Below are positions 1-64,000 of a DNA stretch of 64,000 nucleotides, in pieces (within the stretch, counting starts at the first letter, position 1; the number at the start of each line of letters is the position of its first letter). The DNA comes from a bacterium BMS3Abin14 (GTDB taxonomy: Bacteria > BMS3Abin14), in assembly GCA_002897695.1 (NCBI GenBank), contig BDTG01000008.1, forward strand, positions 1 to 64,000, in the 5' to 3' direction. The notes beneath the pieces are model-generated. The model was given only the letters and a program-made list of their open reading frames with translations. It ran no database searches and was not told the DNA's origin. Position numbers and translations under genes: made by a program.

Positions 1-549
1 GGCAGACCCGTCCTTCGCTATACCCGCGGCCCACATCCTGTGGCCATGACATACCGAACACAGCGTATCGATATCGGAACGCAGGAAAGGACGGTTGGTG
101 TCATCGTGAACATTATGACACGAGGTGCATTCAATATGACCGTCGTTGAGGGAACCCGCGTAGGGAAAGCTATTGGCAACCTGTCCGTAGGGCGCTGTGG
201 ATGTGCTCATCATCACACCGTGGCTGTTTAACCCGAAGACAAAGCTATCGGAGTAGGCAGCAGACAGACCGGCACCTCCGGCCGAGTCGTGGCAATAAGC
301 GCAAAGAACGGCTACCTCGCCAGTGAACATTGATTGGGATGTAACCGTTACAGGCCACAGTCGTTTGCCCTGGGCGCCGTGGGGGATGTGACAGGCGCCG
401 CACTTGCCTGTTTTGGCAATGCTTGTAAAACCCGCCACTGCCGGGTCGTGGGCTGTGCCCTCGATCCCCGCCCGGGCAGCCCCCGGCATGTAGGCCAGTC
501 CCGACATCAGGACCATAAGGCCTAGTGTAAAGATCAGGATCTTCTTCAT
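1..549 (-). CDS. Multihaem c-type cytochrome, 3' part outside window
   Basis: The frame opens at ATG 549 behind a strong AGGAGGG ribosome site and stays open to base 1, so 183 residues are visible and the C-terminus lies beyond the window. Residues 1-27 look like a Sec signal peptide ending near AARA. Four CxxCH haem sites are present (CGACH at residue 50, then CAYCH, CTSCH and CSVCH near residue 164). The first sits in the CGACHIPHG setting common in doubled-CXXCH cytochromes. I infer a periplasmic or outer-membrane-facing electron carrier. It is the last visible gene of the leftward cytochrome module and is preceded by a long, hairpin-rich leader. The type of cytochrome cannot be named because the protein is incomplete. 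Confidence 0.85.
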   Translation of the reverse strand, partial: MKKILIFTLGLMVLMSGLAYMPGAARAGIEGTAHDPAVAGFTSIAKTGKCGACHIPHGAQGKRLWPVTVTSQSMFTGEVAVLCAYCHDSAGGAGLSAAYSDSFVFGLNSHGVMMSTSTAPYGQVANSFPYAGSLNDGHIECTSCHNVHDDTNRPFLRSDIDTLCSVCHGHRMWAAGIAKDGSA

Positions 550-772
550 CTTTCGTCCCTCCTTTTCTTCCCCGCCATCCAGAATGCCAGAAGGCCCAGG
601 AAGCGATATCCGCCCCTGGAACAGCGGGTCGGAGCTTACGCTCCGGTTTAAGGCTCCAGTCAAATACCTTAGGTGGTTTTCCTCGGTTTTCGAACCACCT
701 CCTTTCAGACCCAGGGAAAAAATCCCCATTGGTTTTCGCAAATTCATGGACGGCGGAAATTTTCCGCCGACG
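550..772 (-). promoter_or_regulatory. Hairpin-rich leader upstream of the cytochrome gene
   Basis: This 223-base gap holds three strong inverted repeats. One is a near-perfect palindrome just after the previous stop (752-770, GGCGGAAA/TTTCCGCC). The second is a long stem at 671-700 (AGGTGGTT pairing with AACCACCT). The third is a hairpin near 636-651 (GGAGC-GTAA-GCTCC, a GNRA-type loop), enclosed by a CTGGA/TCCAG helix. The layout resembles a structured 5' leader or an attenuator. I could not match it to the c-di-GMP (GEMM) riboswitch consensus. The first palindrome may simply terminate the upstream gene, although it lacks a T-run. Confidence 0.4.
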
Positions 773-2503
773 TTATTGTTTCTCCGCTGCCTTCCTCTCG
801 GCCAACCGTTTCTTTACTTCCTCTACCACCGGGGCGCCAACGGAAACAAAATCGTCAAGTATCTGGTAGGACACGAAACTCTTGTCCAGCCCGTTGTAGA
901 TGAGGATATTCTTCCCGCCGTTGTAAACGATGGGAAAAGCCGGGTAGGACCACTTGTATGAGGCTCTGGAAGGATCAGTGGGATCTGGTTTCCCGGTCTC
1001 ATCCCCGATGTGGAATAGATAACTGGTGGTTGCCAGGTCAAAAACCTGGACTGTCCCATAGGCGGGGTCACCAACGATGAGCCAGTTGGGGCTATCCAGG
1101 AGATAGGCCCCTCGGATCCCCAGAAAACCGCCAAGGTAACCCGCCCGGACGGCGCCGATAATATTCACAATCTCGCCCGTCTCCGGGTTGATCCTGAGGA
1201 TGCGCCGGCCGATGGGCTCGATAACCAGCACGGTGCCATCCGGCATCCCCAGAAATTGCCAGGCCGGATTGCCGGCTATCCGATTTCCCTTGATAGTGAA
1301 CGATTCCTGCCATCCGAGAAGCTCTCCGTTGGCTGAATCGACCAGGAACCGGAGAGGGGATTTTTCCTCGCCAACGTAAAGGGTCCCATCCTCCAGGAGG
1401 GTTACGGCCGTGAGCATGGGTATGGGATTATCGAAGGTGCCTTTCGGCCTGTTCTTGTAGATCTCCGGCTCCTCATCCTCGCTGGGGTAGCGGCACTGCT
1501 TCGCCCAGATAACGGACCCGTCACTGCGCTTTGCCGCCACGATGAACCCTCCACCGGGGATCGTGTAATAGATTGTGTCGCCATCTGAAGAAAAGGTGAA
1601 ATCCCCGACCTGGAAGGGAATATTTGGCCGAAGTTCGGTGGGCCTGGCCATATGAATGGCCTCATTTACCCCAAGGCCGTCGCTCAACTGAAAGAACCAG
1701 GCCTTCTCGGTTACGATCCACGAAGCCCCATCCGGCCCTCGCTTTGTTACGGAAACAGGCGTAATGGCATAATCACCGATAAAATCGATAGTCTCGCCCT
1801 GCCGGGTTCGAGCGATGTGCAGGTCAAGATTGAGAACGGGCCTGGTGTCTTTTGCCGCTACAGGTTTGGCGAGCCGCACTTTTTCCACAGCCGTTTTTGA
1901 ACTCTCCTTACCGTTGATGTCTTTGGCCGTGACGGCATAAAAATAATCATGATCGTACTTGAGGCCGCTGTCCTTATAGGCTATATCCCGCAGGGAAACT
2001 ATGAGGTCAAAAGGCCCCTTCTCGGTGTCGCCGCGGTACAGGTTGTAAATGGCTGCGCCGGATGAAGGACTCCACCTCAGGGAAACCGATTTTTCATCGG
2101 GATAATGCCTGGAAACGAGCTCGGTGGGAGGTTCAATCATGACAATTTTGATGATCCCCGCCTGGGATAAAGGGCTCTGCTTCCCGGCGCCGTCAATCGC
2201 TGAAATCTGGAATTTATGCTCCCCCCCAGCTGCCGGCGCTGTCCCGATGTACTGGTTGGCGGGTGATTCCATTATTTTCTTCCCATCGATATAAAGGATA
2301 TACTTCACGGCGCCCGGTACCGGCAGCCACATGGCGATGACCTGGGTCCCCGCAAGCATGGGCTGGCCGGGGAGCCACGTGGGGGCCGGAAGGGCGGCGA
2401 AAGCGGGCGCCGACAGGATCGCCACGGCGATCACGACGACGAAGGAAACAACAGCAGGTGGTAGTTTGGATTTCATCCTTCGACTTTGTGATATTCTGTT
2501 CAT
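773..2503 (-). CDS. Secreted fibronectin-III / beta-propeller protein
   Basis: The start is ATG 2503, with AAGGAG seven bases upstream, giving 576 residues. An earlier in-frame codon at 2560 has no ribosome site. Residues 1-36 are a signal peptide (long hydrophobic core, APAFAA). Two fibronectin type III-like domains follow (about 37-120 and 125-210). The rest (about 215-560) has recurring blade-like segments with NPETGEI- and DLATTSY-type motifs, as in NHL or quinoprotein-like propellers. No CxxCH is present, so it binds no c-type haem. Its place between cytochrome genes suggests a surface or periplasmic scaffold for an electron-transfer complex. That role is inferred from context only. Confidence 0.7.
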   Translation of the reverse strand: MNRISQSRRMKSKLPPAVVSFVVVIAVAILSAPAFAALPAPTWLPGQPMLAGTQVIAMWLPVPGAVKYILYIDGKKIMESPANQYIGTAPAAGGEHKFQISAIDGAGKQSPLSQAGIIKIVMIEPPTELVSRHYPDEKSVSLRWSPSSGAAIYNLYRGDTEKGPFDLIVSLRDIAYKDSGLKYDHDYFYAVTAKDINGKESSKTAVEKVRLAKPVAAKDTRPVLNLDLHIARTRQGETIDFIGDYAITPVSVTKRGPDGASWIVTEKAWFFQLSDGLGVNEAIHMARPTELRPNIPFQVGDFTFSSDGDTIYYTIPGGGFIVAAKRSDGSVIWAKQCRYPSEDEEPEIYKNRPKGTFDNPIPMLTAVTLLEDGTLYVGEEKSPLRFLVDSANGELLGWQESFTIKGNRIAGNPAWQFLGMPDGTVLVIEPIGRRILRINPETGEIVNIIGAVRAGYLGGFLGIRGAYLLDSPNWLIVGDPAYGTVQVFDLATTSYLFHIGDETGKPDPTDPSRASYKWSYPAFPIVYNGGKNILIYNGLDKSFVSYQILDDFVSVGAPVVEEVKKRLAERKAAEKQ

Positions 2504-3059
2504 AGTATCTCCTTCTGCGGGCTTGTTACGCAAGTTCCATACCACAAAGCGGCAGGGCACGGCGGCTTGCGAAACGAGGTTTCCCTTTATTTACAGATGG
2601 TTATGGATTCGAAAAAACAGGGTTTCATAGGCTTTTTCAGGTTTCCCGATTAATGGGGCATTGTGCCCAGAGTTTTGGGGCAAATGCCCCATTTCTGTCT
2701 GCCTTGATCTTAATTTAAATTGTCACCGCACTTTTTACCACAGAAGCACGGAGAAAACTTTAAAATCTTTCTAACAGGGATAAAGGGGATAAATTCCCGA
2801 ACAACCTCTTTCAGAGCCCTGGTGTCCATGGAAAAGATACTCCCCCCTCAAAACACTTTCCCCCTCACCTCAATCCTCTCCCCCTAGGGGAGAGGAAGAA
2901 TGAGGATAGGTTCCATCAGGAAGGGAGGAAGAATTGGGAATATGCCTCATTTTATGCTCGCAATGACTTCCTTTTCTTCCCTGTGTCTGATCTTCCACGT
3001 TGGGCTTTGGGCTTGTTACCTCGAAACTTCGTTACCTCGATACTTCGACACCTGCCTGT
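2504..3059. other. 556-base gap made largely of repeats
   Basis: I see no convincing gene here. The part from about 2766 to 2967 is a long dispersed repeat that recurs at 7464-7652. Around 3018-3055 there are TACCTCGATACTTCGA-type short repeats that recur elsewhere in the window. The gap separates the NtrC-type regulator gene from the propeller gene, so the latter may have its own promoter here, but I found no clear -35/-10 pair. Confidence 0.6.
2766..2967 (+). repeat. Long dispersed repeat, copy 1
   Basis: About 190-200 bases matching 7464-7652 in the same orientation, with a few substitutions and short indels by eye. Landmarks shared by both copies are TTTCTAACAGGGAT, GGGGATAAATTCCCGAACAA, a palindromic CCCC(T)AGGGGAGAGG core, and the ending ATGCTCGCAATGAC. 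No protein is conserved across it. Both copies lie in non-coding gaps of the same cytochrome module. Confidence 0.85.
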
Positions 3060-4412
3060 TCACAACAACTCATGCTTCTTCATCCGGTAGCGCAGCGTAT
3101 CCCGGCTGATGCCGAGTAGCCGGGCGGCCTTTGACTGGTTCTCCCCTGATCGCTCCAGCGCACATTCGATGAGTACCTTTTCCGTTTCGTCGAGGTTAAG
3201 GGTCTTTCCCTCGATCACCGAGGACGGATGGGCGGGAACGGACCTGCTCAGGGACAGGTCCTCGACCCCGATGGCCGTCTTCGCCGAGAGGATCATGGCC
3301 CGCTCGATAACGTTCTTGAGCTCCCTGACGTTTCCCGGCCAGTTGTAGGCCTCCATGGCTTTTATCGCCGCTCCGGTGACCTCCCTGACGTCCTTTCCCA
3401 GGTCGCGGTTGAACTGGGCGAGGAAGTGCTCCGCCAAAGGCGCGACGTCATCGGGCCGTTCCCGCAGAGGGGGAATATTTATGGGAATGACGTTAAGCCG
3501 GTAGTACAGGTCCTCACGGAAAGTCTGCTCCCGGATCTTTCCCTCCAGGTCCTTGTTGGTGGCCGCGATGACCCGGACGTCAACGGTGATATCCCTGGTT
3601 CCGCCCACACGCTTGAATGTCCAGTTCTCGAGAAACCTCAGGATCTTGGCCTGGAGCGCCATGGGCATGTCGCCGATCTCGTCTAAAAAGAGGGTCCCGC
3701 CGTCCGACAGCTCGAACTGTCCCTTCTTCAGGCTCTTGGCATCCGTGAACGCTCCCTTCTCGTGGCCCATGAGCTCGCTTTCCAGAAGCTCCCTGGGCAG
3801 GGCGGTGCAGTTCACCGGCATGAACGGCATGTCCCCTCGCCTGCTCTCGTAGTGGATGGCCTGGGCCAGAAGGTCCTTTCCTGTCCCGCTTTCGCCGGTA
3901 ATGAGGACGGTGGTTGCGTCCGACAGGGCAATTTTGCGCCCGACGTCGAGAACCTCCTCCATCTCCCGGCTGCGATGGATGATATTGTTAAAACCGTACC
4001 GTCTGTTTTCCTTCTCGCGATATCGGGTAACCTCGTCCTTCAGGCGCAGGGTCTCGAGTGCCTTGTCCACGGTTATCCGGACCTCGTCGAGGTTGAAGGG
4101 CTTCGGCAGATAATCGAAGGCCCCGTCCTTCATGGCCCGGACCGCCACGGACAGGTCGGATGTGGCCGTGATCATGACGACGGCACATTCGGGCCTGTTT
4201 TCCCTGATGCCCCGGAGCAGGTCCATGCCGCTCATGCCGGGGAGCTGGATGTCCAGGAGCACCAGGTCCGGATCCTCCATCTCCATGACGGCGAGGCCCT
4301 CCTCGGCCGAGGCCGCCATCAATACCTCGTACCCGTGCTCCACGAGGTTCTGCTGGAGGGACCAGCGGATAAGGTATTCATCGTCTATTACGAGTATTCT
4401 GCCTTTAGCCAT
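3060..4412 (-). CDS. Sigma-54-dependent NtrC-family response regulator
   Basis: Start chosen at ATG 4412 (GGTGAAG upstream) rather than the GTG at 4424, giving 450 residues. The receiver domain is at 1-120, with Asp54 in the LLDIQLPG context. The AAA+ domain (about 140-375) has Walker A GESGTGKD. The sigma-54 contact loop reads GAFTDA instead of GAFTGA. A Fis-type helix-turn-helix closes the protein (SKAARLLGISRDTLRYRMKK). It follows the haem-motif histidine kinase and almost certainly forms a pair with it, activating sigma-54 promoters. The targets are unknown, but neighbouring cytochrome genes are the obvious candidates. Confidence 0.93.
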   Translation of the reverse strand: MAKGRILVIDDEYLIRWSLQQNLVEHGYEVLMAASAEEGLAVMEMEDPDLVLLDIQLPGMSGMDLLRGIRENRPECAVVMITATSDLSVAVRAMKDGAFDYLPKPFNLDEVRITVDKALETLRLKDEVTRYREKENRRYGFNNIIHRSREMEEVLDVGRKIALSDATTVLITGESGTGKDLLAQAIHYESRRGDMPFMPVNCTALPRELLESELMGHEKGAFTDAKSLKKGQFELSDGGTLFLDEIGDMPMALQAKILRFLENWTFKRVGGTRDITVDVRVIAATNKDLEGKIREQTFREDLYYRLNVIPINIPPLRERPDDVAPLAEHFLAQFNRDLGKDVREVTGAAIKAMEAYNWPGNVRELKNVIERAMILSAKTAIGVEDLSLSRSVPAHPSSVIEGKTLNLDETEKVLIECALERSGENQSKAARLLGISRDTLRYRMKKHELL

Positions 4413-4499
4413 TTTCTTCACCACTGAGTGTGCGGAGACAACCTTTTGGCTCTTGGTTAATAAGCCGCTCTCCGCTAAACGGCACGTTGTTTTACCACC

Positions 4500-4545
4500 C
4501 GTTCGTCACGCTTTAGCGTGACTCCTCGCGATGACGGGAGCGGCG
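4500..4545. repeat. Short REP-like hairpin
   Basis: The gap between regulator and kinase genes (4413-4552) contains TCACGCTTTAGCGTGA, a seven-base-pair hairpin followed by CTCCTCGCGATGACGGG. This belongs to the family of short CTCGCAATGAC elements seen at 2955, 7640, 37230, 39180 and 44240. It lies within what is probably one transcript. Confidence 0.5.
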
Positions 4546-4552
4546 TCATTCG

Positions 4553-6073
4553 TTACGTCGAATCCGAATTATCAGCCGGTGATTCTGATTTAGGCAGATA
4601 CACCCGGAACACTGAGCCCTTTCCCACCTCGCTGTCCACGGTGATACGACCATGGTGCTGCTCGACCAGGCGCAGGGTGATGGGGAGCCCCAGCCCGGTG
4701 CCGTGGACCTTGGTGGTGAAGAATGGAGCGAAGATGCTCTTTATTTTATCACTATCTATTCCCGCTCCCGTGTCGGTAAAGGAGATGACGACGTAATCCT
4801 CAACGGGGTGAACCTCACCCAGTTCGGGGTCGGCCGATGGACACCCGGCGATTGTGAGTACGCCGCCGTCCGGCATCGCCTGAATGGCGTTCACCGCCAT
4901 ATTGAGAAAGACCTGCCGGATAAGGTCCGGATCAAGGGGGACCATGGGCATTGAGGGGTCCATATCAAGACTGACGTCGATTCCATAATTCTTTATCTCG
5001 GGCATCCCTTCGATGAGGAAGAGGGTCTTATGCACCAGATCCGCTATGTCGGTGGGCACGATTTTCGGCACTGAAGGCCTGGCGAAATCCAGCAGATCCC
5101 TGATTGTTGAATCCAGGCGCTCGATGAGCTTGAGGATCTCCTGGGTAACGGGGTAACGGGGATCATCCTCCCCGAACTCACCGGCGAGGACCTGGGTCGC
5201 GCCGGCGATTCCGGCCAAGGGGTTTTTGATCTCGTGGGCGATGCCGGCGGCCAGTTCGCCAATGGTAGCCAGACGGTCGGCCCTCTTGAGCTGTTCGGCA
5301 TGGAATTGCTTCAGCTCCCTGTCGGAGCTGTCCAGCCGGCTGATCATGGAGTTGAAGCTGTCGGCCAGGTGTCCCAACTCATCATTCCTTCTCAGGGAAA
5401 CGCGGGCGGTAAGGTCGCCCTTCCGCACTCTGGCCATGGTGCGAACGAGCCTGTTGACGGGGATATTAACCAGAAGCCACAGGCTGATGCTTATGGCGAC
5501 GACCACCAGGATAACCGTGGTGAGGGTGGTGGCAAAGAGAAACTTGCTATTTCTGGCGATGCGCTCCTCCGTATCCTGCATGGAGACGCACACGTCGAGA
5601 ATACCCAGCAGTTCCTTCTCCTCCCCATGGCAGCGGTGGCACTCCAGGGAGTTTTCGATGGGCTCAATACTGCAGAAAGCCCTCTGCTCCGTCCCCTCGG
5701 ACCTGAAGGGCCTGCCCCTCTCGTCGCTCTTGTATACCGAGTAGTCCAGGACATCCACAGTCTTTCCGACCTCACTGGGCTCAGCGGAGTAGGTTATGAT
5801 GCCATCTTCGTCGAAGATTCTCACCGTCCTGATCCCTGGAACAACGCCCACGGTGCTGACGATCTTCTGAACGTCCTTCTGGCAAAAACCGCTCATCTCC
5901 ACAACGATGGAGTTCATGACGGAAGCCGTCAGGATGGTGGCCTTGGTCATGGCCTCCTCGATGGCCTGGTGGGTCAGGTTTTTCTTGATGAGGAAGGAGG
6001 AGGTCCCCAGGGCCACCGCCAGGATTACCGCGATGAAGAGATTGACCTTAAATGCCAGTGATTTTAGAAACAT
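4553..6073 (-). CDS. Sensor histidine kinase with a CxxCH motif in its extracytoplasmic domain
   Basis: 506 residues from ATG 6073. TM1 lies at about 7-27 and TM2 at about 179-203, enclosing a 150-residue extracytoplasmic sensor, then HAMP (about 203-256), HisKA with His280 in GIAHEIKNPL, and an HATPase domain with the N box near VFLNMAVNAIQAM and the G boxes DTGAGID and GTGLGLPI. The sensor contains ECHRCHGEE (Cys145, Cys148, His149), the covalent c-haem attachment signature, next to further Cys residues (64, 134, 162). Haem-bearing periplasmic sensors are known in metal- and sulfate-reducing bacteria, so I infer redox or gas sensing. It lies 30 bases after the small selenoprotein gene and before its NtrC-type partner. 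Confidence 0.9.
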   Translation of the reverse strand: MFLKSLAFKVNLFIAVILAVALGTSSFLIKKNLTHQAIEEAMTKATILTASVMNSIVVEMSGFCQKDVQKIVSTVGVVPGIRTVRIFDEDGIITYSAEPSEVGKTVDVLDYSVYKSDERGRPFRSEGTEQRAFCSIEPIENSLECHRCHGEEKELLGILDVCVSMQDTEERIARNSKFLFATTLTTVILVVVAISISLWLLVNIPVNRLVRTMARVRKGDLTARVSLRRNDELGHLADSFNSMISRLDSSDRELKQFHAEQLKRADRLATIGELAAGIAHEIKNPLAGIAGATQVLAGEFGEDDPRYPVTQEILKLIERLDSTIRDLLDFARPSVPKIVPTDIADLVHKTLFLIEGMPEIKNYGIDVSLDMDPSMPMVPLDPDLIRQVFLNMAVNAIQAMPDGGVLTIAGCPSADPELGEVHPVEDYVVISFTDTGAGIDSDKIKSIFAPFFTTKVHGTGLGLPITLRLVEQHHGRITVDSEVGKGSVFRVYLPKSESPADNSDST

Positions 6074-6098
6074 GCCTGAATCTTGCTCATTCGTTCGG

Positions 6099-6116
6099 CG
6101 GGGTCACCCGACCCCG
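6099..6116 (-). other. Candidate bacterial SECIS hairpin of the small selenoprotein
   Basis: On the transcript this reads CGGGGUC-GGGU-GACCCCG, a perfect seven-base-pair stem with a G-rich four-base loop. It starts 11 nt after the UGA at 6130-6128, so the loop lies 18 nt from the UGA. Both distances fit the SelB-binding mini-hairpin described for E. coli fdhF. The selD gene in this window has a comparable hairpin with a CGGGU loop. Confidence 0.7.
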
Positions 6117-6262
6117 ATACACGACAGTCAGAGCAGGGTTGCGTTGAACATAGTTTCCGCCCACTGCCCTTGCGAGATGCCCACAAAAAGGGCAACTCCT
6201 CCCGCGGCCAACAGAATGATTTTCAGCATGTCCTTTACTCTGCCCATCGGCGCTCTGTTCAT
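6104..6262 (-). CDS. Probable selenoprotein: small single-helix membrane protein with a UxxC motif
   Basis: The ATG at 6262 overlaps the TGA stop of the TlpA-like gene (ATGA), so translation is probably coupled. Read conventionally, the frame stops at TGA 6130-6128 after 44 codons. Read through, it continues U-L-S-C-I-G-V-G and ends at TGA 6106-6104, giving 52 residues. Residues 13-29 form one transmembrane helix, followed by GISQGQWAETMFNATLL and then Sec45-Leu-Ser-Cys48. A seven-base-pair hairpin with a GGGU loop begins exactly 11 nt after the TGA, the spacing known for bacterial SECIS elements. Small membrane proteins ending in a CxxCIGIG-like motif (the CD1871A-type family, from memory) are the likely cysteine homologues. 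The function is unknown, and a redox role beside thioredoxin-fold and cytochrome proteins is inferred. Met12 is an alternative start. Confidence 0.75.
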
Positions 6263-7431
6263 TGGGTGCCCCGTTTTTGCATCATGAGTTTCATCCTCTC
6301 CATGGGTTCGAGCTTCTTTTTTACCTCCAGGGAAAACCCCAACTGTTTCAGTCTGTCCACAACGAGTGGCGACAACATCGCGACGGCCTCGTTTATTTTC
6401 CCCGCATCCTCCAGGATCAACGCCTCGTCCAGGTCAACCAGGGGCTTTGGGACTGCCTGTGATTCCTGTGAAGACCCCGCAATGGATTCAGCCGGGCCGG
6501 CGGATACTGTGGAATCCGCCATGAGATCCGCGACCCGGCCCGCCAGGAGTTCAATACTGTCGTCAAGCCTGTTTTCCTTCAGGAGCAGGTGGGCCAGAAG
6601 GAGACGGGTCTCAGCCCGTTCAGGATCAAGATGGTAGGCTTTCCGAAGAAAAGTCCGTGCTGCATCGGTATTCCCCTCCCGAATGTCGGAATACGCGAGG
6701 TAGATTGGAGGGTCGGGAAAGTGGGTATCCTCCTCGGCCGCCTGCTGAAATTCCGGGATAGCCTTGGAGGAAAGCCCCCTCGCCATCAAACTCTTTCCCA
6801 TGCCGAAATGCAGCATCGCCTGTCGATTCGGCATGTACCCCGGCGCTTTGGCGGCGGTCTCCTTCTTCTCATGGTACAGGCCCAACTCCTTACGGACGGC
6901 AGTATCAAGGTCCAGGTAGCCCGCGGTGGGGTAACCGGACAGGTCAAAAACCACTGTCCCATCGCGGTTGATGACCGCAGTGGTAGGGGTGGCGATAACA
7001 CCCCACTCGTTGAAGTTCTTGAGCCCCTTATCCACAAGAACGGTAAAGGAGATCTCTTTTTCCCGGATCACCTTCTTTATCCTGGCCATATCACCGGCAT
7101 CCAGGCGTTGGTTTTCAACGTTAACCGCCAGGATCTTCAGGCCTTTTTCCCCATACTTTCGGTCCAGTTTTGCCAGATCGTCCATCTCCTTTAAGGAATG
7201 CCCGCTCCAGGTGGCCCAGAAGAAAAGGAGAATAGCCGAAGAATCCCCGTAATCCGAAAGGTTATGTGTATTTCCTTCCAGGTCCTCCGCCGCGATGGGA
7301 AGCGCCTGGTCACCGGCCTTAAGGTTTCTGAAGGCGGCCGCCGCCCCGGACACCGAAAGCAGAAAAAATCCAAGAAGGATCGAAACTACAACTGATCGCG
7401 AAAGATTTCCGCGCAGAACTCTACTCAACAT
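6259..7431 (-). CDS. TlpA-like thioredoxin-fold protein with TPR domain, no CxxC
   Basis: Start preferred at ATG 7431 (GGTGAGG upstream), 390 residues; an in-frame GTG lies at 7437. A signal peptide ends near AAAA at residue 33 and the mature part begins FRNLKAGD, as in the paralogue at 8445-9473. The thioredoxin/AhpC fold covers about 37-185. Where the catalytic pair should be, the sequence reads TWSGHS, so both cysteines are serine. The cis-Pro region is kept (ATPTTAVI). TPR-like helices fill about 205-300, followed by a Ser/Ala-rich linker and a charged tail. Without the CxxC it cannot be an ordinary thiol reductase. It directly precedes the selenoprotein gene, whose UxxC could supply the missing redox pair; this is inference. 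Confidence 0.82.
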   Translation of the reverse strand: MLSRVLRGNLSRSVVVSILLGFFLLSVSGAAAAFRNLKAGDQALPIAAEDLEGNTHNLSDYGDSSAILLFFWATWSGHSLKEMDDLAKLDRKYGEKGLKILAVNVENQRLDAGDMARIKKVIREKEISFTVLVDKGLKNFNEWGVIATPTTAVINRDGTVVFDLSGYPTAGYLDLDTAVRKELGLYHEKKETAAKAPGYMPNRQAMLHFGMGKSLMARGLSSKAIPEFQQAAEEDTHFPDPPIYLAYSDIREGNTDAARTFLRKAYHLDPERAETRLLLAHLLLKENRLDDSIELLAGRVADLMADSTVSAGPAESIAGSSQESQAVPKPLVDLDEALILEDAGKINEAVAMLSPLVVDRLKQLGFSLEVKKKLEPMERMKLMMQKRGTQ

Positions 7432-7736
7432 TCGCACACCTCACCAGGGGGAAAAACTTAATCCTTTCTAACAGGGATGGAGGGGATAAATTCCCGAACA
7501 ACCTCTTCCAGAACCCCGGTTTCCATGGAAAAAGATACCTCCCTCACCCCCACCTCTGTCCTCCCCCCCCAGGGGAGAGGAAGAATGAGGATAGGGTCCA
7601 TCAGGAAGGGAGGAAGAATTAGGAATATGCCTCACTTTATGCTCGCAATGACAGGCGCTTGTCGCTGCACCTGTTTTTTCTCCTCTGGACACTGGACTCT
7701 GGACTGTGATTTTCCCTGCTGCTCACAGTCACAGCA
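7432..7736. other. 305-base gap holding the second copy of the long repeat
   Basis: No gene is supported. The central 190 bases are the long dispersed repeat also found at 2766-2967. At 7679-7706 there is a TCTGGACACTGGACTCTGGACT array of the heptamer family. The gap breaks an otherwise compact set of genes, so a promoter or processing site is possible, but none is clear. Confidence 0.55.
7464..7652 (+). repeat. Long dispersed repeat, copy 2
   Basis: Matches 2766-2967 in the same orientation from TTTCTAACAGGGAT through the CCCCAGGGGAGAGG core to ATGCTCGCAATGAC. It is slightly shorter than copy 1 because of small indels in the C-rich part. It separates the five-haem cytochrome gene from the TlpA-like gene. 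Confidence 0.85.
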
Positions 7737-8429
7737 TTAAAGCAGATGGTACTTCCTGTCCGAACTGTGGGGATCGTGACACTTGGTGCACACCGCGTTC
7801 CTGCGCTCTTCGATATGTTTTTGGCTCAGGTTCTGGTCATGGCAGCTCAGGCACAGTTCCTTGCCGGTTGCCCTGAGAAAGTATTTGTTGCGGGATCCAT
7901 GCGGGTCGTGACAGGAGGTGCAGGACCCTGCCGCCACCGGTCCGTGGACAAATTTACCTTTTTTAATGGGATCGTGACAATCGCTGCAGAGGGCCTCGTC
8001 ATTCCCGGCGATGGAATAATCCCCCTTTGCCGCGCCGGGATGGCAAGTGTCACAGGAAGAAACATCCGTTTCAATGTGATACCTGTATCCCTCCTGTTTT
8101 CCAATGAATATCTTCAGCTTCAACCGTTCAATGCCGGGGGCAGCCAGCGTCAGTTCATGTCTTCCTTTCGCCAGGTTTAAACTGTTAACGAAGATCTCTT
8201 TCTTTATGGGCGCAAACCCGATTGTCTTTCCATTATCGAAGATCTCCACCGTCTTTCCTTCATGATATCCCTCGACCTTGGCGATAATAAGGACTTTACC
8301 GCTCTTCAGGAACACCTCCTCGGCAGGCGTCAGAAGGTGAAACCTGGACCCGGAAGAATAAACAGTCGCAATCGAAAAAGAAAACACAAGCAGAACAGCC
8401 AACAGCGTCCCACCCACGAATTTTCCCAT
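7737..8429 (-). CDS. Periplasmic pentahaem c-type cytochrome with N-terminal beta domain
   Basis: 230 residues from ATG 8429, with GGGGAG upstream. A signal peptide occupies about 1-25. Residues 30-115 look like a small beta-sandwich (FLKSGKVLIIAKV, GRHELTLAAPG) with no haem. Five CxxCH sites follow: CDTCH, CSDCH, CTSCH, CLSCH and CTKCH, several in the CHDPHGS or CHDPHSS context of doubled-CXXCH cytochromes. It overlaps the 3' part of the gap after the second TlpA-like gene by a short distance (8445 to 8429), which indicates one operon. It is probably an electron carrier working with the 15-motif cytochrome at 9500-10798. Confidence 0.9.
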   Translation of the reverse strand: MGKFVGGTLLAVLLVFSFSIATVYSSGSRFHLLTPAEEVFLKSGKVLIIAKVEGYHEGKTVEIFDNGKTIGFAPIKKEIFVNSLNLAKGRHELTLAAPGIERLKLKIFIGKQEGYRYHIETDVSSCDTCHPGAAKGDYSIAGNDEALCSDCHDPIKKGKFVHGPVAAGSCTSCHDPHGSRNKYFLRATGKELCLSCHDQNLSQKHIEERRNAVCTKCHDPHSSDRKYHLL

Positions 8430-8444
8430 GTTGTCTCCCCTGTA

Positions 8445-9473
8445 TTATTTCGTTTTTCCTTCCATTTTCAGCTGCCTGTGGATGGCATCACGATAGGTGG
8501 TCATAGCCTTCCGAATCTCACCCTTTTTCTCGTACACCTGGCCAAGCCTGTACAACGCCAGGGCCGGGTCGGGATTGAGGGCTGCGGCCTTCTGCAGTTG
8601 AGCCTCTGCCGCATCAAGATCACCTGCGGCCAGCAAAACCGTTCCCAATCCAATCCTGGCGTCATGGGATCCGGGGTCCGATTCAAGCGCCTTCTCGAAC
8701 TGGGCCTTGGCCTCCCCGAAATTCTCCGCCTCGATGTATAATCGGCCTGCCATCAACCTCGCGTCAACCAGGGATGAGTCGAGCTTCAGGGCCTTCAAAA
8801 GCTTGGGGAGGGCCTTGCTTCCCATCCCCCTGCTGATAAGAATACGGGCCGTCTGCATTTCCCGCTGGGCCTCCTTGGCCTCAGGGGTAAGCTCCTGAAT
8901 CTCGTGCTTCATCTCGGACCGGGCCAGCTCCTCCTCGCTGATCACGCCCAGAAGCACCTTGCTCTTATCCATCAGTGCCTGTTCGAAGTCGCTTCCGTAG
9001 GAGGAATATTCAAAAACGAAGCGGCCTTCCTGATCGATGATGGCCGTGGAGGGAAATATGAACAGCCCGTACTTTCCGTAGATCTCTCTATCCTTGTCAA
9101 GTAGCACCGGAAACTTCAGGGCCAGCTTTTCCTTCAGGGACTGAAGATCCTCAATGCTCTCATCATTTTCGGATATAGCGAAAACGGAAAGCCCTTTATC
9201 TTTCAGGCTCGCATAGATATTGGTCAGCCCGTTCAACGCTCTGATGGACCGGTCCTGGACGCCCTTGACGAAACACAGGACGACCACTTTACCCTTCTCG
9301 GCGGAAAGGGAATGCTCCACACCCGACAGGTCCTTCAGCGTAAAATCGGGCGGTATTTCCCCATCTTTCAGGTTTCGAAATGCGGAGCATACCGCCGGTG
9401 GTGAAAGGAAGAAAACCGCCAGGGCGAGCACAACGGTCATGCGGGCCACATACCCGGACATTCTGCTTCTCAT
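8445..9473 (-). CDS. Peroxiredoxin/TlpA-like protein with TPR repeats, no CxxC
   Basis: 342 residues from ATG 9473. The N-terminus is a signal peptide ending around PAVCSA, followed by FRNLKDGE as in the paralogue at 6259-7431. The AhpC/TSA-like fold spans about 38-180. In place of the active-site loop it reads LCFVKGVQDRS, so a single cysteine remains and the CxxC pair is missing. At least three TPR motifs fill about 210-335 (ALESDPGSHDARIGLG and ALNPDPALALYRLG are clear). I infer a periplasmic scaffold or cytochrome-maturation helper rather than a classical reductase. It is 15 bases from the pentahaem cytochrome gene. Confidence 0.82.
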   Translation of the reverse strand: MRSRMSGYVARMTVVLALAVFFLSPPAVCSAFRNLKDGEIPPDFTLKDLSGVEHSLSAEKGKVVVLCFVKGVQDRSIRALNGLTNIYASLKDKGLSVFAISENDESIEDLQSLKEKLALKFPVLLDKDREIYGKYGLFIFPSTAIIDQEGRFVFEYSSYGSDFEQALMDKSKVLLGVISEEELARSEMKHEIQELTPEAKEAQREMQTARILISRGMGSKALPKLLKALKLDSSLVDARLMAGRLYIEAENFGEAKAQFEKALESDPGSHDARIGLGTVLLAAGDLDAAEAQLQKAAALNPDPALALYRLGQVYEKKGEIRKAMTTYRDAIHRQLKMEGKTK

Positions 9474-9499
9474 CGTCCCCCCCCCTAACCGGAGTCGCC

Positions 9500-10798
9500 T
9501 CAGTTGACTACCGGGTTGATCCTGTCATATCCCTTCGGTTTATGACAACCAACCTCGCATGAACCGCCATTCTTGGTCTGTGTATACTTTATAGGCAGCA
9601 TCCACATCTTTCCGAAAGGGACCTCCCTTCGGATATGTTTCGGCTGATCTCCGGCGTGCACCTCGTGGCAGGCCTTGCATGATCGCCCTTTTTCCCGGTT
9701 GACATGGACAAAATGGAGGTTCTTGTCGCCATTTCTGAAACCGGTCAGGGTGGTGGTGAAGCGATCAAGGGCGATATCTTTGTTGTGACAGTCAAAACAC
9801 AATGCGTAACTTTTGGTGCTATAGGGCAGATAGAACTCGGCTGGGAACGGTTTCTTGAGAATCTTGGTAAAATCAGACCCATGAGGATTGTGACAGGCAT
9901 AACAGTCGTTCTGCCGAACCGGGCCGTGGACGTACTTGGCTTCCCTCACCTTTTTGCCCATCTCCTTATGACAGGTATAGCAGATCTGCTTGGCGGAAGC
10001 TTTAAGCTGCCTTGGATAATCCGAGGCGTGGGGCGTGTGACAGACCGTACACTTTTTCTCTTTCAAGGCGCCGTGTTTGACCGTGGAGTCCCTAATATAT
10101 TTTTCCATGTCCTTGTGGCACCTGAAACACAGGTCCTGGCCTTCGGCTTTCAACTGGTACCGAAAATCGGTGGAGTGAGGATCGTGGCAGTTGGAACAAT
10201 CCTCGGCGGCCGGCTTGTGCTTGTATTTGAGTTCAAACTGCGCTTTTCTGTCCAGGTGGCACAGGAAACACAGGTCCGAGCCCTGTAACTCCAGCAGGTT
10301 TTTGTAATCGGACGAGTGAGGATTGTGGCAGATATTGCAATCCCCGGCGGCAACCGGCCCATGCACAAACTTCTTGTCGGTCTTATTGTTCTCGTGGCAG
10401 GAGAAGCACAGCGCACTCATGGTCTTCTTCTTCAGCTGTTTCTCGGAATTGGACTGATGCGGATCATGACAGGCGATGCACTCACCTTTCTTGATGGGGC
10501 CATGAACGACCTTCCCTGTCTCCTTGGTTTCATGGCACAGGTAGCAAAGGGCCTTTCCCTCGGCCGGGAACTTGAAGTCGCTTTTTTTGGAATGGGTGGG
10601 ATGCCCGGATTTCCCTGCGGTATGGCAGATAGTGCACTGCCCTACTGCCACCGGGCCATGAACGAATTTGGCCTTCCCCATGCCGGAGTGGCATTTGGCC
10701 GTGACACAGCTATCAGCGTAAGCCGTATTCCCACTAGCCAGAACCAGCCCCAAGGACAAGAAGACCGCAAAGATTGATACTGCCGCCAGTCGCCTCAT
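9500..10798 (-). CDS. Large multihaem cytochrome with 15 haem-type motifs
   Basis: Start ATG 10798 with GGGAGGG upstream, 432 residues. A more distal start at 10837 would lie in front of the signal peptide and has no ribosome site. The signal peptide ends near AYA. Thirteen standard CxxCH sites are visible, plus two non-standard ones: CVTAKCH (CX4CH) at the N-terminus and CEVGCH (CX3CH) near the C-terminus. Most sites sit in alternating HGP...C..CH...PH repeats of the doubled-CXXCH kind, suggesting an extended haem wire. It is the first gene after a strong promoter and probably the main electron conduit of the module. Whether it is periplasmic or exported to the outside cannot be told. Confidence 0.9.
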   Translation of the reverse strand: MRRLAAVSIFAVFLSLGLVLASGNTAYADSCVTAKCHSGMGKAKFVHGPVAVGQCTICHTAGKSGHPTHSKKSDFKFPAEGKALCYLCHETKETGKVVHGPIKKGECIACHDPHQSNSEKQLKKKTMSALCFSCHENNKTDKKFVHGPVAAGDCNICHNPHSSDYKNLLELQGSDLCFLCHLDRKAQFELKYKHKPAAEDCSNCHDPHSTDFRYQLKAEGQDLCFRCHKDMEKYIRDSTVKHGALKEKKCTVCHTPHASDYPRQLKASAKQICYTCHKEMGKKVREAKYVHGPVRQNDCYACHNPHGSDFTKILKKPFPAEFYLPYSTKSYALCFDCHNKDIALDRFTTTLTGFRNGDKNLHFVHVNREKGRSCKACHEVHAGDQPKHIRREVPFGKMWMLPIKYTQTKNGGSCEVGCHKPKGYDRINPVVN

Positions 10799-10872
10799 TT
10801 TATCCCTCCCATGCCTAAACAAATTAAACGGCTCCAATAATATTTTTCACAATGTGCTTGAAATCACGCAAC

Positions 10873-10901
10873 ATCTTATTAAGTTCGACAATCCATGTCA
10901 A
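10873..10901 (-). promoter_or_regulatory. Sigma-70-type promoter of the cytochrome operon
   Basis: On the minus strand TTGACA (10901-10896), a 17-base spacer and TAAGAT (10878-10873) form a good -35/-10 pair, about 75 bases upstream of the ATG at 10798. This would drive the leftward run of cytochrome, TlpA-like, selenoprotein and kinase genes. Confidence 0.6.
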
Positions 10902-11236
10902 CAAAAAGGGTGTGCGGGGCTGCACAACGTCCCTGAGGAACGAGGGGGCACGGGTGCGTGGGAGAAGCATAGTCCAGAGTCCAAAGGAAAAACGGACGCC
11001 CCTCGACGAGGCTCGGGACAGGCGGCGACACGGGGACGCGATGAGTGTGCCTGTCATTGCGAGCGACTGAAAGGAGCGCGGCAATCTCGGGTGGCCTGTC
11101 GCGGCGAAGTTCAGGAAACGAAGACGGAAGCTGCGGGTTCGTTGCGGCGCCCTACGGTCCCACACGGGATCGCGTCGCACAGTTGAAAGCTCGCGATGAC
11201 TTGGCAACACTGGACTCTGGACTCTGGACTTTCTTT
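10902..11236. other. Repeat-rich gap between cytochrome operon and ccsB
   Basis: No gene is supported; open frames here have no ribosome sites and translate repeats. It contains heptamer-type AGTCCAGAGTCCA at 10973-10986, a REP-like element at about 11048-11092 (GTCATTGCGAGCG ... GCGGCAATCTCGG) and ACTGGACTCTGGACTCTGGA at 11210-11229. Confidence 0.6.
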
Positions 11237-12073
11237 TTACGCGTAGCTGTGCAGGCCAGACAGGAGAAAATTGACGCCGAAGTAGGTGAAGATCACCGCC
11301 GAAAATCCGACAATGGAGAGTATCGCAGCCCGCCGGCCCTGCCAACCTCGCGTAAGACGGGCATGGAGATAGGCCGCGTAGATGAACCAGGTGATGAGAG
11401 ACCATGTCTCCTTGGGATCCCAGCTCCAATAGGTTCCCCACGCATAATTGGCCCACGCTGCTCCGGTAATGATCCCCAGGGAAAGGAGCGGAAAACCGAC
11501 AGCAACGGACTTGTAGTTGACCTCATCGAGCATCTTTGATTCAGGAAAGAGGGATACCAGAGAGCCTTCCCCGCCCATCCTTTCCGCTCTGTTCTTGACC
11601 AGGTACATTATAGACACGCCGAATGAAACGGCGAATGATCCGTAGGCGACAAAAGACGTGACCACATGGGCGATAAGCCAGTTGCTCTGAAGCGCCGGCA
11701 CCAGGGGCTGAATCTGGTCGGGAAACAGCAGTGCGTTAGCCGCAAGGATGACGAAGGCAAGGGGGGAGACAAACGCCCCCACCGCTTTCTGCTTGAACCG
11801 GTATTCCACCACCAGATAGGCGATCATGACGCACCACCCGAAGAACCCGAGGGATTCGTACATGTTGGATAGAGGCGCATGGCCAATGCCCATGCGGTAG
11901 GACTCGACCCACCGTATGATCATGGCTGCGGCCTGAGTAACGACACCCAGCCAGACCATTCCCGTGGCCACATTTCCCACGACCCGGCCCCTGAATGCAA
12001 GATAACCGACGTAGAAAAAGGTGGCAAACAGGTAGGCGAAAGTGGCTATTCCGAACAGGGTGGAGCTGCTCAT
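11237..12073 (-). CDS. ccsB: Cytochrome c biogenesis protein CcsB (ResC), haem-handling membrane protein
   Basis: 278 residues from ATG 12073 (GGAGATAA upstream). It has about eight hydrophobic helices and the WWD signature WGTYWSWDPKETWSL near residue 215-230, which binds haem on the periplasmic side in System II cytochrome c maturation. Conserved histidines are present in the loops (IAHVVTSF, LHSYA). It lies 11 bases after resB, the other half of the haem-ligation complex. This pair would attach haem to the many CxxCH proteins in the window. The size fits the CcsB family of split, non-fused systems. Confidence 0.95.
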   Translation of the reverse strand: MSSSTLFGIATFAYLFATFFYVGYLAFRGRVVGNVATGMVWLGVVTQAAAMIIRWVESYRMGIGHAPLSNMYESLGFFGWCVMIAYLVVEYRFKQKAVGAFVSPLAFVILAANALLFPDQIQPLVPALQSNWLIAHVVTSFVAYGSFAVSFGVSIMYLVKNRAERMGGEGSLVSLFPESKMLDEVNYKSVAVGFPLLSLGIITGAAWANYAWGTYWSWDPKETWSLITWFIYAAYLHARLTRGWQGRRAAILSIVGFSAVIFTYFGVNFLLSGLHSYA

Positions 12074-12084
12074 TATTTTATCTC

Positions 12085-13518
12085 CTATTCCTTCCCAGGG
12101 TCCTTCTTTAATACCTGTTTTAAGGCCGTCAGCGCACCGTTGAATTCCTTTTCAAAACTTGCGAGGTTTCTGTTGGTGGAACCGGCCATGAGAACAGCTG
12201 TATTATCAGGATCAAGCTCGATCCTGAGCCACACCCTCCTGTGGGGAACGAAGAAGGCGACATACAGGCCGCCAATCATGACGAAGCATGCGATCCATAC
12301 CAGAGGAACACCTGGATCCCACGCAACCTGAAGACCCGTGAATTCCCGGATATTTGCATCCCTTATCCGGAAATAGACCGGCCCCCCCCGCAGTTTGTCC
12401 CTGTCGGCTGCTGCCATGGAGACGAAAAAATCCTGCCTGGCGCCTGACGCGATCCTGCTCATTCGAACGGCGGGACGGCCTCCGATATAGGACGGCATTA
12501 TCTGTTGTATCCCATAGGTGGCTGAATCGCCAATAACATTGAAGGGCTGCCCCGCGGCAACGGTGACGGAAGGTGCCGCCACCTTGCCTGAGGGGTCAAG
12601 GACGTCCAGGGTTACGGTAGAACTCCGGTCAACGCCGTAGCTTGACTGATAGAAGTAGATTCCATCGACGATCAGGGGGTGGTTGACCTCGATCCTCTTT
12701 TTCATTACCTCTTTGCCATCCCGGATGACCACCAGATCGCTGAAATAATCCTTCGGCTGCTGAGTGCCGGGATAGTATATCACCTGAAAGTCGTCACAAC
12801 GGATGTCAAATGGAAGTTTGATGACCGCGTTCCTGCCGCGAAGGGGGACCCTGTTAATGGTCTGGCCCTCAGCGATTGACACGAACCCCTTGAATCCAAC
12901 CGCACCGCCGTAAACGGCGCCAACGGCCAGCATCAGAATGCTCAGATGGACCACGTAGGCCCCCATGCGGCCGTACCAGCCCCGATCCACAAAGAAGGTG
13001 ACGGCCTCCTCGCTGCGGTCTTCCCTGAACTTGCCGAAACGATCGGCCAGGAGGTCCCGTACCCTCTCTTCGGTCTCTTCAGGCGAAACACCCCGGCGCA
13101 CCGATCCGCGGAACCTCATGCGCCTGAAAAGAACATCGTCCAGGACTGAGGGAGACCGGGTCATCAGACGCCACGCCCGGGGGAATCTCTTTATGGAACA
13201 CAGTGTGATGTTGATCAGAAGGAGAGCCAGAAGGGTCAGAAACCACCATGACCGGTACATGTCGTCCAGGGCGAGGGCCTGGAACAGCCTATATGTTCCG
13301 GACCCGTACTCATTCAGGTACTGTTCCGGGCTGCCGTTCTGAAGGACAACGGTTCCCACGATGGACGTCATCGCCAGGATGATGAGAAGAAAGATGGCGA
13401 GGGTCACCGAGGCGAGTGAGTCGTAGACTCCTTTGAGGAATGATTTTTTGGTGCTTTTGGCTGAAGGTTTTCCGGTATTTTCCGTAGATTTCACTTTATT
13501 CCGATTTTCCGAGGTCAC
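12085..13518 (-). CDS. resB: Cytochrome c biogenesis protein ResB (Ccs1)
   Basis: I prefer GTG 13518 (GAAGG upstream; 477 residues). The longer frame from 13563 would begin inside a GC-rich hairpin. There are three N-terminal membrane helices (near DSLASVTLAIFLLI, WWFLTLLALLLINI and YVVHLSILMLAVGAVYG), then a large periplasmic beta-rich domain and a final helix (LVWIACFVMIGGLYVAFF). This is the ResB/Ccs1 arrangement that works with CcsB to deliver haem to apocytochromes. It lies between a small cytochrome gene and ccsB in the same direction. Confidence 0.92.
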   Translation of the reverse strand: MTSENRNKVKSTENTGKPSAKSTKKSFLKGVYDSLASVTLAIFLLIILAMTSIVGTVVLQNGSPEQYLNEYGSGTYRLFQALALDDMYRSWWFLTLLALLLINITLCSIKRFPRAWRLMTRSPSVLDDVLFRRMRFRGSVRRGVSPEETEERVRDLLADRFGKFREDRSEEAVTFFVDRGWYGRMGAYVVHLSILMLAVGAVYGGAVGFKGFVSIAEGQTINRVPLRGRNAVIKLPFDIRCDDFQVIYYPGTQQPKDYFSDLVVIRDGKEVMKKRIEVNHPLIVDGIYFYQSSYGVDRSSTVTLDVLDPSGKVAAPSVTVAAGQPFNVIGDSATYGIQQIMPSYIGGRPAVRMSRIASGARQDFFVSMAAADRDKLRGGPVYFRIRDANIREFTGLQVAWDPGVPLVWIACFVMIGGLYVAFFVPHRRVWLRIELDPDNTAVLMAGSTNRNLASFEKEFNGALTALKQVLKKDPGKE

Positions 13519-13549
13519 TTGGCCTTCATTATATTGAGGTTGGCATATA

Positions 13550-13577
13550 ATGGGGGGCGGCACCCGCCGCCCCCCGT
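13550..13577 (-). terminator. GC-rich hairpin downstream of the small cytochrome gene
   Basis: GGGGGGCGGC-ACCC-GCCGCCCCCC forms a ten-base-pair stem 30 bases after the small cytochrome stop and just before resB. There is no long T-run, so it may attenuate or protect RNA rather than fully terminate. Confidence 0.45.
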
Positions 13578-13608
13578 AAGTAAGCCTGGTTGTGCAATGA
13601 TCCCGGGA

Positions 13609-13986
13609 TCAGCCCTTCTTGTGGCAGCCGCTACACCTGGTGGGCCCGGTCTGTTTGGGCGGGGTCTCTTGTTTCATTTCGCTATGACATCCTCTGCAGA
13701 GAATGTGGAACGGGTTGGTGCTGAACTTATCGAAATTATTGGCCTTCGGATCCACGCCATGGCAATCAAAACAGTCCTTTTCGGCGCCTTTCACGTCTTT
13801 GTGGTGACACTTCTGGCAATCGATCGTGCCGGCATGCTCCGCATGGTCAAACGGAACGCCCGGTTTCTTTTTAGCCACATGGTCAATCACGATCTGGGTG
13901 GGCGCGGTGCCCGCGAAAAGCAGGGGGACCGAAAAAGCAGCGGCCACGATAAAGGCCAAGGCAAAAACCAACATCTTTCTACGCAT
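13609..13986 (-). CDS. Small class III-type periplasmic cytochrome, four haem motifs
   Basis: 125 residues from ATG 13986, with TAAGGAGG upstream. The signal peptide ends around LLFAG. The mature part has four CxxCH motifs (CQKCHH, CFDCH, CRGCH, CSGCH) and upstream histidines (FDHAEHA) that fit bis-His axial ligation as in cytochrome c3/c7. The CQKCHH motif with a doubled His is typical of that class. It is likely a soluble periplasmic electron shuttle. It lies in the same direction as resB-ccsB. Confidence 0.9.
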   Translation of the reverse strand: MRRKMLVFALAFIVAAAFSVPLLFAGTAPTQIVIDHVAKKKPGVPFDHAEHAGTIDCQKCHHKDVKGAEKDCFDCHGVDPKANNFDKFSTNPFHILCRGCHSEMKQETPPKQTGPTRCSGCHKKG

Positions 13987-14099
13987 CTGTTTTCCTCCTT
14001 ATTTGAAATCCAGGTGGTTCCCTCAAACCTCTTTCCAACCCGGTCGTAATATCACAGCGGTCAGGGGAGTGTCAACACGAACACCTGTACAATAATACG

Positions 14100-14277
14100 C
14101 AGGCATTCCGGATAGGTTACGGGGAAATCTTTTCACCCCCACCTCTGTCCTCCCCCCTCAAGGGGGAGGAAGAATACGGGATCAACGTGTTCCGCTTCAA
14201 CCCCCCTCCCTTGAGGGGAGGGGCTGGGGGAGGGTGTTCAGTCTGTTCTCCCACGCTCCCATGCACCCACGCTTGTA
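14100..14277. repeat. GC-rich palindromic intergenic repeats
   Basis: Two elements occur here: CTCCCCCCTCAAGGGGGAGG near 14149-14168 and CCCCCTCCCTTGAGGGGAGG at 14202-14221, followed by GGGCTGGGGGAGGG. The same family is found at 2870-2900, 7557-7580, 16980-17115, 20928-20961, 34757-34822 and 47742-47763. Each can fold into a strong hairpin. Confidence 0.7.
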
Positions 14278-16953
14278 CTACTTCGCCCTCCCTGCCACCA
14301 CCGCGAGGGTGTATTTCTCAGGATCCAGATATCGGCGGGCTGCCTCCTGCACCTGGGCAGGGGTCACGGAGCGGATCCTCTCGGCATACCGCAACGCTCT
14401 CCCCAGATCCTCGTTATACAGGACAGGGAAAAACACTTCATCGTTTCTGGAGCTCAAGTCCTGCAGCCCGATCATTTTGCTGCCGATAAGCCAGGTCTTG
14501 GCCCGCTTCATTTCCTCCAGGCTGACAGGCTGATCCCGGACGAGCCGGATCTGCTCAACAATTCCGTCCAGGGCCTCCTTCTCCCTCGTGGGGCTGACCC
14601 CGATGCCGAAAGCAATAAAACCCGGATCGATGCCGGGCGCAACGAAGGAAAATACGCTGTAGGCCAGGGACCGCCGGTCCCTCAGCTCGGTAAAGAGCCT
14701 GCCCCCCTGCCCCGTAAGAACGGCATTGAGCACCTCCAGACTATCCAGATCCTTCGAATAGAGGGTCGGCCCGAGATAACCGAGCATCAGGTGGGTCTGC
14801 GCCTTGTCCTTCCTTGTCTCCCTGACAATATTTTTCCCGCCGCCGGGAACCTCCATCGGCAGGGGCCCGGGGTCATATTTGCCGCCCGACAGCCCGCCGA
14901 AGGCCTTCACGGCAAGGCGGTAGGCATTCTCCACCCTGATATCCCCAGTAAGAGACAGGACCATACCCTCCGGCCTGATTTCCCTCCGGTAGATCTTGAC
15001 CAGGTCATCCCTGGTCAGGGAGCGTACGCTCTTTACAGTACCCAGGGTGGAAAACCTGTAAGGATGCTCCTTGAACAGGGCTCCCCGCAGCAGGTCCATC
15101 GCAAAGGCGTCCATATTGTCCTTTCGGGCCTTTATGGCGCTGATCACCCTTTCCCGGGTCAGGTCAAGCTCGTGGGCAGGCAATGTGGCATCCGTAAGGA
15201 CCTGTTCCGTCAGGTTAAGCCCCTCCGCTATATCCCGGCTGAGAAACTCCCCGGTCACCCCGAAACTGTTTCGCCCGGAAAACCCGCCCAGAGAAGCGGA
15301 CATACCATCCAGTTTAAGGGCCAGTCCGGCCGCCGACATCTGCCCGGTACCCCTCGTAAGCAGATGAGCGATGAGGTTGAAAGCCCCTTGGGTATTCCTG
15401 GTCTCGAAACGTACTCCCCCCAGGACTCCCACCCGCACGGCCACCAGGGGCAGGCGGTGGTCCTCCCGTACGAGAAGGGTAATCCCGTTGGGCAGGCGGC
15501 TCCGGTAGACCGTCGGCGTACCCCTGTCCGGTTTTACATGGGAGACCGGAGCAAGTTTTACGTTGAGCAGGTCCCTGACCTCCGCATGGGTCGGCTGGGT
15601 GGCGAGATCCCGGGAAAGAAACCCGATGGTTGCCCCCTGTCCTGAGAAGATCCGCCGCGCGGCCGCCCTCAGATCAGCCGCGTCAACGGCCTGTATGCGG
15701 GACCGGTAGGTATCGTCGAAGTTGGGATCATTCAGGGTCAGGGACATGTATCCGATCTCTCGGGCCTGTCCTTCAACCCTCTCACGCTCAAAAATTTTAT
15801 CGTTCAGGATCTGGTTGCGGGCCCGGTCCAACTCCTCGGAAGACACCAATTTATCCCGCAGGAGGGAGATCTGTTCCACCAGGCCGGAAAGAGCGTCACC
15901 GATCCTCTCCTGGTCCGCGGTGGCCCCCAGGATAAAAAGACCCGGATCCATTGGAGTGTACGCGTAGGCCCATGCAGAGTTTACGATCCCCTTGTCCCGG
16001 AGGTTCATGGGCAAGCGTGAGCTTTCACCCTGGGAGAGCACGGCTGCGAGCAGGTCGTACACCGGTTCCTCAGGATCTTTCAACGCTCCTATATGAAAGG
16101 CCAGGGCAACCCTTGCGGGGTCGGTGTCCCGCTGTATGTGAAAAATCCTGCGCCGGGTCTGGGGCAGTTGGGCAAATTTCCTGCGCATCGGGATTTTGCC
16201 GCTGCCGGCGTTGAAATGGTCCGCGGCCGAACGGAAAACATCGTCGGCCTTGACGTTGCCCACGACAACGAGCTTCATGTTTCCGGGGACATACCAGTGT
16301 TTGAAAAAGGCCAGCATGTCTCCCCGGGAGATACTCTTTACCGATTCCGGGGTGCCGATTACCTTCCGTCCGTATGGATGTTTCGGAAAGGCTGTTTTAA
16401 ACAGCTCCTCTGAAAAGACCCTGGAGGAGCTATCCTCACCCCTGTGAATCTCCTCGATGACCACGAGTTTTTCCTTTTTGAGTTCGCCCTTGTCGAATGA
16501 GGAATGCTGAACGGCATCGGAAAGGACATCCATCGCCGTCTCGAAATAAGTGGATGCTATGGTGATATGGTAGACAGTATGGTCCATGGATGTGTATGCG
16601 TTGATATCACCCCCCGCGGCCTCCACTGTGGCGGCAATCTCGCCGACCTTCCGCGTGGCGGTCCCCTTGAAGAGCATATGCTCGAAAAGGTGGGCGATGC
16701 CTTCCTTGCCCTTCGGGTCGTCCCTGCTGCCCGCTCTCACCCACACCTGCAGTTCCGCCACCGTCTGGCCGGGATCCTCCCGGACCAGTACCTGGAGACC
16801 GTTGGGAAGTGTCCTGGAGACGATCTCGCTGCGGTCCACGAAAGCCACAGCGCCGGGGATGAAAATGGATGACAGGGATAAGGCCAGGAAGAAAGAGAAG
16901 ACGACTCTGCCTTTCAGCGGCAATGCAGAATGGAACGGTAATCTGAACCTCAT
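14278..16953 (-). CDS. Secreted M16-family zinc protease, two-lobed
   Basis: Start ATG 16953 behind GGAGGAA, 891 residues. It has a signal peptide (1-38, IPGAVAF). The first M16 lobe has the inverted zinc site HLFEH (His88, Glu91, His92) with a downstream conserved Glu (VVIEEIHRG). The second lobe (about 440-880) keeps the fold, but the corresponding site reads IAHLLTRG, lacking the metal ligands. This is the usual active/inactive tandem of insulinase or PqqL-type proteins, here in one chain. It probably degrades peptides in the periplasm. It stands alone between repeat-rich gaps. Confidence 0.9.
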   Translation of the reverse strand: MRFRLPFHSALPLKGRVVFSFFLALSLSSIFIPGAVAFVDRSEIVSRTLPNGLQVLVREDPGQTVAELQVWVRAGSRDDPKGKEGIAHLFEHMLFKGTATRKVGEIAATVEAAGGDINAYTSMDHTVYHITIASTYFETAMDVLSDAVQHSSFDKGELKKEKLVVIEEIHRGEDSSSRVFSEELFKTAFPKHPYGRKVIGTPESVKSISRGDMLAFFKHWYVPGNMKLVVVGNVKADDVFRSAADHFNAGSGKIPMRRKFAQLPQTRRRIFHIQRDTDPARVALAFHIGALKDPEEPVYDLLAAVLSQGESSRLPMNLRDKGIVNSAWAYAYTPMDPGLFILGATADQERIGDALSGLVEQISLLRDKLVSSEELDRARNQILNDKIFERERVEGQAREIGYMSLTLNDPNFDDTYRSRIQAVDAADLRAAARRIFSGQGATIGFLSRDLATQPTHAEVRDLLNVKLAPVSHVKPDRGTPTVYRSRLPNGITLLVREDHRLPLVAVRVGVLGGVRFETRNTQGAFNLIAHLLTRGTGQMSAAGLALKLDGMSASLGGFSGRNSFGVTGEFLSRDIAEGLNLTEQVLTDATLPAHELDLTRERVISAIKARKDNMDAFAMDLLRGALFKEHPYRFSTLGTVKSVRSLTRDDLVKIYRREIRPEGMVLSLTGDIRVENAYRLAVKAFGGLSGGKYDPGPLPMEVPGGGKNIVRETRKDKAQTHLMLGYLGPTLYSKDLDSLEVLNAVLTGQGGRLFTELRDRRSLAYSVFSFVAPGIDPGFIAFGIGVSPTREKEALDGIVEQIRLVRDQPVSLEEMKRAKTWLIGSKMIGLQDLSSRNDEVFFPVLYNEDLGRALRYAERIRSVTPAQVQEAARRYLDPEKYTLAVVAGRAK

Positions 16954-16979
16954 GTCAATTCCTCCGTAAAATGGTTCCA

Positions 16980-17118
16980 CCCTCCCCTTAATCCCCTCCC
17001 TCAAGGGAGGGGGGTCTATTCAACGCCCCATCCTCTCATGAGAGGGCTGCGTACTATCCCCCTCTCCCCCGGGGGGAGAGGGCAGGGGGGAGAGGGCAGG
17101 GGTGAGGGGCAGGGGTGA
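16980..17118. repeat. Cluster of GC-rich palindromic repeats
   Basis: CTCCCTCAAGGGAGGGG at 16996-17012 and CCCCTCTCCCCCGGGGGGAG near 17060-17079, then two tandem copies of GGGGAGAGGGCAGG and GGGGTGAGGGGCAG. These belong to the window-wide family of CCCTC...GAGGG palindromes and fill the gap between the M16 protease and the HAD gene. Confidence 0.7.
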
Positions 17119-17130
17119 GTTGATGCCTTT

Positions 17131-17808
17131 TTACAAAGTTATCAACCACGGCGCCCCCCGGAACGTATCTTCCAGGTCCCGAACATGGGACACGCGGAGG
17201 TCGGCACAATCCCCGTGCGGTCCGCCCACCTTGATTGCGACCATCCCCACACTCGAAGCTCCGCGCACGTTGGCCTCCAGGTCATCCACCAGGATGGTTC
17301 GTCCCATGGTGGAGCCGGCTTCCCCGGCCGCGGCCCGGTATGCCTCTGGGTGAGGTTTGCCGAGGTATCCTGTTTTCCTCAGGTCGCAGATCCCATCGAA
17401 CACTCCCCTCATGTTCATAGCCGCGAGGACCCTCTCGGCGTGCAGGGCGGTGGCGTTGGTAAAGATCACCTTGGGCAGGGTAATGCGGGAGATAAACTCC
17501 CTGAGATCACCGTTCGGCCCCAGCATTCCCTCCACGGGGACATCGTGGACGAAATCCAGGAATTCTTCGGGTGGAACATCGAAATGCCTCATCAGCCCCC
17601 CCAGTGTCGTGCCATATCGTCCGACATAATCCTTCCGCATTAACCGCACATCGTCCAGACATTTACCCGTCAGATCCGAGACAAACAGGCTTATCCTCTC
17701 GTTGATCAGGTCAAAAACGCCCCTTTCCCTGGGGTACAGGGTATTGTCCAGATCGAAAAGGATGCCTTCGGCCTCCCACAGCCTTTTTTTTAGAGTTTCA
17801 GGTTCCAT
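17131..17808 (-). CDS. HAD-family phosphatase, pyrimidine 5'-nucleotidase-like
   Basis: 225 residues from ATG 17808. A longer frame to 17835 would add residues encoded by a GGAACATGGAACATGGAA repeat and is unlikely. HAD motif I is DLDNTLYP (nucleophile Asp19, acid Asp21), motif II is VIFTNA, the motif III lysine is in GKPHPEAY, and motif IV is ILVDDLEANV. A helical cap lies between motifs I and II. The pattern matches the SDT1/pyrimidine-5'-nucleotidase subgroup, which dephosphorylates nucleoside monophosphates, though the substrate cannot be fixed here. The start codon itself falls inside a dispersed repeat. Confidence 0.82.
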   Translation of the reverse strand: MEPETLKKRLWEAEGILFDLDNTLYPRERGVFDLINERISLFVSDLTGKCLDDVRLMRKDYVGRYGTTLGGLMRHFDVPPEEFLDFVHDVPVEGMLGPNGDLREFISRITLPKVIFTNATALHAERVLAAMNMRGVFDGICDLRKTGYLGKPHPEAYRAAAGEAGSTMGRTILVDDLEANVRGASSVGMVAIKVGGPHGDCADLRVSHVRDLEDTFRGAPWLITL

Positions 17809-18014
17809 GTTCCATGTTCCAGGGTTCAGGTCCAACGTACCGCAAAGTCATCGCAAGCTGTATCCGTCGTCTGTCATCGCCTTTATCCTTTGCCTAAAGC
17901 CTACAGCTTCCAGCCTGCTGGACCTCGATATTCCCATACATATTTCGCAGAGGCCCGTCAAGGGCCCGTATCGGCTTCTGGATAAGAGCTGCCGGGTCAT
18001 GATACAATGCCCGC

Positions 18015-18728
18015 ATGGAGATGATGTGGATGACAAAGGATGATGTCGAGCGGGAAAGGGCTGCCGGGACACCCGTTATCATCCCGTTCGGTTCGGTGGA
18101 ACAGCACGGAAGCCATCTGCCACTGGCCACCGACACACTGCAGGCCTATGGCGTAGCCGCACGGGCCGCCATTATAACCAGGGCCGTTGTGGCCCCTCCG
18201 GTCCACTTCGGCCTGTGCAGCAGCACACGGAATCATCCCGGCACAATCACCGTCAGCGGCGACACCCTGCGATCAATGGCCCGTGACCTGATCCAATCCT
18301 TCACCAGGCAGGGGTTTCCCGCCATTATCCTGTACTCAGGCCACGCCGGAAGAATCCACATGGCCGCTCTCAGGGAAGCGGCCGAAAACAGCATTCAAAC
18401 TGATCCGATGCTCAAACTGGCCGTGGTCAGCGATCTGGACCTGCTGCGTGAAACTGCGGGAGACCTCCTTGAAACCCCGGGGGATGGGCATGCTGGAGAA
18501 ATTGAGACTTCCAGGATGCTGCACCTGCATGGTGATAAGGTCCGCGGCACTTCCCCTGAGGAGTATCCATCCTTTCCGAGCTTCAGGATCCTCCCGGACC
18601 CGGAAAGGTTCTGGCCCGGCGGGGTGTGGGGAAACCCCGCAGCTGCCACCGCCCAAAAAGGAGAAGAACTCGTCAACAGGACCGCCGCGGCCCTGGCCGG
18701 GATCGTTAAAGGCCTGTTTGAGGTTTGA
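18015..18728 (+). CDS. Creatininase-family amidohydrolase
   Basis: 237 residues. The family signature GSVEQHGSHLPLATD is near the N-terminus (Glu29, His31 and Asp40 as likely metal ligands). Further motifs include SGHAGRIHM (usually GNHGGN) and DGHAGEIETS, the conserved Glu-containing block. Family members hydrolyse cyclic or linear amides; examples are creatininase, the MftE peptidase, and the FAPy deformylase of riboflavin synthesis. The substrate is not determinable. The deviation GHAGRI from the usual NHGGN motif is noted. No good ribosome site is seen before ATG 18015, so the start may be a few codons downstream. Confidence 0.8.
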   Translation: MEMMWMTKDDVERERAAGTPVIIPFGSVEQHGSHLPLATDTLQAYGVAARAAIITRAVVAPPVHFGLCSSTRNHPGTITVSGDTLRSMARDLIQSFTRQGFPAIILYSGHAGRIHMAALREAAENSIQTDPMLKLAVVSDLDLLRETAGDLLETPGDGHAGEIETSRMLHLHGDKVRGTSPEEYPSFPSFRILPDPERFWPGGVWGNPAAATAQKGEELVNRTAAALAGIVKGLFEV

Positions 18729-18734
18729 TGAAAC

Positions 18735-18865
18735 CGTATCGAGGGGTCGAAGTATCGAGGTGTCGAAGCGTTAATGAAAAGATCTTCTAACTTCCCGGGA
18801 GGAAATTTCCGTTTTTACAAATTTCCGCTGTTACTTCGATACTTAGATACTTTCAAACCTCGAAT
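18735..18865. repeat. TCGATACTTCGA-type short repeats
   Basis: The gap between the creatininase and methyltransferase genes contains GTATCGAGGGGTCGAAGTAT, CGAGGTGTCGAAG and TACTTCGATACTTAGATACT. The same words recur at 3018-3055, 40010-40030 and 44265-44292. The region lies between converging genes, and no terminator with a T-run is seen. Confidence 0.55.
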
Positions 18866-18874
18866 CGATGGGCC

Positions 18875-19657
18875 TCAGGGCCCAGACAGCATCGCCCACA
18901 GGAGGATGGAGCCGGCAACGACAACATTGAGGGAATCGGCCTCGGTACAAAGCGGTACCGAGACCGGGGTTCCCAATTCCACCATCCAGGGTGAAAGACC
19001 GCTCCCCTCGTTTCCAACCGCCAGAATGGATCTGGGGGCGAAATCCACCTGGCCGAAGGACCGCTCACGGGCTTTGGCCAGGTAAACCCGGAACCCAGCG
19101 CCCGAAAGGGATATCAGGTCCTCCCGCCCGACCTCCATGAATACCGGCAGATGAAAGATTCCCCCTGCCGAAGCACGGACGGCCTTGTGACCAAAAGGAT
19201 CAGCCGTCCCTCTTCCAACAAGGATTCCCGCCCCACCCAACACCCAGGCCGACCTTATCAAGGCCCCAACGTTTCCCGGATCCTGAACCCCATCCAGGAA
19301 TAGAAGGACGGCTCGGCCGTCCATTTGCAGGAGTGGTGAAATCTCCGGTTCCGCCGGAAGCCTTGCTACCCCCAGTAGGTTCCTGTGATGCACAACGTCG
19401 GATACATCTTCGAAAAGGGCTCCATCCGCCAAGAAAACAGGAATCTGGTCCATGCCCCCTGCCTGCCCTACCTCCAGGCCTGCGAGAACGGCCGGGTCCT
19501 CCGCTACCAGATATTCCAGATGTCCCGACCTTGCCGCTTCCTCAATGGCTCTTTGCCCCTCGACAAGGCAAAGCCCTTTTCTCCTGCGGATTTTTCTGGA
19601 AGCTAAGGAACGTATGGTCCTTCGCCTCTCCCGTGGCAGGGGGGGCAAATTCCCCAC
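18875..19657 (-). CDS. SpoU/TrmH-family RNA 2'-O-methyltransferase
   Basis: 260 residues from GTG 19657 (GGGAG upstream). An N-terminal substrate-binding domain (1-100; RKGLCLVEGQRAIEEAA) resembles RlmB-type L30e folds. The SPOUT knot domain has all three motifs: DGVQDPGNVGALIRSA (motif 1), AVGNEGSGL (motif 2) and ADSLNVVVAGSILLW (motif 3). It uses S-adenosylmethionine to methylate ribose in tRNA or rRNA; the target nucleotide is unknown. It is transcribed away from trxA. Confidence 0.93.
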   Translation of the reverse strand: MGNLPPLPRERRRTIRSLASRKIRRRKGLCLVEGQRAIEEAARSGHLEYLVAEDPAVLAGLEVGQAGGMDQIPVFLADGALFEDVSDVVHHRNLLGVARLPAEPEISPLLQMDGRAVLLFLDGVQDPGNVGALIRSAWVLGGAGILVGRGTADPFGHKAVRASAGGIFHLPVFMEVGREDLISLSGAGFRVYLAKARERSFGQVDFAPRSILAVGNEGSGLSPWMVELGTPVSVPLCTEADSLNVVVAGSILLWAMLSGP

Positions 19658-19714
19658 GTTAACCGCTCCCGATCGAAAAGATATATAATTTTATTCTAAT
19701 ATTCAGATGTACCA

Positions 19715-19743
19715 TTGACAGCGGTTCCTTTGGAGGTTAATAT
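19715..19743 (+). promoter_or_regulatory. Sigma-70 promoter of trxA
   Basis: TTGACA at 19715-19720, a 17-base spacer and TAATAT at 19738-19743 make a strong promoter, about 60 bases before the thioredoxin start. Confidence 0.7.
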
Positions 19744-19804
19744 TAAAAACCTGAGCGGAATTTTTACGTGGTTACAATCAAATCATGGATTTAAGGAGGT
19801 TATG

Positions 19805-20134
19805 ATGTCTGAGAGCAAAAACGTCAAGGAGTTTACCGACTCCAACTTTGAGGAGGAGGTTCTCCAATCGGGCAAGCCCGTTCTGGTGGATTTCTGGGCC
19901 GTCTGGTGCGCCCCCTGCCGCATGGTTGCCCCCGTTGTCGAAGAGATTGCCGACAACTATGGGACCAGAGTAAAGGTGGGGAAAATTAACGTAGATGAGA
20001 ACGCCAAAACGCCAAATAAATACGGAATTCGAAGCATCCCCACTCTCATGCTGTTTAAGGAGGGTAAGGTTGTTGAACAGGTCATCGGCGCCAACCCTGG
20101 CGAGATCAAGCGCATCGTCGAGAAGCACGCATAA
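19805..20134 (+). CDS. trxA: Thioredoxin
   Basis: 109 residues. ATG 19805 lies five bases after AAGGAGG, better placed than the adjacent ATG 19802. The active site is WCAPC (Cys35, Cys38) in [11 protein letters not shown], and the cis-proline is in SIPTLMLF. This is a full-length classical cytoplasmic thioredoxin that reduces protein disulfides. It has its own promoter and is followed at once by a zinc-ribbon gene, probably on the same transcript. It contrasts with the two TlpA-like proteins of the window, which have lost their CxxC. Confidence 0.97.
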
Positions 20135-20154
20135 GGCATTCTTTGGAGGATATG

Positions 20155-20343
20155 ATGAGTTACGCGATTTTTGAACTGAAATGTCCCGCCTGTGGGATTG
20201 AATATGCCCAGATCCTTCACGAAGATGAGGAAAAGGTGTCCATCTCCTGTCCGTCATGTTCCGGTTCTCTGGAGAAGGGGAAAAAACTGTCCGGAACGGA
20301 TATGCTCTCCTGCGGCTGCGGTATCAGCGCCGGCTCTGGTTGA
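20155..20343 (+). CDS. Small zinc-ribbon protein
   Basis: 62 residues, start at the second ATG after TTTGGAGG. CPAC (residues 10-13) and CPSC form a four-cysteine zinc-ribbon, followed by a Cys-rich end (SCGCGISAG). I do not recognise a specific family. The 20-base gap after trxA suggests cotranscription. The stop is a doubled TGA TGA, so read-through is unlikely. Confidence 0.65.
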   Translation: MSYAIFELKCPACGIEYAQILHEDEEKVSISCPSCSGSLEKGKKLSGTDMLSCGCGISAGSG

Positions 20344-20379
20344 TGAGATTTGAGGTCGGCGGTTCGCCGGCCATAATAA

Positions 20380-20413
20380 AAAAGGCGACCTGTAATTGGG
20401 CCGCCTTTTTTAT
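20380..20413. terminator. Bidirectional terminator between the zinc-ribbon and ferredoxin genes
   Basis: AAAAAAGGCG(A)CC and GG(C)CGCCTTTTTT flank a short AT-rich loop, with an A-run on one side and a T-run on the other. It fits termination of trxA and the zinc ribbon rightward and the ferredoxin leftward. Confidence 0.75.
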
Positions 20414-20428
20414 TTGCCGAATTCTAAC

Positions 20429-20599
20429 TCAGTCGCCGGGGCTGATGGCCTCAACGGGACATACGGCCTCGCAGGCACCGCAGTCGGTACAAAGCTCAGG
20501 ATCGATGACGTAGATATCACCCTCACTGATCGCCTCAACGGGACATTCATCCACACAGCTTCCACATGCGGTACACTCATTAGAGATAACGTAGGCCAA
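20429..20599 (-). CDS. 2[4Fe-4S] ferredoxin
   Basis: The start is TTG 20599, five bases after AAAGGAGGTGA, giving the usual 56 residues beginning (M)AYVISNECTACG. The longer upstream reading frame only translates repeat DNA. Two CxxCxxCxxxCP cluster motifs are intact (CTACGSCVDECP and CTDCGACEAVCP), as in clostridial-type bacterial ferredoxins. It acts as a cytoplasmic low-potential electron carrier. It is monocistronic, with a shared terminator downstream. Confidence 0.95.
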   Translation of the reverse strand: MAYVISNECTACGSCVDECPVEAISEGDIYVIDPELCTDCGACEAVCPVEAISPGD

Positions 20600-20640
20600 G
20601 GTGTTCACCTCCTTTTCGTCTTCGTCAATAATGATAGGGT

Positions 20641-20796
20641 CGCAAAAAGTCCATTCGTGGCTTTTTGCCCGACAGAAAGCGAAAAGTGTCATTTTCACTT
20701 TCCTCACAAATCAACGACTCGCGTTGCAAGTCATCGATTTGGGCGCCCATTAAAGGGCGCATTGATGACTTTTTGCGAAGTCATCAATAATGCGTT
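20641..20796 (+). repeat. Dispersed hairpin repeat (GATGACTTTTTGC family), long copy
   Basis: This region includes TGATGACTTTTTGCGAAGTCATCA at its right end (perfect nine-base-pair stem, written here in two overlapping parts: TGATGACTT and AAGTCATCA) and an inner GGGCGCCC/GGGCGC segment. About 100 bases match the reverse strand of 63056-63150. Shorter relatives lie at 26700-26723, 47548-47578, 60893-60921 and 62186-62226. It lies upstream of the ferredoxin gene. Confidence 0.8.
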
Positions 20797-20799
20797 TTT

Positions 20800-20981
20800 C
20801 TCCACAAACAGAGGGATGCATAACTCCCCCGGGAGGAAATGTCAACCAGGATTTAGGGTGTGGTGAAAAGGAGTTTCAAGTCAGTTACAGCGCAGTCTGA
20901 AGGACGAGGACGGCTCCTGCTTTTACACCCCTCCCTTGAGGGGAGGGGCCGGGGGAGGGTGGTGAAAAAATTAGTTCCGCT
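20800..20981. repeat. Gap before nrdJ stop with palindromic GC repeat
   Basis: No gene is seen. CCCCTCCCTTGAGGGGAGGG lies at 20930-20949, followed by GCCGGGGGAGGG, a copy of the window-wide palindrome family. It lies just past the nrdJ stop and may act as its transcript end. Confidence 0.5.
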
Positions 20982-23900
20982 TTAGCTGCACTTGGAGAAA
21001 CCGCAGCCGTGGCAGGTGGCGCATCCCTCCGCGAAATCAAGGGAGCCGCCGCAGTCGGGGCACTGGCTTCCCAGCGCAGCCTGCAGGTTGTCTGCATCTC
21101 CCCTGCGCGTTTTCCGGCCGGGCACCGGCAGATCCACCACCTTTACCGTCTCAGGCCCGGCCGCCTCCCGCAGATCCCTGTACTGTCTTAAAGCCTTGGC
21201 CAAGGCGTCTGAACAGGACAGAATCATCTCGCCGTTCTGCCACAGGGGTGACGGGCACCTGATTCCGGAAAGCTGCTTGACGATGGCATCGGCCTCCACT
21301 CCGGAACGCAGGGCCAGCGAAACCATGCGGCTCACCGACTCGGACTGGGATGCGGCGCACCCACCGGCCTTCCCCATCTGTGTGAACACCTCGCAAAGCC
21401 CCTTTTCATCCTCGTTCACGGTCACGTACAGGTTCCCGCACCCGGTCTTCATCTTGATGGTCATGCCTCCTGTCACCGCAGGGCGAGGCCTTGGGGCAGG
21501 GAGGACCTGCTCTTCATGCTGCGCCCTGGAGACCTGCTTTTTATCCTTCCCGAAAGACAGGACCTGTTCGTCCCTGCTGCCGTCGCGGTATACCGTCACT
21601 CCCTTGCAGCCCAGTTCGTAGGCGAGGAGATACACCTCCTCAATATCCTTCAAGGCGGCGTCATTAGAAAAGTTGACCGTCTTTGAAACAGCGTTGTCGG
21701 TGGATTTCTGGAAGGCGGCCTGCATCCTGACATGCCATTCCGGGCTGATGTCGTGGGATGTTACGAACACCCTTTTCACCCAATCCGGTATACCGGCAAT
21801 GTGCTGGATGGAGCCCTCCTCGGCGATCTTCTCCATGAGGCCGTCACTGTAAAAACCCTCGCGCTGAGCCAACTCCTTGAAATAGGGGTGGACTTCAACG
21901 AGCCGCTGATTGTCCAGGACGTTGCGGTGATAACAGATGGCAAACAGGGGCTCGATACCGCTGGTCGTATTGGCGATAATACTGATGGTCCCCGTTGGGG
22001 CAATTGTGGTAACCGTGGCGTTCCGCATGGGGGGGCGACCCGGGACATCGTGGACACTCCCATTAAAGGCGGGGAACGGACCTCTCTCATCCGCGAGGGC
22101 CTGGGAGGTCTCCACGGCCTTCTGGCGAATAAAATCCATAATTCTCTCCGCCAGGACAACCGCCTCCTCGGAGTCGTATGGAATCCCGAGGCGGAAGAGC
22201 ATGTCGGCCCATCCCATGATGCCCAGGCCGATCTTCCTGTTGGCTTTGGTCATCTCCTCGATCTGCTCAAGGGGATACTTGTTCATCTCGATCACGTTAT
22301 CGAGGAACCGTACCGAATGGTGAACGATGGCGCCGAGCAGGTCGTAATCTATTGCTATGCGGGATCCTTCGTATCGCAGCACCTTCGAAAGGTTGATTGA
22401 ACCGAGATTGCAGGATTCGTACGGCAGCAGCGGTTGTTCGCCGCAATTGTGGACGTAAAGCCCGTTGGCATCAAACGCGTTCACGCCGGGCACCTGGACG
22501 TCGTATACCTCCTCCACACCCTCCCGGGTGACCGAGTCGACAGTGGCCAGGAAACGTTCCCGATTCATCTGTCTTTTGTAGGAACCGATAAGGGTTCTGA
22601 GCCGTGCCTTCTTGACATTGTCGTTAAACCCGATCTTTTCCTCAAAGAGGCTGACGTTTTCGCAACTGATGACAAGCTCGTGCTGTGCCCGCGTCCGGTA
22701 TGGGTGGTTTGAGCCTCGCCCGTCCGGCAGCATAGTGCTTCCTGCCGGGCGCCGATCACGATAAATGACGCTGACGATACCCAGGCGCAGCAGCATGCGC
22801 TGAACCGCTTCAAGGGTTGGGAGGTCACTTTGGGAAAGACGAACGCTAACACCCTTCTTCTGGTCTCCCTGCACGGAACCGTCGGCATCGAAAAAGCCCG
22901 CCAAAAATCCCTCGTAGAAGAGGGAAGAACACTTTTCCAGCTCAGGCGTGATCGCCTTGCTTCCAGACCGCATACCGAGGTCGAGAGCCACATGGCGTAC
23001 CGCAGCCAGGCTCATTCGATATTCTCCCCGGCCGACCACCTCATGCCAGCCGGTGAAGTCAACACGATGGGGTAGGGTGATAGCCGCCTCCAGGGCCTTG
23101 GCCATTACGCCGGCCGGTCCGCCGAATGACGGCGAGAGACCGTTGATGGCCTTATCCCGGCGCCATACTGAGATAACTGCCTTGTCCCGTTTGAGCGTGC
23201 CGGCGCCCACCAAGAGACCCATGAGGTACCCTTCAGCGTTTCCGTATTTTCCATCCCAGCCGGTAAAATCCCTGTGGTCGTGCAGAAAAATGCGGTCGCC
23301 CGGCTCCAGGCGGGAAGCCTCAGTCCATTCTCTGCCCACGCTTTTACGTGCCACGGACACTGCCCGGAGGATGGGATGATCAGCGGTGACCCGAAGCTGA
23401 TATCCCTCCTTGGTGGTCAGGCGAAACACAGGTTTAGTCCCGGTGGAAAAGAAGCCCCGGCGGGTAGTGGGGAAAGACTTCCCGTCGACCACGACCTTGA
23501 AACCGCCGCCGAGCAGGTCACCCACCTGCCGCGGTCCATTGGTCGTCATGACAAATGAGTCCGCCGCTACGCAAGGATTCGTGCTCTCTATTTCACCCAG
23601 ATCCGGCGTGGGGTTATCCCGGTTTATCCGGTCGATAAAGATAATCCCCGGCTCCCCGTTTCGGTGTGCCCCTTCGACAATCTTCCGGAAAACCTCGCCG
23701 GCATCAAGGCGGCCGACTTCCTCTCCCGTCCGGGGGTTAAGCAGGGGATAATCGCCACCCTCCGCCAGCGCTTTCATGAAATCCTGGGTCAACCCCACCG
23801 AGATGTTGAAGTTATTCAACTGATCGCTCTGTTCCTTGCAGGCGATGAAATGCAGCACGTCAGGATGATCCACACGAAGGATTCCCATGTTTGCGCCCCG

Positions 23901-24470
23901 GCGGGTCCCGCCCTGTTTAATCACCTCGGTGGCCTGGTTAAAGACCTTCATGAAGGAGATAGGGCCTGATGAAACCCCGGATGTGGATTTAACCACGTCC
24001 CTGGACGGCCTCAGCCGGCTGAAGGAAAATCCGGTTCCTCCGCCACTCTTGTGAATCATGGCCGTGTGTTTTACGGCGTCAAAGATGCTCTCCATGGAGT
24101 CGCCCACGGGGAGGACAAAACAGGCGGACAACTGCTGGAGTTCCCGCCCGGCATTCATCAGCGTGGGAGAATTAGGAATAAAACTGAGGGAGGCCATGAG
24201 ATCAAAATAGGTTTCGGCTGTCTGCTCGATCTTCCCGGCGTCCTCACCAAACCGAGCGCCGGCCTGAGCGATATTGTCCGCAACGCGGTGGAAAAGGTCC
24301 TCCGGGTTCTCCAGAACATTCCCCTGATCGTCCCTCTTGAGGTAACGCTTCTCCAGAACCACCCTGGCATTTTCGGACAATTCGACACATCCGGGATCCT
24401 GGTCGAATTTCATGGATTCCTGAGACCCCCTGGATGGAACCTCGACGTTCTCCGGTTTTTCAACAGGCAT
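20982..24470 (-). CDS. nrdJ: Adenosylcobalamin-dependent ribonucleotide reductase with an intein
   Basis: Start ATG 24470 (GGAG seven bases upstream), 1162 residues including a 376-residue intein (300-675), so 786 residues after splicing, normal for class II NrdJ. The N-terminal half has [10 protein letters not shown], the substrate-site Cys region [11 protein letters not shown], and [13 protein letters not shown]. After the intein come [21 protein letters not shown] and the [19 protein letters not shown] loop. The C-terminus carries a cysteine-rich reducing tail ([10 protein letters not shown]...[10 protein letters not shown]). It makes deoxynucleotides without oxygen, using coenzyme B12. 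The promoter shows two candidate NrdR boxes. Confidence 0.96.
22446..23573 (-). other. Intein in NrdJ with a partly decayed LAGLIDADG endonuclease
   Basis: The insertion lies between STNP and [10 protein letters not shown], a known intein site in ribonucleotide reductases. The intein starts with Cys1 (CVAADSF, block A). It has block B TADH (residues 63-66), endonuclease block [10 protein letters not shown] (117-125, the acidic residue replaced by Ala), block [10 protein letters not shown] (224-232, intact), and block F/G ending LYVHN followed by extein Cys. The splicing residues Cys1, TxxH, terminal His-Asn and Cys+1 are all present, so splicing should work. The missing acid in the first motif suggests DNA cleavage is impaired. 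Confidence 0.93.
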
Positions 24471-24533
24471 ATTTTTCTCCGGCAAGTGCTTGAAAAATCT
24501 GAATGTTTATGGGAAGGAACCCCTGGAGTGACC

Positions 24534-24586
24534 CCCACCATCTTGTGCACATCGAAAAAATAGCACAACATCTTGGGATATGACAA
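24534..24586 (-). promoter_or_regulatory. nrdJ promoter with two candidate NrdR boxes
   Basis: On the minus strand TTGTCA (24586-24581), an 18-base spacer and TATTTT (24562-24557) form a promoter. Two sequences resembling the NrdR operator (CACWATATATWGTG) lie at 24564-24577 (plus strand CACAACATCTTGGG) and 24534-24547 (CCCACCATCTTGTG). Their starts are 30 bases apart, about three helical turns. One box lies inside the spacer and the other just downstream of the -10, the usual repressor layout. Confidence 0.5.
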
Positions 24587-24714
24587 GGATTTTTCCGCAG
24601 GTTGGAGAGGTTTATTGAAAAAAAGTCCCTGTCATGTTAGTTATTGAAAATACAAATTATAGAAATAGATATTTTCAACACAAAACGCCATTCCAGCCAA
24701 GGAAGGATCAGGAT

Positions 24715-25299
24715 ATGACCATGAAGACAATTGACTGCCGCGGGCTCGCATGCCCCGGCCCAGTGATTCAAACGAAAAAACAGATGGAAGAGATGGGCCC
24801 TGGAACCACATTTGCCCTCGAGGTAGACTCAAAGGCCGGCAGGGAAAACGTCCTGCGCTTCGCCCGGGGGAAGGGCGGCGCTGTAAGGGTGGAAAACCTC
24901 GAAGGCAACACTTTTCGTTTGACTATTACATCGCCCCAGCAAACCCTGTCCGGGGCGGCCCGACCCTCCGCGGCCGTTTTTATCACCAGTGATCGTCTTG
25001 GCAGAGGAGACGACAAACTGGGGGCCATACTTATGGAAGGATTTATCTCCACACTGGTGGAGCAGGATACCGCCCCCGACATGATCCTCATGATGAATTC
25101 CGGGGTGCGCCTCGCCGTAGAGGACTCGCCCGTCCTGGGTTCGCTGAGGGCGCTTGTCGACCGGGGCTGCGAGATACTCGTCTGCGGGACCTGTCTTGAC
25201 TTTTTCTCTCTTAAAGACAAACTGGGAGTGGGTGTGGTTTCGAACATGTTCGACATCCAGGCCGCGCTCCTAAAGGCGTCTACGGTCATACGGCCATAG
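24715..25299 (+). CDS. yedF: Selenium metabolism protein YedF (TusA + DsrE-like)
   Basis: 194 residues from ATG 24715. A longer frame exists upstream, but the family begins at the TusA domain. Residues 3-75 form the TusA/SirA domain with CRGLACPGPV. The C-terminal half (about 85-194) is a DsrE-like domain (AAVFITSDRLGRGDD) with a CGTCLDF motif. This two-domain protein is the one found beside selenium genes and is thought to help mobilise or deliver selenium. selD follows, separated by 195 bases of repeat DNA. The pair supports active selenocysteine use in this organism. Confidence 0.93.
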   Translation: MTMKTIDCRGLACPGPVIQTKKQMEEMGPGTTFALEVDSKAGRENVLRFARGKGGAVRVENLEGNTFRLTITSPQQTLSGAARPSAAVFITSDRLGRGDDKLGAILMEGFISTLVEQDTAPDMILMMNSGVRLAVEDSPVLGSLRALVDRGCEILVCGTCLDFFSLKDKLGVGVVSNMFDIQAALLKASTVIRP

Positions 25300-25320
25300 G
25301 GATAGGGGCTGGGCGTAAAT

Positions 25321-25352
25321 CAGTCCAGAGTCCAGTGTCCAGAGTCCAGAGG
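25321..25352 (+). repeat. Heptamer-type GTCCAGA array
   Basis: AGTCCAGAGTCCAGTGTCCA followed by GAGTCCAGAGG: about four imperfect copies of a 7-9 base word. The same word array recurs after selD-purH (28362-28391), purD (29760-29820) and in sua5 (30911-30975). The rest of the gap to selD (25353-25494) shows no gene, only a GCCATTGCGAGGATG fragment of the REP-like family. Confidence 0.75.
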
Positions 25353-25494
25353 AAAAACAGACACGGGGACCCGGAGACGCGGAGAGCTTATGTCTGCCAT
25401 TGCGAGGATGAACCGGAATTTAAGGCTAACGAGAAGGGTTTAGATGCAAGGCCGAGAACGCAGCAGATGAACCCTTATCGAAGCCGCATAAGAT

Positions 25495-26547
25495 ATGAAA
25501 AAAAGAAAGGACATCTACAGACTGACCGGCATGGTCAAGGCAGCCGGTTGAGCCGCAAAACTGGGTCCGGGTGACCTTCAGGAACTACTTTCGCCCCTGC
25601 GGAAAAACATACCGGGGGATCCGCGGCTTCTGGTCGGCACGGAAACGTCCGACGACGCCGGGGTTTATCTTCTCGACGACGACACTGCCCTTGTCCAGAC
25701 CATGGACGTCATCACTCCCGTCGTGGATGACCTCTTCGATTTCGGCTACATCGCTGCCGTCAACGCCCTTTCCGATATATTCGCCATGGGCGGGGTTCCT
25801 CTGACGGCGATGAGTTTCCTCGCCTTCGACCCCTGCACCCTTGCCACCGAGGCCGCTTCCGAGATCCTGCAGGGGGGGGTGACCGCCCTGGAGGAGGCAA
25901 GGTGTACCCTGGTGGGAGGGCACACACTGGAGGACCCGGAGATCAAATTCGGCATGGCGGTAACCGGAACGGTCCCCCGGGATAGAATCATAACTAACGC
26001 CGGTGCCCAGCCTGGCGACCACATCTACCTTACGAAGCCTCTGGGTACGGGTATCGCCTCCACCGCGCTGAAAGGGGAGATGGTCCCGACCTCCCTGATC
26101 GAGGAGGCGACCCGCTGGATGAAAACCCTGAACCAGGACGCCTCCACGGCTGCCGCAAAGAACGGGGCCACGGCAATGACCGACGTGACTGGGTTCGGCC
26201 TCCTCGGACACCTGTCGGAGATGTGCGTGGCCGCCGGAATCGGGGCCGAAATCGACTTTGCGACTGTGCCGGTTATGGACGGAATTCCGGAAATGGTCGG
26301 GATGGGGATGGTGCCCGCCGGTGCTTACGACAATATCGGGCACATCGAGGGGATGATAGAATATGGGCCCCTTTCCCGAGATGACCTCCTGCCTCTGTAC
26401 GACCCACAGACGTCAGGAGGCCTGCTGATCTCCGTGCCGCCGGGCAACTTGCCCGGCCTTGAAAAAGGGCTCCGTGATAAAGGTGTGTTCTTCATCCGGA
26501 TAGGCCACTTTTTAAGTCCCGGCGATCGCATCCTCATCCGCCGGTAA
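25495..26547 (+). CDS. selD: Selenide, water dikinase, itself a selenoprotein
   Basis: 350 residues when the in-frame TGA at 25549-25551 is read as selenocysteine (Sec19). The sequence MVKAAG-U-AAKLGPGDL aligns with the catalytic GAGCGCK site of E. coli SelD, with Sec in place of the catalytic Cys17. Without read-through only a fragment starting at Met70 would remain, so recoding is needed. Downstream are LVGTETSDDAGVY, the NALSDIFAMGG metal/ATP region, AMTDVTGFGLLGHLSEM and DPQTSGGLL, all highly conserved. The enzyme makes selenophosphate from selenide and ATP. It follows yedF. The ribosome site is weak. Confidence 0.95.
25561..25581 (+). other. Candidate SECIS hairpin of selD
   Basis: Nine bases after the UGA, CUGGGUC pairs with GACC(UU)CAG around a CGGGU loop: seven pairs with a two-base bulge. 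The loop starts 16 nt after the UGA, within the range reported for bacterial SECIS elements. It resembles the hairpin of the small selenoprotein at 6099-6116. Confidence 0.6.
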
Positions 26548-26767
26548 AGGGATCTGGTCACGTGTCACGGTGGCATCGTGCCTGTTCGCCCATGCTCCCA
26601 TGCATGTTTTGCAAAGCGCTGACTTGACCCCTCCGCATTACCCGTGTAAAACTGTTTTTCCGAAAGACCCAACTTGACAGGGCCCTGAAAAATCCATTTA
26701 TGACTTTTTGCAAAGTCATCAAACTTCCACCCGACACATAGCCTGCAACACAAGGAGAAAGATCACC
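26548..26767. other. Gap before purH with a repeat hairpin and possible promoter
   Basis: No gene is seen. TTGACC (about 26623) and a perfect TTGACA (26674-26679) occur upstream of purH, but their -10 hexamers are poor. At 26700-26723 is ATGACTTTTTGCAAAGTCAT, a hairpin of the GATGACTTTTTGC family, 45 bases before purH. Confidence 0.35.
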
Positions 26768-28351
26768 ATGAGCATCCCCCCCCTTCAGGTAAAAAGAGCC
26801 CTCGTGAGCGTCTACGACAAGACAGGGGTGGTCCCCTTCTGCCGATCAATGGCAAATCAGGGCATCGAGATCGTTTCCTCCGGGGGGACCGCAAGTGCCC
26901 TGAAGGAGGCTGGAATTCCGGTTATTTCCGTGAGCGACGTTACAGGTTTTCCCGAGATTCTGGACGGCCGTGTCAAAACCCTGAACCCGAAAATCCACGG
27001 CGGCATCCTGGCCAGGAAGGATCTGCCGAAACACATGGACCAGCTGGCCGAGCATGGGATCGGATCCTTCGACCTCGTTGTCGTCAACCTTTACCCCTTC
27101 GTCAAAACCGTTGAGAAGCCTGGGACAACCTTGGAAGAAGCAATGGAGATGATAGACATCGGGGGACCCGCCATGGTCCGTGCGGCGGCCAAAAACTTCC
27201 CCTCCGTGGCGGTGATAGTCAATCCGGAGTGCTACGAGGCTGTTCTGGATGAAATCACGGGAGAGTTGGGCATCTCCTACTCCACGCGCCTGGCCCTGGC
27301 GAGGGAAGCCTTTTCCCACACGTGCCTGTACGATTCCGCCGTGTCGCGCTTCCTTTCGGGGTTGGACGAAGAAGGAAAAACGGTGGACAACCCGGGGCTT
27401 CCGGATACGATCCTCCTGGGCGGCTCCAAGATCCAGGACCTGCGCTACGGTGAAAATCCCCATCAGCAAGCGGCGTTTTATTCCGGGCCTTCCTCCAGCG
27501 AGCCGCTCCTGGTCAACGCCAGACAGCTCTGGGGCAAAGAACTTTCCTACAACAACATCGTGGACACGGATGCCACCATCCAGCTGATCATGGAGTTCCA
27601 GCAGCCCGCCTGCGCCGTCATCAAGCATACTAACCCCTGCGGCGTGGCTGTCGCGGAAAACATCCATGAAGCCTATCTTAACGCCATGAAAACGGACCCC
27701 ATCTCGGCATTTGGCGGGATTGTCGGGTTTAATCGAAAGGTGGACGCCGACACCGCAAGAGAGGTCATCGACGGATTCAAGGAGGTGGTAGTCGCGCCTG
27801 GATTCACACCCGACGCCCTGGAGATCTTCAAATCGAAGAAGAACCTCCGAATCCTGGCGTTGCCGGGTCTGGACAGGCCGGTTTTCGATGCCTCCATCCC
27901 ATTCGTTCGCAGCGCTGGAGGGGGGTTCCTGGTCCAGAGCAGGGACCTTGTCACCATGGACGAGGACAACCTCAAGGTCGTAACCGGGAGGAAGCCCACT
28001 GAAGAGGAGATGGCCGGCCTTCGTTTCGCATGGATTGTGGCCAAGCACGTCAAATCCAACGCCATCGTATACGCCATCGACGGACAGCTTTTGGCGGCGG
28101 GAGCCGGCCAGATGAGTCGGGTTGATTCGGCAAAGATCGGGGTGATGAAGGCAAACCTCCCCATCGCTGGATCCGTTCTGGCTTCGGACGCCTTCTTTCC
28201 CTTCAGGGACGGGGTAGACGCTGCTGCTGCGGCCGGCGTAACGGCAATTATACAGCCGGGGGGATCGATGAGGGATGGGGAGGTCATCGAGGCCGCCAAT
28301 GAGCATGACCTTGCCATGGTGTTCACGGGCATCCGGCACTTCCGACATTAA
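26768..28351 (+). CDS. purH: Bifunctional AICAR formyltransferase / IMP cyclohydrolase
   Basis: 527 residues from ATG 26768 with AAGGAG upstream. The N-terminal IMP cyclohydrolase domain (about 1-200) has SVYDKTGVVPF, SSGGTASAL and TLNPKIHGGIL. The C-terminal formyltransferase domain has RYGENPHQQAAF, VIKHTNPCGVA (catalytic Lys-His) and IQPGGSMRD. It catalyses the last two steps of purine synthesis. It is followed by purD and purE, each separated by a short stretch of heptamer repeats, probably one operon. Confidence 0.98.
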   Translation: MSIPPLQVKRALVSVYDKTGVVPFCRSMANQGIEIVSSGGTASALKEAGIPVISVSDVTGFPEILDGRVKTLNPKIHGGILARKDLPKHMDQLAEHGIGSFDLVVVNLYPFVKTVEKPGTTLEEAMEMIDIGGPAMVRAAAKNFPSVAVIVNPECYEAVLDEITGELGISYSTRLALAREAFSHTCLYDSAVSRFLSGLDEEGKTVDNPGLPDTILLGGSKIQDLRYGENPHQQAAFYSGPSSSEPLLVNARQLWGKELSYNNIVDTDATIQLIMEFQQPACAVIKHTNPCGVAVAENIHEAYLNAMKTDPISAFGGIVGFNRKVDADTAREVIDGFKEVVVAPGFTPDALEIFKSKKNLRILALPGLDRPVFDASIPFVRSAGGGFLVQSRDLVTMDEDNLKVVTGRKPTEEEMAGLRFAWIVAKHVKSNAIVYAIDGQLLAAGAGQMSRVDSAKIGVMKANLPIAGSVLASDAFFPFRDGVDAAAAAGVTAIIQPGGSMRDGEVIEAANEHDLAMVFTGIRHFRH

Positions 28352-28361
28352 TGGGGGCTGA

Positions 28362-28391
28362 AGTCCAGAGTCCAGTGTCCAGAGTCCAGAG
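28362..28391 (+). repeat. Heptamer-type GTCCAGA array between purH and purD
   Basis: AGTCCAGAGTCCAGTGTCCA continuing into GAGTCCAGAG, almost identical to 25321-25352. It lies inside the presumed pur operon, so it would be transcribed. Confidence 0.75.
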
Positions 28392-28478
28392 GGAAAAAAG
28401 AACCGGGGCGCCAAGGTGTAAGCGCCTCGATGTATCAGGGTGTCGGTTTGTATGTAATAGATATTCCGGGAGGTGAGA

Positions 28479-29759
28479 ATGAAGGTTTTAGTGGTTGGCG
28501 GTGGGGGAAGAGAGCACAGCCTGGTGTGGAAGCTCAACCAGAGCCCCCGGGTTACGGGAGTGTACTGCGCGCCGGGCAATGCCGGGATCGCCAGGGAAGC
28601 CACGACGGTCCCCATGGCCGTGGACGACATCCCCTCCCTCATTGAATTCGCCAAAAAGAAGGGGATCGGCCTGACCTGCGTCGGACCTGAACTTCCGCTC
28701 ACGCTTGGGATAGTGGACGCGTTTGAAAGTGAGGGGCTGAGGATTTTCGGGGCCAGCCGCGGCGCGGCGGAGATCGAGGGCAGCAAGGTCTTTACCAAGG
28801 ACCTCCTGGCAAAATACAAGATCCCGTCGGGAACCTATGAGGTCTTCAGCGAGGCGGATCCCGCACTGGATTACCTGAAGAAGGTCGATGCTCCAATCGT
28901 CGTCAAGGCGGATGGTCTGGCCGCCGGAAAGGGAGCCATCGTATGCATGACCATCGAGGAGGCCCGGGAGGCCGTCAGGGTCATCATGGAGGAGCGCAGG
29001 TTCGGGGACGCCGGGGACAGGGTCGTCATAGAAGAGTTCCTCACCGGTGAGGAGGCTTCCTTCCTGGCGTTTTCCGACGGCAAAACCGTCCTTCCCATGG
29101 CTACATCCCAGGATCACAAACCGATCTTCGATGGGGACAAGGGGCCCAACACCGGCGGCATGGGAGCCTACTCCCCGGCTCCGGTGGTGACACCCGAGCT
29201 TTTTGACCGGATAATGGATGAGGTCATGATCCCCACCGTTCAGGCCATGGCGGCAGAGGGACGGCCCTACAAGGGCGTGCTTTACGCAGGTCTGATGATT
29301 AAAGACGGAATAGCGAAGGTCCTGGAGTTCAATGCCCGTTTCGGCGACCCCGAAGCCCAGCCACTGTTCATGCGTATGGACGGGGACCTGCTTGAGGTAA
29401 TGGAGGCCGTAATTGATGAACGCCTCGCTTCGGTCGCCTTGAACTGGCACGACGACGCCTCAATCTGCGTTGTCATGGCTTCAGGGGGCTACCCCGGATC
29501 CTACGAGAAGGGTAAGGTCATAAGCGGCATTGATAAGACGGATGCCATGGATAATGTCAAGGTCTTTCACGCCGGGACAGCGGAGAAGGACGGCCGGATA
29601 GTCACCGCCGGGGGGAGGGTCCTGGGGGTCACCGCGAGGGGAGCCGACATTCCGCAGGCCATCGAAAGGGCCTACCGGGCCTGCGAGGTCATTACCTGGG
29701 ACGGCGCCCAATATCGCCGGGACATTGGGGCTAAAGCAATCAAGTACCTGGATAAATAA
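28479..29759 (+). CDS. purD: Phosphoribosylamine-glycine ligase
   Basis: 426 residues from ATG 28479 (GGGAGGTGA upstream); the GTG at 28473 is part of the ribosome site. The N-terminal Rossmann-like domain has VVGGGGREHSL. The ATP-grasp core (about 100-330) has VKADGLAAGKGA, EEFLTGEEASF and EFNARFGDPE. It joins phosphoribosylamine and glycine using ATP, the second step of purine synthesis. It lies between purH and purE. Confidence 0.98.
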   Translation: MKVLVVGGGGREHSLVWKLNQSPRVTGVYCAPGNAGIAREATTVPMAVDDIPSLIEFAKKKGIGLTCVGPELPLTLGIVDAFESEGLRIFGASRGAAEIEGSKVFTKDLLAKYKIPSGTYEVFSEADPALDYLKKVDAPIVVKADGLAAGKGAIVCMTIEEAREAVRVIMEERRFGDAGDRVVIEEFLTGEEASFLAFSDGKTVLPMATSQDHKPIFDGDKGPNTGGMGAYSPAPVVTPELFDRIMDEVMIPTVQAMAAEGRPYKGVLYAGLMIKDGIAKVLEFNARFGDPEAQPLFMRMDGDLLEVMEAVIDERLASVALNWHDDASICVVMASGGYPGSYEKGKVISGIDKTDAMDNVKVFHAGTAEKDGRIVTAGGRVLGVTARGADIPQAIERAYRACEVITWDGAQYRRDIGAKAIKYLDK

Positions 29760-29820
29760 GTCCAGAGTCCAAAGGCTAGTCCAGTGTCCAGAGGCCAAAG
29801 GCTAGTCCAGAGACCAGAGT
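29760..29820 (+). repeat. Heptamer-type array between purD and purE
   Basis: Sixty bases made of GTCCAGAGTCCAAAGGCTA-like words, with AAAGGCTAGTCCAG appearing twice. It fills nearly all of the gap between purD and purE. Confidence 0.75.
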
Positions 29821-29832
29821 GGAGAATAGTTC

Positions 29833-30306
29833 ATGGGAAAGTTCGATGTACTAATAATGATGGGCAGCGCTTCAGACCGCGAACTGATGACGAATGCGGC
29901 GCTGATCCTGACTGAGTTCGGAGTTCCGCACAGGATCGAAGTCGCCTCAGCGCACCGGTCGCCGGAAAGGGTCCGCCGTCTGGTAAAGGAGGCCGATGAA
30001 GCCGAGTGCTCTGTGTTCATCGCCGGGGCCGGCAAAGCGGCCCACCTCGCCGGGGTGGTGGCCTCTCATACGATAAAACCGGTCATAGGTGTGCCCATAC
30101 CCTGCTCACCCCTTCAGGGGATGGACGCCCTCCTGTCCACCGTCCAGATGCCCGCCGGTATCCCCGTGGCCACCATGGCCATCGGAAGCACCGGGGCGCA
30201 GAACGCCGCCCTTCTGGCCGTGTCGATCCTTGCCCTTTCCGATGACAGCCTCGCACAGAAACTTGCCAAAAACCGCCTTGATATGGCCCAAGCCTTTGAG
30301 GAATAA
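29833..30306 (+). CDS. purE: N5-carboxyaminoimidazole ribonucleotide mutase
   Basis: 157 residues from ATG 29833. The class I PurE motifs are present: MGSASDRELM at the N-terminus, SAHRSPERV (catalytic His), FIAGAGKAAHLAGVVA and PIPCSPLQGMDALLSTVQMP. It converts N5-CAIR to CAIR. No purK is in the window. The sua5 gene overlaps its 3' end. Confidence 0.97.
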   Translation: MGKFDVLIMMGSASDRELMTNAALILTEFGVPHRIEVASAHRSPERVRRLVKEADEAECSVFIAGAGKAAHLAGVVASHTIKPVIGVPIPCSPLQGMDALLSTVQMPAGIPVATMAIGSTGAQNAALLAVSILALSDDSLAQKLAKNRLDMAQAFEE

Positions 30307-30994
30307 CCTTCCGGAAGCGCTCCATATCCTGCGGCGGAGAGGTCTTGTCGTCGTTCCCACGGAAACGTTCTACGGCATCGCCTGTGACGCGCGCAATCCT
30401 GAGGCGGTGCGCCGCCTTCTTCTCCTGAAAGGGCGCGAAGAGGGGAAACCTGTTCCGCTCATTGCCGGCGGGATGAAGATAGTCCGGAGTCTGACCTCAA
30501 TTGCCTTCCTTGAACGATACCGTAAATCAGGCCTTGACCTCGAAGCACTTGCCGAAAGGTTCTGGCCCGGGCCTCTGACACTGGTTCTGCCGGCCATTTC
30601 GGACCTGCCGCCGGAGATAACGGCCGGAACGGGAACTATAGGAATAAGGGTCCCCGGCCCCTCCGTGGCCCTGGACCTCGCCCGGCAATTCGGTGGGGCG
30701 CTCACCGCCACTTCCGCCAACCTCTCCGGAAAAGCCCCGCCTCGTTCCGCCGCCGATGTCGACCCGAAAATACTTGAGGGCACGGACATGGTCGTGGACG
30801 GGGACGATACGCCGGGGGGACAGCCGTCCACGGTCCTGGACCTGACAGCCGATCCACCTCGCATCATCCGTCCGGGGGTGCTCTATGAGGAAGTCAGGGA
30901 GTTTCTGAAACAGTCCAGAGTCCAGAGTCCAGAGATTGAAATTCAGTCCAGAGTCCAGAGTCCAGAGTCCAGAGAGAAAGATCAAACGTGGTAA
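30296..30994 (+). CDS. Sua5/YrdC-family threonylcarbamoyl-AMP synthase with a repeat-encoded tail
   Basis: The frame overlaps the last bases of purE. The best start is TTG 30296, as no ATG lies close, giving about 232 residues. It has the family blocks VVPTETFYGIACD, LLLKGREEGKPVPL, RFWPGPLTLVLP and LTATSANLSGKAPP. It makes threonylcarbamoyl-AMP for the t6A modification of tRNA. The last 26 or so residues (QSRVQSPE units) are encoded by the GTCCAGA heptamer repeat and are not part of the fold. The insert of the repeat has replaced or extended the natural C-terminus. Confidence 0.85.
   Translation: MRNNLPEALHILRRRGLVVVPTETFYGIACDARNPEAVRRLLLLKGREEGKPVPLIAGGMKIVRSLTSIAFLERYRKSGLDLEALAERFWPGPLTLVLPAISDLPPEITAGTGTIGIRVPGPSVALDLARQFGGALTATSANLSGKAPPRSAADVDPKILEGTDMVVDGDDTPGGQPSTVLDLTADPPRIIRPGVLYEEVREFLKQSRVQSPEIEIQSRVQSPESREKDQTW
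30911..30975 (+). repeat. Heptamer-type array inside the 3' end of sua5
   Basis: CAGTCCAGAGTCCAGAGTCC followed by further copies, an interruption (AGATTGAAATT), then four more copies. Unlike the other arrays it is in frame with a gene and is translated as repeated QSRVQSPE. Confidence 0.8.
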
Positions 30995-31056
30995 CTGAGG
31001 CGGTTCTTGGAACATGGAACGTGGAACCCGAAACCGAATCAAAGGCATACAGATGT

Positions 31057-31086
31057 ACAAAGGGCGGGGGAATCCCCGCCCTTTGT
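31057..31086. terminator. Strong bidirectional terminator hairpin
   Basis: ACAAAGGGCGGGG and CCCCGCCCTTTGT pair in a 13-base-pair stem around a short GAAT loop. It lies between the converging sua5 (rightward) and FadL-type (leftward) genes. There is no long T-run, but stability and position fit termination in both directions. Confidence 0.7.
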
Positions 31087-31104
31087 CACTTCATGCGATA
31101 TTTG

Positions 31105-32360
31105 TTACTGGAAACGATAGGTAAGGTCCAGGCTGACAAGATCCACTGAATTCTTGTAAGTGCCATCGTACAGGGTGGGCAAAGCACTGGGCTCATCGCT
31201 GTCCACAATGCGATCGTCCTTGGAAAGGGCCATATAGGCGCCGTTGACGGCCCACACGCCGGTGTCATACCCAAAACCGACGGTAATACCTGTCGCGTCG
31301 GCGTCCGGAAGCCGTGGGTCAAAGGTCTTATCTATGACCGGGGTCGGCTCGGTGAGGAAACCGGCCCTGACTGTCCACAGTTCGTTCACCCTGTAACTTC
31401 CACCCACCCGAACCGCCAGCACATCGTCGTAGTTCTTGTTGACGGTCCTGAAGACCGCACCGGCGGCGTTCTTGAATTCCAGCTTGTCGTAATCGGACCA
31501 TTGGGTCCGGTCGAGGTCCAGGTTGACAGTGAATGAATCATTAACAAGATATGAAATACCCAGGGCCAGCGTGTCGGGAAGGTTCAGATCCACCGAGGCG
31601 GGACCTGAATAGGGTACGCCCGAAGAGTCGGGAAATGCGGAAGCTGTACCGGAGAGCTCCGCGGTCACTCCACTGTGCCAGGCAAGACCCACTCTAAGGG
31701 AGTCGCTGGCCTGGTAGAGACCGCCCAGTGTGAAACCGATACCGTGGCCATCGCCTTTCATGGAGTAGTTCCATCCGGTGCCGAGGCCGTCCGAAGAACC
31801 GCCTTTGTAGACAACTTTATTGACAAGATAATACTCGGGGCCAAATCCAATGGAAAACTTGTCGTTTACACGGTAAGCGGCCACCGGTGCAATCTTGGCC
31901 ATCTCGATGGTGGTTTCCCTGATAACATCTACGGGGTTCAAGGGAGTTACGGTGGTTCTAAAAAACGCGTTGAAACCCGCGTCGGATTTCCAGTCCGTCC
32001 CCAGCCCGAAGGGGGTGTTAATCCCGAAACCCACCCACCAGTCTGATTCCTTTACCCGGTTTGTGTAAAAGAAATAAGGTGGATAAAAATCCTTCGCCAC
32101 GGCATCGACACCTTCGTATTCTGATCTGGGTGAAATCCTGGTGAATCCTGCCATGATCTGAATTCCCTCCAGACCGGTTATGCCGGCGACATTATGATGC
32201 ACTGCGGAGGGGTCGTCGGCCTGGCCGACAAAGGCGTTGGCCATACCCATGGCCTTGGCGCCCGACTCGGGGGAACCCGGAAAGCGCCGGCGAAGGCGGT
32301 GCCGACGCCCAGAGTGACGGCCACCGATACGATCAGTAATGCGAAAAGGCTCTTTTTCAT
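31105..32360 (-). pseudogene. FadL/OmpP1-family outer-membrane transporter, frameshifted near its N-terminus
   Basis: The signal peptide starts at ATG 32360 behind AAGGAGC (MKKSLFALLIVSVAV...AFAGAFRV), but the rest of the protein (MGMANAFVGQADDPSAVHHNVAG onward, 381 residues to 31105) is in another frame. The two parts join if one base is added or two removed at the run of five G (plus strand 32269-32273). Restored, the chain has the FadL N-terminus, a 14-strand-like barrel and a C-terminal LTYRFQ with terminal aromatic region. Such proteins import hydrophobic compounds such as long-chain fatty acids or aromatics. An acyl-CoA synthetase gene lies just upstream. The shift may be a sequencing error or real. 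Confidence 0.85.
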
Positions 32361-32561
32361 GAAACGGCTCCTTTCATCCCCCGGTTTTTATTGAATGAAC
32401 CTCTCCCCTGGAAGTTTTGCTATAACATCGGTTTATTCCTGGTTTGTCAACAGATACAAGTTCATCCATGTCAGATCAGTATTTTCGTTGCGGCTCTCGA
32501 TGGTCGCCCCGGGATTGCTTCGCATATGATCTGCTCGCAATGGCTGTGCTTGGTCCCCCGC

Positions 32562-34355
32562 CTAGTCGTCGTACAGCGATTCCAGGTCCTTCCAGAATCG
32601 GCTGGTGATCTGCTTGCGCCTCAGCTTCAGCGTCGGGGTCACCTCGCCCTTATCCTGGGAAAACTCCCTTTCCATGATCTTGAACCGTTTGATCTGCTCC
32701 ACCGGGGACAGGTCCACCTGGGCAGAGTCGATCCTCCCCTGCAGCAGCTCCCTGATTCGGGAATTGTCACAAAGTTCGCGGCGCGACGAAAACTCTATCC
32801 TGTGCTCCTTCGCGTAGTTCTCCACCCTCTCCCAGTCCGGCGCTATGAGCGCTGAGATATACTTCCGCCGGTCGCCGTAGACGAAGGCCTGGCTGATAAA
32901 CTTGTCCGCGCAAAGGGCATTCTCGACGAGGGAAGGAGCAATGTTCTTTCCGCCGGCGGTGACAATGATGCTCTTCTTCCGGCCCGTGATGACCAGGTAC
33001 CCATCGTTGTCGATGTGCCCGAGGTCTCCCGTGGAAAACCACCCATCCCCGTCGATGGCTTCAGCCGTGTCGGACGGCCGGTTGAAATAGCCCTTCATCA
33101 CGTTGGGACCCCTGACCTGGATCTCCCCGTCATCCGCAATGCGGACCTCCACCCCCGGGAGGGGGTGTCCCACGGAACCGAACCTGAGCCTCTCCAGATC
33201 GTTGGCTGATATGACGGGGGATGTTTCCGTCAGTCCGTAGCCCTCCAGGATGATGAGCCCGGCAGCGTGGAAAAACTCCGCGATCCGTTTGGAAAGCGGG
33301 GCGCCGCCCGAGATCATGAGTCGAATCCGGCCGCCGAAGGTCTGCCTGAGCTTGAAAAAGACCAGCCGGTCGGCGAACTTCTGCTGGAAACGGAGCCAGC
33401 CACTGAGCTCCTTTCCCGCCTGCAGGCGCCGGCTGACCTCCTGGCCGACGCTCAAAGAGGTGACGAAGATCAGCCTCTTTATCAGAGAGCTTTCCCTCAC
33501 GCGGTCGAGGATCCGACCGTAGGCTTTCTCGTAGACCCTGGGGACGCTGACCAGGATCGTCGGTTTGACCTCCCCCATGTTGGGGATCAACTGATCTATA
33601 CTTTCGGCATAGACGATCTTGCATCCTGTGTACAGGAACAGATAGTAGGCCAGCCTTTCGAACACGTGGGACAGAGGAAGGAAGGAAAGGCAGGTGTCGG
33701 TGTCCCCGATCTTGATCACTTCCAGGACCTGCCTCACGTTGGAAAGGAAATTGTCATGCGTCAGCATGACCCCTTTGGGCTCGCCTGTGGTCCCGGATGT
33801 GTAGATGATCGTTGCCGGGTCATGGGCGCCCCCCTCAGCGATGGACCGGCCGAGGGACTCCCAGATCTCGGGCATTGCTTCACAGCCCCTGGCAAGCAGA
33901 TCATCCAGGGTGATAACATCATGGGCAAGCCTGTCCTCGGGCACCGGATCGAAACAGATGATCATCTTCAACTCGGGGAGTCCGAGCCTTATCTTGAGAA
34001 TCTTATCCAGATACTCAAGGTTGGATACGAAGATAGCTCCTGCCGTGCAGTCCAGGAGGATATACTCGAGCTGTGCGGGTGTGAGGGTCCAGTAGAACGG
34101 GATGTCAATCCCGCCCATGGCAAGTATACCGAGGTCGGCAAAGGCCCACTCAGGGCGATTTTCGGAGAGGATCGCTATGCGATCGCCCCTCTTGAAACCC
34201 AGACAAGCGAGGCCGCGCGCAACCTCACGGTAGGCCTTCGACAGATCCTTCCAGGAGACAGGCTGCCAGGACCCATCGACTTTCCGCTCCATGACGGTCC
34301 CCTCACCGTACTGTTCAACCCGGGCGTCAACCATCCTGACAACGGTATTTTCCAC
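32562..34355 (-). CDS. Long-chain acyl-CoA synthetase (AMP-forming)
   Basis: 597 residues from GTG 34355, eight bases after AGGAGG. The adenylation motifs are IIYTSGTTGEPKGVMLTH (P-loop, A3), ISGGAPLS, GYGLTETSPVIS (A5), WFSTGDLGHID (A7) and the C-terminal KLRRKQI region. The N-terminal shape fits FAA1/FadD15-type long-chain synthetases. It activates fatty acids to acyl-CoA on the inner face of the membrane. The start overlaps the stop of the GcvH-like gene, and a FadL-type porin gene follows, which fits fatty-acid uptake. Confidence 0.93.
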   Translation of the reverse strand: MENTVVRMVDARVEQYGEGTVMERKVDGSWQPVSWKDLSKAYREVARGLACLGFKRGDRIAILSENRPEWAFADLGILAMGGIDIPFYWTLTPAQLEYILLDCTAGAIFVSNLEYLDKILKIRLGLPELKMIICFDPVPEDRLAHDVITLDDLLARGCEAMPEIWESLGRSIAEGGAHDPATIIYTSGTTGEPKGVMLTHDNFLSNVRQVLEVIKIGDTDTCLSFLPLSHVFERLAYYLFLYTGCKIVYAESIDQLIPNMGEVKPTILVSVPRVYEKAYGRILDRVRESSLIKRLIFVTSLSVGQEVSRRLQAGKELSGWLRFQQKFADRLVFFKLRQTFGGRIRLMISGGAPLSKRIAEFFHAAGLIILEGYGLTETSPVISANDLERLRFGSVGHPLPGVEVRIADDGEIQVRGPNVMKGYFNRPSDTAEAIDGDGWFSTGDLGHIDNDGYLVITGRKKSIIVTAGGKNIAPSLVENALCADKFISQAFVYGDRRKYISALIAPDWERVENYAKEHRIEFSSRRELCDNSRIRELLQGRIDSAQVDLSPVEQIKRFKIMEREFSQDKGEVTPTLKLRRKQITSRFWKDLESLYDD

Positions 34356-34753
34356 TACTCATCCCTCCTGCCGAGATCAGCGATATAGCTCTTGTACTCC
34401 ACGGGGGTCATAAGGGATTCCACCTGTCCGGGCTCTGAGATCTCGACCTTGAGAAGCCATCCTTCCCCGTAAGGATCTTCGTTAATAAGCTCCGGGCTAT
34501 CCGCCAGGTCGGCGTTAACCTCCAGCGTTTCCCCCGAGATGGGGGCTGTCAGATCGACAACAGCATCGACCGACTCCAGAACACCGAAGGAGGACGTCAC
34601 CTCGATCTCGATCTCCGCCTCGGGCAGATCCACATGGACCACATCCCCCAACTCCTGTTGGAAGAAATCCGTCACGCCGATTTCGGCCTGGTTGCCGGCG
34701 GGACGAACCCAGAGGTGATCACTGGTGTAATAACAGTTGCCGGGAACGTCCAT
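34355..34753 (-). CDS. GcvH-like protein lacking the lipoyl lysine
   Basis: 132 residues from ATG 34753 (GGGAGGGG upstream). The whole length matches glycine cleavage H protein: YYTSDHLWVRPAGNQAEIGVTDFFQQ at the start (quoted in part: HLWVRPAGNQAEIGVTDF), the ESV-A-DL-APISGE hairpin and ELINEDPYGEGWLLKVE. At the lipoylation site it reads LESVDAVVDL, so the invariant lysine (ESVKA) is aspartate. It cannot be lipoylated as usual and is unlikely to serve in glycine cleavage. No gcvT or gcvP lies nearby. Its translation is coupled to the acyl-CoA synthetase, so a role there is possible. Confidence 0.85.
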   Translation of the reverse strand: MDVPGNCYYTSDHLWVRPAGNQAEIGVTDFFQQELGDVVHVDLPEAEIEIEVTSSFGVLESVDAVVDLTAPISGETLEVNADLADSPELINEDPYGEGWLLKVEISEPGQVESLMTPVEYKSYIADLGRRDE

Positions 34754-34756
34754 CAG

Positions 34757-34822
34757 CTAGCCCCTCCCCCCATACTCCCATCCCCTCGACCAGACCCTCG
34801 CCCGGGGGTAGAGGGGGAATAT
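34757..34822. repeat. GC-rich palindromic repeat
   Basis: CCCCTCCCCCCATACTCCCA and CCTCGCCCGGGGGTAGAGGG form a member of the CCCTC...GAGGG family between the aldolase stop and the GcvH-like start. Confidence 0.5.
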
Positions 34823-34836
34823 TGCCGGAAAACGCC

Positions 34837-35484
34837 TCATACTTTTGGGACCTTATCCCAGTCGGCGAGGAACTTCTCTATCCCGAGGTCCGTCAGAGGA
34901 TGTTTGAAGAGCTGAAGGATGACCTTGAACGGTACGGTGGCCACATCGGCCCCCATGAGGGCCGACTGGAGAACGTGGACCGGATGGCGGACACTGGCAA
35001 CGATAATCTCACTTTCAAACCCGTAATTTTCCTTGATCTGCATGATCTCGGCAACAACGTCCATCCCTGAACCGCCCACGTCGTCTATTCTGCCGACGAA
35101 AGGGCTGATGAAGGATGCGCCGGCCTTGGCGGCGAGCAGGGCCTGCACCGGAGAGAAGACAAGGGTTACATTGGTCCGAATACCCTCCCGGCCGCAAAGC
35201 CTGGCCGCCTTCAGCCCTTCAGGGGTCATGGGAATCTTGACGACCACATTCTCACCGATGGAAGCGAGATCCCTGGCCTCCTTCATCATCCCATCCGCAT
35301 CAGGACTCACCGTCTCGAGGGATACCGGCCCATGGACAATACGGCAGATCTCACTGACCAGGGGAAGAAACTCCTTCCCCTCCCTTGCAACGAGGGAAGG
35401 GTTGGTTGTGACTCCATCGATCAGCCCCATCTCCGTGGCCGAGATGATGTCGTCAAGGTTGGCGGTGTCCAGAAAAAATTTCAT
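34837..35484 (-). CDS. Transaldolase / fructose-6-phosphate aldolase family enzyme
   Basis: 215 residues from ATG 35484 behind CAGGAGGAA. The short form begins [13 protein letters not shown] and has [11 protein letters not shown], the Schiff-base lysine in [34 protein letters not shown] and [13 protein letters not shown]. This size and the motifs fit the small transaldolase (TalC/Fsa) group, which moves a dihydroxyacetone unit between sugars. Which of the two activities dominates cannot be told. Confidence 0.95.
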
Positions 35485-35499
35485 TGCACTTCCTCCTGT

Positions 35500-35620
35500 A
35501 AAGCCGGTTCCTGGATCATGTCCCGGGTTCCAGGCTCCGGGAACTGTTACGATGTCATCGCGAGCTGTACACCTTGCGAAGCGATCCCGTGGCCGCTTTC
35601 CCCTCTCTGGACTCTGGACC
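35500..35620. repeat. Mixed short repeats between aldolase and barrel gene
   Basis: Contains GGTTCCTGGATCATGTCCCGG with GGTTCCAGGCTCCGG (TTCCATGTTCC family), a REP-like CATCGCGAGC...GCGAAGCGATCCCG, and CTCTGGACTCTGGACCC of the heptamer family, in that order. No gene is seen. Confidence 0.6.
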
Positions 35621-36268
35621 CTAAAATCTGTACCCTACCCCCACCGAGACGGCGTCTTCCCCGAAGAGGTGAGCCTCCATGCTGAAATAAAAGTTGAAAT
35701 CCATGAAGTAGTCCATACCGAAGATCAGGAAACCCTGGCCGTTTTCGCTCAGACCGGACGGGGGGCCGTCCAGGGTCATGAACTCGACGGCGAACCCGGC
35801 GAATCCTGTCGTCCCCCCTGATTTAACAATGCCAAGAAGGGCAAGCTGCTGCTGGAACAGATCGAAATTCTGCCCCCCCTCGCTACTGTTCGACCAGAGC
35901 AGCTGGGTATCCAGGTTAATTGAAAAATCGGACTGCTCCGGAGCAAAGAGCTTGACAACCACCCCTCCCCCGTAGGAAAAGCCAAGATTTCCGTCAAAGC
36001 TGTAGTCATTTGCCGACATATCCGCGAATCCGAGTTTGAGATAGGGTGTCACCTTGGGAGAAAGACCGATCATCCCCTTGCCCATGAAGGATTTGCTCGT
36101 GACCTTGTGACCGTCAATGTCCAACTCGGCGTAGCCCACTGAGCCGGAGATGGATGTTTTTCCCTGGTCCAGGAATCCAGCCGGACCGCCCACATTAATC
36201 GCCTGGACGCCGGGGACGCCGACCAGCAGCACCATCGCTGAAAACAACAGGATCAGACCTTTTCTCAT
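35621..36268 (-). CDS. Small outer-membrane beta-barrel protein
   Basis: 215 residues from ATG 36268 (GAGGAGGG upstream). A signal peptide ends near VQA (residue 23). The rest alternates short amphipathic strands ([45 protein letters not shown]) and ends in VGVGYRF, with a C-terminal phenylalanine as used for BAM-dependent insertion. There is room for about eight strands. I do not recognise a family; the size fits OmpW/OmpA-barrel-like proteins. No enzymatic motif is seen. Confidence 0.75.
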
Positions 36269-36284
36269 CTTTCCCTCCTCGCCG

Positions 36285-37148
36285 TCATTCCCGCTCCAGG
36301 ACTTTCCCTATCCCGGCCAGGATCTCCTCCGTCGCGCGGTTGCGGTTCAATGTATAGAAATGCAGGCCCGGGACGCCAAAGTCAAGCAACTCCTTGCACT
36401 GTTCTATGGCATAGTCCACCCCTACCCGGAAGACATCCTCCGTGTTATCTATCCTGCCCTTTATCTCCCCGGGCACCGTCGCGCCGCACATCTCGGTAAA
36501 TCTCTGAACCTGGCCGGCATTGGTGATGGGCATTATCCCCGGGATAACGGGTATTTCGATGTGAGCTGCGGCCACACGGTCCATGAAATCGAAGAAATGG
36601 CGGTTGTCAAAAAACAGCTGGGTGATAATAAAATCCGCCCCGGCGTCAACCTTTCTCTTGAGGTTTTCAATGTCCCGCCCAAGGGAAACAGCATCAAGGT
36701 GCCCTTCGGGGTAGCCCGCGACCCCGATGGAAAAGTCATCCGTCTCACGGAGGTATTCGACCAACTCGTAGGCAAACCTGAAATCCTTCTGGATCCTGTA
36801 ATCGGGCAGATCCCGCGAAGGGTCCCCCCGGAGGGCAAGAATGTTGCTTATGCCCTCCATCCTCAACCGGCGGCAGATATCCTGAATGTCCCGGCGCGAT
36901 GAAGCGATACACGTCAGATGCATCATGACATTCAGGCCGTATTTCTCCCGGATGCCGGTAGTCCAGTAGAGGGATTTTTCCCTGGTGCTGCCCCCGGCGC
37001 CGTAGGTAACCGAAACGAAGTCGGGGTTAAACCGCCTCAGTTTCCCCACCGTTTCGTCCAGCACATGCTCGCTTTCAGGGTTCCTGGGCGGAAAGAACTC
37101 GAAAGAGAGTGCGGGCCTATTCCTGGACAGAATTTCACTGATCTTCAA
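36285..37148 (-). CDS. metF: 5,10-methylenetetrahydrofolate reductase
   Basis: 287 residues from TTG 37148 (GAGG eight bases upstream). Typical motifs: LSFEFFPPRN near the start, VTYGAGGSTR, MHLTCIASSRRDI, ILALRGDP, GADFIITQLFFDN and PVIPGIMPITN. It is a FAD-dependent TIM barrel that reduces methylene-THF to methyl-THF, for methionine synthesis or the Wood-Ljungdahl methyl branch. folE and folD lie upstream in the same direction, so this stretch is folate-centred. Confidence 0.96.
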   Translation of the reverse strand: MKISEILSRNRPALSFEFFPPRNPESEHVLDETVGKLRRFNPDFVSVTYGAGGSTREKSLYWTTGIREKYGLNVMMHLTCIASSRRDIQDICRRLRMEGISNILALRGDPSRDLPDYRIQKDFRFAYELVEYLRETDDFSIGVAGYPEGHLDAVSLGRDIENLKRKVDAGADFIITQLFFDNRHFFDFMDRVAAAHIEIPVIPGIMPITNAGQVQRFTEMCGATVPGEIKGRIDNTEDVFRVGVDYAIEQCKELLDFGVPGLHFYTLNRNRATEEILAGIGKVLERE

Positions 37149-37395
37149 TTATTAATCCTCGTTAAAGAAACTTGTTCGCGACGGCTCCCTATGGTCGCTA
37201 CGGGATTGCCGCGTCGCCACACTGTTTGTGTGACTCCTCGCAATGACGGCGCTTATTGCAGCGGGCCTCTCTTTAACCCGAGATTCAAGGGTTTTCTCCG
37301 TGGACGATGCCTGTCGCGTCGTAGCCTTGGCGAAGACGGATGCCTTCTATGAGTTGCGGCATCGGCGTGACGAGCGGGTGGTGATATAACGTCTC
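37149..37395. repeat. REP-like gap between folE and metF
   Basis: No gene is seen. CGCTACGGGATTGCCGCGTC, CACACTGTTTGTGTGACTCC and TCGCAATGACGG lie at about 37175-37246. They form the common arrangement GGGATTGCCGCGTC...CTCCTCGCAATGAC also found at 39158-39221 and 44173-44243. Confidence 0.6.
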
Positions 37396-37965
37396 TTACC
37401 GACTTCGGCTGCCGTAGATGAGTGAAAGCGTCTCGCTGCGGGTTCTCTCATCCCTCCTGAAGGAACCACGAACGGCGGACGTGACGGTGCGGGAGTTGGG
37501 TTTATTCACCCCACGCATTGACATGCACATATGTTCGGCCTCGATGACGACCATGACGCCCTTGGGCCGGAGGCCGTTCATCACAGCCTCGGCCACCTGG
37601 GTGGTCAGGCGTTCCTGGACCTGTGGCTGGTGCGCAAAAGTGTCGAGGACCCTTACGATCTTCGAGAGGCCGACGATCCTTCCTCCCTCCGGTATGTAGG
37701 CGACATGAGCAACGCCTATGAAGGGAAGCAGATGGTGCTCACACATGGAGTGCATGGAAATGTCTTTCACGAGGACCATCTCGTCGTGGGTTTCCCCCGC
37801 CACCGGGACCAGAAACTGCATGGCATCGACATCGACTCCCGCGAAAACCTCGCTGAAAAGGTCGGCGACCCGCCCGGGCGTGCCCTGGAGGCCGGGCCTT
37901 TCCGGGTCCTCTCCGATCCCCTCGAGAATAAGCCTCATCCCTCTTTCAATCTTTTTTCTGTCCAT
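37396..37965 (-). CDS. folE: GTP cyclohydrolase I
   Basis: 189 residues from ATG 37965, seven bases after GGAG. It overlaps the 3' end of larC by 20 bases. Motifs include [17 protein letters not shown], the zinc/catalytic block [19 protein letters not shown], and [12 protein letters not shown]. It opens GTP to dihydroneopterin triphosphate, the first step of folate (or pterin) synthesis. It works upstream of folD and metF of the same gene run. Confidence 0.97.
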
Positions 37966-39151
37966 TCCCATGCTCCAGATAGTAAAGGGCCATGGCCCTT
38001 TCGCGCATCTCTTCCGGCGGGATTCCCGTTCGGATGGAGATCGCATTAATGTCCTCAAATTCCGGTTTGGCCCGCCATCGGCCGGAGGGCAGGAGCCATC
38101 GCTTGATCCTCACCTCGCCATGGGGCGTGTCAACCCGGATCACCTCTCTGTGAAGAATCTTTCTGGCAACGTCCCAGTACCGCAGGCCCGCGCTTCCCGA
38201 CCGCTCCAGGACGGCATCCAGCATCCTCTCTTTATCCTCGGAAGGGACCAGGACGCGGAGAAGAACTCCTACCCTGCCCTTCTTGGTATATGCCGAGATT
38301 ACGTGTACCTCCATGGCCCCTGCATCATGGAGTTCACCGGTCAGGGGTGCGAGGTATTCGGGGCTGACGTCGTCCAGGCCGCACTCGATCATGACGCTCC
38401 CGGAACCGTGTGATGTGCCCATTGGCCGACCCGAAAAAATTCTCAGCAAGTTGGGGAGGCCGGGATTGTCCCGACCACCGGCGCCTGTGGCTATTGTCTC
38501 CAGGGACATTGGCGGCAGGGAGCCGTACTCCGACACCAGTTCACGCAGGAGGGCCGCCCCCGTGGGAGTGGTCAACTCCACCGAGGGGCCCCTGGAAAAG
38601 ACCGGGACCCCTTCAAGGAGACAGGCCGTTGCGGGGGCGGGAACCGGCATGGTCCCGTGCTCTGTATCGACAAAGCCGGATCCGACATTTACCGGTCCCG
38701 ACAATATTCTTTTCACCCCAAGGTGATGAACACCGGCCATCACTCCCACAACGTCGGCGATGGTATCCTGGCCGCCCAGCTCGTGCAGGTGGATGGCTTT
38801 CCCCGAACCGTGGGCGCTTCCTTCCGCCTTGCCAAGTGATTCGAGCACGCCTGCGCTTCGGGACCTGACCTCATCCGGAAGGTGGGCCTCCCGAACCAGT
38901 GTGATCATCTCCTCCAAGGATCGGCGGGCAGGGCCGCTCTCAATGATTACTTCACACCGTTTTCCGGCCAGTCCGCCACGTAATACGTCACTGATATCGT
39001 AACGGATCTCACCCGGGATGACGGCCTCGACGGCAGCCTCCATGACTCCGGAGGGCAGCCCCAATGAAAGGAGCCCACCTAAGAACATGTCTCCGGAAAT
39101 ACCGCTGAACGGGTCTATGTAGAGGATCCTGTCGTCAGACATGTCTTTCAT
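37946..39151 (-). CDS. larC: Nickel-pincer cofactor biosynthesis protein LarC
   Basis: 401 residues as a single uninterrupted frame; in Lactiplantibacillus the same protein is made by a programmed frameshift. It begins [20 protein letters not shown] and has [42 protein letters not shown] and a C-terminal ferredoxin-like region ([11 protein letters not shown]). LarC inserts nickel into the pyridinium bis-thiocarboxylate cofactor using CTP. larB lies directly upstream. Neither larE nor larA is in the window. The start codon (39151 or Met4 at 39142) is uncertain. Confidence 0.95.
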
Positions 39152-39157
39152 CAGGTT

Positions 39158-39221
39158 CCGGATTCCTTTCCAGCTTTGCCCGGGATTGCCGCGTCACTCT
39201 CGTCTCCCTCGCTACCTCGAA
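39158..39221 (+). repeat. REP-like element, copy near larB
   Basis: CTTTGCCCGGGATTGCCGCG followed by TCACTCTCG nearly repeats 44173-44243. It runs up to the larB stop codon (39212-39214) from the larC side. Confidence 0.75.
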
Positions 39222-39967
39222 TCCCCGGCGCCGAGGATAAAATGGGCCGCCACCGCGGCTCCATACCCGTTGTCGATATTAACCACAGTAAGGCCGCAGG
39301 CACAGGAGGAAAGCATGGTCAACAGAGGTGTTATCCCGCCAAAGGACGCACCGTATCCAATGCTGGTGGGAACCCCGATGACGGGAACCGAGACAAGCCC
39401 GGCAACCACCGACGGCAGGGCTCCTTCCATTCCCGCGACAGCCACGATCACCCCCGCTTCTTCCATCTCTTTTCTGAAGGATGCCAGCCGATGGAGACCG
39501 GACACACCCACATCGTAGGCCCGGATCACCCCCCTGCCGAGAAAGGATACAGTCCGTGCGGCCTCCTCCGCTACGGGAAGATCCGATGTTCCCGCGGCAA
39601 TGACCATGATGGGGGAGCTATCCTGCCCGGGGAGGGAACCGCAAATGAGAGTTCTGGACATGGCATCGTGAACGGCGTCCGGCCATCTGGCCAGGACCTT
39701 TTCCGCCGCCTCACCCGAGATCCGCGTCACCAGAACAGGAGAGCCGGATTCGACCATTTTCTCCACAATGCCCCCGATCTGATCCGGTGTTTTTCCCTCG
39801 CCGTATACCGTTTCGGGAATACCTCTGCGCACCTGCCGCTGGGTATCGATGGTTGCATAGCCCAGACAGGCCGACGGAAAGTCGACGAGAGCATCTAACG
39901 CCGAGTCGGGGGCCATATCCCCGGACGAAACCTTCTTCAGCAGTTCCAGAAGCTCTTTTCGGCTCAT
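39212..39967 (-). CDS. larB: Nickel-pincer cofactor biosynthesis protein LarB
   Basis: 251 residues from ATG 39967 (GAGG upstream). The N-terminal helical part (LLELLKKVSSGDMAPDSAL) is followed by an AIR-carboxylase (PurE-like) domain: VIAAGTSDLPVAEEAARTV, DVGVSGLHRL, VAGMEGALPSVVAGL and PTSIGYGASFGGITPLL. LarB carboxylates and hydrolyses nicotinic acid adenine dinucleotide as the first step of the nickel-pincer cofactor. It is upstream of larC, with a REP-like repeat between them. Confidence 0.95.
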   Translation of the reverse strand: MSRKELLELLKKVSSGDMAPDSALDALVDFPSACLGYATIDTQRQVRRGIPETVYGEGKTPDQIGGIVEKMVESGSPVLVTRISGEAAEKVLARWPDAVHDAMSRTLICGSLPGQDSSPIMVIAAGTSDLPVAEEAARTVSFLGRGVIRAYDVGVSGLHRLASFRKEMEEAGVIVAVAGMEGALPSVVAGLVSVPVIGVPTSIGYGASFGGITPLLTMLSSCACGLTVVNIDNGYGAAVAAHFILGAGDSR

Positions 39968-40027
39968 TACGTCCTCATCCAAAGTTCCTGGGGGCTGGAG
40001 TCCAGAGTACTTCCATACCTCGATACT

Positions 40028-40957
40028 TCAATAACCACGCCCCAACCGCCACCCGGCGGCCTGGACGGTGTTCGCCATGAGCATAGCGCGGGTCATGGGG
40101 CCGACCCCCCCGGGAACGGGGGTATACCAGCCGGCGGCCTCTACAGCGTCCGGCGACACGTCACCGACCAGGGTGTACCCCTTTTTTTCGAAGTCCCTAA
40201 CCCGCCCCGGGTCCTTCATGAGAATCTCCGGGGCATTCTCCCTGAGAACCTGGTTCATGCCGACGTCAATAACGGCGGCCCCTTCCCTGATCCAGTCCTT
40301 TTTTACCATCAGGGGCCTTCCCACCGCCGCCACCAGGATATCCGCCTTCCTGGCTATCTCATCCAGATCCGGCGTCCGTGAGTGACACATGGTTACGGTC
40401 GCGTGGCGGTGAAGCAGGAGCAGCGCCATGGGTTTTCCGACGATGTCGCTTCTGCCGATAACTACCGCCCGCTTGCCGGCAGGATCCACCCCGGCCTCGT
40501 CGAGCATTCGCATCACCCCGGCCGGCGTGCAGGATTTAAGTACCGCGGAATCGCCGCGGACCATGCGGCCCACGTTAACGGGATGAAACCCGTCCACATC
40601 CTTGGCCGGATCGATCCTGTCAAGGACGGAATTGGTATCCATGCCATCCGGAAGAGGGAGCTGAACGAGAAGGCCGTCCACCTGACTGTCACCGTTGAGG
40701 CTGTCTATCAGATCGAGAACCTCTCCCGTAGCGGCATGCTCCGGCAGACGGTGGGAAAAGGACCTGATACAGCAGATGCCGCAGTCCTTGACCTTCATGC
40801 GAACGTAGACAGCCGATGCCGGGTTCTCACCCACAAGGACCACCGCCAGGCCGGGGGGGCGCCCGGCGGACGCGGTGAACCTGTCAGCCTCCACCTTTAC
40901 TTCTGCCAGAACTCTGGCTGCAATCTCCTTCCCATTGATGATTCTCGCTTTAGCCAT
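40028..40957 (-). CDS. folD: Methylenetetrahydrofolate dehydrogenase / cyclohydrolase
   Basis: 309 residues from ATG 40957, with AGAGGTGG upstream. Motifs: YVRMKVKDCGICC (family YVxxKxK; catalytic Lys), LVQLPLPDGMD, DVDGFHPVNVGRM, AVVIGRSDIVGKPMALLLL (NADP binding) and PVPGGVGPMTRAMLM. It interconverts methylene-, methenyl- and formyl-THF. It follows the chemotaxis genes and precedes larB-larC-folE-metF. Confidence 0.97.
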   Translation of the reverse strand: MAKARIINGKEIAARVLAEVKVEADRFTASAGRPPGLAVVLVGENPASAVYVRMKVKDCGICCIRSFSHRLPEHAATGEVLDLIDSLNGDSQVDGLLVQLPLPDGMDTNSVLDRIDPAKDVDGFHPVNVGRMVRGDSAVLKSCTPAGVMRMLDEAGVDPAGKRAVVIGRSDIVGKPMALLLLHRHATVTMCHSRTPDLDEIARKADILVAAVGRPLMVKKDWIREGAAVIDVGMNQVLRENAPEILMKDPGRVRDFEKKGYTLVGDVSPDAVEAAGWYTPVPGGVGPMTRAMLMANTVQAAGWRLGRGY

Positions 40958-40996
40958 GGATGCCACCTCTTGTTAACGTGTTAAAAATACATTTAC

Positions 40997-41521
40997 CTAT
41001 ATTTTTATAACAGCGCCCTTGAGTGTCCTTACCTGCAGGTCCCCCGAATCTAAAAAAAACTCCACGCTTCGTCCATAGTCCCCCCCGATATCCTCGGACA
41101 GAATCTTTATACCATAGAATCTGAGCGTTTTTCGCGCGGACAGGGCATTCCTGGCCCCGATCCTTCTGGTGATACTCCCTGGGAACATCTCCGCTCCCCC
41201 GGCCAGCTTTGCCACAAGGTCCTGCGATCTAATCCCCTTCTCCTTCATTCCCCTGAGCATTGCCGACACGGCAGTGTCTGCGTATTTCCCGGGTTTGAGG
41301 GGATCAACACGATCAAAGGCCACGGGGAGCATCACATGGGCCATGGACCCTATCCGGTTGTTTTTGCTGTAAAGCGCAATTGCCAGGCACGAACCAAGAC
41401 CATAGGTAATAATTCTTGCGGGGTCGCGCTTGATAGCATACTCGGAGACACCAACGGCAAACGAAACCATCACCCGAACCCGCCCCGGCCGGGGGAGTTT
41501 TTTTTCATTCACCGCTTCCAT
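40997..41521 (-). CDS. cheD: Chemoreceptor glutamine deamidase CheD
   Basis: 174 residues. The catalytic block GLGSCLAIALYSK holds the nucleophile Cys, AHVMLP the His, and further motifs KLAGGAEMF and DIGGDYGRSVEF are conserved. It deamidates receptor glutamines and is controlled by CheC, whose gene overlaps its start. This supports a CheC/CheD adaptation system. Confidence 0.95.
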   Translation of the reverse strand: MEAVNEKKLPRPGRVRVMVSFAVGVSEYAIKRDPARIITYGLGSCLAIALYSKNNRIGSMAHVMLPVAFDRVDPLKPGKYADTAVSAMLRGMKEKGIRSQDLVAKLAGGAEMFPGSITRRIGARNALSARKTLRFYGIKILSEDIGGDYGRSVEFFLDSGDLQVRTLKGAVIKI

Positions 41522-42158
41522 GGGAGGACCTATCCAACTTCACCAACCTTTTTCCCGCCTTGAGAAAAAGATCCAGCCCCCCCGGATCCGGAATGATTAC
41601 CACTTTCACCAGGGGGTTTTCGGAGCTGTCCTCCATACTCGATGAAAGGGCAATTATCCTGTCTGAGGTGGACCCTATGTCCGCCAGGATAGCGTCCAGA
41701 AGCGCCCCCGCCATATCTCTGGCAATAATGGGGGGAAGGTTGAGGATGATTTGCCCCGAGAGGCGGGAAAGGATCGTCAGAAACACTCCCGACAGGATAT
41801 TGCCGATTTCCCTGAATGCCGAGTCCACCAGTTCCCTGTTCTCCACACCCCCTTGGGGGAACAGGATCCTGTTCAGTTCTCCGGCCCCATCATCCGGAAA
41901 CAGCAGCAGCATATTCCCCTGTATATCCCCACGAAAAGGGATAAGCACCCCCACCGCGGAGACATTCATCTCCCCAAACAGGGATGACATTTCTTCCGGG
42001 GGAAGGACGTGCAGATCAGGAACCGACAATGTAACGCCGATGTCCATCAATTTTGACAGGGTGCCGGCTGCCTGAGCGACGGCTATGGAACATATTTCCC
42101 TGATTGTGCTGATCTCCCTTCGGGTAAGGGAGGAAAGGCTATCTATGTTATCGCTCAT
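41505..42158 (-). CDS. cheC: CheC-type CheY-P phosphatase
   Basis: 217 residues. CheC proteins have two ExxN active sites. The second is intact (AFREIGNILSGVF), while the first (IREICSIAVAQAAGTLS) has Glu but Ser/Ile where Asn is expected, so probably only one site works. The frame covers the standard CheC length. It removes phosphate from CheY-P and binds CheD. It starts three bases from the cheA stop. Confidence 0.9.
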   Translation of the reverse strand: MSDNIDSLSSLTRREISTIREICSIAVAQAAGTLSKLMDIGVTLSVPDLHVLPPEEMSSLFGEMNVSAVGVLIPFRGDIQGNMLLLFPDDGAGELNRILFPQGGVENRELVDSAFREIGNILSGVFLTILSRLSGQIILNLPPIIARDMAGALLDAILADIGSTSDRIIALSSSMEDSSENPLVKVVIIPDPGGLDLFLKAGKRLVKLDRSSHGSGE

Positions 42159-42160
42159 CT

Positions 42161-44119
42161 CTAGAGAAGATTGCCGAGATCAAGGACGGGAACGATTTTC
42201 CCGCTGCCCAGAACAGTCATTCCGGAATATCCCACAAGACGTTCAAGAGGGTAACAGAGCGGTTTAACGACGATATCCGCCTGTCCTGACACCCCGTCCA
42301 CCGCAATCCCGACCATCCTGTTGGTAACCTCCACCACGACCACGGTGAGGAGTCCATTGTCATCCGGAGGACCGGGAAGGGACAGCATCTTCCTGAGAAA
42401 GTGGAGCGGGACGAGATCTTCATCAAGAGTAATATAAAAGCGGCCCTGGCTCTCCTTAACATCCTCCCCTGCGACCCTTGTGGTGCGGACCACCCTGGTA
42501 ATAGGTATTGCAAAGATATGCTCCCGGGCCTGGATCAGAAGCATCTTTACAATGGCGACAGTCAGGGGAAGCTTGAGTGTGAATCTGCTCCCTGTTCCGC
42601 TGTTGCTCTCAATGGCAAGGGTACCCCCGAGGGATTCAACCACAGCCTGGACAACATCCATTCCAACGCCGCGGCCTGACACATCCGTCACTTTGTCGGC
42701 CGTAGAGAAACCAGGCCGGCAGATAAGCATTATCGCGTCCTCCTCGCTCATCACCCTGGCCTGCTCCTCTGAGATGATCCCCTTCTGGATAGCCTTGGCG
42801 CTTATCTTTTTCAGGTTCATACCCCGGCCATCGTCCACTATATTAACGTAGACCATATCCCTTTCACGCGAGATGCTTATGGTTATGTTTCCCACCTTGG
42901 GCTTCCCGGCTCTTTCTCGTTCCCCGGCGTCCTCGATACCGTGGTCCACCGCGTTTCTCAGGATATGGACCAGCGGATCACCGAGCTCTTCCAAAATAGC
43001 CCTGTCCAACTCGATCTGGGCTCCCTCGATCACAAGGGAGATCTCCTTGCCCTCTTTCCTCCCCAGATCCCTCACCACCCTGGGAAGCCTTTTGGTCACG
43101 GACTCCATGGGATCCATACGCACCTTCATCACCTCACCATGAAGGGTACCGACAAGATGATCCAGTCTCGTCAACACCTGGTCGGTCATGGTGGACCCGG
43201 ATTCCTTTGACAGTTCCCTGAGCCTGCTTTTGGTTACAATGAGTTCGCCCACCAGGTTAATGAATGTGTCGAGAAGTTGAGTGTTTATCCTGACAGACTT
43301 GGATGCCGCCGGCGCCGGGGCGCTATATCTGGTTTTAGGGGGAACAGATTCAGTGACCGCTGGAGCGGGCTTGGGCTTTTTCCCCGATTTCAGGGAACTG
43401 GCGGTAAATTCCCCCATTTCCGTGGAATTCTTCAGGAGTTTCTCAACGGCCGGCCTGTCAGTCCCGGTTACAACCATGGATACCTCGCCCGAATAACCTC
43501 CCGCTTTAATCTCATCGAGCGATGGGGAAACCGAAACTATCTCCCCCAGTTTACCTAGTCTCTTTATGGCCAGGTAGGCTCGAACCGCCGGGACAGGGCT
43601 CGTATCGGATATTCGGAAAACGATGGTGAGCTCCTCTTCCATGGCCTGTGGCGCGGGTTCAGCGGAAGATGTCCCTTCTGCAGCCGGAACAGGCTCGGAG
43701 AGCTTTTCAGGACCTTTGTCGGACTCCTCCGGGAGACGGGCGTCAATAATTTTCTGGATATCGTTCAGGTAGCCGGTTGTATCGAGATCATCGGCCGAAG
43801 AATCATCCTCGACGGCTTTTACCATCCCATCGAGGAAGTCAATGCCCTGAAAGAGAATATCAACAACGGGCGGTGAGATCCGGGCGCTGCCCTGCCGAAA
43901 GATGTCCATCATGTCCTCAAGGCGATGGCTCAGACCGGCAATGGCGCTATACCCCATTGAAGCGGACATCCCCTTTACCGAGTGGGCATGACGAAACAGT
44001 TCGTTAATGCTCTCGGTATTTTCAACATCCTTTTCCAACACCAGGATACAGTCGTTGATGCCCTGGATGTGTTCCCTTGCCTCCGAGATAAAGAGGTCCT
44101 TGTATTTGGACATATCCAT
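42161..44119 (-). CDS. cheA: Chemotaxis histidine kinase CheA
   Basis: 652 residues. The P1 domain has phospho-acceptor His46 in LFRHAHSVKGMS. A P2-like domain lies at about 165-240. The P3 dimerisation domain includes INTQLLDTFINLVGELIV. The P4 ATPase has LVHILRNAVDHGIE, DDGRGM and GRGVGMDVV. The P5 CheW-like domain fills about 510-652. A single P1 and P2 give the standard layout. It phosphorylates the CheY encoded upstream. Confidence 0.97.
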   Translation of the reverse strand: MDMSKYKDLFISEAREHIQGINDCILVLEKDVENTESINELFRHAHSVKGMSASMGYSAIAGLSHRLEDMMDIFRQGSARISPPVVDILFQGIDFLDGMVKAVEDDSSADDLDTTGYLNDIQKIIDARLPEESDKGPEKLSEPVPAAEGTSSAEPAPQAMEEELTIVFRISDTSPVPAVRAYLAIKRLGKLGEIVSVSPSLDEIKAGGYSGEVSMVVTGTDRPAVEKLLKNSTEMGEFTASSLKSGKKPKPAPAVTESVPPKTRYSAPAPAASKSVRINTQLLDTFINLVGELIVTKSRLRELSKESGSTMTDQVLTRLDHLVGTLHGEVMKVRMDPMESVTKRLPRVVRDLGRKEGKEISLVIEGAQIELDRAILEELGDPLVHILRNAVDHGIEDAGERERAGKPKVGNITISISRERDMVYVNIVDDGRGMNLKKISAKAIQKGIISEEQARVMSEEDAIMLICRPGFSTADKVTDVSGRGVGMDVVQAVVESLGGTLAIESNSGTGSRFTLKLPLTVAIVKMLLIQAREHIFAIPITRVVRTTRVAGEDVKESQGRFYITLDEDLVPLHFLRKMLSLPGPPDDNGLLTVVVVEVTNRMVGIAVDGVSGQADIVVKPLCYPLERLVGYSGMTVLGSGKIVPVLDLGNLL

Positions 44120-44297
44120 GCTGTCTAACGGTCCTCCTGAAAATTCAGGGTCCAGGGTCTAGTATCCATGTTTCAGATTCCTTCCCGACTTTGCCCGGGA
44201 TTGCCGCGTCACTCTCGGCGCCCTCGATGTTCCTCGCAATGACCTTTGGGTCACCTCAAACCCCAAACCTCGGCACCTCGATACTTCGAGACATTTC
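44120..44297. repeat. Repeat-filled gap between cheY and cheA
   Basis: No gene. It holds CAGGGTCCAGGGTCTAGTAT (heptamer family), the REP-like CCCGGGATTGCCGCGTCACT...CTCGCAATGACC (44173-44243) and CACCTCGATACTTCGAGAC (44272-44290). The element sits inside a presumed operon. Confidence 0.7.
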
Positions 44298-44696
44298 TTA
44301 AGAGGGAAACTCTCTGGCTTCCGTAAGAATTCTGACGACCACGTCGAGAACCTTCTCGGGCTGAAACGGTTTTACGATGAAATCCTTGGCCCCGGAATCC
44401 AGAGCTTCCATGACAAGGCTATCCTGTCCCAACGCACTGCACATGATGATCCTGGCATCCTCGTCGATTTTGATGATCTCCTTCAGAGCTTCGATGCCCG
44501 TCATCTCGGGCATGACGATATCCATGGTGACAACATCAGGCCGGAATTCCTTGTATTTTTCCACCGCTTCAATTCCGTTCTCAGCTTCGGCAACAACCTC
44601 ATATTCCTCATCGGCGAATTTCTTTCCCTGAAAGATGTCCCCAATCATGTTTCGCATGAACATCGCATCATCGACGATCATCACCTTTATTGCCAT
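44298..44696 (-). CDS. cheY: Chemotaxis response regulator CheY
   Basis: 132 residues from ATG 44696 (AAAGGGGATGA upstream), overlapping the cheW stop. It is a stand-alone receiver domain: acidic pair VDDAMF, phospho-acceptor Asp59 in TMDIVMPEMTG, Ser/Thr in CSALGQ and Lys in IVKPFQ. No output domain is present. It would be phosphorylated by CheA and dephosphorylated by CheC. No flagellar or pilus genes are in the window, so the motility output is unknown. Confidence 0.94.
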   Translation of the reverse strand: MAIKVMIVDDAMFMRNMIGDIFQGKKFADEEYEVVAEAENGIEAVEKYKEFRPDVVTMDIVMPEMTGIEALKEIIKIDEDARIIMCSALGQDSLVMEALDSGAKDFIVKPFQPEKVLDVVVRILTEAREFPS

Positions 44697-45199
44697 CACT
44701 CATCCCCTTTCGCCAATGCCTTGTCGATCCAGGCACACAATTTATCCGGGTTGATCAACGATATGAGTTTGTCTCCACTCCGAAATACCCCCTCCACAAT
44801 ATGGACCTTTCCGTACGCTGAATCCTGGGCCACCGCGACCTCCTCGAGGACAGAATACCTGACCATCCCAAACGCATTATCCACCCTGAGGGCTATCCCT
44901 CCGCGCTCAGGGATCAGCCGGATCAGGAATCGTCCATCGCCGCTCTTGTGGACGTTCATTACAACGTCCAGGTTTATAACCGAGGCCAGGATGCCGTGGA
45001 CATTTATTACCCCCCCGAGGAACGGGGGTGTAAGGGGGAGAACGGAGATTTCCTCCATTTCATGTATCTCCCCGATGTCCTCAAGCGGGAGCGCCATATA
45101 TTCGTGGCCCACCTTGAAGAGGATTGCGCCACGCTCATCTTCAATCCTGGGGCTTTCTGCCCCGTTGGCCTCCTGGACAGCATCCTCGGCAGAAGTCAT
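44696..45199 (-). CDS. cheW: Chemotaxis coupling protein CheW
   Basis: 167 residues. After a 25-residue acidic N-terminus, the CheW/SH3-like fold follows: FKVGHEYMALPLEDIGEI, GGVINVHGILASVINL and ALRVDNAFGMV. It links receptor to CheA. It lies between the receptor gene and cheY in the same direction. Confidence 0.94.
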   Translation of the reverse strand: MTSAEDAVQEANGAESPRIEDERGAILFKVGHEYMALPLEDIGEIHEMEEISVLPLTPPFLGGVINVHGILASVINLDVVMNVHKSGDGRFLIRLIPERGGIALRVDNAFGMVRYSVLEEVAVAQDSAYGKVHIVEGVFRSGDKLISLINPDKLCAWIDKALAKGDE

Positions 45200-45248
45200 C
45201 CCTTACGGCCTCGCCAACCGCCGGAATATTTTTCCCCGATAAGATCCA

Positions 45249-46505
45249 TCAGGCACTGAACTCCTCGGACAGTTTGCTCATTTTATCCGAAAGCGCCGTA
45301 AGATCCTGTGCGGCCGCCGCGAGTTCCTCCATGGAGGCTGTCTGCTCTTCCGTAGCCGCCGAAACCTCCTCCGTCGAAGCGGCATTATCCTCAGCCACCT
45401 TCGCTATCTCGTCCATGGCCCGGGTCAGTTCCGCCGCGGTTCTGCTCTGGGATTCAGTGATCTGCGAGATCTCCTGGGCGCCACTCGTGGTTTCCATGAC
45501 GATCTTCACGATATCCTCCAGAGCCCCGCCCATGGTCTGGACAATCTCCTGGCCTTCGTCCAGGACTCCTTCGACATCCTTCATGGACAGCAGAACCTGT
45601 TCTGTTTCATTCTGAAGCCTTCCCACGATACCGGAGATCTTTTCAGCAAACTGTCCTGTGTTCTCCGCGAGTTTGCGAACCTCCTCCGCCACAACTGCGA
45701 ATCCTCTGCCGGACTCGCCGGCTCTTGCCGCTTCGATGGTGGCGTTCAGAGCCAGGAGGGTCGTCTGTTGCGCGACCCCGGTGATGATATCGACGATCTC
45801 GTTAATCTCCTTGCTCCGCTCACCGAACCCGGTGACCGTCCCGCCCGCGCGGGAAACAGTGTCAAACACCTGTTTAAGCTTGTTGATGGCGCTTTCTGTA
45901 TGCTTGCTGCCCGCTTGAGCAGTATAGCCTGCTTCCGTGGAAATTCTGGCCGATTCACTGGATTTTTCGGCCATGGCCTCGAGGCTGGACGCCATCTGCC
46001 GGATGGTTGTCGCCATGTTCTCCACCTGGCTTGCCTGGGTTTCCGCACCCTTGCTGATGCCGTCAATAGCCGCGGCTATCTCCTCGGTGGAAGCATTCAT
46101 CTCCTCCGCGGTTGCCGAGAGTGTCTGTGCCGATTCATGGACCTCGATGGATGAACCGGTCACCTCCTTGACCATGAGGGACAGCCGATGGACCATGACA
46201 CGGAGAGCTGCACGGAGATCGGTTGTTTCATCCTCGAAAGTTTTCTTCAGCGGGGACAGATCCTGCAGGAGATCGCCCTTGCTGATCTTCATGGCCACAT
46301 CCCTCATCTCGCGCAGGTCACGGGTAATACCGGTGGACACCGCAGTCCCGAGGATAAGACCGACTGCGATGGCGGCCGAAGTTGAGCCGAACTGACTCCA
46401 TCCCCCTTTGACGTTTAAAAGATCAAACAGGAATGGAACAAAAACCACCACAGCGATCACCATGAGGAAGGACAGGATCAGTTTGTACTTCATTTCCATT
46501 CGCAT
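45249..46505 (-). CDS. Methyl-accepting chemotaxis protein without a large sensor domain
   Basis: 418 residues. Two membrane helices (about 7-30 and 42-62) are separated by only about ten residues, so there is almost no periplasmic sensor. A HAMP-like stretch follows ([18 protein letters not shown]), then a long coiled coil with Gln/Glu methylation helices and the signalling hairpin [20 protein letters not shown]. It probably senses membrane or cytoplasmic signals, or acts via a partner. It is part of the che operon with cheR upstream. Confidence 0.92.
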
Positions 46506-46542
46506 GCCTGGAAACTCCTTTGTCTATGCGCCCCAGATGACA

Positions 46543-47421
46543 TCAGGGGATGGGATTGTCCCCTTCAAGAGGGACGTCGCGTTTCCGATATATCCTCTCC
46601 GCGGGGGAGATGTTCTGGTAATACAACCGGCTTCTGCCAATGAGCGTTTCGGCCTTTCCCAGCATCAGATATCCACCGGGCCGCATATCGCCGGCAAAGT
46701 TTGAAATAACTTTCTCCTGTTTTTCTCTGGCGAGATATATCAACAGGTTTCTGCACAAAATCAAGTCCTGTTTTTCACCGGGATGATCCGCCAGCAGATT
46801 CGCGGCCATGAATGTCACAAGCCCCCTTGGTTTTTTCCCAATCAGATAGCCCTCGCCATCGGCGCTGAAATACCGGGACTTCTCCTCCTCCGTGGCGTTT
46901 TTCAACGCGTCGGCCGAATATCGGCCGGTCTCGGCCCGTTTAAGCACTGCCGTGTCCACATCCGTCGCAAGTATTCGAAAAGCGTTGCGCACACCCAGCT
47001 TTTCCATCACTTCGAGGACCAGAATAGCCAAGCTGAACGGCTCCTCACCACTGGAACAGCCGGCGCTCCAGATGTTAATTACATTCCTTCCGACCCGTTC
47101 GGCAAGCATCGCCGGCAGAATCCGTTCGTAAAGGTAACGGAAGGCTGAAGGGTTACGGAAAAACTCGGTGACGTTGATAGTCAGGTACTGAAAAAGCCTT
47201 TCAAGTTCCTCCGGTTTCCTTCTCAAAACCCTGAAATACTGGCCAAGGTTGGGAAACCCTTTCGAACGCACACGAAGATAAATTCTTCGAAGGATGCATC
47301 GAGCCTTGTACGCCTCCAGGTCAAACCCCTTCTCTCCCATGAGAAGTTCCTTGAGCGCCTCAAAGGCCCAGACATCCTCAGGGGGGAGCAAATCAACTTC
47401 CGGGGCATCACCTTCCTTCAA
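46543..47421 (-). CDS. cheR: Chemotaxis protein methyltransferase CheR
   Basis: 292 residues. A TTG at 47421 is the tentative start, with no good ribosome site; a later start is possible. The N-terminal helical domain is followed by the SAM-binding core: TEFFRNPSAFRYL, IWSAGCSSGEEPFSLAIL, ATDVDTAVLKRAETGRY and LILCRNLLIYL. It methylates receptor glutamates. No cheB methylesterase lies in the window, although cheC and cheD do. Confidence 0.93.
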   Translation of the reverse strand: MKEGDAPEVDLLPPEDVWAFEALKELLMGEKGFDLEAYKARCILRRIYLRVRSKGFPNLGQYFRVLRRKPEELERLFQYLTINVTEFFRNPSAFRYLYERILPAMLAERVGRNVINIWSAGCSSGEEPFSLAILVLEVMEKLGVRNAFRILATDVDTAVLKRAETGRYSADALKNATEEEKSRYFSADGEGYLIGKKPRGLVTFMAANLLADHPGEKQDLILCRNLLIYLAREKQEKVISNFAGDMRPGGYLMLGKAETLIGRSRLYYQNISPAERIYRKRDVPLEGDNPIP

Positions 47422-47778
47422 AACGTGATCCCGGATAACCCCGGCGGCGGTTCGACAGGCTCACCATCCCGAGCTTGTCGAGGCATCGAAATGATTCCAT
47501 CCGGCTCCACCCCTGCCCCGGGATGCCTGCTTCGTGCACATCCCGGTTGATGGATTGTTTGCAAGTCCATCAATTTTGTAACCATCCGACAACTCACCGT
47601 TTTTTTTAGCATAACAAATCTAACAATGTCAACGAGTCCATATTAGTCTGAGAGTTTGAGCGTTTGAAGTTGCGGGTTAACAACTTGAAACCCGCTACCA
47701 CAAACCAGGGTTCCGCCGGTTAAAGCGCACCTCACATTCTTCCTCCCCCCTGAGGGGGGGGCTAATCCTAGGTACCTG
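47422..47778. other. Gap upstream of the chemotaxis operon
   Basis: No gene is supported. It includes GGTTCGACAGGCTCACCATC with GAGCTTGTCGAGG (an inverted repeat around a short loop), GATGGATTGTTTGCAAGTCCATC at 47553-47575 (hairpin of the GATGACTTTTTGC family), a possible minus-strand promoter TTGACA at 47633-47628 with an AT-rich -10 near 47605-47610, a single TGAGAGTTTGAG word, and a CCTCCCCCCTGAGGGGGGGG palindrome at 47743-47762. Confidence 0.5.
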
Positions 47779-49113
47779 TCACCCGATGGGCAGCTGCTGC
47801 TCAGGATACACAACCAGCGCCCGGTCAGGCTTCTGGGCCAGGGCCAGGATCAGGCTGAGAGGGCCTACCCGCCCGGCGAACATGGTCATCGAGAGAATAA
47901 GCTTGCCCGCCACGGTAAGGGACGTCGTCAGCCCCATGCTCAGCCCAACGGTCCCGAAAGCGGATATCGTCTCGAAAAGGATGGGAAGGAAGGTGGATGC
48001 CCCCCCCACAACCCCGATCATGGAGAGGGCGAAAACCGTCAGAAAAACCCATCCAATAGAGGCCAGAAATACAGCATGAGCCCTTCGGACCACCGTCTCC
48101 GGCAGGGTTCGCTTTCTGAGCTCGACCTTTTCATTTCCGGTCAGCACCGCCCTCAGGGAAGCCAGCATGACCGCAAATGTTGTGGTTTTCACACCGCCTC
48201 CTGTGGACCCTGGAGACGCGCCTATAAACATCCAGGCCATGATCCAGATGAGGGTTGGAAAGGAGAGCGAGGCGATGTCCACTGTGTTGAAGCCGGCGGT
48301 CCTTGTCGTAACGGACTGAAACGCCGAGATCCAGAACAGGTGGAGGCCGGTGACTCCGGACCGGCTCCCTTCGAGAGACATAAAAAGGATCGTTCCAATC
48401 AGGATGAGAGCGGCGGTCATTCTCAAAACCACCTGCGTCTGAAGGTTGTGGGGGGGAATCGCATCCCCCCTGACCCGTGACTTGAGACCCTCATAAAGGC
48501 CGTAGATCACCCAGAAACCTATGCCCCCTCCAACAACGAGAACCATGACGGTGACATTTATCACCGGGTCGAACCGGAACGCGGTGAGGCTGTCGGAATA
48601 GAGGGTAAACCCCGCGTTGCAGAAGGCCGACACCGAATGAAAAACCGCGGCGAATATGTTACCCGCAGGGTCAGTTCCCAACCCGGTTCTGGCCGCGAAG
48701 ATTATCGCTCCTACGGTTTCCATCCCGAGGGTGTAAACGATTATCCTCCTGAGAAGATACTTTACATGGAACTCTTCGACCTGGTTGAGCGCCTCCTTGA
48801 TGACAATCCTGTTCTGAATGCGTGGATGGATTCCAAGGAGCAGACCGAAGAAGGTCGAGAGGGTCATCAGCCCAAGCCCGCCCACCTGTATCATGACCAG
48901 GAGAATCACCTGTCCCATGGGTGTCAGGGTTTTTCCGATTGCCACCGTGGAAAGTCCCGTTACACATGTCGCTGAGGTCGCCGTAAAGAAAGCGTCATCC
49001 AGGGGAAGGCCCCTCCCGTCAACAGTGCTCGCGGGAAGCGAAAGGAGAGCTGTTCCCAGAATGATCACCACAGCGAACCCGAGGAGAATGGCTATGTAGG
49101 GATTATCCCGCAT
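47779..49113 (-). CDS. TrkH/KtrB-type potassium transporter subunit
   Basis: 444 residues from ATG 49113 (AAGGA upstream), overlapping the end of the kinase gene. About ten membrane helices with four P-loop filter segments: ATCVTGLST, SAFCNAGFTLYS, VTTRTAGFNTVD and AFGTVGLSMG. The first two have the filter glycine. The size fits the short KtrB-like form of the Ktr system. Its usual cytosolic RCK partner (KtrA/TrkA) is not in the window. It probably takes up potassium, and its position at the end of a signalling operon is unusual. Confidence 0.92.
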   Translation of the reverse strand: MRDNPYIAILLGFAVVIILGTALLSLPASTVDGRGLPLDDAFFTATSATCVTGLSTVAIGKTLTPMGQVILLVMIQVGGLGLMTLSTFFGLLLGIHPRIQNRIVIKEALNQVEEFHVKYLLRRIIVYTLGMETVGAIIFAARTGLGTDPAGNIFAAVFHSVSAFCNAGFTLYSDSLTAFRFDPVINVTVMVLVVGGGIGFWVIYGLYEGLKSRVRGDAIPPHNLQTQVVLRMTAALILIGTILFMSLEGSRSGVTGLHLFWISAFQSVTTRTAGFNTVDIASLSFPTLIWIMAWMFIGASPGSTGGGVKTTTFAVMLASLRAVLTGNEKVELRKRTLPETVVRRAHAVFLASIGWVFLTVFALSMIGVVGGASTFLPILFETISAFGTVGLSMGLTTSLTVAGKLILSMTMFAGRVGPLSLILALAQKPDRALVVYPEQQLPIG

Positions 49114-50404
49114 CAATATCCTTCGCCGGAAGGTCAAACAGGATCCGGCAGCCTTTCGGATGGTCCCTGTCAAACCAGAGATGCCCGCCGTGACGGATGA
49201 TGATGGCTTTGGCAATAGGAAGGCCCAGCCCCGTCCCGGAGGGTTTTGAGGTCATGATGTCCCCGCCCTGCTCAAAGTATTCGAAGGCACGCTCCTGCTC
49301 ACCTGCGGGAACGCCCGGTCCGGAATCCTCAATCGCCACCGTAACCCGGCCTTTTTTGGCTGCGAAACAGGTAATTCGCACGCGGCCTCCGGCGGAAGTA
49401 AACTTTATGGAATTATCGATAAGTTTTTCTGCAACCTTCCTCATCTTTTCAATGTCCATGAACACCGGGGGCAATATTTCATCAATATCCAGCTCAATAT
49501 TCACCCCTTTTTGGGCTGCTCCATCGGAATATTTGTAAAGTGTCTCCCTGAGAAATTCCCCCATATCCTCGTTATGGAAGGAGAAGGGCATGGAGCCCGA
49601 GTCCAGCCTGAGAATGTCGGTGCTGTCATCAACCAGCTTTGCCAGCCTGTATGAGGCATCCATGGCGATGTTAATCTTCTCAACCTGTTCCGGCTCATCG
49701 AGACTTCCCCTGAGGAGTTCAAGATAACCCATAATAACCGTGACCGGAGTTCGAAATTCATGGGAAACGTTGGTTATGAAATCCGCCTTGATTCTATCGA
49801 GAACCTTGAGCTGGTTGTAGGCCTCGCTCAGTTCATCCGCCTGAAGTTCAAGACTGCGGTATAAACGCGCCCTCTCGATGGTAACGGAGGCCTGAGAAGC
49901 ATAGACGCTCAGAAGTCTGAGGTCGTGTTCCGTCAGAACATTCGAGTCCTTCCTGTTGTTCCCGTTCAGCACACCGATAATTTTCCTTCCCACCTTGAGG
50001 GGAACACTGATGAGGGATTTGGAACTGTAACGGCCATGGCTTCGAAGTTTTCTGAATTGAGGGTGAGTTTCGATATCATTTACGAGAAGGGGCTCTCCTT
50101 CCTTTGCCACCCACCCCCCAATGCCCTCCCCGACGGGGGTCCTCGCTGATGCCACGATATCATCGTCCAGCCCCCGGGCTGCTCTAATGGACAAATAGTC
50201 CCCCTCGTCCGAGATCAGCATTATGGAGACGATCCCGAAGCCCAGTTCCTCGTGAATCTGCTGTACGATTTTTTCCAGGACATGTTCAACGTTGAGTTCC
50301 ACACCCAGTTCGAGACCCAGCCGAACCACGGTAGAAAGTTCAGTATATCGATCACTGATCTCCTGACACCGGGCCGCTGTTTTTTCCATGGAGTCCTGAG
50401 GCAT
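49103..50404 (-). CDS. Soluble GAF-domain sensor histidine kinase
   Basis: 433 residues, no membrane helix. A GAF domain (about 28-170; SIMLISDEGDYLSIRAARGL, KSLISVPLKVGRKIIGVLN) leads into a helix and the HisKA domain with NVSHEFRTPVTVIMGYLELL (phospho-acceptor His), then HATPase with the N box KVAEKLIDNSIKFTS and G boxes DSGPGVP and GTGLGLPIA. No receiver is attached, so phosphate likely goes to one of the REC proteins encoded upstream. It lies three bases after the small unknown gene. Confidence 0.93.
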   Translation of the reverse strand: MPQDSMEKTAARCQEISDRYTELSTVVRLGLELGVELNVEHVLEKIVQQIHEELGFGIVSIMLISDEGDYLSIRAARGLDDDIVASARTPVGEGIGGWVAKEGEPLLVNDIETHPQFRKLRSHGRYSSKSLISVPLKVGRKIIGVLNGNNRKDSNVLTEHDLRLLSVYASQASVTIERARLYRSLELQADELSEAYNQLKVLDRIKADFITNVSHEFRTPVTVIMGYLELLRGSLDEPEQVEKINIAMDASYRLAKLVDDSTDILRLDSGSMPFSFHNEDMGEFLRETLYKYSDGAAQKGVNIELDIDEILPPVFMDIEKMRKVAEKLIDNSIKFTSAGGRVRITCFAAKKGRVTVAIEDSGPGVPAGEQERAFEYFEQGGDIMTSKPSGTGLGLPIAKAIIIRHGGHLWFDRDHPKGCRILFDLPAKDIDAG

Positions 50405-50406
50405 GA

Positions 50407-50832
50407 TCAGTTCACGGCGGCGAGGAGCCTCTCGTGCTCCTCAATCAGCGCCAGGAGAATCCTCCTGGACGTGGCCTTGTCCATCTCCTTTCGCTTACCT
50501 ATGACCCAGGTCTTGACGGGGATGTTTTTCCCGGTCTCCTGGAGCCATTTCGAAAGACGTTGGGATTCATTCCATGACCCTTCATCGCCTGGAGAAAGGA
50601 GGAAAAGGATGCCGTTGATACGGACATTTTTCGTGACAAGAGCCTGAGCCGTTGAACAAAGGCGCGAGGGTTCGCCGGCCCCGATGATTTCCAGGCCGTC
50701 CCCGGTCCCGAGCGAGAGTCCGGTCTTCTCCCCTTTTCCGTTAGGCGACAGTTCGTAGGATCCGAACAGTTCCTCCATGAACGCTCCCCTCTTTTCGGCG
50801 GTGGGGGAAAGCACCAGATACCGGATCAACAC
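50407..50832 (-). CDS. Unknown protein, possibly a GTPase fold without G motifs
   Basis: 141 residues between a REC/PATAN gene and a kinase gene. I recognise no family with confidence. It starts MLIRYLVLSPT, has a beta-strand/helix alternation, and a stretch VRINGILFLLSPGDEG followed by helix and NIPVKTWVIGKRKEMDKA that looks like the VDGVIFVVD...PVLVLANKQDL part of small Ras-like GTPases. The P-loop and NKxD motif are absent or altered, so it would not bind GTP normally. PATAN (DUF4388) proteins are often found with small GTPases, which makes a degenerate partner plausible. This is inference only. Confidence 0.55.
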   Translation of the reverse strand: MLIRYLVLSPTAEKRGAFMEELFGSYELSPNGKGEKTGLSLGTGDGLEIIGAGEPSRLCSTAQALVTKNVRINGILFLLSPGDEGSWNESQRLSKWLQETGKNIPVKTWVIGKRKEMDKATSRRILLALIEEHERLLAAVN

Positions 50833-50849
50833 CCTCTTGTTCCCTCCAT

Positions 50850-51830
50850 TTAAAAATCCTGTACGGCGGCTTTGATACGCCTTAAAAGATTGATTTCGTT
50901 TTCCTGGATGGTGGGCTCCTTTATTTTCAGACAGCCGGCGACAACCGCGTTCGCAACGAGAGGGTAGAAACGATGATCCGGAAAGGGGGCCTTTGTCCGG
51001 GCTCCCGCCACAGTAGCTCCACCGGTAAACGCATTACAGATCTTTTGAGTGTCATCCGATGGGAATTCGACATCAGGCCTCGGGATGAGAACAGTTCCGG
51101 CCGGGGGCAGCTGTCTTATGGCTTCCTCCATTTCATCCAGGAGCCGCACACCTTCCATCAGCATCTCCTGCCCCCTGCCCCGATCCATGTTCGGTTCAAC
51201 GCCGGCGACGGCCGGATCCAGGCGGAACTTTCCCTCCTTCCACGACAGCAGGGAAAAGAGGGCATCCGGCCCCGTCCATTGACCCGTTTGAGCAAAAAGG
51301 GCCTCTCCCTTTTCAAAATATATTCTCCCCGTATTTTCCATGTTGTCCAGAATGAGCGTTCCAGTTTTCTGGCCCATATCGATCAATTGGATGATCTCCA
51401 CAAGATCGATCTCGCTGAGCAGGCCCTCAAGGCTCCCACGGACATGCAGCTCACTCACCTTCTTGATGATCGAACGAACCTTGGCCTTGAGCTCCTTTAT
51501 GGAAAAAGGTTTGGTTATGTAGTCGTCCGCGCCCATCTCGAGTCCGACGACCTTTTCGTCCACATCTTTTTTTGCTGATAGGAAGATGAACGGGATCGAC
51601 GATGTTTCCGGCAGACTTTTCAACTTTCGATAGAGAGAATATCCGTCAAGCTTCGGCATCATGATGTCGGAGACTACCATGTCCGGATTCCACTGCCCTG
51701 CAATTTCGTATGCCTCCTGCCCATCACGGGCCTCCCGTACCTCGAATTCATCCTCAAATGCCAGGCGAAGCAGATGACGGATATTGTCATCGTCATCCAC
51801 CACCAGGATCTTAACCGTAGCCGGAACCAT
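50850..51830 (-). CDS. Response regulator with PATAN (DUF4388) domain
   Basis: 326 residues from ATG 51830, which overlaps the HD-GYP stop (ATGA). The receiver domain (about 6-125) has VVDDDDNIRHLL, phospho-acceptor Asp in MVVSDIMMPKLDG and KPFSIKELK. A DUF4388/PATAN domain follows (about 135-230): GSLEGLLSEIDLVEIIQLID, TGTLILDNMENTGRIYFEKG and ALFSLLSWKEG. The rest (about 230-326) is a helical tail of unknown role. PATAN domains are linked to protein-protein control in motility and signalling. It sits among several kinases. Confidence 0.88.
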   Translation of the reverse strand: MVPATVKILVVDDDDNIRHLLRLAFEDEFEVREARDGQEAYEIAGQWNPDMVVSDIMMPKLDGYSLYRKLKSLPETSSIPFIFLSAKKDVDEKVVGLEMGADDYITKPFSIKELKAKVRSIIKKVSELHVRGSLEGLLSEIDLVEIIQLIDMGQKTGTLILDNMENTGRIYFEKGEALFAQTGQWTGPDALFSLLSWKEGKFRLDPAVAGVEPNMDRGRGQEMLMEGVRLLDEMEEAIRQLPPAGTVLIPRPDVEFPSDDTQKICNAFTGGATVAGARTKAPFPDHRFYPLVANAVVAGCLKIKEPTIQENEINLLRRIKAAVQDF

Positions 51831-53422
51831 CAGTTTGTCCTTTCCCGATTTCCCCGAGCAAAGGCCTGTACCAGCGCCGGATCGAACTGCGTGCCGGAAC
51901 AATTCCGTAGTTCCTCCTGGGCCTCATGGGCCAGCATCTGTCGTCTGTAGGGCCTGGTCGTGGTCATGGCATCGTAGGCATCCGCTATGGCAATAATCCT
52001 GCCCACCGGGGGAATCGCCTCCCCTGCCAAGCCGTCGGGATACCCGCTGCCGTCGAACCTCTCGTGATGATGGCGAATCCCCGGCACGATATCCACGAAA
52101 GATTTGAATTTCCCCAGGATCCTCGCGCCTATTACGGGATGCTCCTTCATGGCCCGGCGTTCATCATCATCCAGCTTCCCCTCCTTGGTAAGTATCCGCT
52201 CCGGTATGCCGATTTTACCGAAATCATGAAGCATGCCGGCGATCTTGAGCATGGTGAGAAACCTGGAGGGATATCCCAGTTCCCTGGCAGTCTTAACGGC
52301 ATAATCCGCCACCCTCTGGGAGTGGCCATGGGTGTAGGCATCCTTGGATTCAACGGCGGAACCGAGGGCCTCAAGGGTTGAGAAGAGCAGGTCCGCAAGC
52401 TCCCGGTATAGCTGGACCCCGTGAAGGAGGGAGGCCGTTTGGTTTCCCAAAGCAACGGCAAACCTGAGATCGTTATCGTCAATGCCATCTTCAATTGTTT
52501 TCCAACCGAAAACAAGGTAGCCGTTCCGAAAACTTTTTATGCGGAAAGGGCACACCAGAAGGGTTGACAGTTCAATGCTCCAGGCCTCATCATCCTCCGG
52601 GTCCCTGACGATTACAGCCGGGCCGCTGCAGGATCGCAGGAGTCGGGCCAGCGGAAGCGGAACATTGTCGGAGCCTTTGCCCCAGGGTGCATTGCCGCAG
52701 ACCTCCACGGTCACCAACGCCCGGGAATTTTCCTCTCCTGAAAGGATCACGAATCCGGACTGTGCGGAAAGTTTCTGAATCCCACGGTCCAGGATGATCC
52801 CCAGGGCCTTTCCGTACTCCCTGTCGGGGGAAATGCTGTCGGTGATGGCGTACAGAAACATCAGTTCTTCGTATTTTTCGAGAAGGAACTCCGTCGTGTC
52901 CTGAATCGCCCCGAGAGAAACGGCCTTTTCCACGAGCTGGTCATACACGAACCGGCCGATATCTTCCAGCTTGGATCTTGGAAATACGGGGTTTTCCTCG
53001 GCTGCCCGGATGAGGGCCATCGGGTCCTCCAACCCAACCTCCCCGGCCAATTCTCTGATATGGTCCTTGTGCTCTTCCGATAGTTTCCCTATCAGGTCCT
53101 GGCATACGATTATGGTTCCAAGGTTGCCGGCGTCAGTCTTCAGTGGGACGGCCACTTGCCCCATCAATGCGTGACAAAGGTCGAACACCGGTTTGTCTGT
53201 GTCACGGGTTTTACTCATTATGGAGAGAAACGAGTTCCTGCAGCGCCCGTTCCCTTTTTTGGTGGTCTGAAGCATCATACAGAAGTTATTCTCTCCGGTG
53301 ATCAACGACTGGCTGCTCTCACCCGGCGGCCACATGGAAAAACGAAGCCCCGTTATCCTGGCCAAAGGCTGCAGGAATCCCCGGACATCCTCCCTGCGAA
53401 GGTTATAATATCCCCTGTTCAT
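51830..53422 (-). CDS. HD-GYP phosphodiesterase with PocR and GAF sensor domains
   Basis: 530 residues. The N-terminal PocR-type ligand-binding domain (about 15-165) has FCMMLQTTKKG, CRNSF and FDLCHALMGQVAVPL, with the conserved cysteine and (here altered) CHAGL. A GAF-like domain covers about 195-330. The HD-GYP domain (about 345-520) has the metal residues in MLHDFGKIGIPERIL, EHPVIGARIL and HHHERFDGSGYPDGLAGEAIP, so it should hydrolyse c-di-GMP to GMP. No membrane helix is seen. PocR domains may bind small hydrocarbons or related ligands. The gene is coupled to the REC/PATAN gene downstream. Confidence 0.92.
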   Translation of the reverse strand: MNRGYYNLRREDVRGFLQPLARITGLRFSMWPPGESSQSLITGENNFCMMLQTTKKGNGRCRNSFLSIMSKTRDTDKPVFDLCHALMGQVAVPLKTDAGNLGTIIVCQDLIGKLSEEHKDHIRELAGEVGLEDPMALIRAAEENPVFPRSKLEDIGRFVYDQLVEKAVSLGAIQDTTEFLLEKYEELMFLYAITDSISPDREYGKALGIILDRGIQKLSAQSGFVILSGEENSRALVTVEVCGNAPWGKGSDNVPLPLARLLRSCSGPAVIVRDPEDDEAWSIELSTLLVCPFRIKSFRNGYLVFGWKTIEDGIDDNDLRFAVALGNQTASLLHGVQLYRELADLLFSTLEALGSAVESKDAYTHGHSQRVADYAVKTARELGYPSRFLTMLKIAGMLHDFGKIGIPERILTKEGKLDDDERRAMKEHPVIGARILGKFKSFVDIVPGIRHHHERFDGSGYPDGLAGEAIPPVGRIIAIADAYDAMTTTRPYRRQMLAHEAQEELRNCSGTQFDPALVQAFARGNRERTN

Positions 53423-53425
53423 GAA

Positions 53426-55471
53426 TCAACCCCGCCCCCCCACGAGCAGCGGAAGGGTGAAAATGAAGGTGCTTCCGGATTCCCCGGTGGACTCCAGATA
53501 TATCCTCCCACCATTCATTTCGGCCAGCTGCCTGCATATGGGCAGTCCCAGCCCGACACTTTCCCGCCGGCTCTCGATAAAAAGCTGGTCGTCAGGATAT
53601 TTATCGAAGATGGAATCCCGCCTGTCGAGGGGCACCCCCGGCCCAAAATCGCGCACGAATACCTCCAGCATCTGCCCATCGTCGTCATCCCCCGCCGGCC
53701 TGGCGCCAATGATGATATCCCTTTCGTCGGGACTGAACTTTATGGCATTGGACGTCAGGCGGGTTATAATATCCACGACACTGTCACGGTCCGCAAAAAC
53801 ATCGGGCAGCGCCTCCGGGATATCTGTCCGGAGGGTTATCCCCCTGTCTTCAGCGATGCCCTGGGTGCTCACCATAGCGGTGAGCAGGGCGTCGGAAACG
53901 GCAAATTTCTCGGCACGAAACCTGTAATCAGCCAGCTCTATCCTCGAAAGGCTCAGGAGATCCTCGACGATCTCAATGAGCTTGGCCGTCTCAGATTCCA
54001 TGGAATCCATGTATTCTTTCTGCCTCGAAGTGGCCGGTTCATACATTTCCCCATGCATCAGGTCCGCGAACCCTTTCACCGTGGCAAGGGGGTTTCTCAG
54101 GTGGTTGGATACATTCTGAAGGAACTTGTTCTTCATACGATCGAGTTCCCTCTCCGCGGTAATATCGCGCAGAAGGATGATAAGACCCAGGGTCTGTTCC
54201 TCTTCCTCATCGACCACAGCGACACTGGCCATCAGGGGCAAGCCTTCCCTGACGGAGCTGAACTTGATATTCCAGGTGGGGTCCTTCTCCCCGATGTGCT
54301 GCTTTTCCAGAATGCTGAAGATATCTTTCGGAACGTGATCGAAGAGGACCTGTCCGACCAACTCCCCGCCATCCGTATCCAGCAGACGGTGAGCCAGGGG
54401 GTTGGCGTGAATAATCCTGTAGGACCAGTCCGTCACAAGGACGCCCTCCCCCATGTTCCGAAGAATCGCCTCCACCCGGTTTTTGTCAAGCTCCAGGGTC
54501 AAAAGCTGGCGATCGCGCTCCTGGAGTAAAAAGAGGTTGTCCAGAAGTATGGACAGCTGAACGCCTATCATCTCAACGAGGATGCGGTCATCCTCAATAA
54601 AAAAATCCTTCCGTCTGCTGAACAGCATGATGCTGCCAAGAACATCCGTGGTAGACCGCAGGACAATTTCCAGGCTGGAAAGGGAGGGCCTGCGGGAAGC
54701 ATTTCCCTCAATTTCACTATCCTCGATCAGATCCGTCGTCAGGGACGCGATCCCGGATCTGTCGGACTCCCTCTCCCGGCTCAAACTTTCGCCGCCCCGT
54801 CGGATAATTTCCTTTTTGGACACCTTCATGGGGACGTTTCGCGTCCTTATGGCGACGGTCTTGAAGTCAGCCCCCGGGAATGCGAGAAAAATGACGCCAA
54901 GATCGAAATCAATGACCTTTGAAACAAGCTGGAGGCAACTTTGCAGCAGGATTTTGGGTTTATCCAGCAGCGAAAGCAGTTTGCCGACCTCGTTGATAAT
55001 GGTCAATTCGAGCAGTTTTCTCTCGAGTATTTCGTCCGCGCGGCCCTTCAGGGTTTCGTTTGTCAATTCGTCCCGGCCAACCGGCTTCGCCGGAGCTCTG
55101 GCCTCTTTCAGAAGGGAAGCGACGGTTTCAAGAAGATTCTTCTCCTCGATGGGCTTGGTGACATAGGCATCAGCCCCAACTTCCATGCCCCAGAATCTGT
55201 CCTTCTGGGTATCCTTGGCAGTCATCATAATCACCGGCAGATCCTTCAGGCGGTCGTCACTCCGGATAAGCCGGCATACCTGATATCCGCTCATCTCGGG
55301 CATTATGATGTCCAGGAGAACCAGGTCAGGCGGATTCTGCCCGATAGAAACCATGGCCTCATGTCCATTCATGGCCCGCTCGACCTCATACCCTTCACGG
55401 TGAAGAATATCTTTTGCCAACTCATGGATAAAAGGGCTGTCATCCACAACGAGTATTCGATGCCCCATCAA
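53426..55471 (-). CDS. Hybrid response regulator / histidine kinase (REC-GAF-PAS-HisKA-HATPase)
   Basis: 681 residues, soluble. The receiver (1-120) has VVDDSPFIHELA, LLDIIMPEMSGYQVC and TKPIEEKNLLET. A GAF-like region follows (about 165-335), then PAS (about 345-455; YRIIHANPLAHRLLDTDGGELVG quoted in part), then HisKA with NVSNHLRNPLATVKGFADLM (phospho-His in SNHLRNPL, the usual SHELRTPL altered) and HATPase with RLTSNAIKFSPDE and VGLGLPICRQL. An N-terminal receiver on a kinase suggests a phosphorelay input. It overlaps the next REC-kinase gene by four bases. Confidence 0.92.
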   Translation of the reverse strand: MMGHRILVVDDSPFIHELAKDILHREGYEVERAMNGHEAMVSIGQNPPDLVLLDIIMPEMSGYQVCRLIRSDDRLKDLPVIMMTAKDTQKDRFWGMEVGADAYVTKPIEEKNLLETVASLLKEARAPAKPVGRDELTNETLKGRADEILERKLLELTIINEVGKLLSLLDKPKILLQSCLQLVSKVIDFDLGVIFLAFPGADFKTVAIRTRNVPMKVSKKEIIRRGGESLSRERESDRSGIASLTTDLIEDSEIEGNASRRPSLSSLEIVLRSTTDVLGSIMLFSRRKDFFIEDDRILVEMIGVQLSILLDNLFLLQERDRQLLTLELDKNRVEAILRNMGEGVLVTDWSYRIIHANPLAHRLLDTDGGELVGQVLFDHVPKDIFSILEKQHIGEKDPTWNIKFSSVREGLPLMASVAVVDEEEEQTLGLIILLRDITAERELDRMKNKFLQNVSNHLRNPLATVKGFADLMHGEMYEPATSRQKEYMDSMESETAKLIEIVEDLLSLSRIELADYRFRAEKFAVSDALLTAMVSTQGIAEDRGITLRTDIPEALPDVFADRDSVVDIITRLTSNAIKFSPDERDIIIGARPAGDDDDGQMLEVFVRDFGPGVPLDRRDSIFDKYPDDQLFIESRRESVGLGLPICRQLAEMNGGRIYLESTGESGSTFIFTLPLLVGGRG

Positions 55472-56982
55472 TAGGCTCCCTTCACACCGGCCGGCAGTCT
55501 GACGACAAAGCAGCTCCCCTGTTTATCGTCCCTCCCGTCCATTCTAACGCTGCCCCCGTGCATATTCACAATCTTCTTGACAATGGTCAAGCCCAGTCCA
55601 CTCCCCTTGGTTCGCTCGTGGGGAGGCTGTCCGACCTGCTTGTATTTCTCGAAAATGCTCTCCCTTTCCTCGGGCGCGATGCCGGGCCCCTCATCAAGGA
55701 TTTCCATACAGATATACCCGTTCTCCAGATAGGCCACCGTGTCCACGGAACCTCCTCTCGGAGAGAACCGGATGGCATTGGAGTGAAGATTTGTCAGAAC
55801 CTGAAGCATCATCCGCCTGTCGCCCATAAAGACCAGGGATTCTTCGTCTCCCCTGATAGACATCCTCAGGGTCACGTCCTTCTGGCGGCTCAGGCCCTCC
55901 ATGCTCTTCAGCCCATAAGCTACCAGCTTGGGCATGGACACGGGTTCGAGTGCCATCCTGATCCTGCCTGAATTCAGACGGTTCAGGTCCAGGAGATCGT
56001 TTATCAGGGAGATCATCCTGTCGGCCTCTGAGTCGATGATATTAAGATACTCGCCTACAATCCGATCCGCTCCCTTGTTCTCATTTGCCAGCAGTTCCAC
56101 AAAACCTTTCAGGGATGTCAAAGGGGTCCTGAGATCATGGGTAACGATGGCCAGAAACTCCTCTCTTCTTCTTTCCATCTCTTTTATTTCAGTCATATCC
56201 CTCATGCCCAGGAGAAATCTCCGGTCGGCAGCATCATGATCCATGGCAAGACCCACGAGTTCAATGTCTTTGCATCCCGCGCCGGAATCCCGGGCAAGAG
56301 AAACCATAGCCCGGACGGGCTTCCCCCCCGCCTCGTTCACGGATGCCATAAACCCGTCCGGCAGTGGGAATCCCGAGCCGGAAAGCGTTTCCCCGGCCGG
56401 CCGGCCGGTTGCCCATTCAAAAATATGCCGGGCGGCAGGGTTAAGGTCAATGATCCTGTCGTCCCCATCGATGACAACGAGACCCTCATCGAGAATCCTG
56501 AACACTTCATCCTTTTCCCTGCTGAGCGTCTTGACCTCAACCAGGTGGGATTGAAGCTCCTTGACCAGGACCTTGTTCCGGAAGCTGAGCTGGTGGCGCT
56601 CGATGGCTCTCTCCACGGACCTCACCAGGCTCTCGCGAACGATGGGCTTCTGGATGTAATCGTAAGCTCCCGCTTTCAGGGCATCGATGGCGCTCTCCAG
56701 AGAGGCATAGGCTGTAACCATGATCACCGCTATATCTTCTTCCATCTCTTTCATGCGGCCGAGGACCTCTGTACCCATGAGGTCGGGGAGGACCAGATCC
56801 AGGACAACGACATTGAAGCGCCCATTCCGAAAGGCCTCTATGGCTTCCCGCCCTGTGGCGGCCACTGAAACATCGTACCCTTCCTCACGCAGTATCTTGG
56901 TCAAAAGTTCCCGAAAGAACTTCTCATCATCCACGATAAGAACAGATCCGGGGCCGCGGTCCGCGCTTCCCTCCATATTCAC
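55468..56982 (-). CDS. Hybrid response regulator / histidine kinase (REC-PAS-HisKA-HATPase)
   Basis: 504 residues from GTG 56982, overlapping the lon stop. The receiver (about 12-128) has LIVDDEKFFRELL, phospho-acceptor Asp in VVVLDLVLPDLMG and IQKPIVRESL. A short coiled coil and PAS domain (about 165-270) precede HisKA with AIVTHDLRTPLTSLKGFVELL (His in THDLRTPL) and HATPase (LTNLHSNAIRFSPRGG, KGSGLGLTIV). It resembles the neighbouring hybrid, and the two may form one relay. No membrane helix is present. Confidence 0.92.
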   Translation of the reverse strand: MNMEGSADRGPGSVLIVDDEKFFRELLTKILREEGYDVSVAATGREAIEAFRNGRFNVVVLDLVLPDLMGTEVLGRMKEMEEDIAVIMVTAYASLESAIDALKAGAYDYIQKPIVRESLVRSVERAIERHQLSFRNKVLVKELQSHLVEVKTLSREKDEVFRILDEGLVVIDGDDRIIDLNPAARHIFEWATGRPAGETLSGSGFPLPDGFMASVNEAGGKPVRAMVSLARDSGAGCKDIELVGLAMDHDAADRRFLLGMRDMTEIKEMERRREEFLAIVTHDLRTPLTSLKGFVELLANENKGADRIVGEYLNIIDSEADRMISLINDLLDLNRLNSGRIRMALEPVSMPKLVAYGLKSMEGLSRQKDVTLRMSIRGDEESLVFMGDRRMMLQVLTNLHSNAIRFSPRGGSVDTVAYLENGYICMEILDEGPGIAPEERESIFEKYKQVGQPPHERTKGSGLGLTIVKKIVNMHGGSVRMDGRDDKQGSCFVVRLPAGVKGAY

Positions 56983-59417
56983 GATTTCTCCTTTTTGCCG
57001 GGTCTCTTCGGGGCAATGGAAGCCCGGCCTTTAACGCTGACTCCCTTGAGGAACGCGGCTTGAAGAACCTGGGTCACATCCCCGACAGGGATTATCTCGA
57101 TGCTCCGCAGAATATATGACGGAAGCTCCGCCAGATCCGAAGAATTTCCTTCGGGGATGACAACTCTCCTGACCTGCGCCCTTTTTGCCGCAAGAAGCTT
57201 TTCCTTGAGCCCCCCTATCGGCAGGACCCTCCCCGTCAGGGTCACCTCTCCGGTCATGGCAAGGTCAGGCCCCGGCGGCACCCCGGACAGGGCGGAAACA
57301 ATAGCCGTGGTGATTGCGATGCCCGCTGACGGACCGTCCTTGGGAATGGCTCCGGCTGGAACGTGGACGTGGAGATCGAAATTCGCGGCCTTGTCCGGCT
57401 CGACCCCCAACTCCCTGGCGTGGGACCGGATGAAGCTCAGAGCGGCCTGGGCTGACTCCTTCATGACATTGCCGAGGGAGCCGGTCAGGGTAAGCATCCC
57501 CTTCCCCTTGACGGCGGCAACCTCGATATAGAGGATGTCCCCTCCCACCGGGGTCCAGGCAAGTCCCATGACGACCCCTACCTGAGGTTCGCCCCTCTCC
57601 TGCGTGCCGAAATGCCCTGGAGGGCCAAGATAGGCTGAAATGTTTCCGGCAGTGATTTTTGTCCGTGCAGTCTTTCCCATGGCGACCTTTCTGGCCACCT
57701 TGCGGCAGAGGTTCCCGATCTCCCGCTCCAGGTTACGGACACCTGCCTCTCTGGTATATTTCAGGATGAGTTGGTCCAGCGCTCCATCGGAGACGGAAAA
57801 AAAATTCTCGCCGATGCCGTTTCTCTCCATCTGGCGGGAAATGAGATACCGTCTCGCAATATGCTTCTTGTCCACCGCGGTATACCCGGCGAGTCTGATT
57901 ACCTCCATCCTGTCGAGCAGAGCCGACGGGACCGGATCGGTCATATTGGCTGTGGCGATAAACATAACCGGGGACAGGTCGTAGGGAACCGCAAGGTAAT
58001 GGTCCCGAAAAGCGTGGTTCTGCTCGGGATCCAGCACCTCCAGAAGCGCCGAGGATGGATCGCCCCTGAAATCCGAGCCAAGTTTGTCTATCTCGTCGAG
58101 CATGAACACGGGGTTTCGGGATCCTGCCTGTTTGATTCCCTGGATGATCCTTCCGGGCAGGGCTCCTACATATGTTCGCCTGTGCCCCCTGATTTCAGCC
58201 TCATCCCTCATGCCGCCAAGGGACATTCTGACGAACTTCCTTCCCATGGCTCTGGCGATTGACCTGCCAAGGGATGTTTTCCCGACGCCCGGGGGGCCCA
58301 CGAAGCAGAGAATCGGCCCCTTAAGGCCCTTTCTGAGTTTGAGAACCCCCAGATACTCAAGAATCCTTTCCTTGACCTTTTCCAGATCGTAATGATCATC
58401 GTCCAATACCTTCTGGGCTTTTTTCAGATCCAGACGGTCTCTGGTGGATCGTTTCCACGGCAGTTCCACCATCCACTCAAGATAGGTCCGTATAATGGCA
58501 GCCTCAGCGGAATCGGGGTGCATTTTCGAGAGCCTTTCGAGCTGTTTTTCGACCTCCTTCATGACATCGGCCGGCATTTTTGCTTTCTCGATCTTTTCCC
58601 GGAAATCCTCGGTCTCGGTCTCCTTGTCGTCCTTTTCTCCCAGCTCCGCCTGAATTGTCTTGAGCTGCTGACGCAGAAAATATTCCCTCTGGGTTTTTGT
58701 CATCTCCTCCTGTGTCTGATCCTGAATCCGCTGCTGCATCTCAAGGATCTTAAGCTCTCTGCTCAAAATCTTGTGGACAAAGACGAGGCGTTCGTTGGGG
58801 TTCTCCATTTCCAGGGCCATCTGGGCCTCGCTCAGATCCAGTCCGATACTCGATCCGGCCAGATCGGCAAGCCGCCCCGGATCACTGATCTTCTCAGCCA
58901 CAGCAAGAACATCCGGGGGGATAGGCTTACCCAGCTGGACCATGCGGACCAGCCCTTCCTTCAGCGCCCGGGCAAGCGCCTCCACCTTGGCCGGAACCGC
59001 ATCGAGGCTTTTCTCCTTCATCAGGTCGAGTCGCACGGAGAAAAAAGGTTCTGTGGCAAGAAACTCCTCGACCCTTCCCCGCTGCAGCCCCTGAACCAGT
59101 ATCTTGACCTTTTCATCCGGGGCCTTGATCATCCTGACGATTACCGAAACGGTGCCCGTTAAGGAGATTTCATCCGGCGCCGGATCCTCGTTTTCCCCCT
59201 CACGCTGGGATGAAAGGAAGATAAGACGGTCACCCTTCAGGGCCTCATCAAGGGCGTTGATCGATTTTTCCCTGCCCACGATCAGAGGGACAATCATGCT
59301 CGGGAAAACCACCATGTCCCGTATGGGAAGGAGCGGCAGGACATTGGGGATGGCCGGCTCCAGATGCTGTTCGGCCAATGCCCCCGGTTTCCCCTTATCT
59401 CGCAATTTCTCTTTCAT
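56979..59417 (-). CDS. lon: ATP-dependent protease Lon
   Basis: 812 residues from ATG 59417 with AAAGGG upstream. The N-terminal LON substrate domain (about 25-220; NVLPLLPIRDMVVFP) is followed by the coiled-coil region, the AAA+ domain with Walker A GPPGVGKTSLGRS and Walker B VFMLDEIDKLG, and the protease domain with catalytic Ser in KDGPSAGIAI and Lys in PIGGLKEKLLAAKRA. It is full length for LonA. It degrades damaged and regulatory proteins. It follows hsp20, and four signalling genes come after it, all with overlapping or close ends. Confidence 0.98.
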   Translation of the reverse strand: MKEKLRDKGKPGALAEQHLEPAIPNVLPLLPIRDMVVFPSMIVPLIVGREKSINALDEALKGDRLIFLSSQREGENEDPAPDEISLTGTVSVIVRMIKAPDEKVKILVQGLQRGRVEEFLATEPFFSVRLDLMKEKSLDAVPAKVEALARALKEGLVRMVQLGKPIPPDVLAVAEKISDPGRLADLAGSSIGLDLSEAQMALEMENPNERLVFVHKILSRELKILEMQQRIQDQTQEEMTKTQREYFLRQQLKTIQAELGEKDDKETETEDFREKIEKAKMPADVMKEVEKQLERLSKMHPDSAEAAIIRTYLEWMVELPWKRSTRDRLDLKKAQKVLDDDHYDLEKVKERILEYLGVLKLRKGLKGPILCFVGPPGVGKTSLGRSIARAMGRKFVRMSLGGMRDEAEIRGHRRTYVGALPGRIIQGIKQAGSRNPVFMLDEIDKLGSDFRGDPSSALLEVLDPEQNHAFRDHYLAVPYDLSPVMFIATANMTDPVPSALLDRMEVIRLAGYTAVDKKHIARRYLISRQMERNGIGENFFSVSDGALDQLILKYTREAGVRNLEREIGNLCRKVARKVAMGKTARTKITAGNISAYLGPPGHFGTQERGEPQVGVVMGLAWTPVGGDILYIEVAAVKGKGMLTLTGSLGNVMKESAQAALSFIRSHARELGVEPDKAANFDLHVHVPAGAIPKDGPSAGIAITTAIVSALSGVPPGPDLAMTGEVTLTGRVLPIGGLKEKLLAAKRAQVRRVVIPEGNSSDLAELPSYILRSIEIIPVGDVTQVLQAAFLKGVSVKGRASIAPKRPGKKEKS

Positions 59418-59442
59418 GCAAAGCCCTTTCCCCTGCGGTGAG

Positions 59443-59889
59443 TCACTCCGATACCGGAATGCTCACAGCTCCCTTTCTTCTCTCTCCTACCTTCGGAATT
59501 CTTATCACCAGGAGCCCGTCTTTCAGACTTGCATCGATGTGGGTGGACTGCACACTGGCCGGAAGATCGATAACCCTTCTGAAATAGCCGAACTGTCTTT
59601 CCATTCGGAAGAACTTTTTACAGCTGCTGTAATGAGGTTCCCTTTTATACCCCTCTATGATCAACATCCCCCGATCAAGGGTCAGGGTAAAATCCTCCCT
59701 TACAGCTCCGGGGATCTCACCTTCAACGACAATCTCGTTTTTCTTTTCCCACACATCGATGGCCGGTTCGGAGGTCTCGACCCCCTTCTCGGAATAGTCG
59801 GCGGCGTTGGAGAAGAACTGCCGGCCAAGCCCGCCTTTTCGTATTCTCAGCCAGGTTGCGTTGGCTGTGACGTCCCAGAACTTTTTCAC
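59443..59889 (-). CDS. Small heat-shock protein (Hsp20/alpha-crystallin)
   Basis: 148 residues, ATG overlapping the galU stop (ATGA). The alpha-crystallin domain fills about 45-140: IDVWEKKNEIVVEGEIPG, VREDFTLTLDRGMLIIEG, FRRVIDLPASVQ and KDGLLVIRIPKV. The short N-terminal arm contains Trp and Arg residues. It holds unfolding proteins in a soluble state and would act with the Lon protease encoded 26 bases downstream. Confidence 0.93.
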   Translation of the reverse strand: MKKFWDVTANATWLRIRKGGLGRQFFSNAADYSEKGVETSEPAIDVWEKKNEIVVEGEIPGAVREDFTLTLDRGMLIIEGYKREPHYSSCKKFFRMERQFGYFRRVIDLPASVQSTHIDASLKDGLLVIRIPKVGERRKGAVSIPVSE

Positions 59890-60779
59890 GGGTCATCACC
59901 CTGTTTGAGGCGTTCCATAATGAAGCTGCGAAGACGCGGCCCCAGATCCGGATCCTTCAATGCGTAATGAATGTTTGCCGATAGAAATCCGAGGAGATTC
60001 CCGGTGTCGTGCCTCAGGCCATCAAAAACCAGCCCGAACACCCCCTCGTCGGCGGCCAGTTTGTCCAGAGCGTCTGTCAGCTGAATCTCCCCCCCTGCCC
60101 CTGGTTCGAGAGAATCGATAATTCCGAAAATTCCGGGTGGGAGGATATAACGGCCGATAACCGCCAGATTGGATGGTGCTTCCCCGGGAGACGGCTTTTC
60201 AACAAGGCGGGACACCCGGTACAGGCCAGGCTCAACCATCTCCCCCTCGATGATCCCGTAGTGGCCGACATCTTCCTGGGGAACCCTCTGAAGGGCAATG
60301 ACGGTTCTGCCGACCTTCTCGAAGACATGGATGAGTTGGGAAAGGCAGGGCACATCAGAATCAATGAGATCATCACCCAGAAGAACACCGAACGGCTCAT
60401 TTCCGATTAAATTCCGGGCGCAGAGGATCGCGTGCCCAAGACCCTTGGGTTCCTTCTGGCGGACAGAGGCGATCTCCACAAACCTTGAGATATCACGGAC
60501 CCTCTCCAGAAGCCCTCCCCGGCCGCTCCCGGCAAGAAACGACTCCAGATGGGGAGAAATGTCAAAATAGTCCTCGATGCTGCTCTTTCCCATCCCGGTC
60601 ACGAGAACGATGTTCCGAACGCCGGAACGCACGGTCTCCTCGACAATCTCCTGGATGACAGGCCGGTCGAGGAGGGGGAGCATCTCCTTCGGCACCGATT
60701 TGGTGATGGGCAGAAACCGGGTGCCCATGCCCGCGACCGGAATGACAGCTTTGCGAATCCTCAACGGATCTTCTCCCAT
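59886..60779 (-). CDS. galU: UTP-glucose-1-phosphate uridylyltransferase
   Basis: 297 residues from ATG 60779. The nucleotide-binding signature is AVIPVAGMGTRFLPITKSVP with KEMLPLLDRPVIQ after it, plus GLGHAILCARNLIG, LLGDDLI, LVEKPSPGEAPSNLAVIGRY and LTDALDKLA. It makes UDP-glucose for cell-envelope sugars. It is the first gene of the long leftward operon that leads into hsp20, lon and the signalling genes, a promoter being visible at 60929-60956. Confidence 0.96.
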   Translation of the reverse strand: MGEDPLRIRKAVIPVAGMGTRFLPITKSVPKEMLPLLDRPVIQEIVEETVRSGVRNIVLVTGMGKSSIEDYFDISPHLESFLAGSGRGGLLERVRDISRFVEIASVRQKEPKGLGHAILCARNLIGNEPFGVLLGDDLIDSDVPCLSQLIHVFEKVGRTVIALQRVPQEDVGHYGIIEGEMVEPGLYRVSRLVEKPSPGEAPSNLAVIGRYILPPGIFGIIDSLEPGAGGEIQLTDALDKLAADEGVFGLVFDGLRHDTGNLLGFLSANIHYALKDPDLGPRLRSFIMERLKQGDDP

Positions 60780-61015
60780 GCAGGTGTCAAGGCAGAGTCA
60801 GGATGGCTCAGTGTCCAGAGCCCAGGGTTCAGAGGGTAATATGTCATCGCGTCTGTTCGCCCACACGTCATTCGATTGCCCTTTCCCGAGGAACGTCGAT
60901 GGACTTTCTGCAAGTCCATTAATCCAGAAATATAACAGATAACGCCATTTTTCCAAATATCTTAATCACACCTCGAATGGATGTATATAATTAATTACAG
61001 GAGGCACAGGAACAC
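60780..61015. other. galU upstream region with repeats
   Basis: No gene. CAGTGTCCAGAGCCCAGGGT (60810-60829) is of the heptamer family. GTCGATGGACTTTCTGCAAG with TCCATTAATC (60895-60924) is a degenerate hairpin of the GATGACTTTTTGC family. The galU promoter lies upstream of both. Confidence 0.5.
60929..60956 (-). promoter_or_regulatory. Probable galU operon promoter
   Basis: On the minus strand TTGGAA (60956-60951), a 16-base spacer and TATATT (60934-60929) form a promoter about 150 bases upstream of the galU ATG. The leader between holds repeat hairpins. Confidence 0.45.
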
Positions 61016-61044
61016 TTGACAAATCGACACCCTTTGAAAATAAT
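61016..61044 (+). promoter_or_regulatory. tRNA-Leu promoter
   Basis: TTGACA at 61016-61021, 17 bases, then AATAAT at 61039-61044; the mature tRNA begins 13 bases later. Confidence 0.7.
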
Positions 61045-61056
61045 GGCCCACCTGAT

Positions 61057-61143
61057 GCCGAAGTGGTGGAAGTGGTAGACACGCCATCTTGAGGGGGTGG
61101 TGGGCGAGAGCCCGTGCGAGTTCGAATCTCGCCTTCGGCACCA
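61057..61143 (+). tRNA. tRNA-Leu (anticodon GAG)
   Basis: 87 bases including an encoded CCA. The acceptor stem GCCGAAG pairs with CTTCGGC, followed by ACCA. The anticodon arm is CCATC-TTGAGGG-GGTGG, placing GAG at positions 34-36. A long variable arm (GGGCGAGAGCCC) marks a class II tRNA, and the T arm is CGAG-TTCGAAT-CTCG. It reads CUC and CUU leucine codons. A promoter lies directly upstream and a terminator downstream. Confidence 0.97.
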
Positions 61144-61179
61144 ACCATAATATAAAACCCCATCAACGCTTGACAATTC

Positions 61180-61215
61180 AAAAAGACCTGCTTTCATATA
61201 GGAAGCAGGTCTTTT
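61180..61215 (+). terminator. Terminator of tRNA-Leu
   Basis: AAAAGACCTGCTT and AAGCAGGTCTTTT pair in a 13-base-pair stem around TCATATAGG, ending in a T-run. A clear intrinsic terminator 37 bases after the tRNA. Confidence 0.85.
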
Positions 61216-61236
61216 CACATGAATGGGGGGATGATT

Positions 61237-61470
61237 ATGAATCGCAGTTGGTCCCGCGTTCTGCATTATTCGATGGCCGGCTGGAAACAGGCGTCCATCC
61301 GCCTGTTTATTTTCCTCTTTCTCATGATCATTGCAGTCTCCGCCTGGAGCAGGCCGCCCTTCTGGCTGACCTTTTCAACCTTGGCCCCGTTCCTTGTGAT
61401 CTATTTCCCTATGGTTGGATTCCTCATGGAACTGCTGGACAGGGACTGGGAGGATTGGCATCTCTGGTAG
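61237..61470 (+). CDS. Small membrane protein of unknown function
   Basis: 77 residues from ATG 61237 (GGGGGG upstream; earlier ATGs lie at 61219 and 61231). A basic N-terminus (MNRSWSRVLHYS) leads to two hydrophobic helices at about 21-37 and 43-64, ending in an acidic, Trp-rich tail (ELLDRDWEDWHLW). No family is recognised. The gene is between a terminator and an octamer repeat tract. Codon use looks ordinary, but the support is modest. Confidence 0.5.
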   Translation: MNRSWSRVLHYSMAGWKQASIRLFIFLFLMIIAVSAWSRPPFWLTFSTLAPFLVIYFPMVGFLMELLDRDWEDWHLW

Positions 61471-61476
61471 GGAAAA

Positions 61477-61559
61477 GAGAGTTTGAGAGTTTGAGAGTTT
61501 GAGAGTTTGAGAGTTTGAGAGTTTGAGAGTTTGAGAGTTTGAGAGTTTGAGAGTTTGAG
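61477..61559 (+). repeat. Tandem octamer repeat GAGAGTTT, about ten copies
   Basis: Ten consecutive perfect GAGAGTTT units (61477-61556) plus a partial GAG. A single related word, TGAGAGTTTGAGCG, occurs at 47650. The flank GGTTGAAACCTGAAACCTC and CAAACCTCAAACCTGAATTC (61558-61610) is also low-complexity. Not a CRISPR: there are no spacers. Confidence 0.95.
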
Positions 61560-61723
61560 GTTGAAACCTGAAACCTCAAGTCTTCTCTTCCAAACCTCAA
61601 ACCTGAATTCACCTCACCACACCCCCAAAAGCCTATATTTCTGTTTACATTTCTGTCTTTTCTATTTATATGTCAACCGGTAAGTCTTACAGTACAGGGG
61701 ATGCCACATTGCCGGAGAAGAGC

Positions 61724-62140
61724 ATGAATGACGTTGAAGCGGTGGTCCGTAGGTTCCGCGATGCCGGGCTTAAGATCACCCCACAAAGGTTAAGCATCTT
61801 CGAGCTCGTCATGAAAGACCGCAGTCATCCATCCGCTGATGACATCTATCGGAAAATGCTGGAGAAACACCCGTCCATATCGTTTACCACCGTGTACAAG
61901 ACCCTTCAGACCCTGCGGGATTTCGGGCAAATCATAGAAATAATCATCGATCCTGAAAGGGCACACTATGATCCCGTAGTAACGGATCACTACCACACAT
62001 TCTGCTCGAAGTGCCGTGAAATAAAAGATTTTTTACCCAACCCCGTAACAAAAGCCGTCCCCGTCGGGCCGGACAACGGGTTCATGGTTCAGAGCGTTCA
62101 GGTCCACATGAAGGGCATTTGCGGCCATTGCAGGGATTAG
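61724..62140 (+). CDS. Fur-family transcriptional regulator, PerR-like
   Basis: 138 residues from ATG 61724 (GGAG six bases upstream); the frame extends back to 61670 without a ribosome site. The winged helix has GLKITPQRLSIFELV and SFTTVYKTLQTLRDFG. Metal ligands lie in DPVVTDHYHTFCSKC and the C-terminal CGHC; the two CxxC pairs form the structural zinc site. The lack of Fur-specific motifs, and a rubredoxin-like gene next door, favour a peroxide-sensing PerR. It probably controls that gene and oxidative-stress genes. Confidence 0.88.
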   Translation: MNDVEAVVRRFRDAGLKITPQRLSIFELVMKDRSHPSADDIYRKMLEKHPSISFTTVYKTLQTLRDFGQIIEIIIDPERAHYDPVVTDHYHTFCSKCREIKDFLPNPVTKAVPVGPDNGFMVQSVQVHMKGICGHCRD

Positions 62141-62185
62141 TGTGGAGTGAACAGTCAGGAATCTGCCTGTGCATCGCGCACAGAC

Positions 62186-62226
62186 AGGTGGACTTTTTGC
62201 GAGCCTGTCAGTGTGAATAAGGAGGA
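62186..62226 (+). repeat. Degenerate hairpin repeat before the rubredoxin-like gene
   Basis: GGTGGACTTTTTGCGAGCCTG followed by TCAGTGTGAATAAGG: related to the GATGACTTTTTGC family and to bases 63056-63150 (both have GTGAATAAGGA near the end). Confidence 0.45.
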
Positions 62227-62232
62227 AAGGAT

Positions 62233-62340
62233 ATGGCCACATTCAAATGCACGGAATGCGGACAGACGAAGGACGGTCGCTGTAAACCCCGGAAATGTCC
62301 GGCCTGCGGGGCCGCCGACAGTTTCAAAAAACAGGAATAA
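62233..62340 (+). CDS. Rubredoxin-like (RCKP-type) small protein
   Basis: 35 residues, too short for many gene finders, from ATG 62233 with AAGGAGGAAAGG upstream. It reads FKCTECGQ and GRCKPRKCPACGA, two CxxC pairs with the RCKPRKCP motif of the small rubredoxin-like iron proteins (Rdl) that follow perR in sulfate-reducing bacteria. It probably binds one iron and acts in electron transfer to a peroxide- or superoxide-reducing enzyme, none of which lies in the window. It is 92 bases after the PerR-like gene. Confidence 0.88.
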   Translation: MATFKCTECGQTKDGRCKPRKCPACGAADSFKKQE

Positions 62341-62380
62341 TACGACCAGTTCCCCAGTCGGCACAAGAAGGAGCCCTCAG

Positions 62381-63127
62381 CTGAAATTCAATGTTCTCCG
62401 TCTGCCCATTCTGCTCCTTTTACCCATGCTCGTCGTGTCCTGTGCGTCAAACGTGAAGCGGGAAGCCAGCCCGGCTGAAAAACTCGTTGAGGCGCAATCC
62501 CAGTTCAACAAGGGACGTTATACCGAAGCCCTCAACAGTCTGGACGGCATGGAGTCCCTGACAGCCGGAACCGCCCTTGGCGGAGAGGTAACGTTTCTGC
62601 TGGGCGAGGTAAATTTTCGTCTTGGAAAATATGTTGCGGCGGATTCTTCCTATTCCTCCTATGGGTTGATCTACCCTGGCGGGCCACACGCATCTGAAGC
62701 GCTTTTCCGGCGGGCCATGGCCAAGGTCAGAGAGATTGAAAAAACCGTCTTTTACTTTTTCGGCATCAAGAAGGTAATTCCGGCTGACCGGGATATTACG
62801 CCCATCAGGGAAGCCCGGCTCCTGTTTACCCAATACCTGGACCGATTCCCGGAGGGGAAACATGCGGTGGAGGCATCAAAGCTGGTTAATACACTCCTCG
62901 GAAAAGAAGGGACACATGAGATTGGCATCGCCTCTTTCTACCTGAGAAAAGGGGAATTGGCGGCGGCGTTATCCAGGGCTTCCGCTGTGTTGGACGGAAA
63001 TTTTCCGCCACAGATCAAGGAAAAGGCAGGCATGATTGTCCAGCAGGCAAAAGCATTGATGACTGCGCAAAAAGTCATCAATGCGCCCGGGGAGGGCGCC
63101 CAGATCGATAGCTTGCAGCACAAGTAA
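62381..63127 (+). CDS. BamD-like TPR lipoprotein with a repeat-encoded C-terminus
   Basis: No ATG suits the mature protein. CTG 62381 lies seven bases after AAGGAG and gives 248 residues with a lipoprotein signal (LRLPILLLLPMLVVSC, lipobox VVSC). An ATG exists at 62147 but would overlap the rubredoxin-like gene in another frame. TPR-like helices follow: AQSQFNKGRYTEALNSLDG, LGEVNFRLGKYVAADSSYSS, ARLLFTQYLDRFPEG. This resembles outer-membrane assembly factor BamD/YfiO. The last 20 or so residues (QKVINAPGEGAQIDSLQHK) are encoded by the dispersed repeat found also at 20641-20796. Confidence 0.75.
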   Translation: MKFNVLRLPILLLLPMLVVSCASNVKREASPAEKLVEAQSQFNKGRYTEALNSLDGMESLTAGTALGGEVTFLLGEVNFRLGKYVAADSSYSSYGLIYPGGPHASEALFRRAMAKVREIEKTVFYFFGIKKVIPADRDITPIREARLLFTQYLDRFPEGKHAVEASKLVNTLLGKEGTHEIGIASFYLRKGELAAALSRASAVLDGNFPPQIKEKAGMIVQQAKALMTAQKVINAPGEGAQIDSLQHK

Positions 63128-63150
63128 TCGATTTGCAAGGAAAGTGAATA
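63056..63150 (-). repeat. Dispersed hairpin repeat, coding copy
   Basis: On the minus strand this closely follows 20690-20796: TTTCACTTTCC, then a CAAATC...GCAAG...TCATCGAT-like stretch, TGGGCGCCC...GGGCGC, then ATTGATGACTTTTTGCG. It overlaps the 3' end of the BamD-like gene, whose stop lies inside it. Confidence 0.8.
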
Positions 63151-63183
63151 AGGACAGGGTTTTTAAAAGGGGGAGGATTTACG

Positions 63184-63915
63184 ATGCCTGAGGAAAACGA
63201 TCTTCGGCTGCAGGAGGTTGGAAGCGGCATGGCCGAGGTTGACGTTCTCATTTTGCGCGGGCAGCTTGACGATGCGGAGATGACCCTCCTGGCCATGCAT
63301 AAGCAGAATCCGGATTTTGCGGACATCTGCAACAAGATGGGTCAACTATACTTCCAGAAAGGTGACTATCTCCGCGCCAAGGAGTTCCTGGCGAAGGCGG
63401 TCAGACTTAACCCGGACTATACCGAGGCGTCTCTGAATCTGGCGGTCACCTATAACGAGATAGGAAAATATAAGGAGGCCAAAAAGGTTGTAGACCAGGC
63501 TCGTGAGAGGGTCAGGAGGAAAAACATACCTATTGACCCCTTTATCGCGGGGAAACTGGCCAACAAGCACAAGGAAGTTGGGGATATTTACCGGGAACTG
63601 GGACTAATGCAGGAGAGTGCAGATGAATATCGTAAGGCCCTGACACTCTCACCCGGTTTCGCCGATATCCAGGTCAAGTTAGGGGTTGCGCTCAGGGAAA
63701 TGGGGCATATTGATGAAGCTCTTGATATTTTCTCCACTACGGCCACAAAGCGGCCGGACTATCTGGATGCCAGAATCCAGCTGGGCATCACCTACTTTTC
63801 GCGAGGATTCGTTGACAGGGCGCAGGATGAGTGGGAAGAAGCGCTTCGGATAGATCCCCAGTATTCCAAAGCCCTGATGTATCTTAGTTTCATTCGGGAA
63901 CAGGAAGCGTTCTAG
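63184..63915 (+). CDS. TPR-repeat protein
   Basis: 243 residues from ATG 63184 (GGGGGAGG upstream). At least five tetratricopeptide repeats are visible: FADICNKMGQLYFQKGDYLR, VRLNPDYTEASLNLAVTYNE, ALTLSPGFADIQVKLGVALR, KRPDYLDARIQLGITYFSRG and ALRIDPQYSKALMYLSFIRE. No signal peptide is present, so it is probably cytoplasmic and mediates protein-protein contacts. No partner can be named. It follows the BamD-like gene by 56 bases. Confidence 0.85.
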   Translation: MPEENDLRLQEVGSGMAEVDVLILRGQLDDAEMTLLAMHKQNPDFADICNKMGQLYFQKGDYLRAKEFLAKAVRLNPDYTEASLNLAVTYNEIGKYKEAKKVVDQARERVRRKNIPIDPFIAGKLANKHKEVGDIYRELGLMQESADEYRKALTLSPGFADIQVKLGVALREMGHIDEALDIFSTTATKRPDYLDARIQLGITYFSRGFVDRAQDEWEEALRIDPQYSKALMYLSFIREQEAF

Positions 63916-64000
63916 AGAACAGACACTTTTTTGATCGTGTCGTAAAAAAAACCTTTGAGCCGCGTGAATGGTGATCACGCCGACAGCGTGATTCCCTTGA
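63916..64000. other. Window end, no gene seen
   Basis: Contains ATCACGC-CGACA-GCGTGAT (63973-63991), a perfect seven-base-pair hairpin like the one at 4505-4520 (TCACGCTTTAGCGTGA). No coding sequence is evident. Confidence 0.5.

Follow-up and report, generated by a model that had tools for sequence, protein, structure and literature searches.

A very small gene on the minus strand of the 64,000-nucleotide stretch analysed here (the window) encodes, with a probability close to certainty, a true selenoprotein in which an in-frame UGA is read as selenocysteine (Sec); the case for it is built on comparison with related sequences. Its product is almost certainly the Sec form of the CD1871A CXXC family, a family so far known only with Cys. 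The Cys family and its operon were already known, and what is new is the Sec variant of that family.

The small gene and its in-frame UGA

The frame of the small gene consists of MNRAPMGRVKDMLKIILLAAGGVALFVGISQGQWAETMFNATLL, a UGA (6130-6128), the codons for LSCIGVG and a second UGA (6106-6104), all on the minus strand. The product is a single-pass membrane protein of 47-52 residues, in which the residues before the Sec codon end in FNATLL. The ATG (6262-6260) shares bases with the TGA stop (ATGA) of the thioredoxin-TPR gene that lies upstream; all homologues, however, start at the position of M6 (ATG 6247), so the small protein may have 47 residues rather than 52. The overlap, the single helix, the in-frame TGA, the LSCIGVG tail and a hairpin 11 nt further on had all been described in a sequence-only reading of the window, and every one of them is present. 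The features of the window discussed in this and the following sections are these:

6104..6262, minus strand: coding sequence of the small, very probable selenoprotein, terminal UGA included (translation with TGA=U; homologues in 13 genomes)
6128..6130, minus strand: putative Sec codon UGA, residue 45 of 52 (UGA in 13 genomes, Cys codon in six other-phylum relatives)
6107..6127, minus strand: seven codons LSCIGVG (strong protein-level selection; the Cys at UGA+3 completes the UxxC)
6104..6106, minus strand: terminating UGA, within the hairpin (the coding signal ends there)
6173..6229, minus strand: core of the single transmembrane helix, residues 12-30 (hydropathy 2.17; AlphaFold2)
6099..6116, minus strand: SECIS-like hairpin CGGGGUC-GGGU-GACCCCG (six inner pairs in 13/13; not in six Cys forms)
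4553..6073, minus strand: sensor histidine kinase (downstream of the small gene and in phase with it; not fused in relatives)
6259..7437, minus strand: ResA/TlpA-like thioredoxin-fold and TPR protein (AhpC-TSA 69 bits, TPR; WATWSGHS, the CxxC replaced by SGHS)
8445..9473, minus strand: second ResA/Redoxin-like and TPR protein, without CxxC (Pfam; sequence)
7737..8429, minus strand: multihaem c-type cytochrome (paired CXXCH families)
9500..10837, minus strand: multihaem c-type cytochrome (paired CXXCH families)
11237..12073, minus strand: CcsB/CcsA-type cytochrome c synthase subunit, System II (TIGR03144 296 bits, over the cut-off)
12085..13563, minus strand: ResB, System II cytochrome c biogenesis (PF05140, E 2.5e-102)
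25495..26547, plus strand: selD, itself a selenoprotein gene, UGA at 25549 (TIGR00476 355 bits, one TGA inside)

The small protein has one hydrophobic segment, residues 12-30, with a mean Kyte-Doolittle value of 2.17, and its AlphaFold2 model (mean pLDDT 70.7) consists of helices at residues 6-30 and 34-49. Hydropathy, the positive-inside rule and the basic N-terminus together suggest an N-in/C-out anchor that would place the UxxC at the periplasmic face of the membrane, and the model would put the UxxC on the short second helix, at the membrane surface.

The strongest evidence for recoding comes from the relatives. The UGA, the LSCIGVG tail and the hairpin are common to 13 genomes in several lineages. 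When these 13 Sec forms are compared in all pairs, 137 synonymous and 0 non-synonymous differences are seen in the seven codons that separate the two UGAs, with the serine codon swapping between TCN and AGY, while the codons directly past the second UGA show 48 synonymous versus 446 non-synonymous differences; such pairwise counts among related sequences are not independent events, and the contrast is nevertheless extreme. The two ratios, 137:0 before the second UGA and 48:446 after it, argue that the protein passes the first UGA and ends at the second. The proposal of a selenoprotein in the sequence-only reading thus survives at all three points where it had been laid open to refutation: homologues do not end before the TGA (13 of the 14 in the Sec lineage continue past it, the exception, G009, being a decaying locus); CxxC-bearing relatives exist, and in six of them, from other phyla, a Cys codon aligns with the UGA; and selA, selB and tRNA-Sec, when looked for, were all present in the genome.

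Could the UGA nonetheless be an ordinary stop? The protein would then end at FNATLL and the conserved 3' part would be an RNA element, a terminator or a regulatory hairpin. UGA is of course a legal stop, hairpins after genes are common, and the G009 homologue does lack the tail. We regard this explanation as highly improbable, since it leaves the complete lack of non-synonymous changes among the 137 codon differences after the UGA without a cause; moreover, other phyla have Cys at this codon, the position is never UAA or UAG in the 13 genomes, and no U-run is found 3' of the hairpin. A reading of the UGA as some other residue (Trp, or a near-cognate readthrough), or a reading of both UGAs that would fuse the small protein to the kinase, is in our estimate scarcely credible. 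The residue aligned with the UGA elsewhere is always Cys, and the full Sec machinery is at hand. As for the fusion, in the window the kinase frame does match the small gene in phase, but an in-phase kinase is not conserved downstream, where the frames differ in other genomes, and the second UGA lies within the hairpin, where the coding conservation ends. Ordinary stop, Trp readthrough and kinase fusion were accordingly rejected on the grounds of conservation, Cys alignment and codon differences.

Two side observations concern the surroundings of the small gene. The histidine kinase (4553-6073, minus strand) has a CxxCH in its N-terminal sensor part (SLECHRCHGEEKE), which suggests a haem-c-binding sensor, and a sigma-54 response regulator (3060-4424) adjoins it. 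Similar non-coding stretches are found at 7477-7740 and 2720-3100 on the plus strand; frames with GRMRIGSIRKGGRIRNMPHFMLAMT occur in both, and the stretches look like a dispersed intergenic repeat.

The hairpin and the selenocysteine machinery

The hairpin (6116-6099) has 7 bp, starts 11 nt after the Sec UGA and reaches -12.8 kcal/mol; its loop is GGGU, with GG in the first loop positions, and the apical loop stands 18 nt after the UGA. It falls within the bSECIS model given in PMC13188914, which calls for a stem of 4-16 bp, a loop of 3-9 nt at 16-37 nt from the UGA, G in the first two loop positions and an MFE <= -7.5. Under a strict form of this filter 10 of the 13 sequences pass, the other three falling just short of -7.5 kcal/mol when trimmed to the bare stem. 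The second UGA is itself part of the structure, its U being the last base of the loop and its GA the first of the 3' arm. Because the terminating UGA lies inside the hairpin, most of the 3' arm is untranslated, and pairing past the stop is beyond explanation by selection on the protein.

It is this kept pairing, and not covariation, that carries the weight of the SECIS case. All 13 sequences form the six inner pairs; G-U stands in nine cells and an A-U replacement in one. When the partner was shifted by one to three bases in a sliding control the pairing dropped from 94.5% to 37-57%. Covariation is slight, with one cell changed on both sides, which is no better than shuffles. A single hairpin of this kind is not rare either: 7.6% of constructs in which the peptide was fixed and the codons and 3' sequence were random pass a bSECIS-like filter, as do 5-7% of the window's TGA triplets, so the case rests on conservation in the 13 genomes. 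The hairpin is absent from all six Cys forms examined, five of which stop with TAA or TAG and not TGA. Rfam, searched at gathering score, gave no match in the whole window.

The source genome (G000) has a tRNA-Sec (72.7 bits), selA, selB, a Sec-type SelD and a Sec-type formate dehydrogenase, FdhA; the Sec motif of this FdhA is UHS, not UHxP, and was found by its open frame. Two statements made earlier from the letters of the window are borne out here, as a YedF/TusA-like frame adjoins selD, and SelD does need recoding of a TGA, at 25549. In the phylum both selD and fdhA carry candidate hairpins with GG at the loop. The selD hairpin region, GGUC-CGGGU-GACC, lies about 17 nt after its UGA and resembles the small gene hairpin in sequence: both have the core GGUC(C)GGGUGACC. 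Further afield, tRNA-Sec is found in all four distant Sec-form genomes and is missing in three of the five Cys-form genomes checked.

Distribution and family

In the genome set used here the class of the source genome makes up its whole phylum, with 12 genomes. Ten have the small gene, and in nine of these ten it has the hairpin as well as the UGA, ULSCIGVG and the UGA stop. Four further Sec forms came from a scan of 84,980 species genomes, namely L025, L027 (Deltaproteobacteria), L028 (Deferrisomatales) and L029 (Deltaproteobacteria, placed in Myxococcota); the scan used two peptide patterns, so the distribution is a lower bound. Cys forms with CLSCIGI(G/Q) are L030, L031, L033 (Chloroflexota), L034, L035 (Candidatus Hydromicrobium), and relatives with Cys at the UGA position belong to Chloroflexota, Actinomycetota and Clostridia. 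A tblastn search of the small protein against phages and plasmids gave no match.

The annotated CXXC family was retrieved with the 4Fe-4S protein as search bait. Each of the 14 aligned members has a match to NF040920 (CD1871A family CXXC motif-containing protein), the best at E 1.7e-6, and no other model of note was found for these 14. The link to CD1871A suggested in the sequence-only reading proves real at the HMM level. The window member, with Cys put at the UGA, matches positions 1-38/38 at 19 bits, whereas the curated cut-off is 32 bits; it is thus a divergent Sec branch related to CD1871A and not a member by the NCBI cut-off. The likeness extends to size, to a single N-terminal membrane helix, to a similar middle part and to the C-terminal CxxCIGxG, which in the window becomes UxxCIGVG as U replaces the first C. 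It extends as well to the neighbours, a TlpA and a 4Fe-4S membrane protein: in Peptoclostridium acidaminophilum the gene of the RefSeq member WP_168023683.1 is immediately followed by that of a 4Fe-4S protein, and a TlpA is encoded slightly upstream. In the genus of the window a different contig carries the 4Fe-4S gene. The differences are the Sec in place of the first Cys, with the motif ULSCIGVG, and the SECIS hairpin in the mRNA. The NCBIfam model NF040920 describes CXXC only.

Neither the CD1871A family nor its name appears in the available text of a 2026 catalogue of 119 prokaryotic selenoprotein families and subfamilies (PMC13188914); the families of Haft and Tolstoy 2025 entered this comparison only via that 2026 review. 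The UxxC selenoproteins of the catalogue, TsoA included, have a UxxC or similar motif and a bSECIS after the UGA, as does the small protein. The spacing in TsoA (LULAxC, NF045695) is U-L-A-x-C, against U-L-S-C here, and an NCBIfam scan of the small protein with E up to 10 gave no match to NF045695.

Partners and a proposed role in cytochrome c assembly

The best-supported candidate and most constant partner of the small protein, judging by gene content, is a NapH-like membrane protein encoded outside the window, which has Fer4_5 and in which LNCYACP motifs are conserved. Its gene adjoins the small gene in most genomes of the class, and in Cys-form genomes as well; in the window's genus it has been relocated, and in G000 and G001 it lies divergent beside ccmE-ccmF-ccmH. 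Eight of nine genomes with an intact small gene have it (G000, G001, G004-G008, G011); G003 (73% complete) has the small gene and gave no NapH-like match, and both genes are absent from G002 (complete) and G010. The two agree in state in 11 of the 12 class genomes, a pattern indicating that they are co-inherited. No NapH-like gene lies within about 6 kb of the small gene in L025, L027 and L028. In the NapH-like tree a well-supported branch (100/98) separates the nine Sec partners from the rest, which is compatible with one switch to Sec, although long branches make the rooting unsure.

In G009 (L081, G009:C141) the whole module is decaying. Its small gene is without the UxxC tail, its thioredoxin-TPR gene has stops, and its NapH-like gene is cut to the first 54 residues and runs into a cytochrome frame. 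A co-loss of the UxxC tail and tRNA-Sec was considered for this genome and set aside: fragments of selA and selB are present, and at 71% completeness of the genome the lack of a tRNA-Sec is not evidence.

TlpA, the small protein and the 4Fe-4S protein occur together in the Cys forms of Chloroflexota and in the RefSeq-annotated Peptoclostridium. A 2025 preprint (PMC12637426), in its available portion, describes an operon of the same kind in gut Clostridia, made of a TlpA-like reductase, a 4Fe-4S protein and a small CxxC protein between them; that portion reports no Sec. The window's class further differs in that its TlpA-like partner is without CxxC and has TPR repeats, in that the 4Fe-4S gene is elsewhere in two genomes, and in the cytochrome c assembly genes around.

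Both thioredoxin folds of the window are without CxxC (WATWSGHS, VKGVQDRS), and so are their class counterparts; the thioredoxin neighbour in Cys-form genomes has CAPC, CTPC or CPPC. The sequence-only reading had the Sec form working with the CxxC-less proteins coded beside it. A CxxC-less thioredoxin-TPR protein does adjoin the small gene in this phylum, but only there. The rule that a Sec form goes with a CxxC-less thioredoxin held inside the class and failed in the Sec forms L025 and L027, where the adjacent TlpA has CVAC, so Sec is not tied to the loss of thioredoxin cysteines. The two CxxC-less ResA/TlpA-like and TPR proteins (6259-7437 and 8445-9473, minus strand) are found phylum-wide beside multihaem cytochromes and may be cytochrome-specific holdases.

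What might the small protein do? It is reasonably probable, in our view, that the selenoprotein works as a selenol/thiol relay from the NapH-like protein to periplasmic acceptors, for cytochrome c assembly. The NapH-like 4Fe-4S protein would be the electron donor, and electrons would pass from its Fe-S clusters to the periplasmic UxxC and from there to periplasmic thiols. TlpA/ResA-type thioredoxins would be the acceptors where these keep their CxxC; in the window's phylum the CxxCH thiols of apocytochrome c and the cytochrome c synthase would be reached more directly, and the cysteine-less thioredoxin folds may only hold or present the substrate. The relay would serve System I/II cytochrome c assembly by holding the haem-binding thiols in the reduced state, and it is established that apocytochrome thiols need a reductant, such as CcmG, DsbD or CcmH (PMC10663686). 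The genes ccsB/resB accompany the small gene in the window and in L029, and the small gene of L025 is near ccmE. An electron-relay role as such we hold to be fairly likely, its direction, partner and substrate being read from gene order; cytochrome c as the specific target, read from the same gene order, is less assured. The source genome has both System I (ccmE/F/H, L078:2224-6174) and System II (resB/ccsB, window 11237-13563).

Alternatively, the selenol/thiol function of the selenoprotein in the periplasm could be a general one, not specially connected with cytochrome c maturation, be it the handling of peroxide, metal or sulfur species or an electron outlet for the NapH-like protein. This we doubt, without thinking it far-fetched. 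The triad of the Cys forms stands beside unrelated genes in Clostridia and Chloroflexota, the available portion of PMC12637426 treats it only as a redox operon, and in a genome with so many cytochromes the adjacency could be a coincidence. The cytochrome c assembly genes, however, lie by the module or by its partner in several separate arrangements, ccsB/resB in the window and L029 and ccm in G000/G001 and L025, and this speaks for the relay in cytochrome c assembly.

Elsewhere it is CcdA/DsbD that keeps haem-binding thiols reduced. We put forward, as a tentative idea, that the NapH-like Fe-S protein, the UxxC/CxxC relay and the TlpA-like carrier replace it, the relay having switched once to Sec in several lineages. 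As in the pathway of CcdA/DsbD and ResA/CcmG, electrons would cross the membrane and reach thioredoxin folds and CxxCH thiols in the periplasm, and ResB/CcsB and Ccm genes stand alongside the small gene or its partner. Unlike CcdA/DsbD, the system has no DsbD_TM homology, its relay is a 50-residue single-helix selenoprotein, and its donor would be an Fe-S membrane protein and not a cytoplasmic thioredoxin. DsbD_TM/CcdA was not found in the module-bearing genomes G001, G007 and G008 (97-100% complete). However, G000 has the module plus one DsbD_TM match (52 bits), so the replacement is not clean, and G002, which is complete and keeps the cytochrome cluster, is without the module and without CcdA, so the module is not strictly required there.

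With the small gene, selenoproteins very probably gain a family that is cut short or overlooked by gene callers, the protein being tiny and its Sec eight residues away from the C-terminus. As evolution swaps the first Cys of the CxxC in the poorly understood CD1871A family for Sec, that motif is marked as catalytically important. The Cys-form operon of gut Clostridia is linked to immunotherapy side effects in the 2025 preprint (PMC12637426), so knowing what the relay does would be useful more widely. The cytochrome c neighbourhood offers a concrete and testable task.

Follow-up and report, generated by a model that had tools for sequence, protein, structure and literature searches.

TlpA/ResA-like TPR proteins lacking the CxxC pair beside a 13-haem cytochrome: candidate dedicated holdases or assembly chaperones

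Two paralogous TlpA/ResA-like proteins, here called A and B, have lost the CxxC pair and are encoded beside a 13-haem cytochrome, cytA, in the window, a stretch of 64,000 nucleotides of DNA from a bacterium BMS3Abin14. Their sequences and gene order suggest that they hold or assemble cytA rather than reduce it; A and B would then be thiol-free relatives of ResA and CcmG with TPR arms like those of CcmI and NrfG, acting as holdases or assembly chaperones dedicated to this cytochrome, a reading to which we assign a probability of about 0.5. The debate over whether CcmG and ResA serve only as reductants or in addition hold apocytochromes has drawn on Cys-to-Ser mutants (PMC3601427). A natural thiol-free branch beside one multihaem cytochrome in many families makes this question directly testable, and if the paired-holdase reading is true it would represent a natural case in which holding and redox work have been separated in ResA/CcmG proteins, and would indicate that a 13-haem cytochrome has assembly factors of its own. 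A literature search found no description of a Cys-less TlpA-TPR/13-haem cytochrome module.

Results and discussion

A and B keep a ResA-like fold and lack the CxxC pair

The features of the locus are collected in Table 1. Proteins A (...LLFFWATWSGHSLKEMDDL) and B (...VVLCFVKGVQDRSIRALNGL) both carry an export signal, recognized by eye and followed by FRNLK, and matched Pfam AhpC-TSA (69.4 and 64.1 bits, respectively; cut-off 26) as well as TPR families in profile searches. The active-site stretch is WATW-SGHS in A and FVKGV-QDRS in B. AlphaFold models of the single proteins had ResA-type chains as their closest PDB matches: 4nmu and 1st9 for A (target TM 0.79-0.82), whose model was weak (mean pLDDT 58.3, from a 3-row alignment), and 2h1b for B (target TM 0.92), whose model was better (mean pLDDT 78.5). 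On the Pfam matches and those of the models, both proteins have a ResA-like thioredoxin fold. Reading of both ORFs and these matches thus bear out the earlier note, which had described the loss of the pair in both paralogues with retention of fold, signal peptide and the FRNLK mature start. There is no cysteine in the whole of A. B has two, one within the signal region (C30) and a second, C67, that is replaced by S or G in three orthologues. A peroxiredoxin (AhpC/TSA) identity was rejected, there being no peroxidatic cysteine in cysteine-free A or in B, which has no invariant cysteine.

Table 1. Features of the locus, in coordinates of the window.
Feature	Position	Strand	Basis or remark
NtrC-type sigma-54 response regulator	3060..4424	minus	
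Histidine kinase, one CXXCH in sensor part	4553..6073	minus	
Hairpin, 7-bp, GGGU loop, just 3' of UGA, likely SECIS	6099..6116	minus	
Small membrane protein (UxxC), C-terminal U-L-S-C, CD1871A relative	6104..6262	minus	UGA codon 6128-6130
Protein A: signal peptide, TlpA/ResA-like domain, TPR repeats	6259..7437	minus	392 aa
A codons S78-G-H-S81, CxxC-pair position	7195..7206	minus	Alignment; S78, S81 invariant 8/8
cytB, 5-CXXCH cytochrome between B and A	7737..8429	minus	Profile search
Protein B: signal peptide, TlpA/ResA-like domain, TPR repeats	8445..9473	minus	342 aa
B codons Q73-D-R-S76, CxxC-pair position	9246..9257	minus	Alignment; invariant 7/7
cytA, 13-CXXCH cytochrome, conserved anchor of the module	9500..10837	minus	Profile and orthologue search
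CcsB haem lyase subunit (System II)	11237..12073	minus	TIGR03144, 296.2 bits, cut-off 187.6
ResB haem lyase subunit (System II)	12085..13563	minus	PF05140, 343.6 bits, cut-off 24.6

The altered site is conserved and defines one clade

CxxC was absent from all the orthologues read (8/8 for A, 7/7 for B), and the invariant columns include S78, S81 and E84 in A and Q73, D74, R75 and S76 in B, which argues that the loss is not a matter of chance. The SxxS spelling that the earlier note had proposed to follow among orthologues of A is therefore kept throughout, and the CxxC-bearing orthologues that it had taken as evidence to the contrary did not appear among those read. For a wider view a tree was built with the site columns excluded and the site labels read from the alignment, after leaving out nine of 88 proteins (six short, three with no domain match) and removing three duplicate rows. 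In this tree, with 47 Cys-less and 29 CxxC rows and two changes of state, A and B form a single Cys-less clade with a third paralogue, which has WATW[SN]PRS at the site and is mostly found beside a dnaK-like gene; judged by their sequences, the three descend from a common Cys-less ancestor. Of the 47 Cys-less rows, 42 carry S at the second position and 43 have R, K or H just before it; the cis-Pro of the loop facing the active site is retained in every one, so that the site is conserved rather than decaying. The basic residue is not general, since many proteins from the phylum of genome G271 read SANS or SPGS. A scan of named genomes gave as sole, distant match a Sumerlaeota protein with NPQS in its thioredoxin-like part.

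Association with cytA and its haem lyase genes

Among the 28 genomes with a cytA match at E<=1e-90, a Cys-less TlpA-TPR gene lies beside the cytA orthologue in 17, belonging to 11 families. The same arrangement was found at 23 of 32 further loci from one other phylum, that of G271, where none of the 25 proteins read has CxxC and the second position is S in every one of them. No TlpA-TPR neighbour is present in nine of the 28 genomes, two of which (G005 and G009) encode A elsewhere, nor at nine of the 32 loci. In addition, some members of the clade, the dnaK-linked paralogue for one, have no cytochrome within reach, and cytochrome handling cannot therefore be the sole role of the clade.

These data also bear on a somewhat unlikely alternative, that A and B are not maturation factors but structural partners, serving as scaffold or spacer subunits on mature cytochromes in a periplasmic electron conduit. 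Two sizeable TPR proteins per cytochrome would fit a scaffold, and A and B track the cytA family more closely than the haem lyase genes, no CcsB/ResB match being found in the retrieved locus of six genomes (G271, G248, G241, G097, G237 and G320). On the other hand, haem lyase genes adjoin cytA in nine genomes (G000, G001, G004, G005, G008, G009, G158, G286 and G296), and ResA-type folds are associated with the maturation of cytochromes and with other thiol chemistry but are not known from conduits.

The small UxxC protein and its 4Fe-4S partner

In the family to which the window belongs, the gene for a small membrane protein with a UxxC motif directly follows that of A, and is intact in six of the nine A-bearing genomes; in the other three it starts but is masked, is truncated, or lies in a masked region (one case each). 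The link between A and the small UxxC protein to which the earlier note had pointed is real here, and the ATGA overlap that it had described is confirmed (TGA 6259-6261, ATG 6260-6262). ATGA is found at four of the seven readable junctions, and TAG with ATG zero to one bases on at the remaining three. Like CD1871A proteins, the small protein has a C-terminal [CU]-x-x-C-I-G tail and a transmembrane helix, the latter judged only from inspection and from a rule that looks for a stretch free of charged residues. The hairpin is paired in 69 of 70 cells, with two-sided changes at two pairs (10 sequences); no Rfam match was obtained for it as a SECIS element. The UxxC protein is a predicted selenoprotein related to the CD1871A family, and it has a 4Fe-4S partner: in G004, G005, G008 and G296 the next gene encodes a 4Fe-4S membrane protein. 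The last of these genomes, although from another phylum, keeps the entire order ResB-CcsB-cytA-B-cyt5-A-UxxC-4Fe-4S-HK. In G000 and G001 the 4Fe-4S gene and ccmE-F-H-I are divergently oriented, and no ccmG separates ccmF from ccmH.

The earlier note had proposed that redox work moved to a dedicated UxxC partner and that this accounts for the missing thiols. The partner stands, in the window's family; the causal part does not, since the Cys-less clade predates the UxxC protein and extends beyond it. No UxxC gene was found at the 32 loci of the G271 phylum, and the clusters of G271, G248, G241, G097 and G237 have Cys-less TlpA-TPR genes beside cytA and no UxxC gene. It is for the same reason improbable that A is the substrate-binding arm and UxxC the redox centre of a two-part reductase, with the thiols lost through takeover by UxxC. 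The overlap or abutment of stop and start at all seven readable junctions, the UxxC/4Fe-4S succession in four genomes, and the frequent position of CD1871A-type proteins elsewhere next to a TlpA protein would agree with such an enzyme; however, CD1871A-type proteins in other genomes lie beside TlpA proteins that retain CxxC, UxxC and 4Fe-4S genes adjoin CcsB in G007, where there is no A gene, and B is thiol-free too, yet not beside UxxC.

Other explanations of the loss were sought in the genomic background. The absence of disulfide-forming enzymes found no support: VKOR is present in four of 12 genomes of the family, the window's included, and DsbB in none, and the Ser sites are identical with or without VKOR. 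Absence of CcdA was likewise unsupported for the window's genome, which is one of the four of 12 encoding it. This genome also has ten CxxC TlpA-like proteins, which together with CcdA make ordinary thiol reduction available.

Proposed role of A and B

We consider it very improbable that A and B are sensor partners, reporting the state of maturation or redox to the CXXCH histidine kinase and the NtrC regulator. The G271 and G241 clusters retain both regulatory genes, and that of G359 does so partly; against this, G085, G226 and G355 have kinase, regulator and cytA but no TlpA-TPR genes. The related kinases at L038, L039, L044, L144 and L149 also have one CXXCH each. Least probable of all is that A and B bind haem or hand it to cytochromes, an option of the earlier note suggested by the haem lyase and multihaem cytochrome neighbours and not borne out, as neither protein has an invariant His or Cys and the only invariant Met are M3 of A, in the signal peptide (8 orthologues), and M324 of B (7 orthologues); binding of the apocytochrome is the best reading of the sequences.

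According to the proposal that A and B are holdases or assembly chaperones, the exported proteins would use a ResA-like groove, in which Ser takes the place of the second cysteine, to bind the CXXCH sites of the apocytochrome without disulfide exchange, while the TPR arm would hold the remaining chain or dock on the ResB-CcsB haem lyase encoded nearby. Reduction of CXXCH disulfides, if any, would fall to a different protein. For this lineage gene order points to the UxxC membrane protein with its predicted selenocysteine as a candidate, which may be fed by the 4Fe-4S membrane protein; elsewhere ordinary CxxC TlpA proteins would do the reducing. The 5-haem cytB is perhaps also a client. This role is favoured by the ResA-type PDB matches of both models, the single Cys-less clade obtained without the site columns, the conservation of the site, the adjacency to cytA, the haem lyase genes beside cytA in nine genomes, and the presence of UxxC/4Fe-4S genes also near cytochrome-maturation genes in G000, G001 and G007. 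It is weakened by the cytA genomes and loci with no TlpA-TPR neighbour, the clade members away from cytochromes, the CxxC TlpA-like proteins and CcdA of the genome, and the limited distribution of the basic residue that precedes the second Ser of the site. A broader scheme, in which a thiol-free ResA/CcmG branch gave rise to paired ResA-TPR holdases for one widespread 13-haem cytochrome and the UxxC/4Fe-4S module replaces the CcdA-ResA route in the window's family, is put forward only tentatively.

Comparison with known systems

A and B share with ResA/CcsX (System II), CcmG/DsbE (System I) and the TlpA family the fold, export, the cis-Pro and nearby haem lyase genes, and the invariant E84 of A corresponds to the Glu that lies in ResA and CcmG three residues past the second cysteine. 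They differ from ResA and CcmG in having no CxxC, in the added C-terminal TPR repeats and in being paired beside one cytochrome, and their scores on the curated NCBIfam ResA profile (75 and 68 bits) are below its cut-off of 170. The UxxC protein aligns with the CD1871A family (NF040920) and has the same 4Fe-4S neighbour, but carries a predicted Sec in place of Cys and reaches only 19.0 bits (cut-off 32).

CcmI, NrfG and SirG resemble A and B as periplasmic TPR arms near haem lyase and multihaem cytochrome genes, whereas these chaperones are not known to carry a TlpA domain. The CcmH/CcmI/CycH TPR profile fits B weakly (27.9 bits, below the cut-off of 42), and A is not listed among its matches. 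A single cytochrome is served jointly by the apocytochrome chaperones SirG and CcmI (PMC6976685). The dedicated SirEFGH and NrfEFG sets (PMC6976685, PMC12285233) provide additional maturation factors for a single multihaem cytochrome, as is proposed for A and B; unlike A and B, they are of System I type, include a redox-active thiol protein and serve an atypical haem site, whereas 13 ordinary CXXCH sites were counted in cytA.

Two TlpA-like proteins without a CxxC pair

In proteins A and B (see table) an export signal is followed by the start FRNLK; both also contain TPR repeats and a TlpA/ResA-like domain, which Pfam scores as AhpC-TSA at 69.4 bits in A and 64.1 in B (cut-off 26 bits). The CxxC position reads WATW-SGHS in A and FVKGV-QDRS in B, and the observation of the earlier note that the pair has been lost while fold, signal and FRNLK are kept was correct in all testable details. 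AlphaFold models built on 3-row alignments had a mean pLDDT of 58.3 (weak) for A and 78.5 for B; their top solved structures were of the ResA type, with target TM of 0.79-0.82 for A (rows 4nmu_D, 1st9) and 0.92 for B, and for A this predicted structure provides weak evidence.

Features of the gene cluster around A and B, in cluster order
Feature	Position	Strand	Order
ResB	12085-13563	minus	first
CcsB	11237-12073	minus	after ResB
cytA (cytochrome, 13 CXXCH)	9500-10837	minus	after CcsB
Protein B	8445-9473	minus	after cytA
cytB (cytochrome, 5 CXXCH)	7737-8429	minus	after B
Protein A	6259-7437	minus	after cytB
Small membrane protein, in-frame UGA (UxxC)	6104-6262	minus	after A
Histidine kinase, one CXXCH	4553-6073	minus	after small UGA gene
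NtrC-type regulator	3060-4424	minus	last

The CXXCH of the kinase lies in its sensor part, and kinase and regulator travel with the cytA module (window, L144, L149). By eye, GGACTCTGGACT-like and other repeated words are common to intergenic 7440-7740 and about 11000-11235.

An ortholog search at E<=1e-25 gave matches in 9/61 genomes, all within the window's family. The order cytA-B-cytB-A is preserved in most of these; cytA is located apart in G005 and G009, while G010 has A split between two frames and no B was identified there. S78 and S81 of the SxxS site of A are invariant in 8/8 aligned orthologues, as is E84, while Q73-D74-R75-S76 of B is invariant in 7/7. Among the 13 TlpA-like matches in the window's genome, ten have CxxC and three lack it: A, B and a third paralogue, whose site reads WATW[SN]PRS, WSTWSPRS, WATWSSRS or WAMWSPRS and which mostly lies beside a dnaK-like gene. 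In the family this gene is directly followed by 1-3 copies of the paralogue (L046-L053). At another locus of the same genome (L008, G000:C33:112881-113342) a CxxC TlpA domain is fused to a multihaem CXXCH region, and another CxxC TlpA gene adjoins.

A single, ancient Cys-less clade

The thiol loss is real, conserved and ancient. The profile of A matched 27/386 genomes at E<=1e-18, and on a tree of 76 TlpA domains (29 with CxxC, 47 without), built with the site columns left out, the character changes twice, against an average of 23.4 with shuffled labels; the sole CxxC row within the Cys-less clade is CNRC of G366. In the 47 Cys-less rows, which are related and not independent events, serine occupies the second cysteine position 42 times, with C in two rows, A in two and T in one; at the first position there are 33 rows with S, 8 with Q, 3 with N and 3 with other residues. 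Just ahead of the second position, 43/47 rows have R, K or H (19/29 CxxC rows have P there), and cis-Pro is present in all 47, so that the site has not decayed but switched to another conserved pattern.

Association with cytA

The cytA profile identified 28/386 genomes (E<=1e-90), 17 of which, from 11 families, have a Cys-less TlpA-TPR protein in the cluster (G000, G001, G002, G004, G008, G010, G097, G158, G186, G237, G241, G248, G271, G296, G320, G359 and G366; cut by a contig end in G158 and split in G010). Two more (G121, G385) have a more degenerate thioredoxin-like protein, and 9/28 have neither neighbour, A being elsewhere in G005 and G009. A TPR-only protein occupies the B position in G271 and G248. 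Within the phylum of G271, cytA was present in 32/295 genomes (E<=1e-140), and at the 32 loci fetched, which exclude that of G271, a Cys-less neighbour was found at 23 and none at 9; CxxC occurred in 0/25 readable neighbour sites, with S at the second position in 25/25 and at the first in 20/25. As a control limited to loci with 1.5-kb flanks, a gene with at least four CXXCH was near 16/30 Cys-less versus 4/22 CxxC loci. The f259 genomes (L246, L248, L249, L251, L252) carry cytA without a TlpA-TPR neighbour, a contrast useful for function. The closest solved sequence match of cytA is 6r2q chain A (E 2e-35), which we take to be MtrA of an MtrCAB complex, although it is listed under another name.

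The small putative selenoprotein and its 4Fe-4S partner

The UxxC protein resembles the CD1871A family, at 19.0 bits, under the cut-off of 32. Its tail, [CU]-x-x-C-[IV]-G, has the UGA form in the window's family, G296, G115 and G320 and the Cys form in other genomes. After the UGA comes a hairpin of 7 bp whose loop reads GGGU. It is paired in 69/70 cells of 10 sequences with two-sided changes at 2 pairs, while all slid versions pair in <=57.1% of cells; folding of single sequences showed only a mild advantage over shuffles (z from -0.8 to -1.8), and Rfam gave no match for the hairpin. SelB is above cut-off in the window's genome and in 8/12 family genomes.

The next gene in G004, G005 and G008 encodes a roughly 280-residue 4Fe-4S membrane protein, matched in 9/12 family genomes and located on another contig (C4) in the window's genome. 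It is divergent from ccmE-ccmF-ccmH-ccmI (L132 745-6174, G000:C4; L133), with ccmG absent between ccmF and ccmH at both loci; the genome with L132 has System I and System II genes. The CD1871A profile matched 28/386 genomes, with a 4Fe-4S protein at most of these loci, and a clear TlpA neighbour there retains CxxC, except in the window's family. A selenocysteine CD1871A-type protein (window 6104-6262; L039, L043, L044, L137) precedes a 4Fe-4S membrane protein in several genomes, and the two could possibly form a transmembrane electron route to periplasmic thiols. In the related genomes with L043 and L044, but not in the window, the 4Fe-4S gene is followed by one for a cytochrome with 26 CXXCH, which in L044 lies ahead of the kinase.

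Possible function of A and B

Sequence, fold match, conservation, clade and gene order best support a reading, to which we give a probability of about 0.5, of A and B as apocytochrome holdases or assembly chaperones dedicated to cytA. They would bind and hold the apocytochrome and might dock to the haem lyase, with electrons perhaps supplied by the UxxC protein. Gene neighbourhood fails to tell this maturation role from a structural one, which we regard as rather unlikely. The UxxC partner, proposed earlier as the reason for the loss of the thiols, does not explain it, because Cys-less proteins adjoin cytA where UxxC is missing (G271, G248, G241, G097, G237), and a pattern resembling the one that recovers known UxxC genes found no such gene at the 32 loci of the G271 phylum.

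The proposed chaperone role can be compared with known systems: a passage of PMC6976685 describes two apocytochrome chaperones, SirG and CcmI, plus a dedicated lyase for SirA, and one of PMC12285233 describes the binding of the C-terminal helix of NrfA by the TPRs of NrfG and CcmI.
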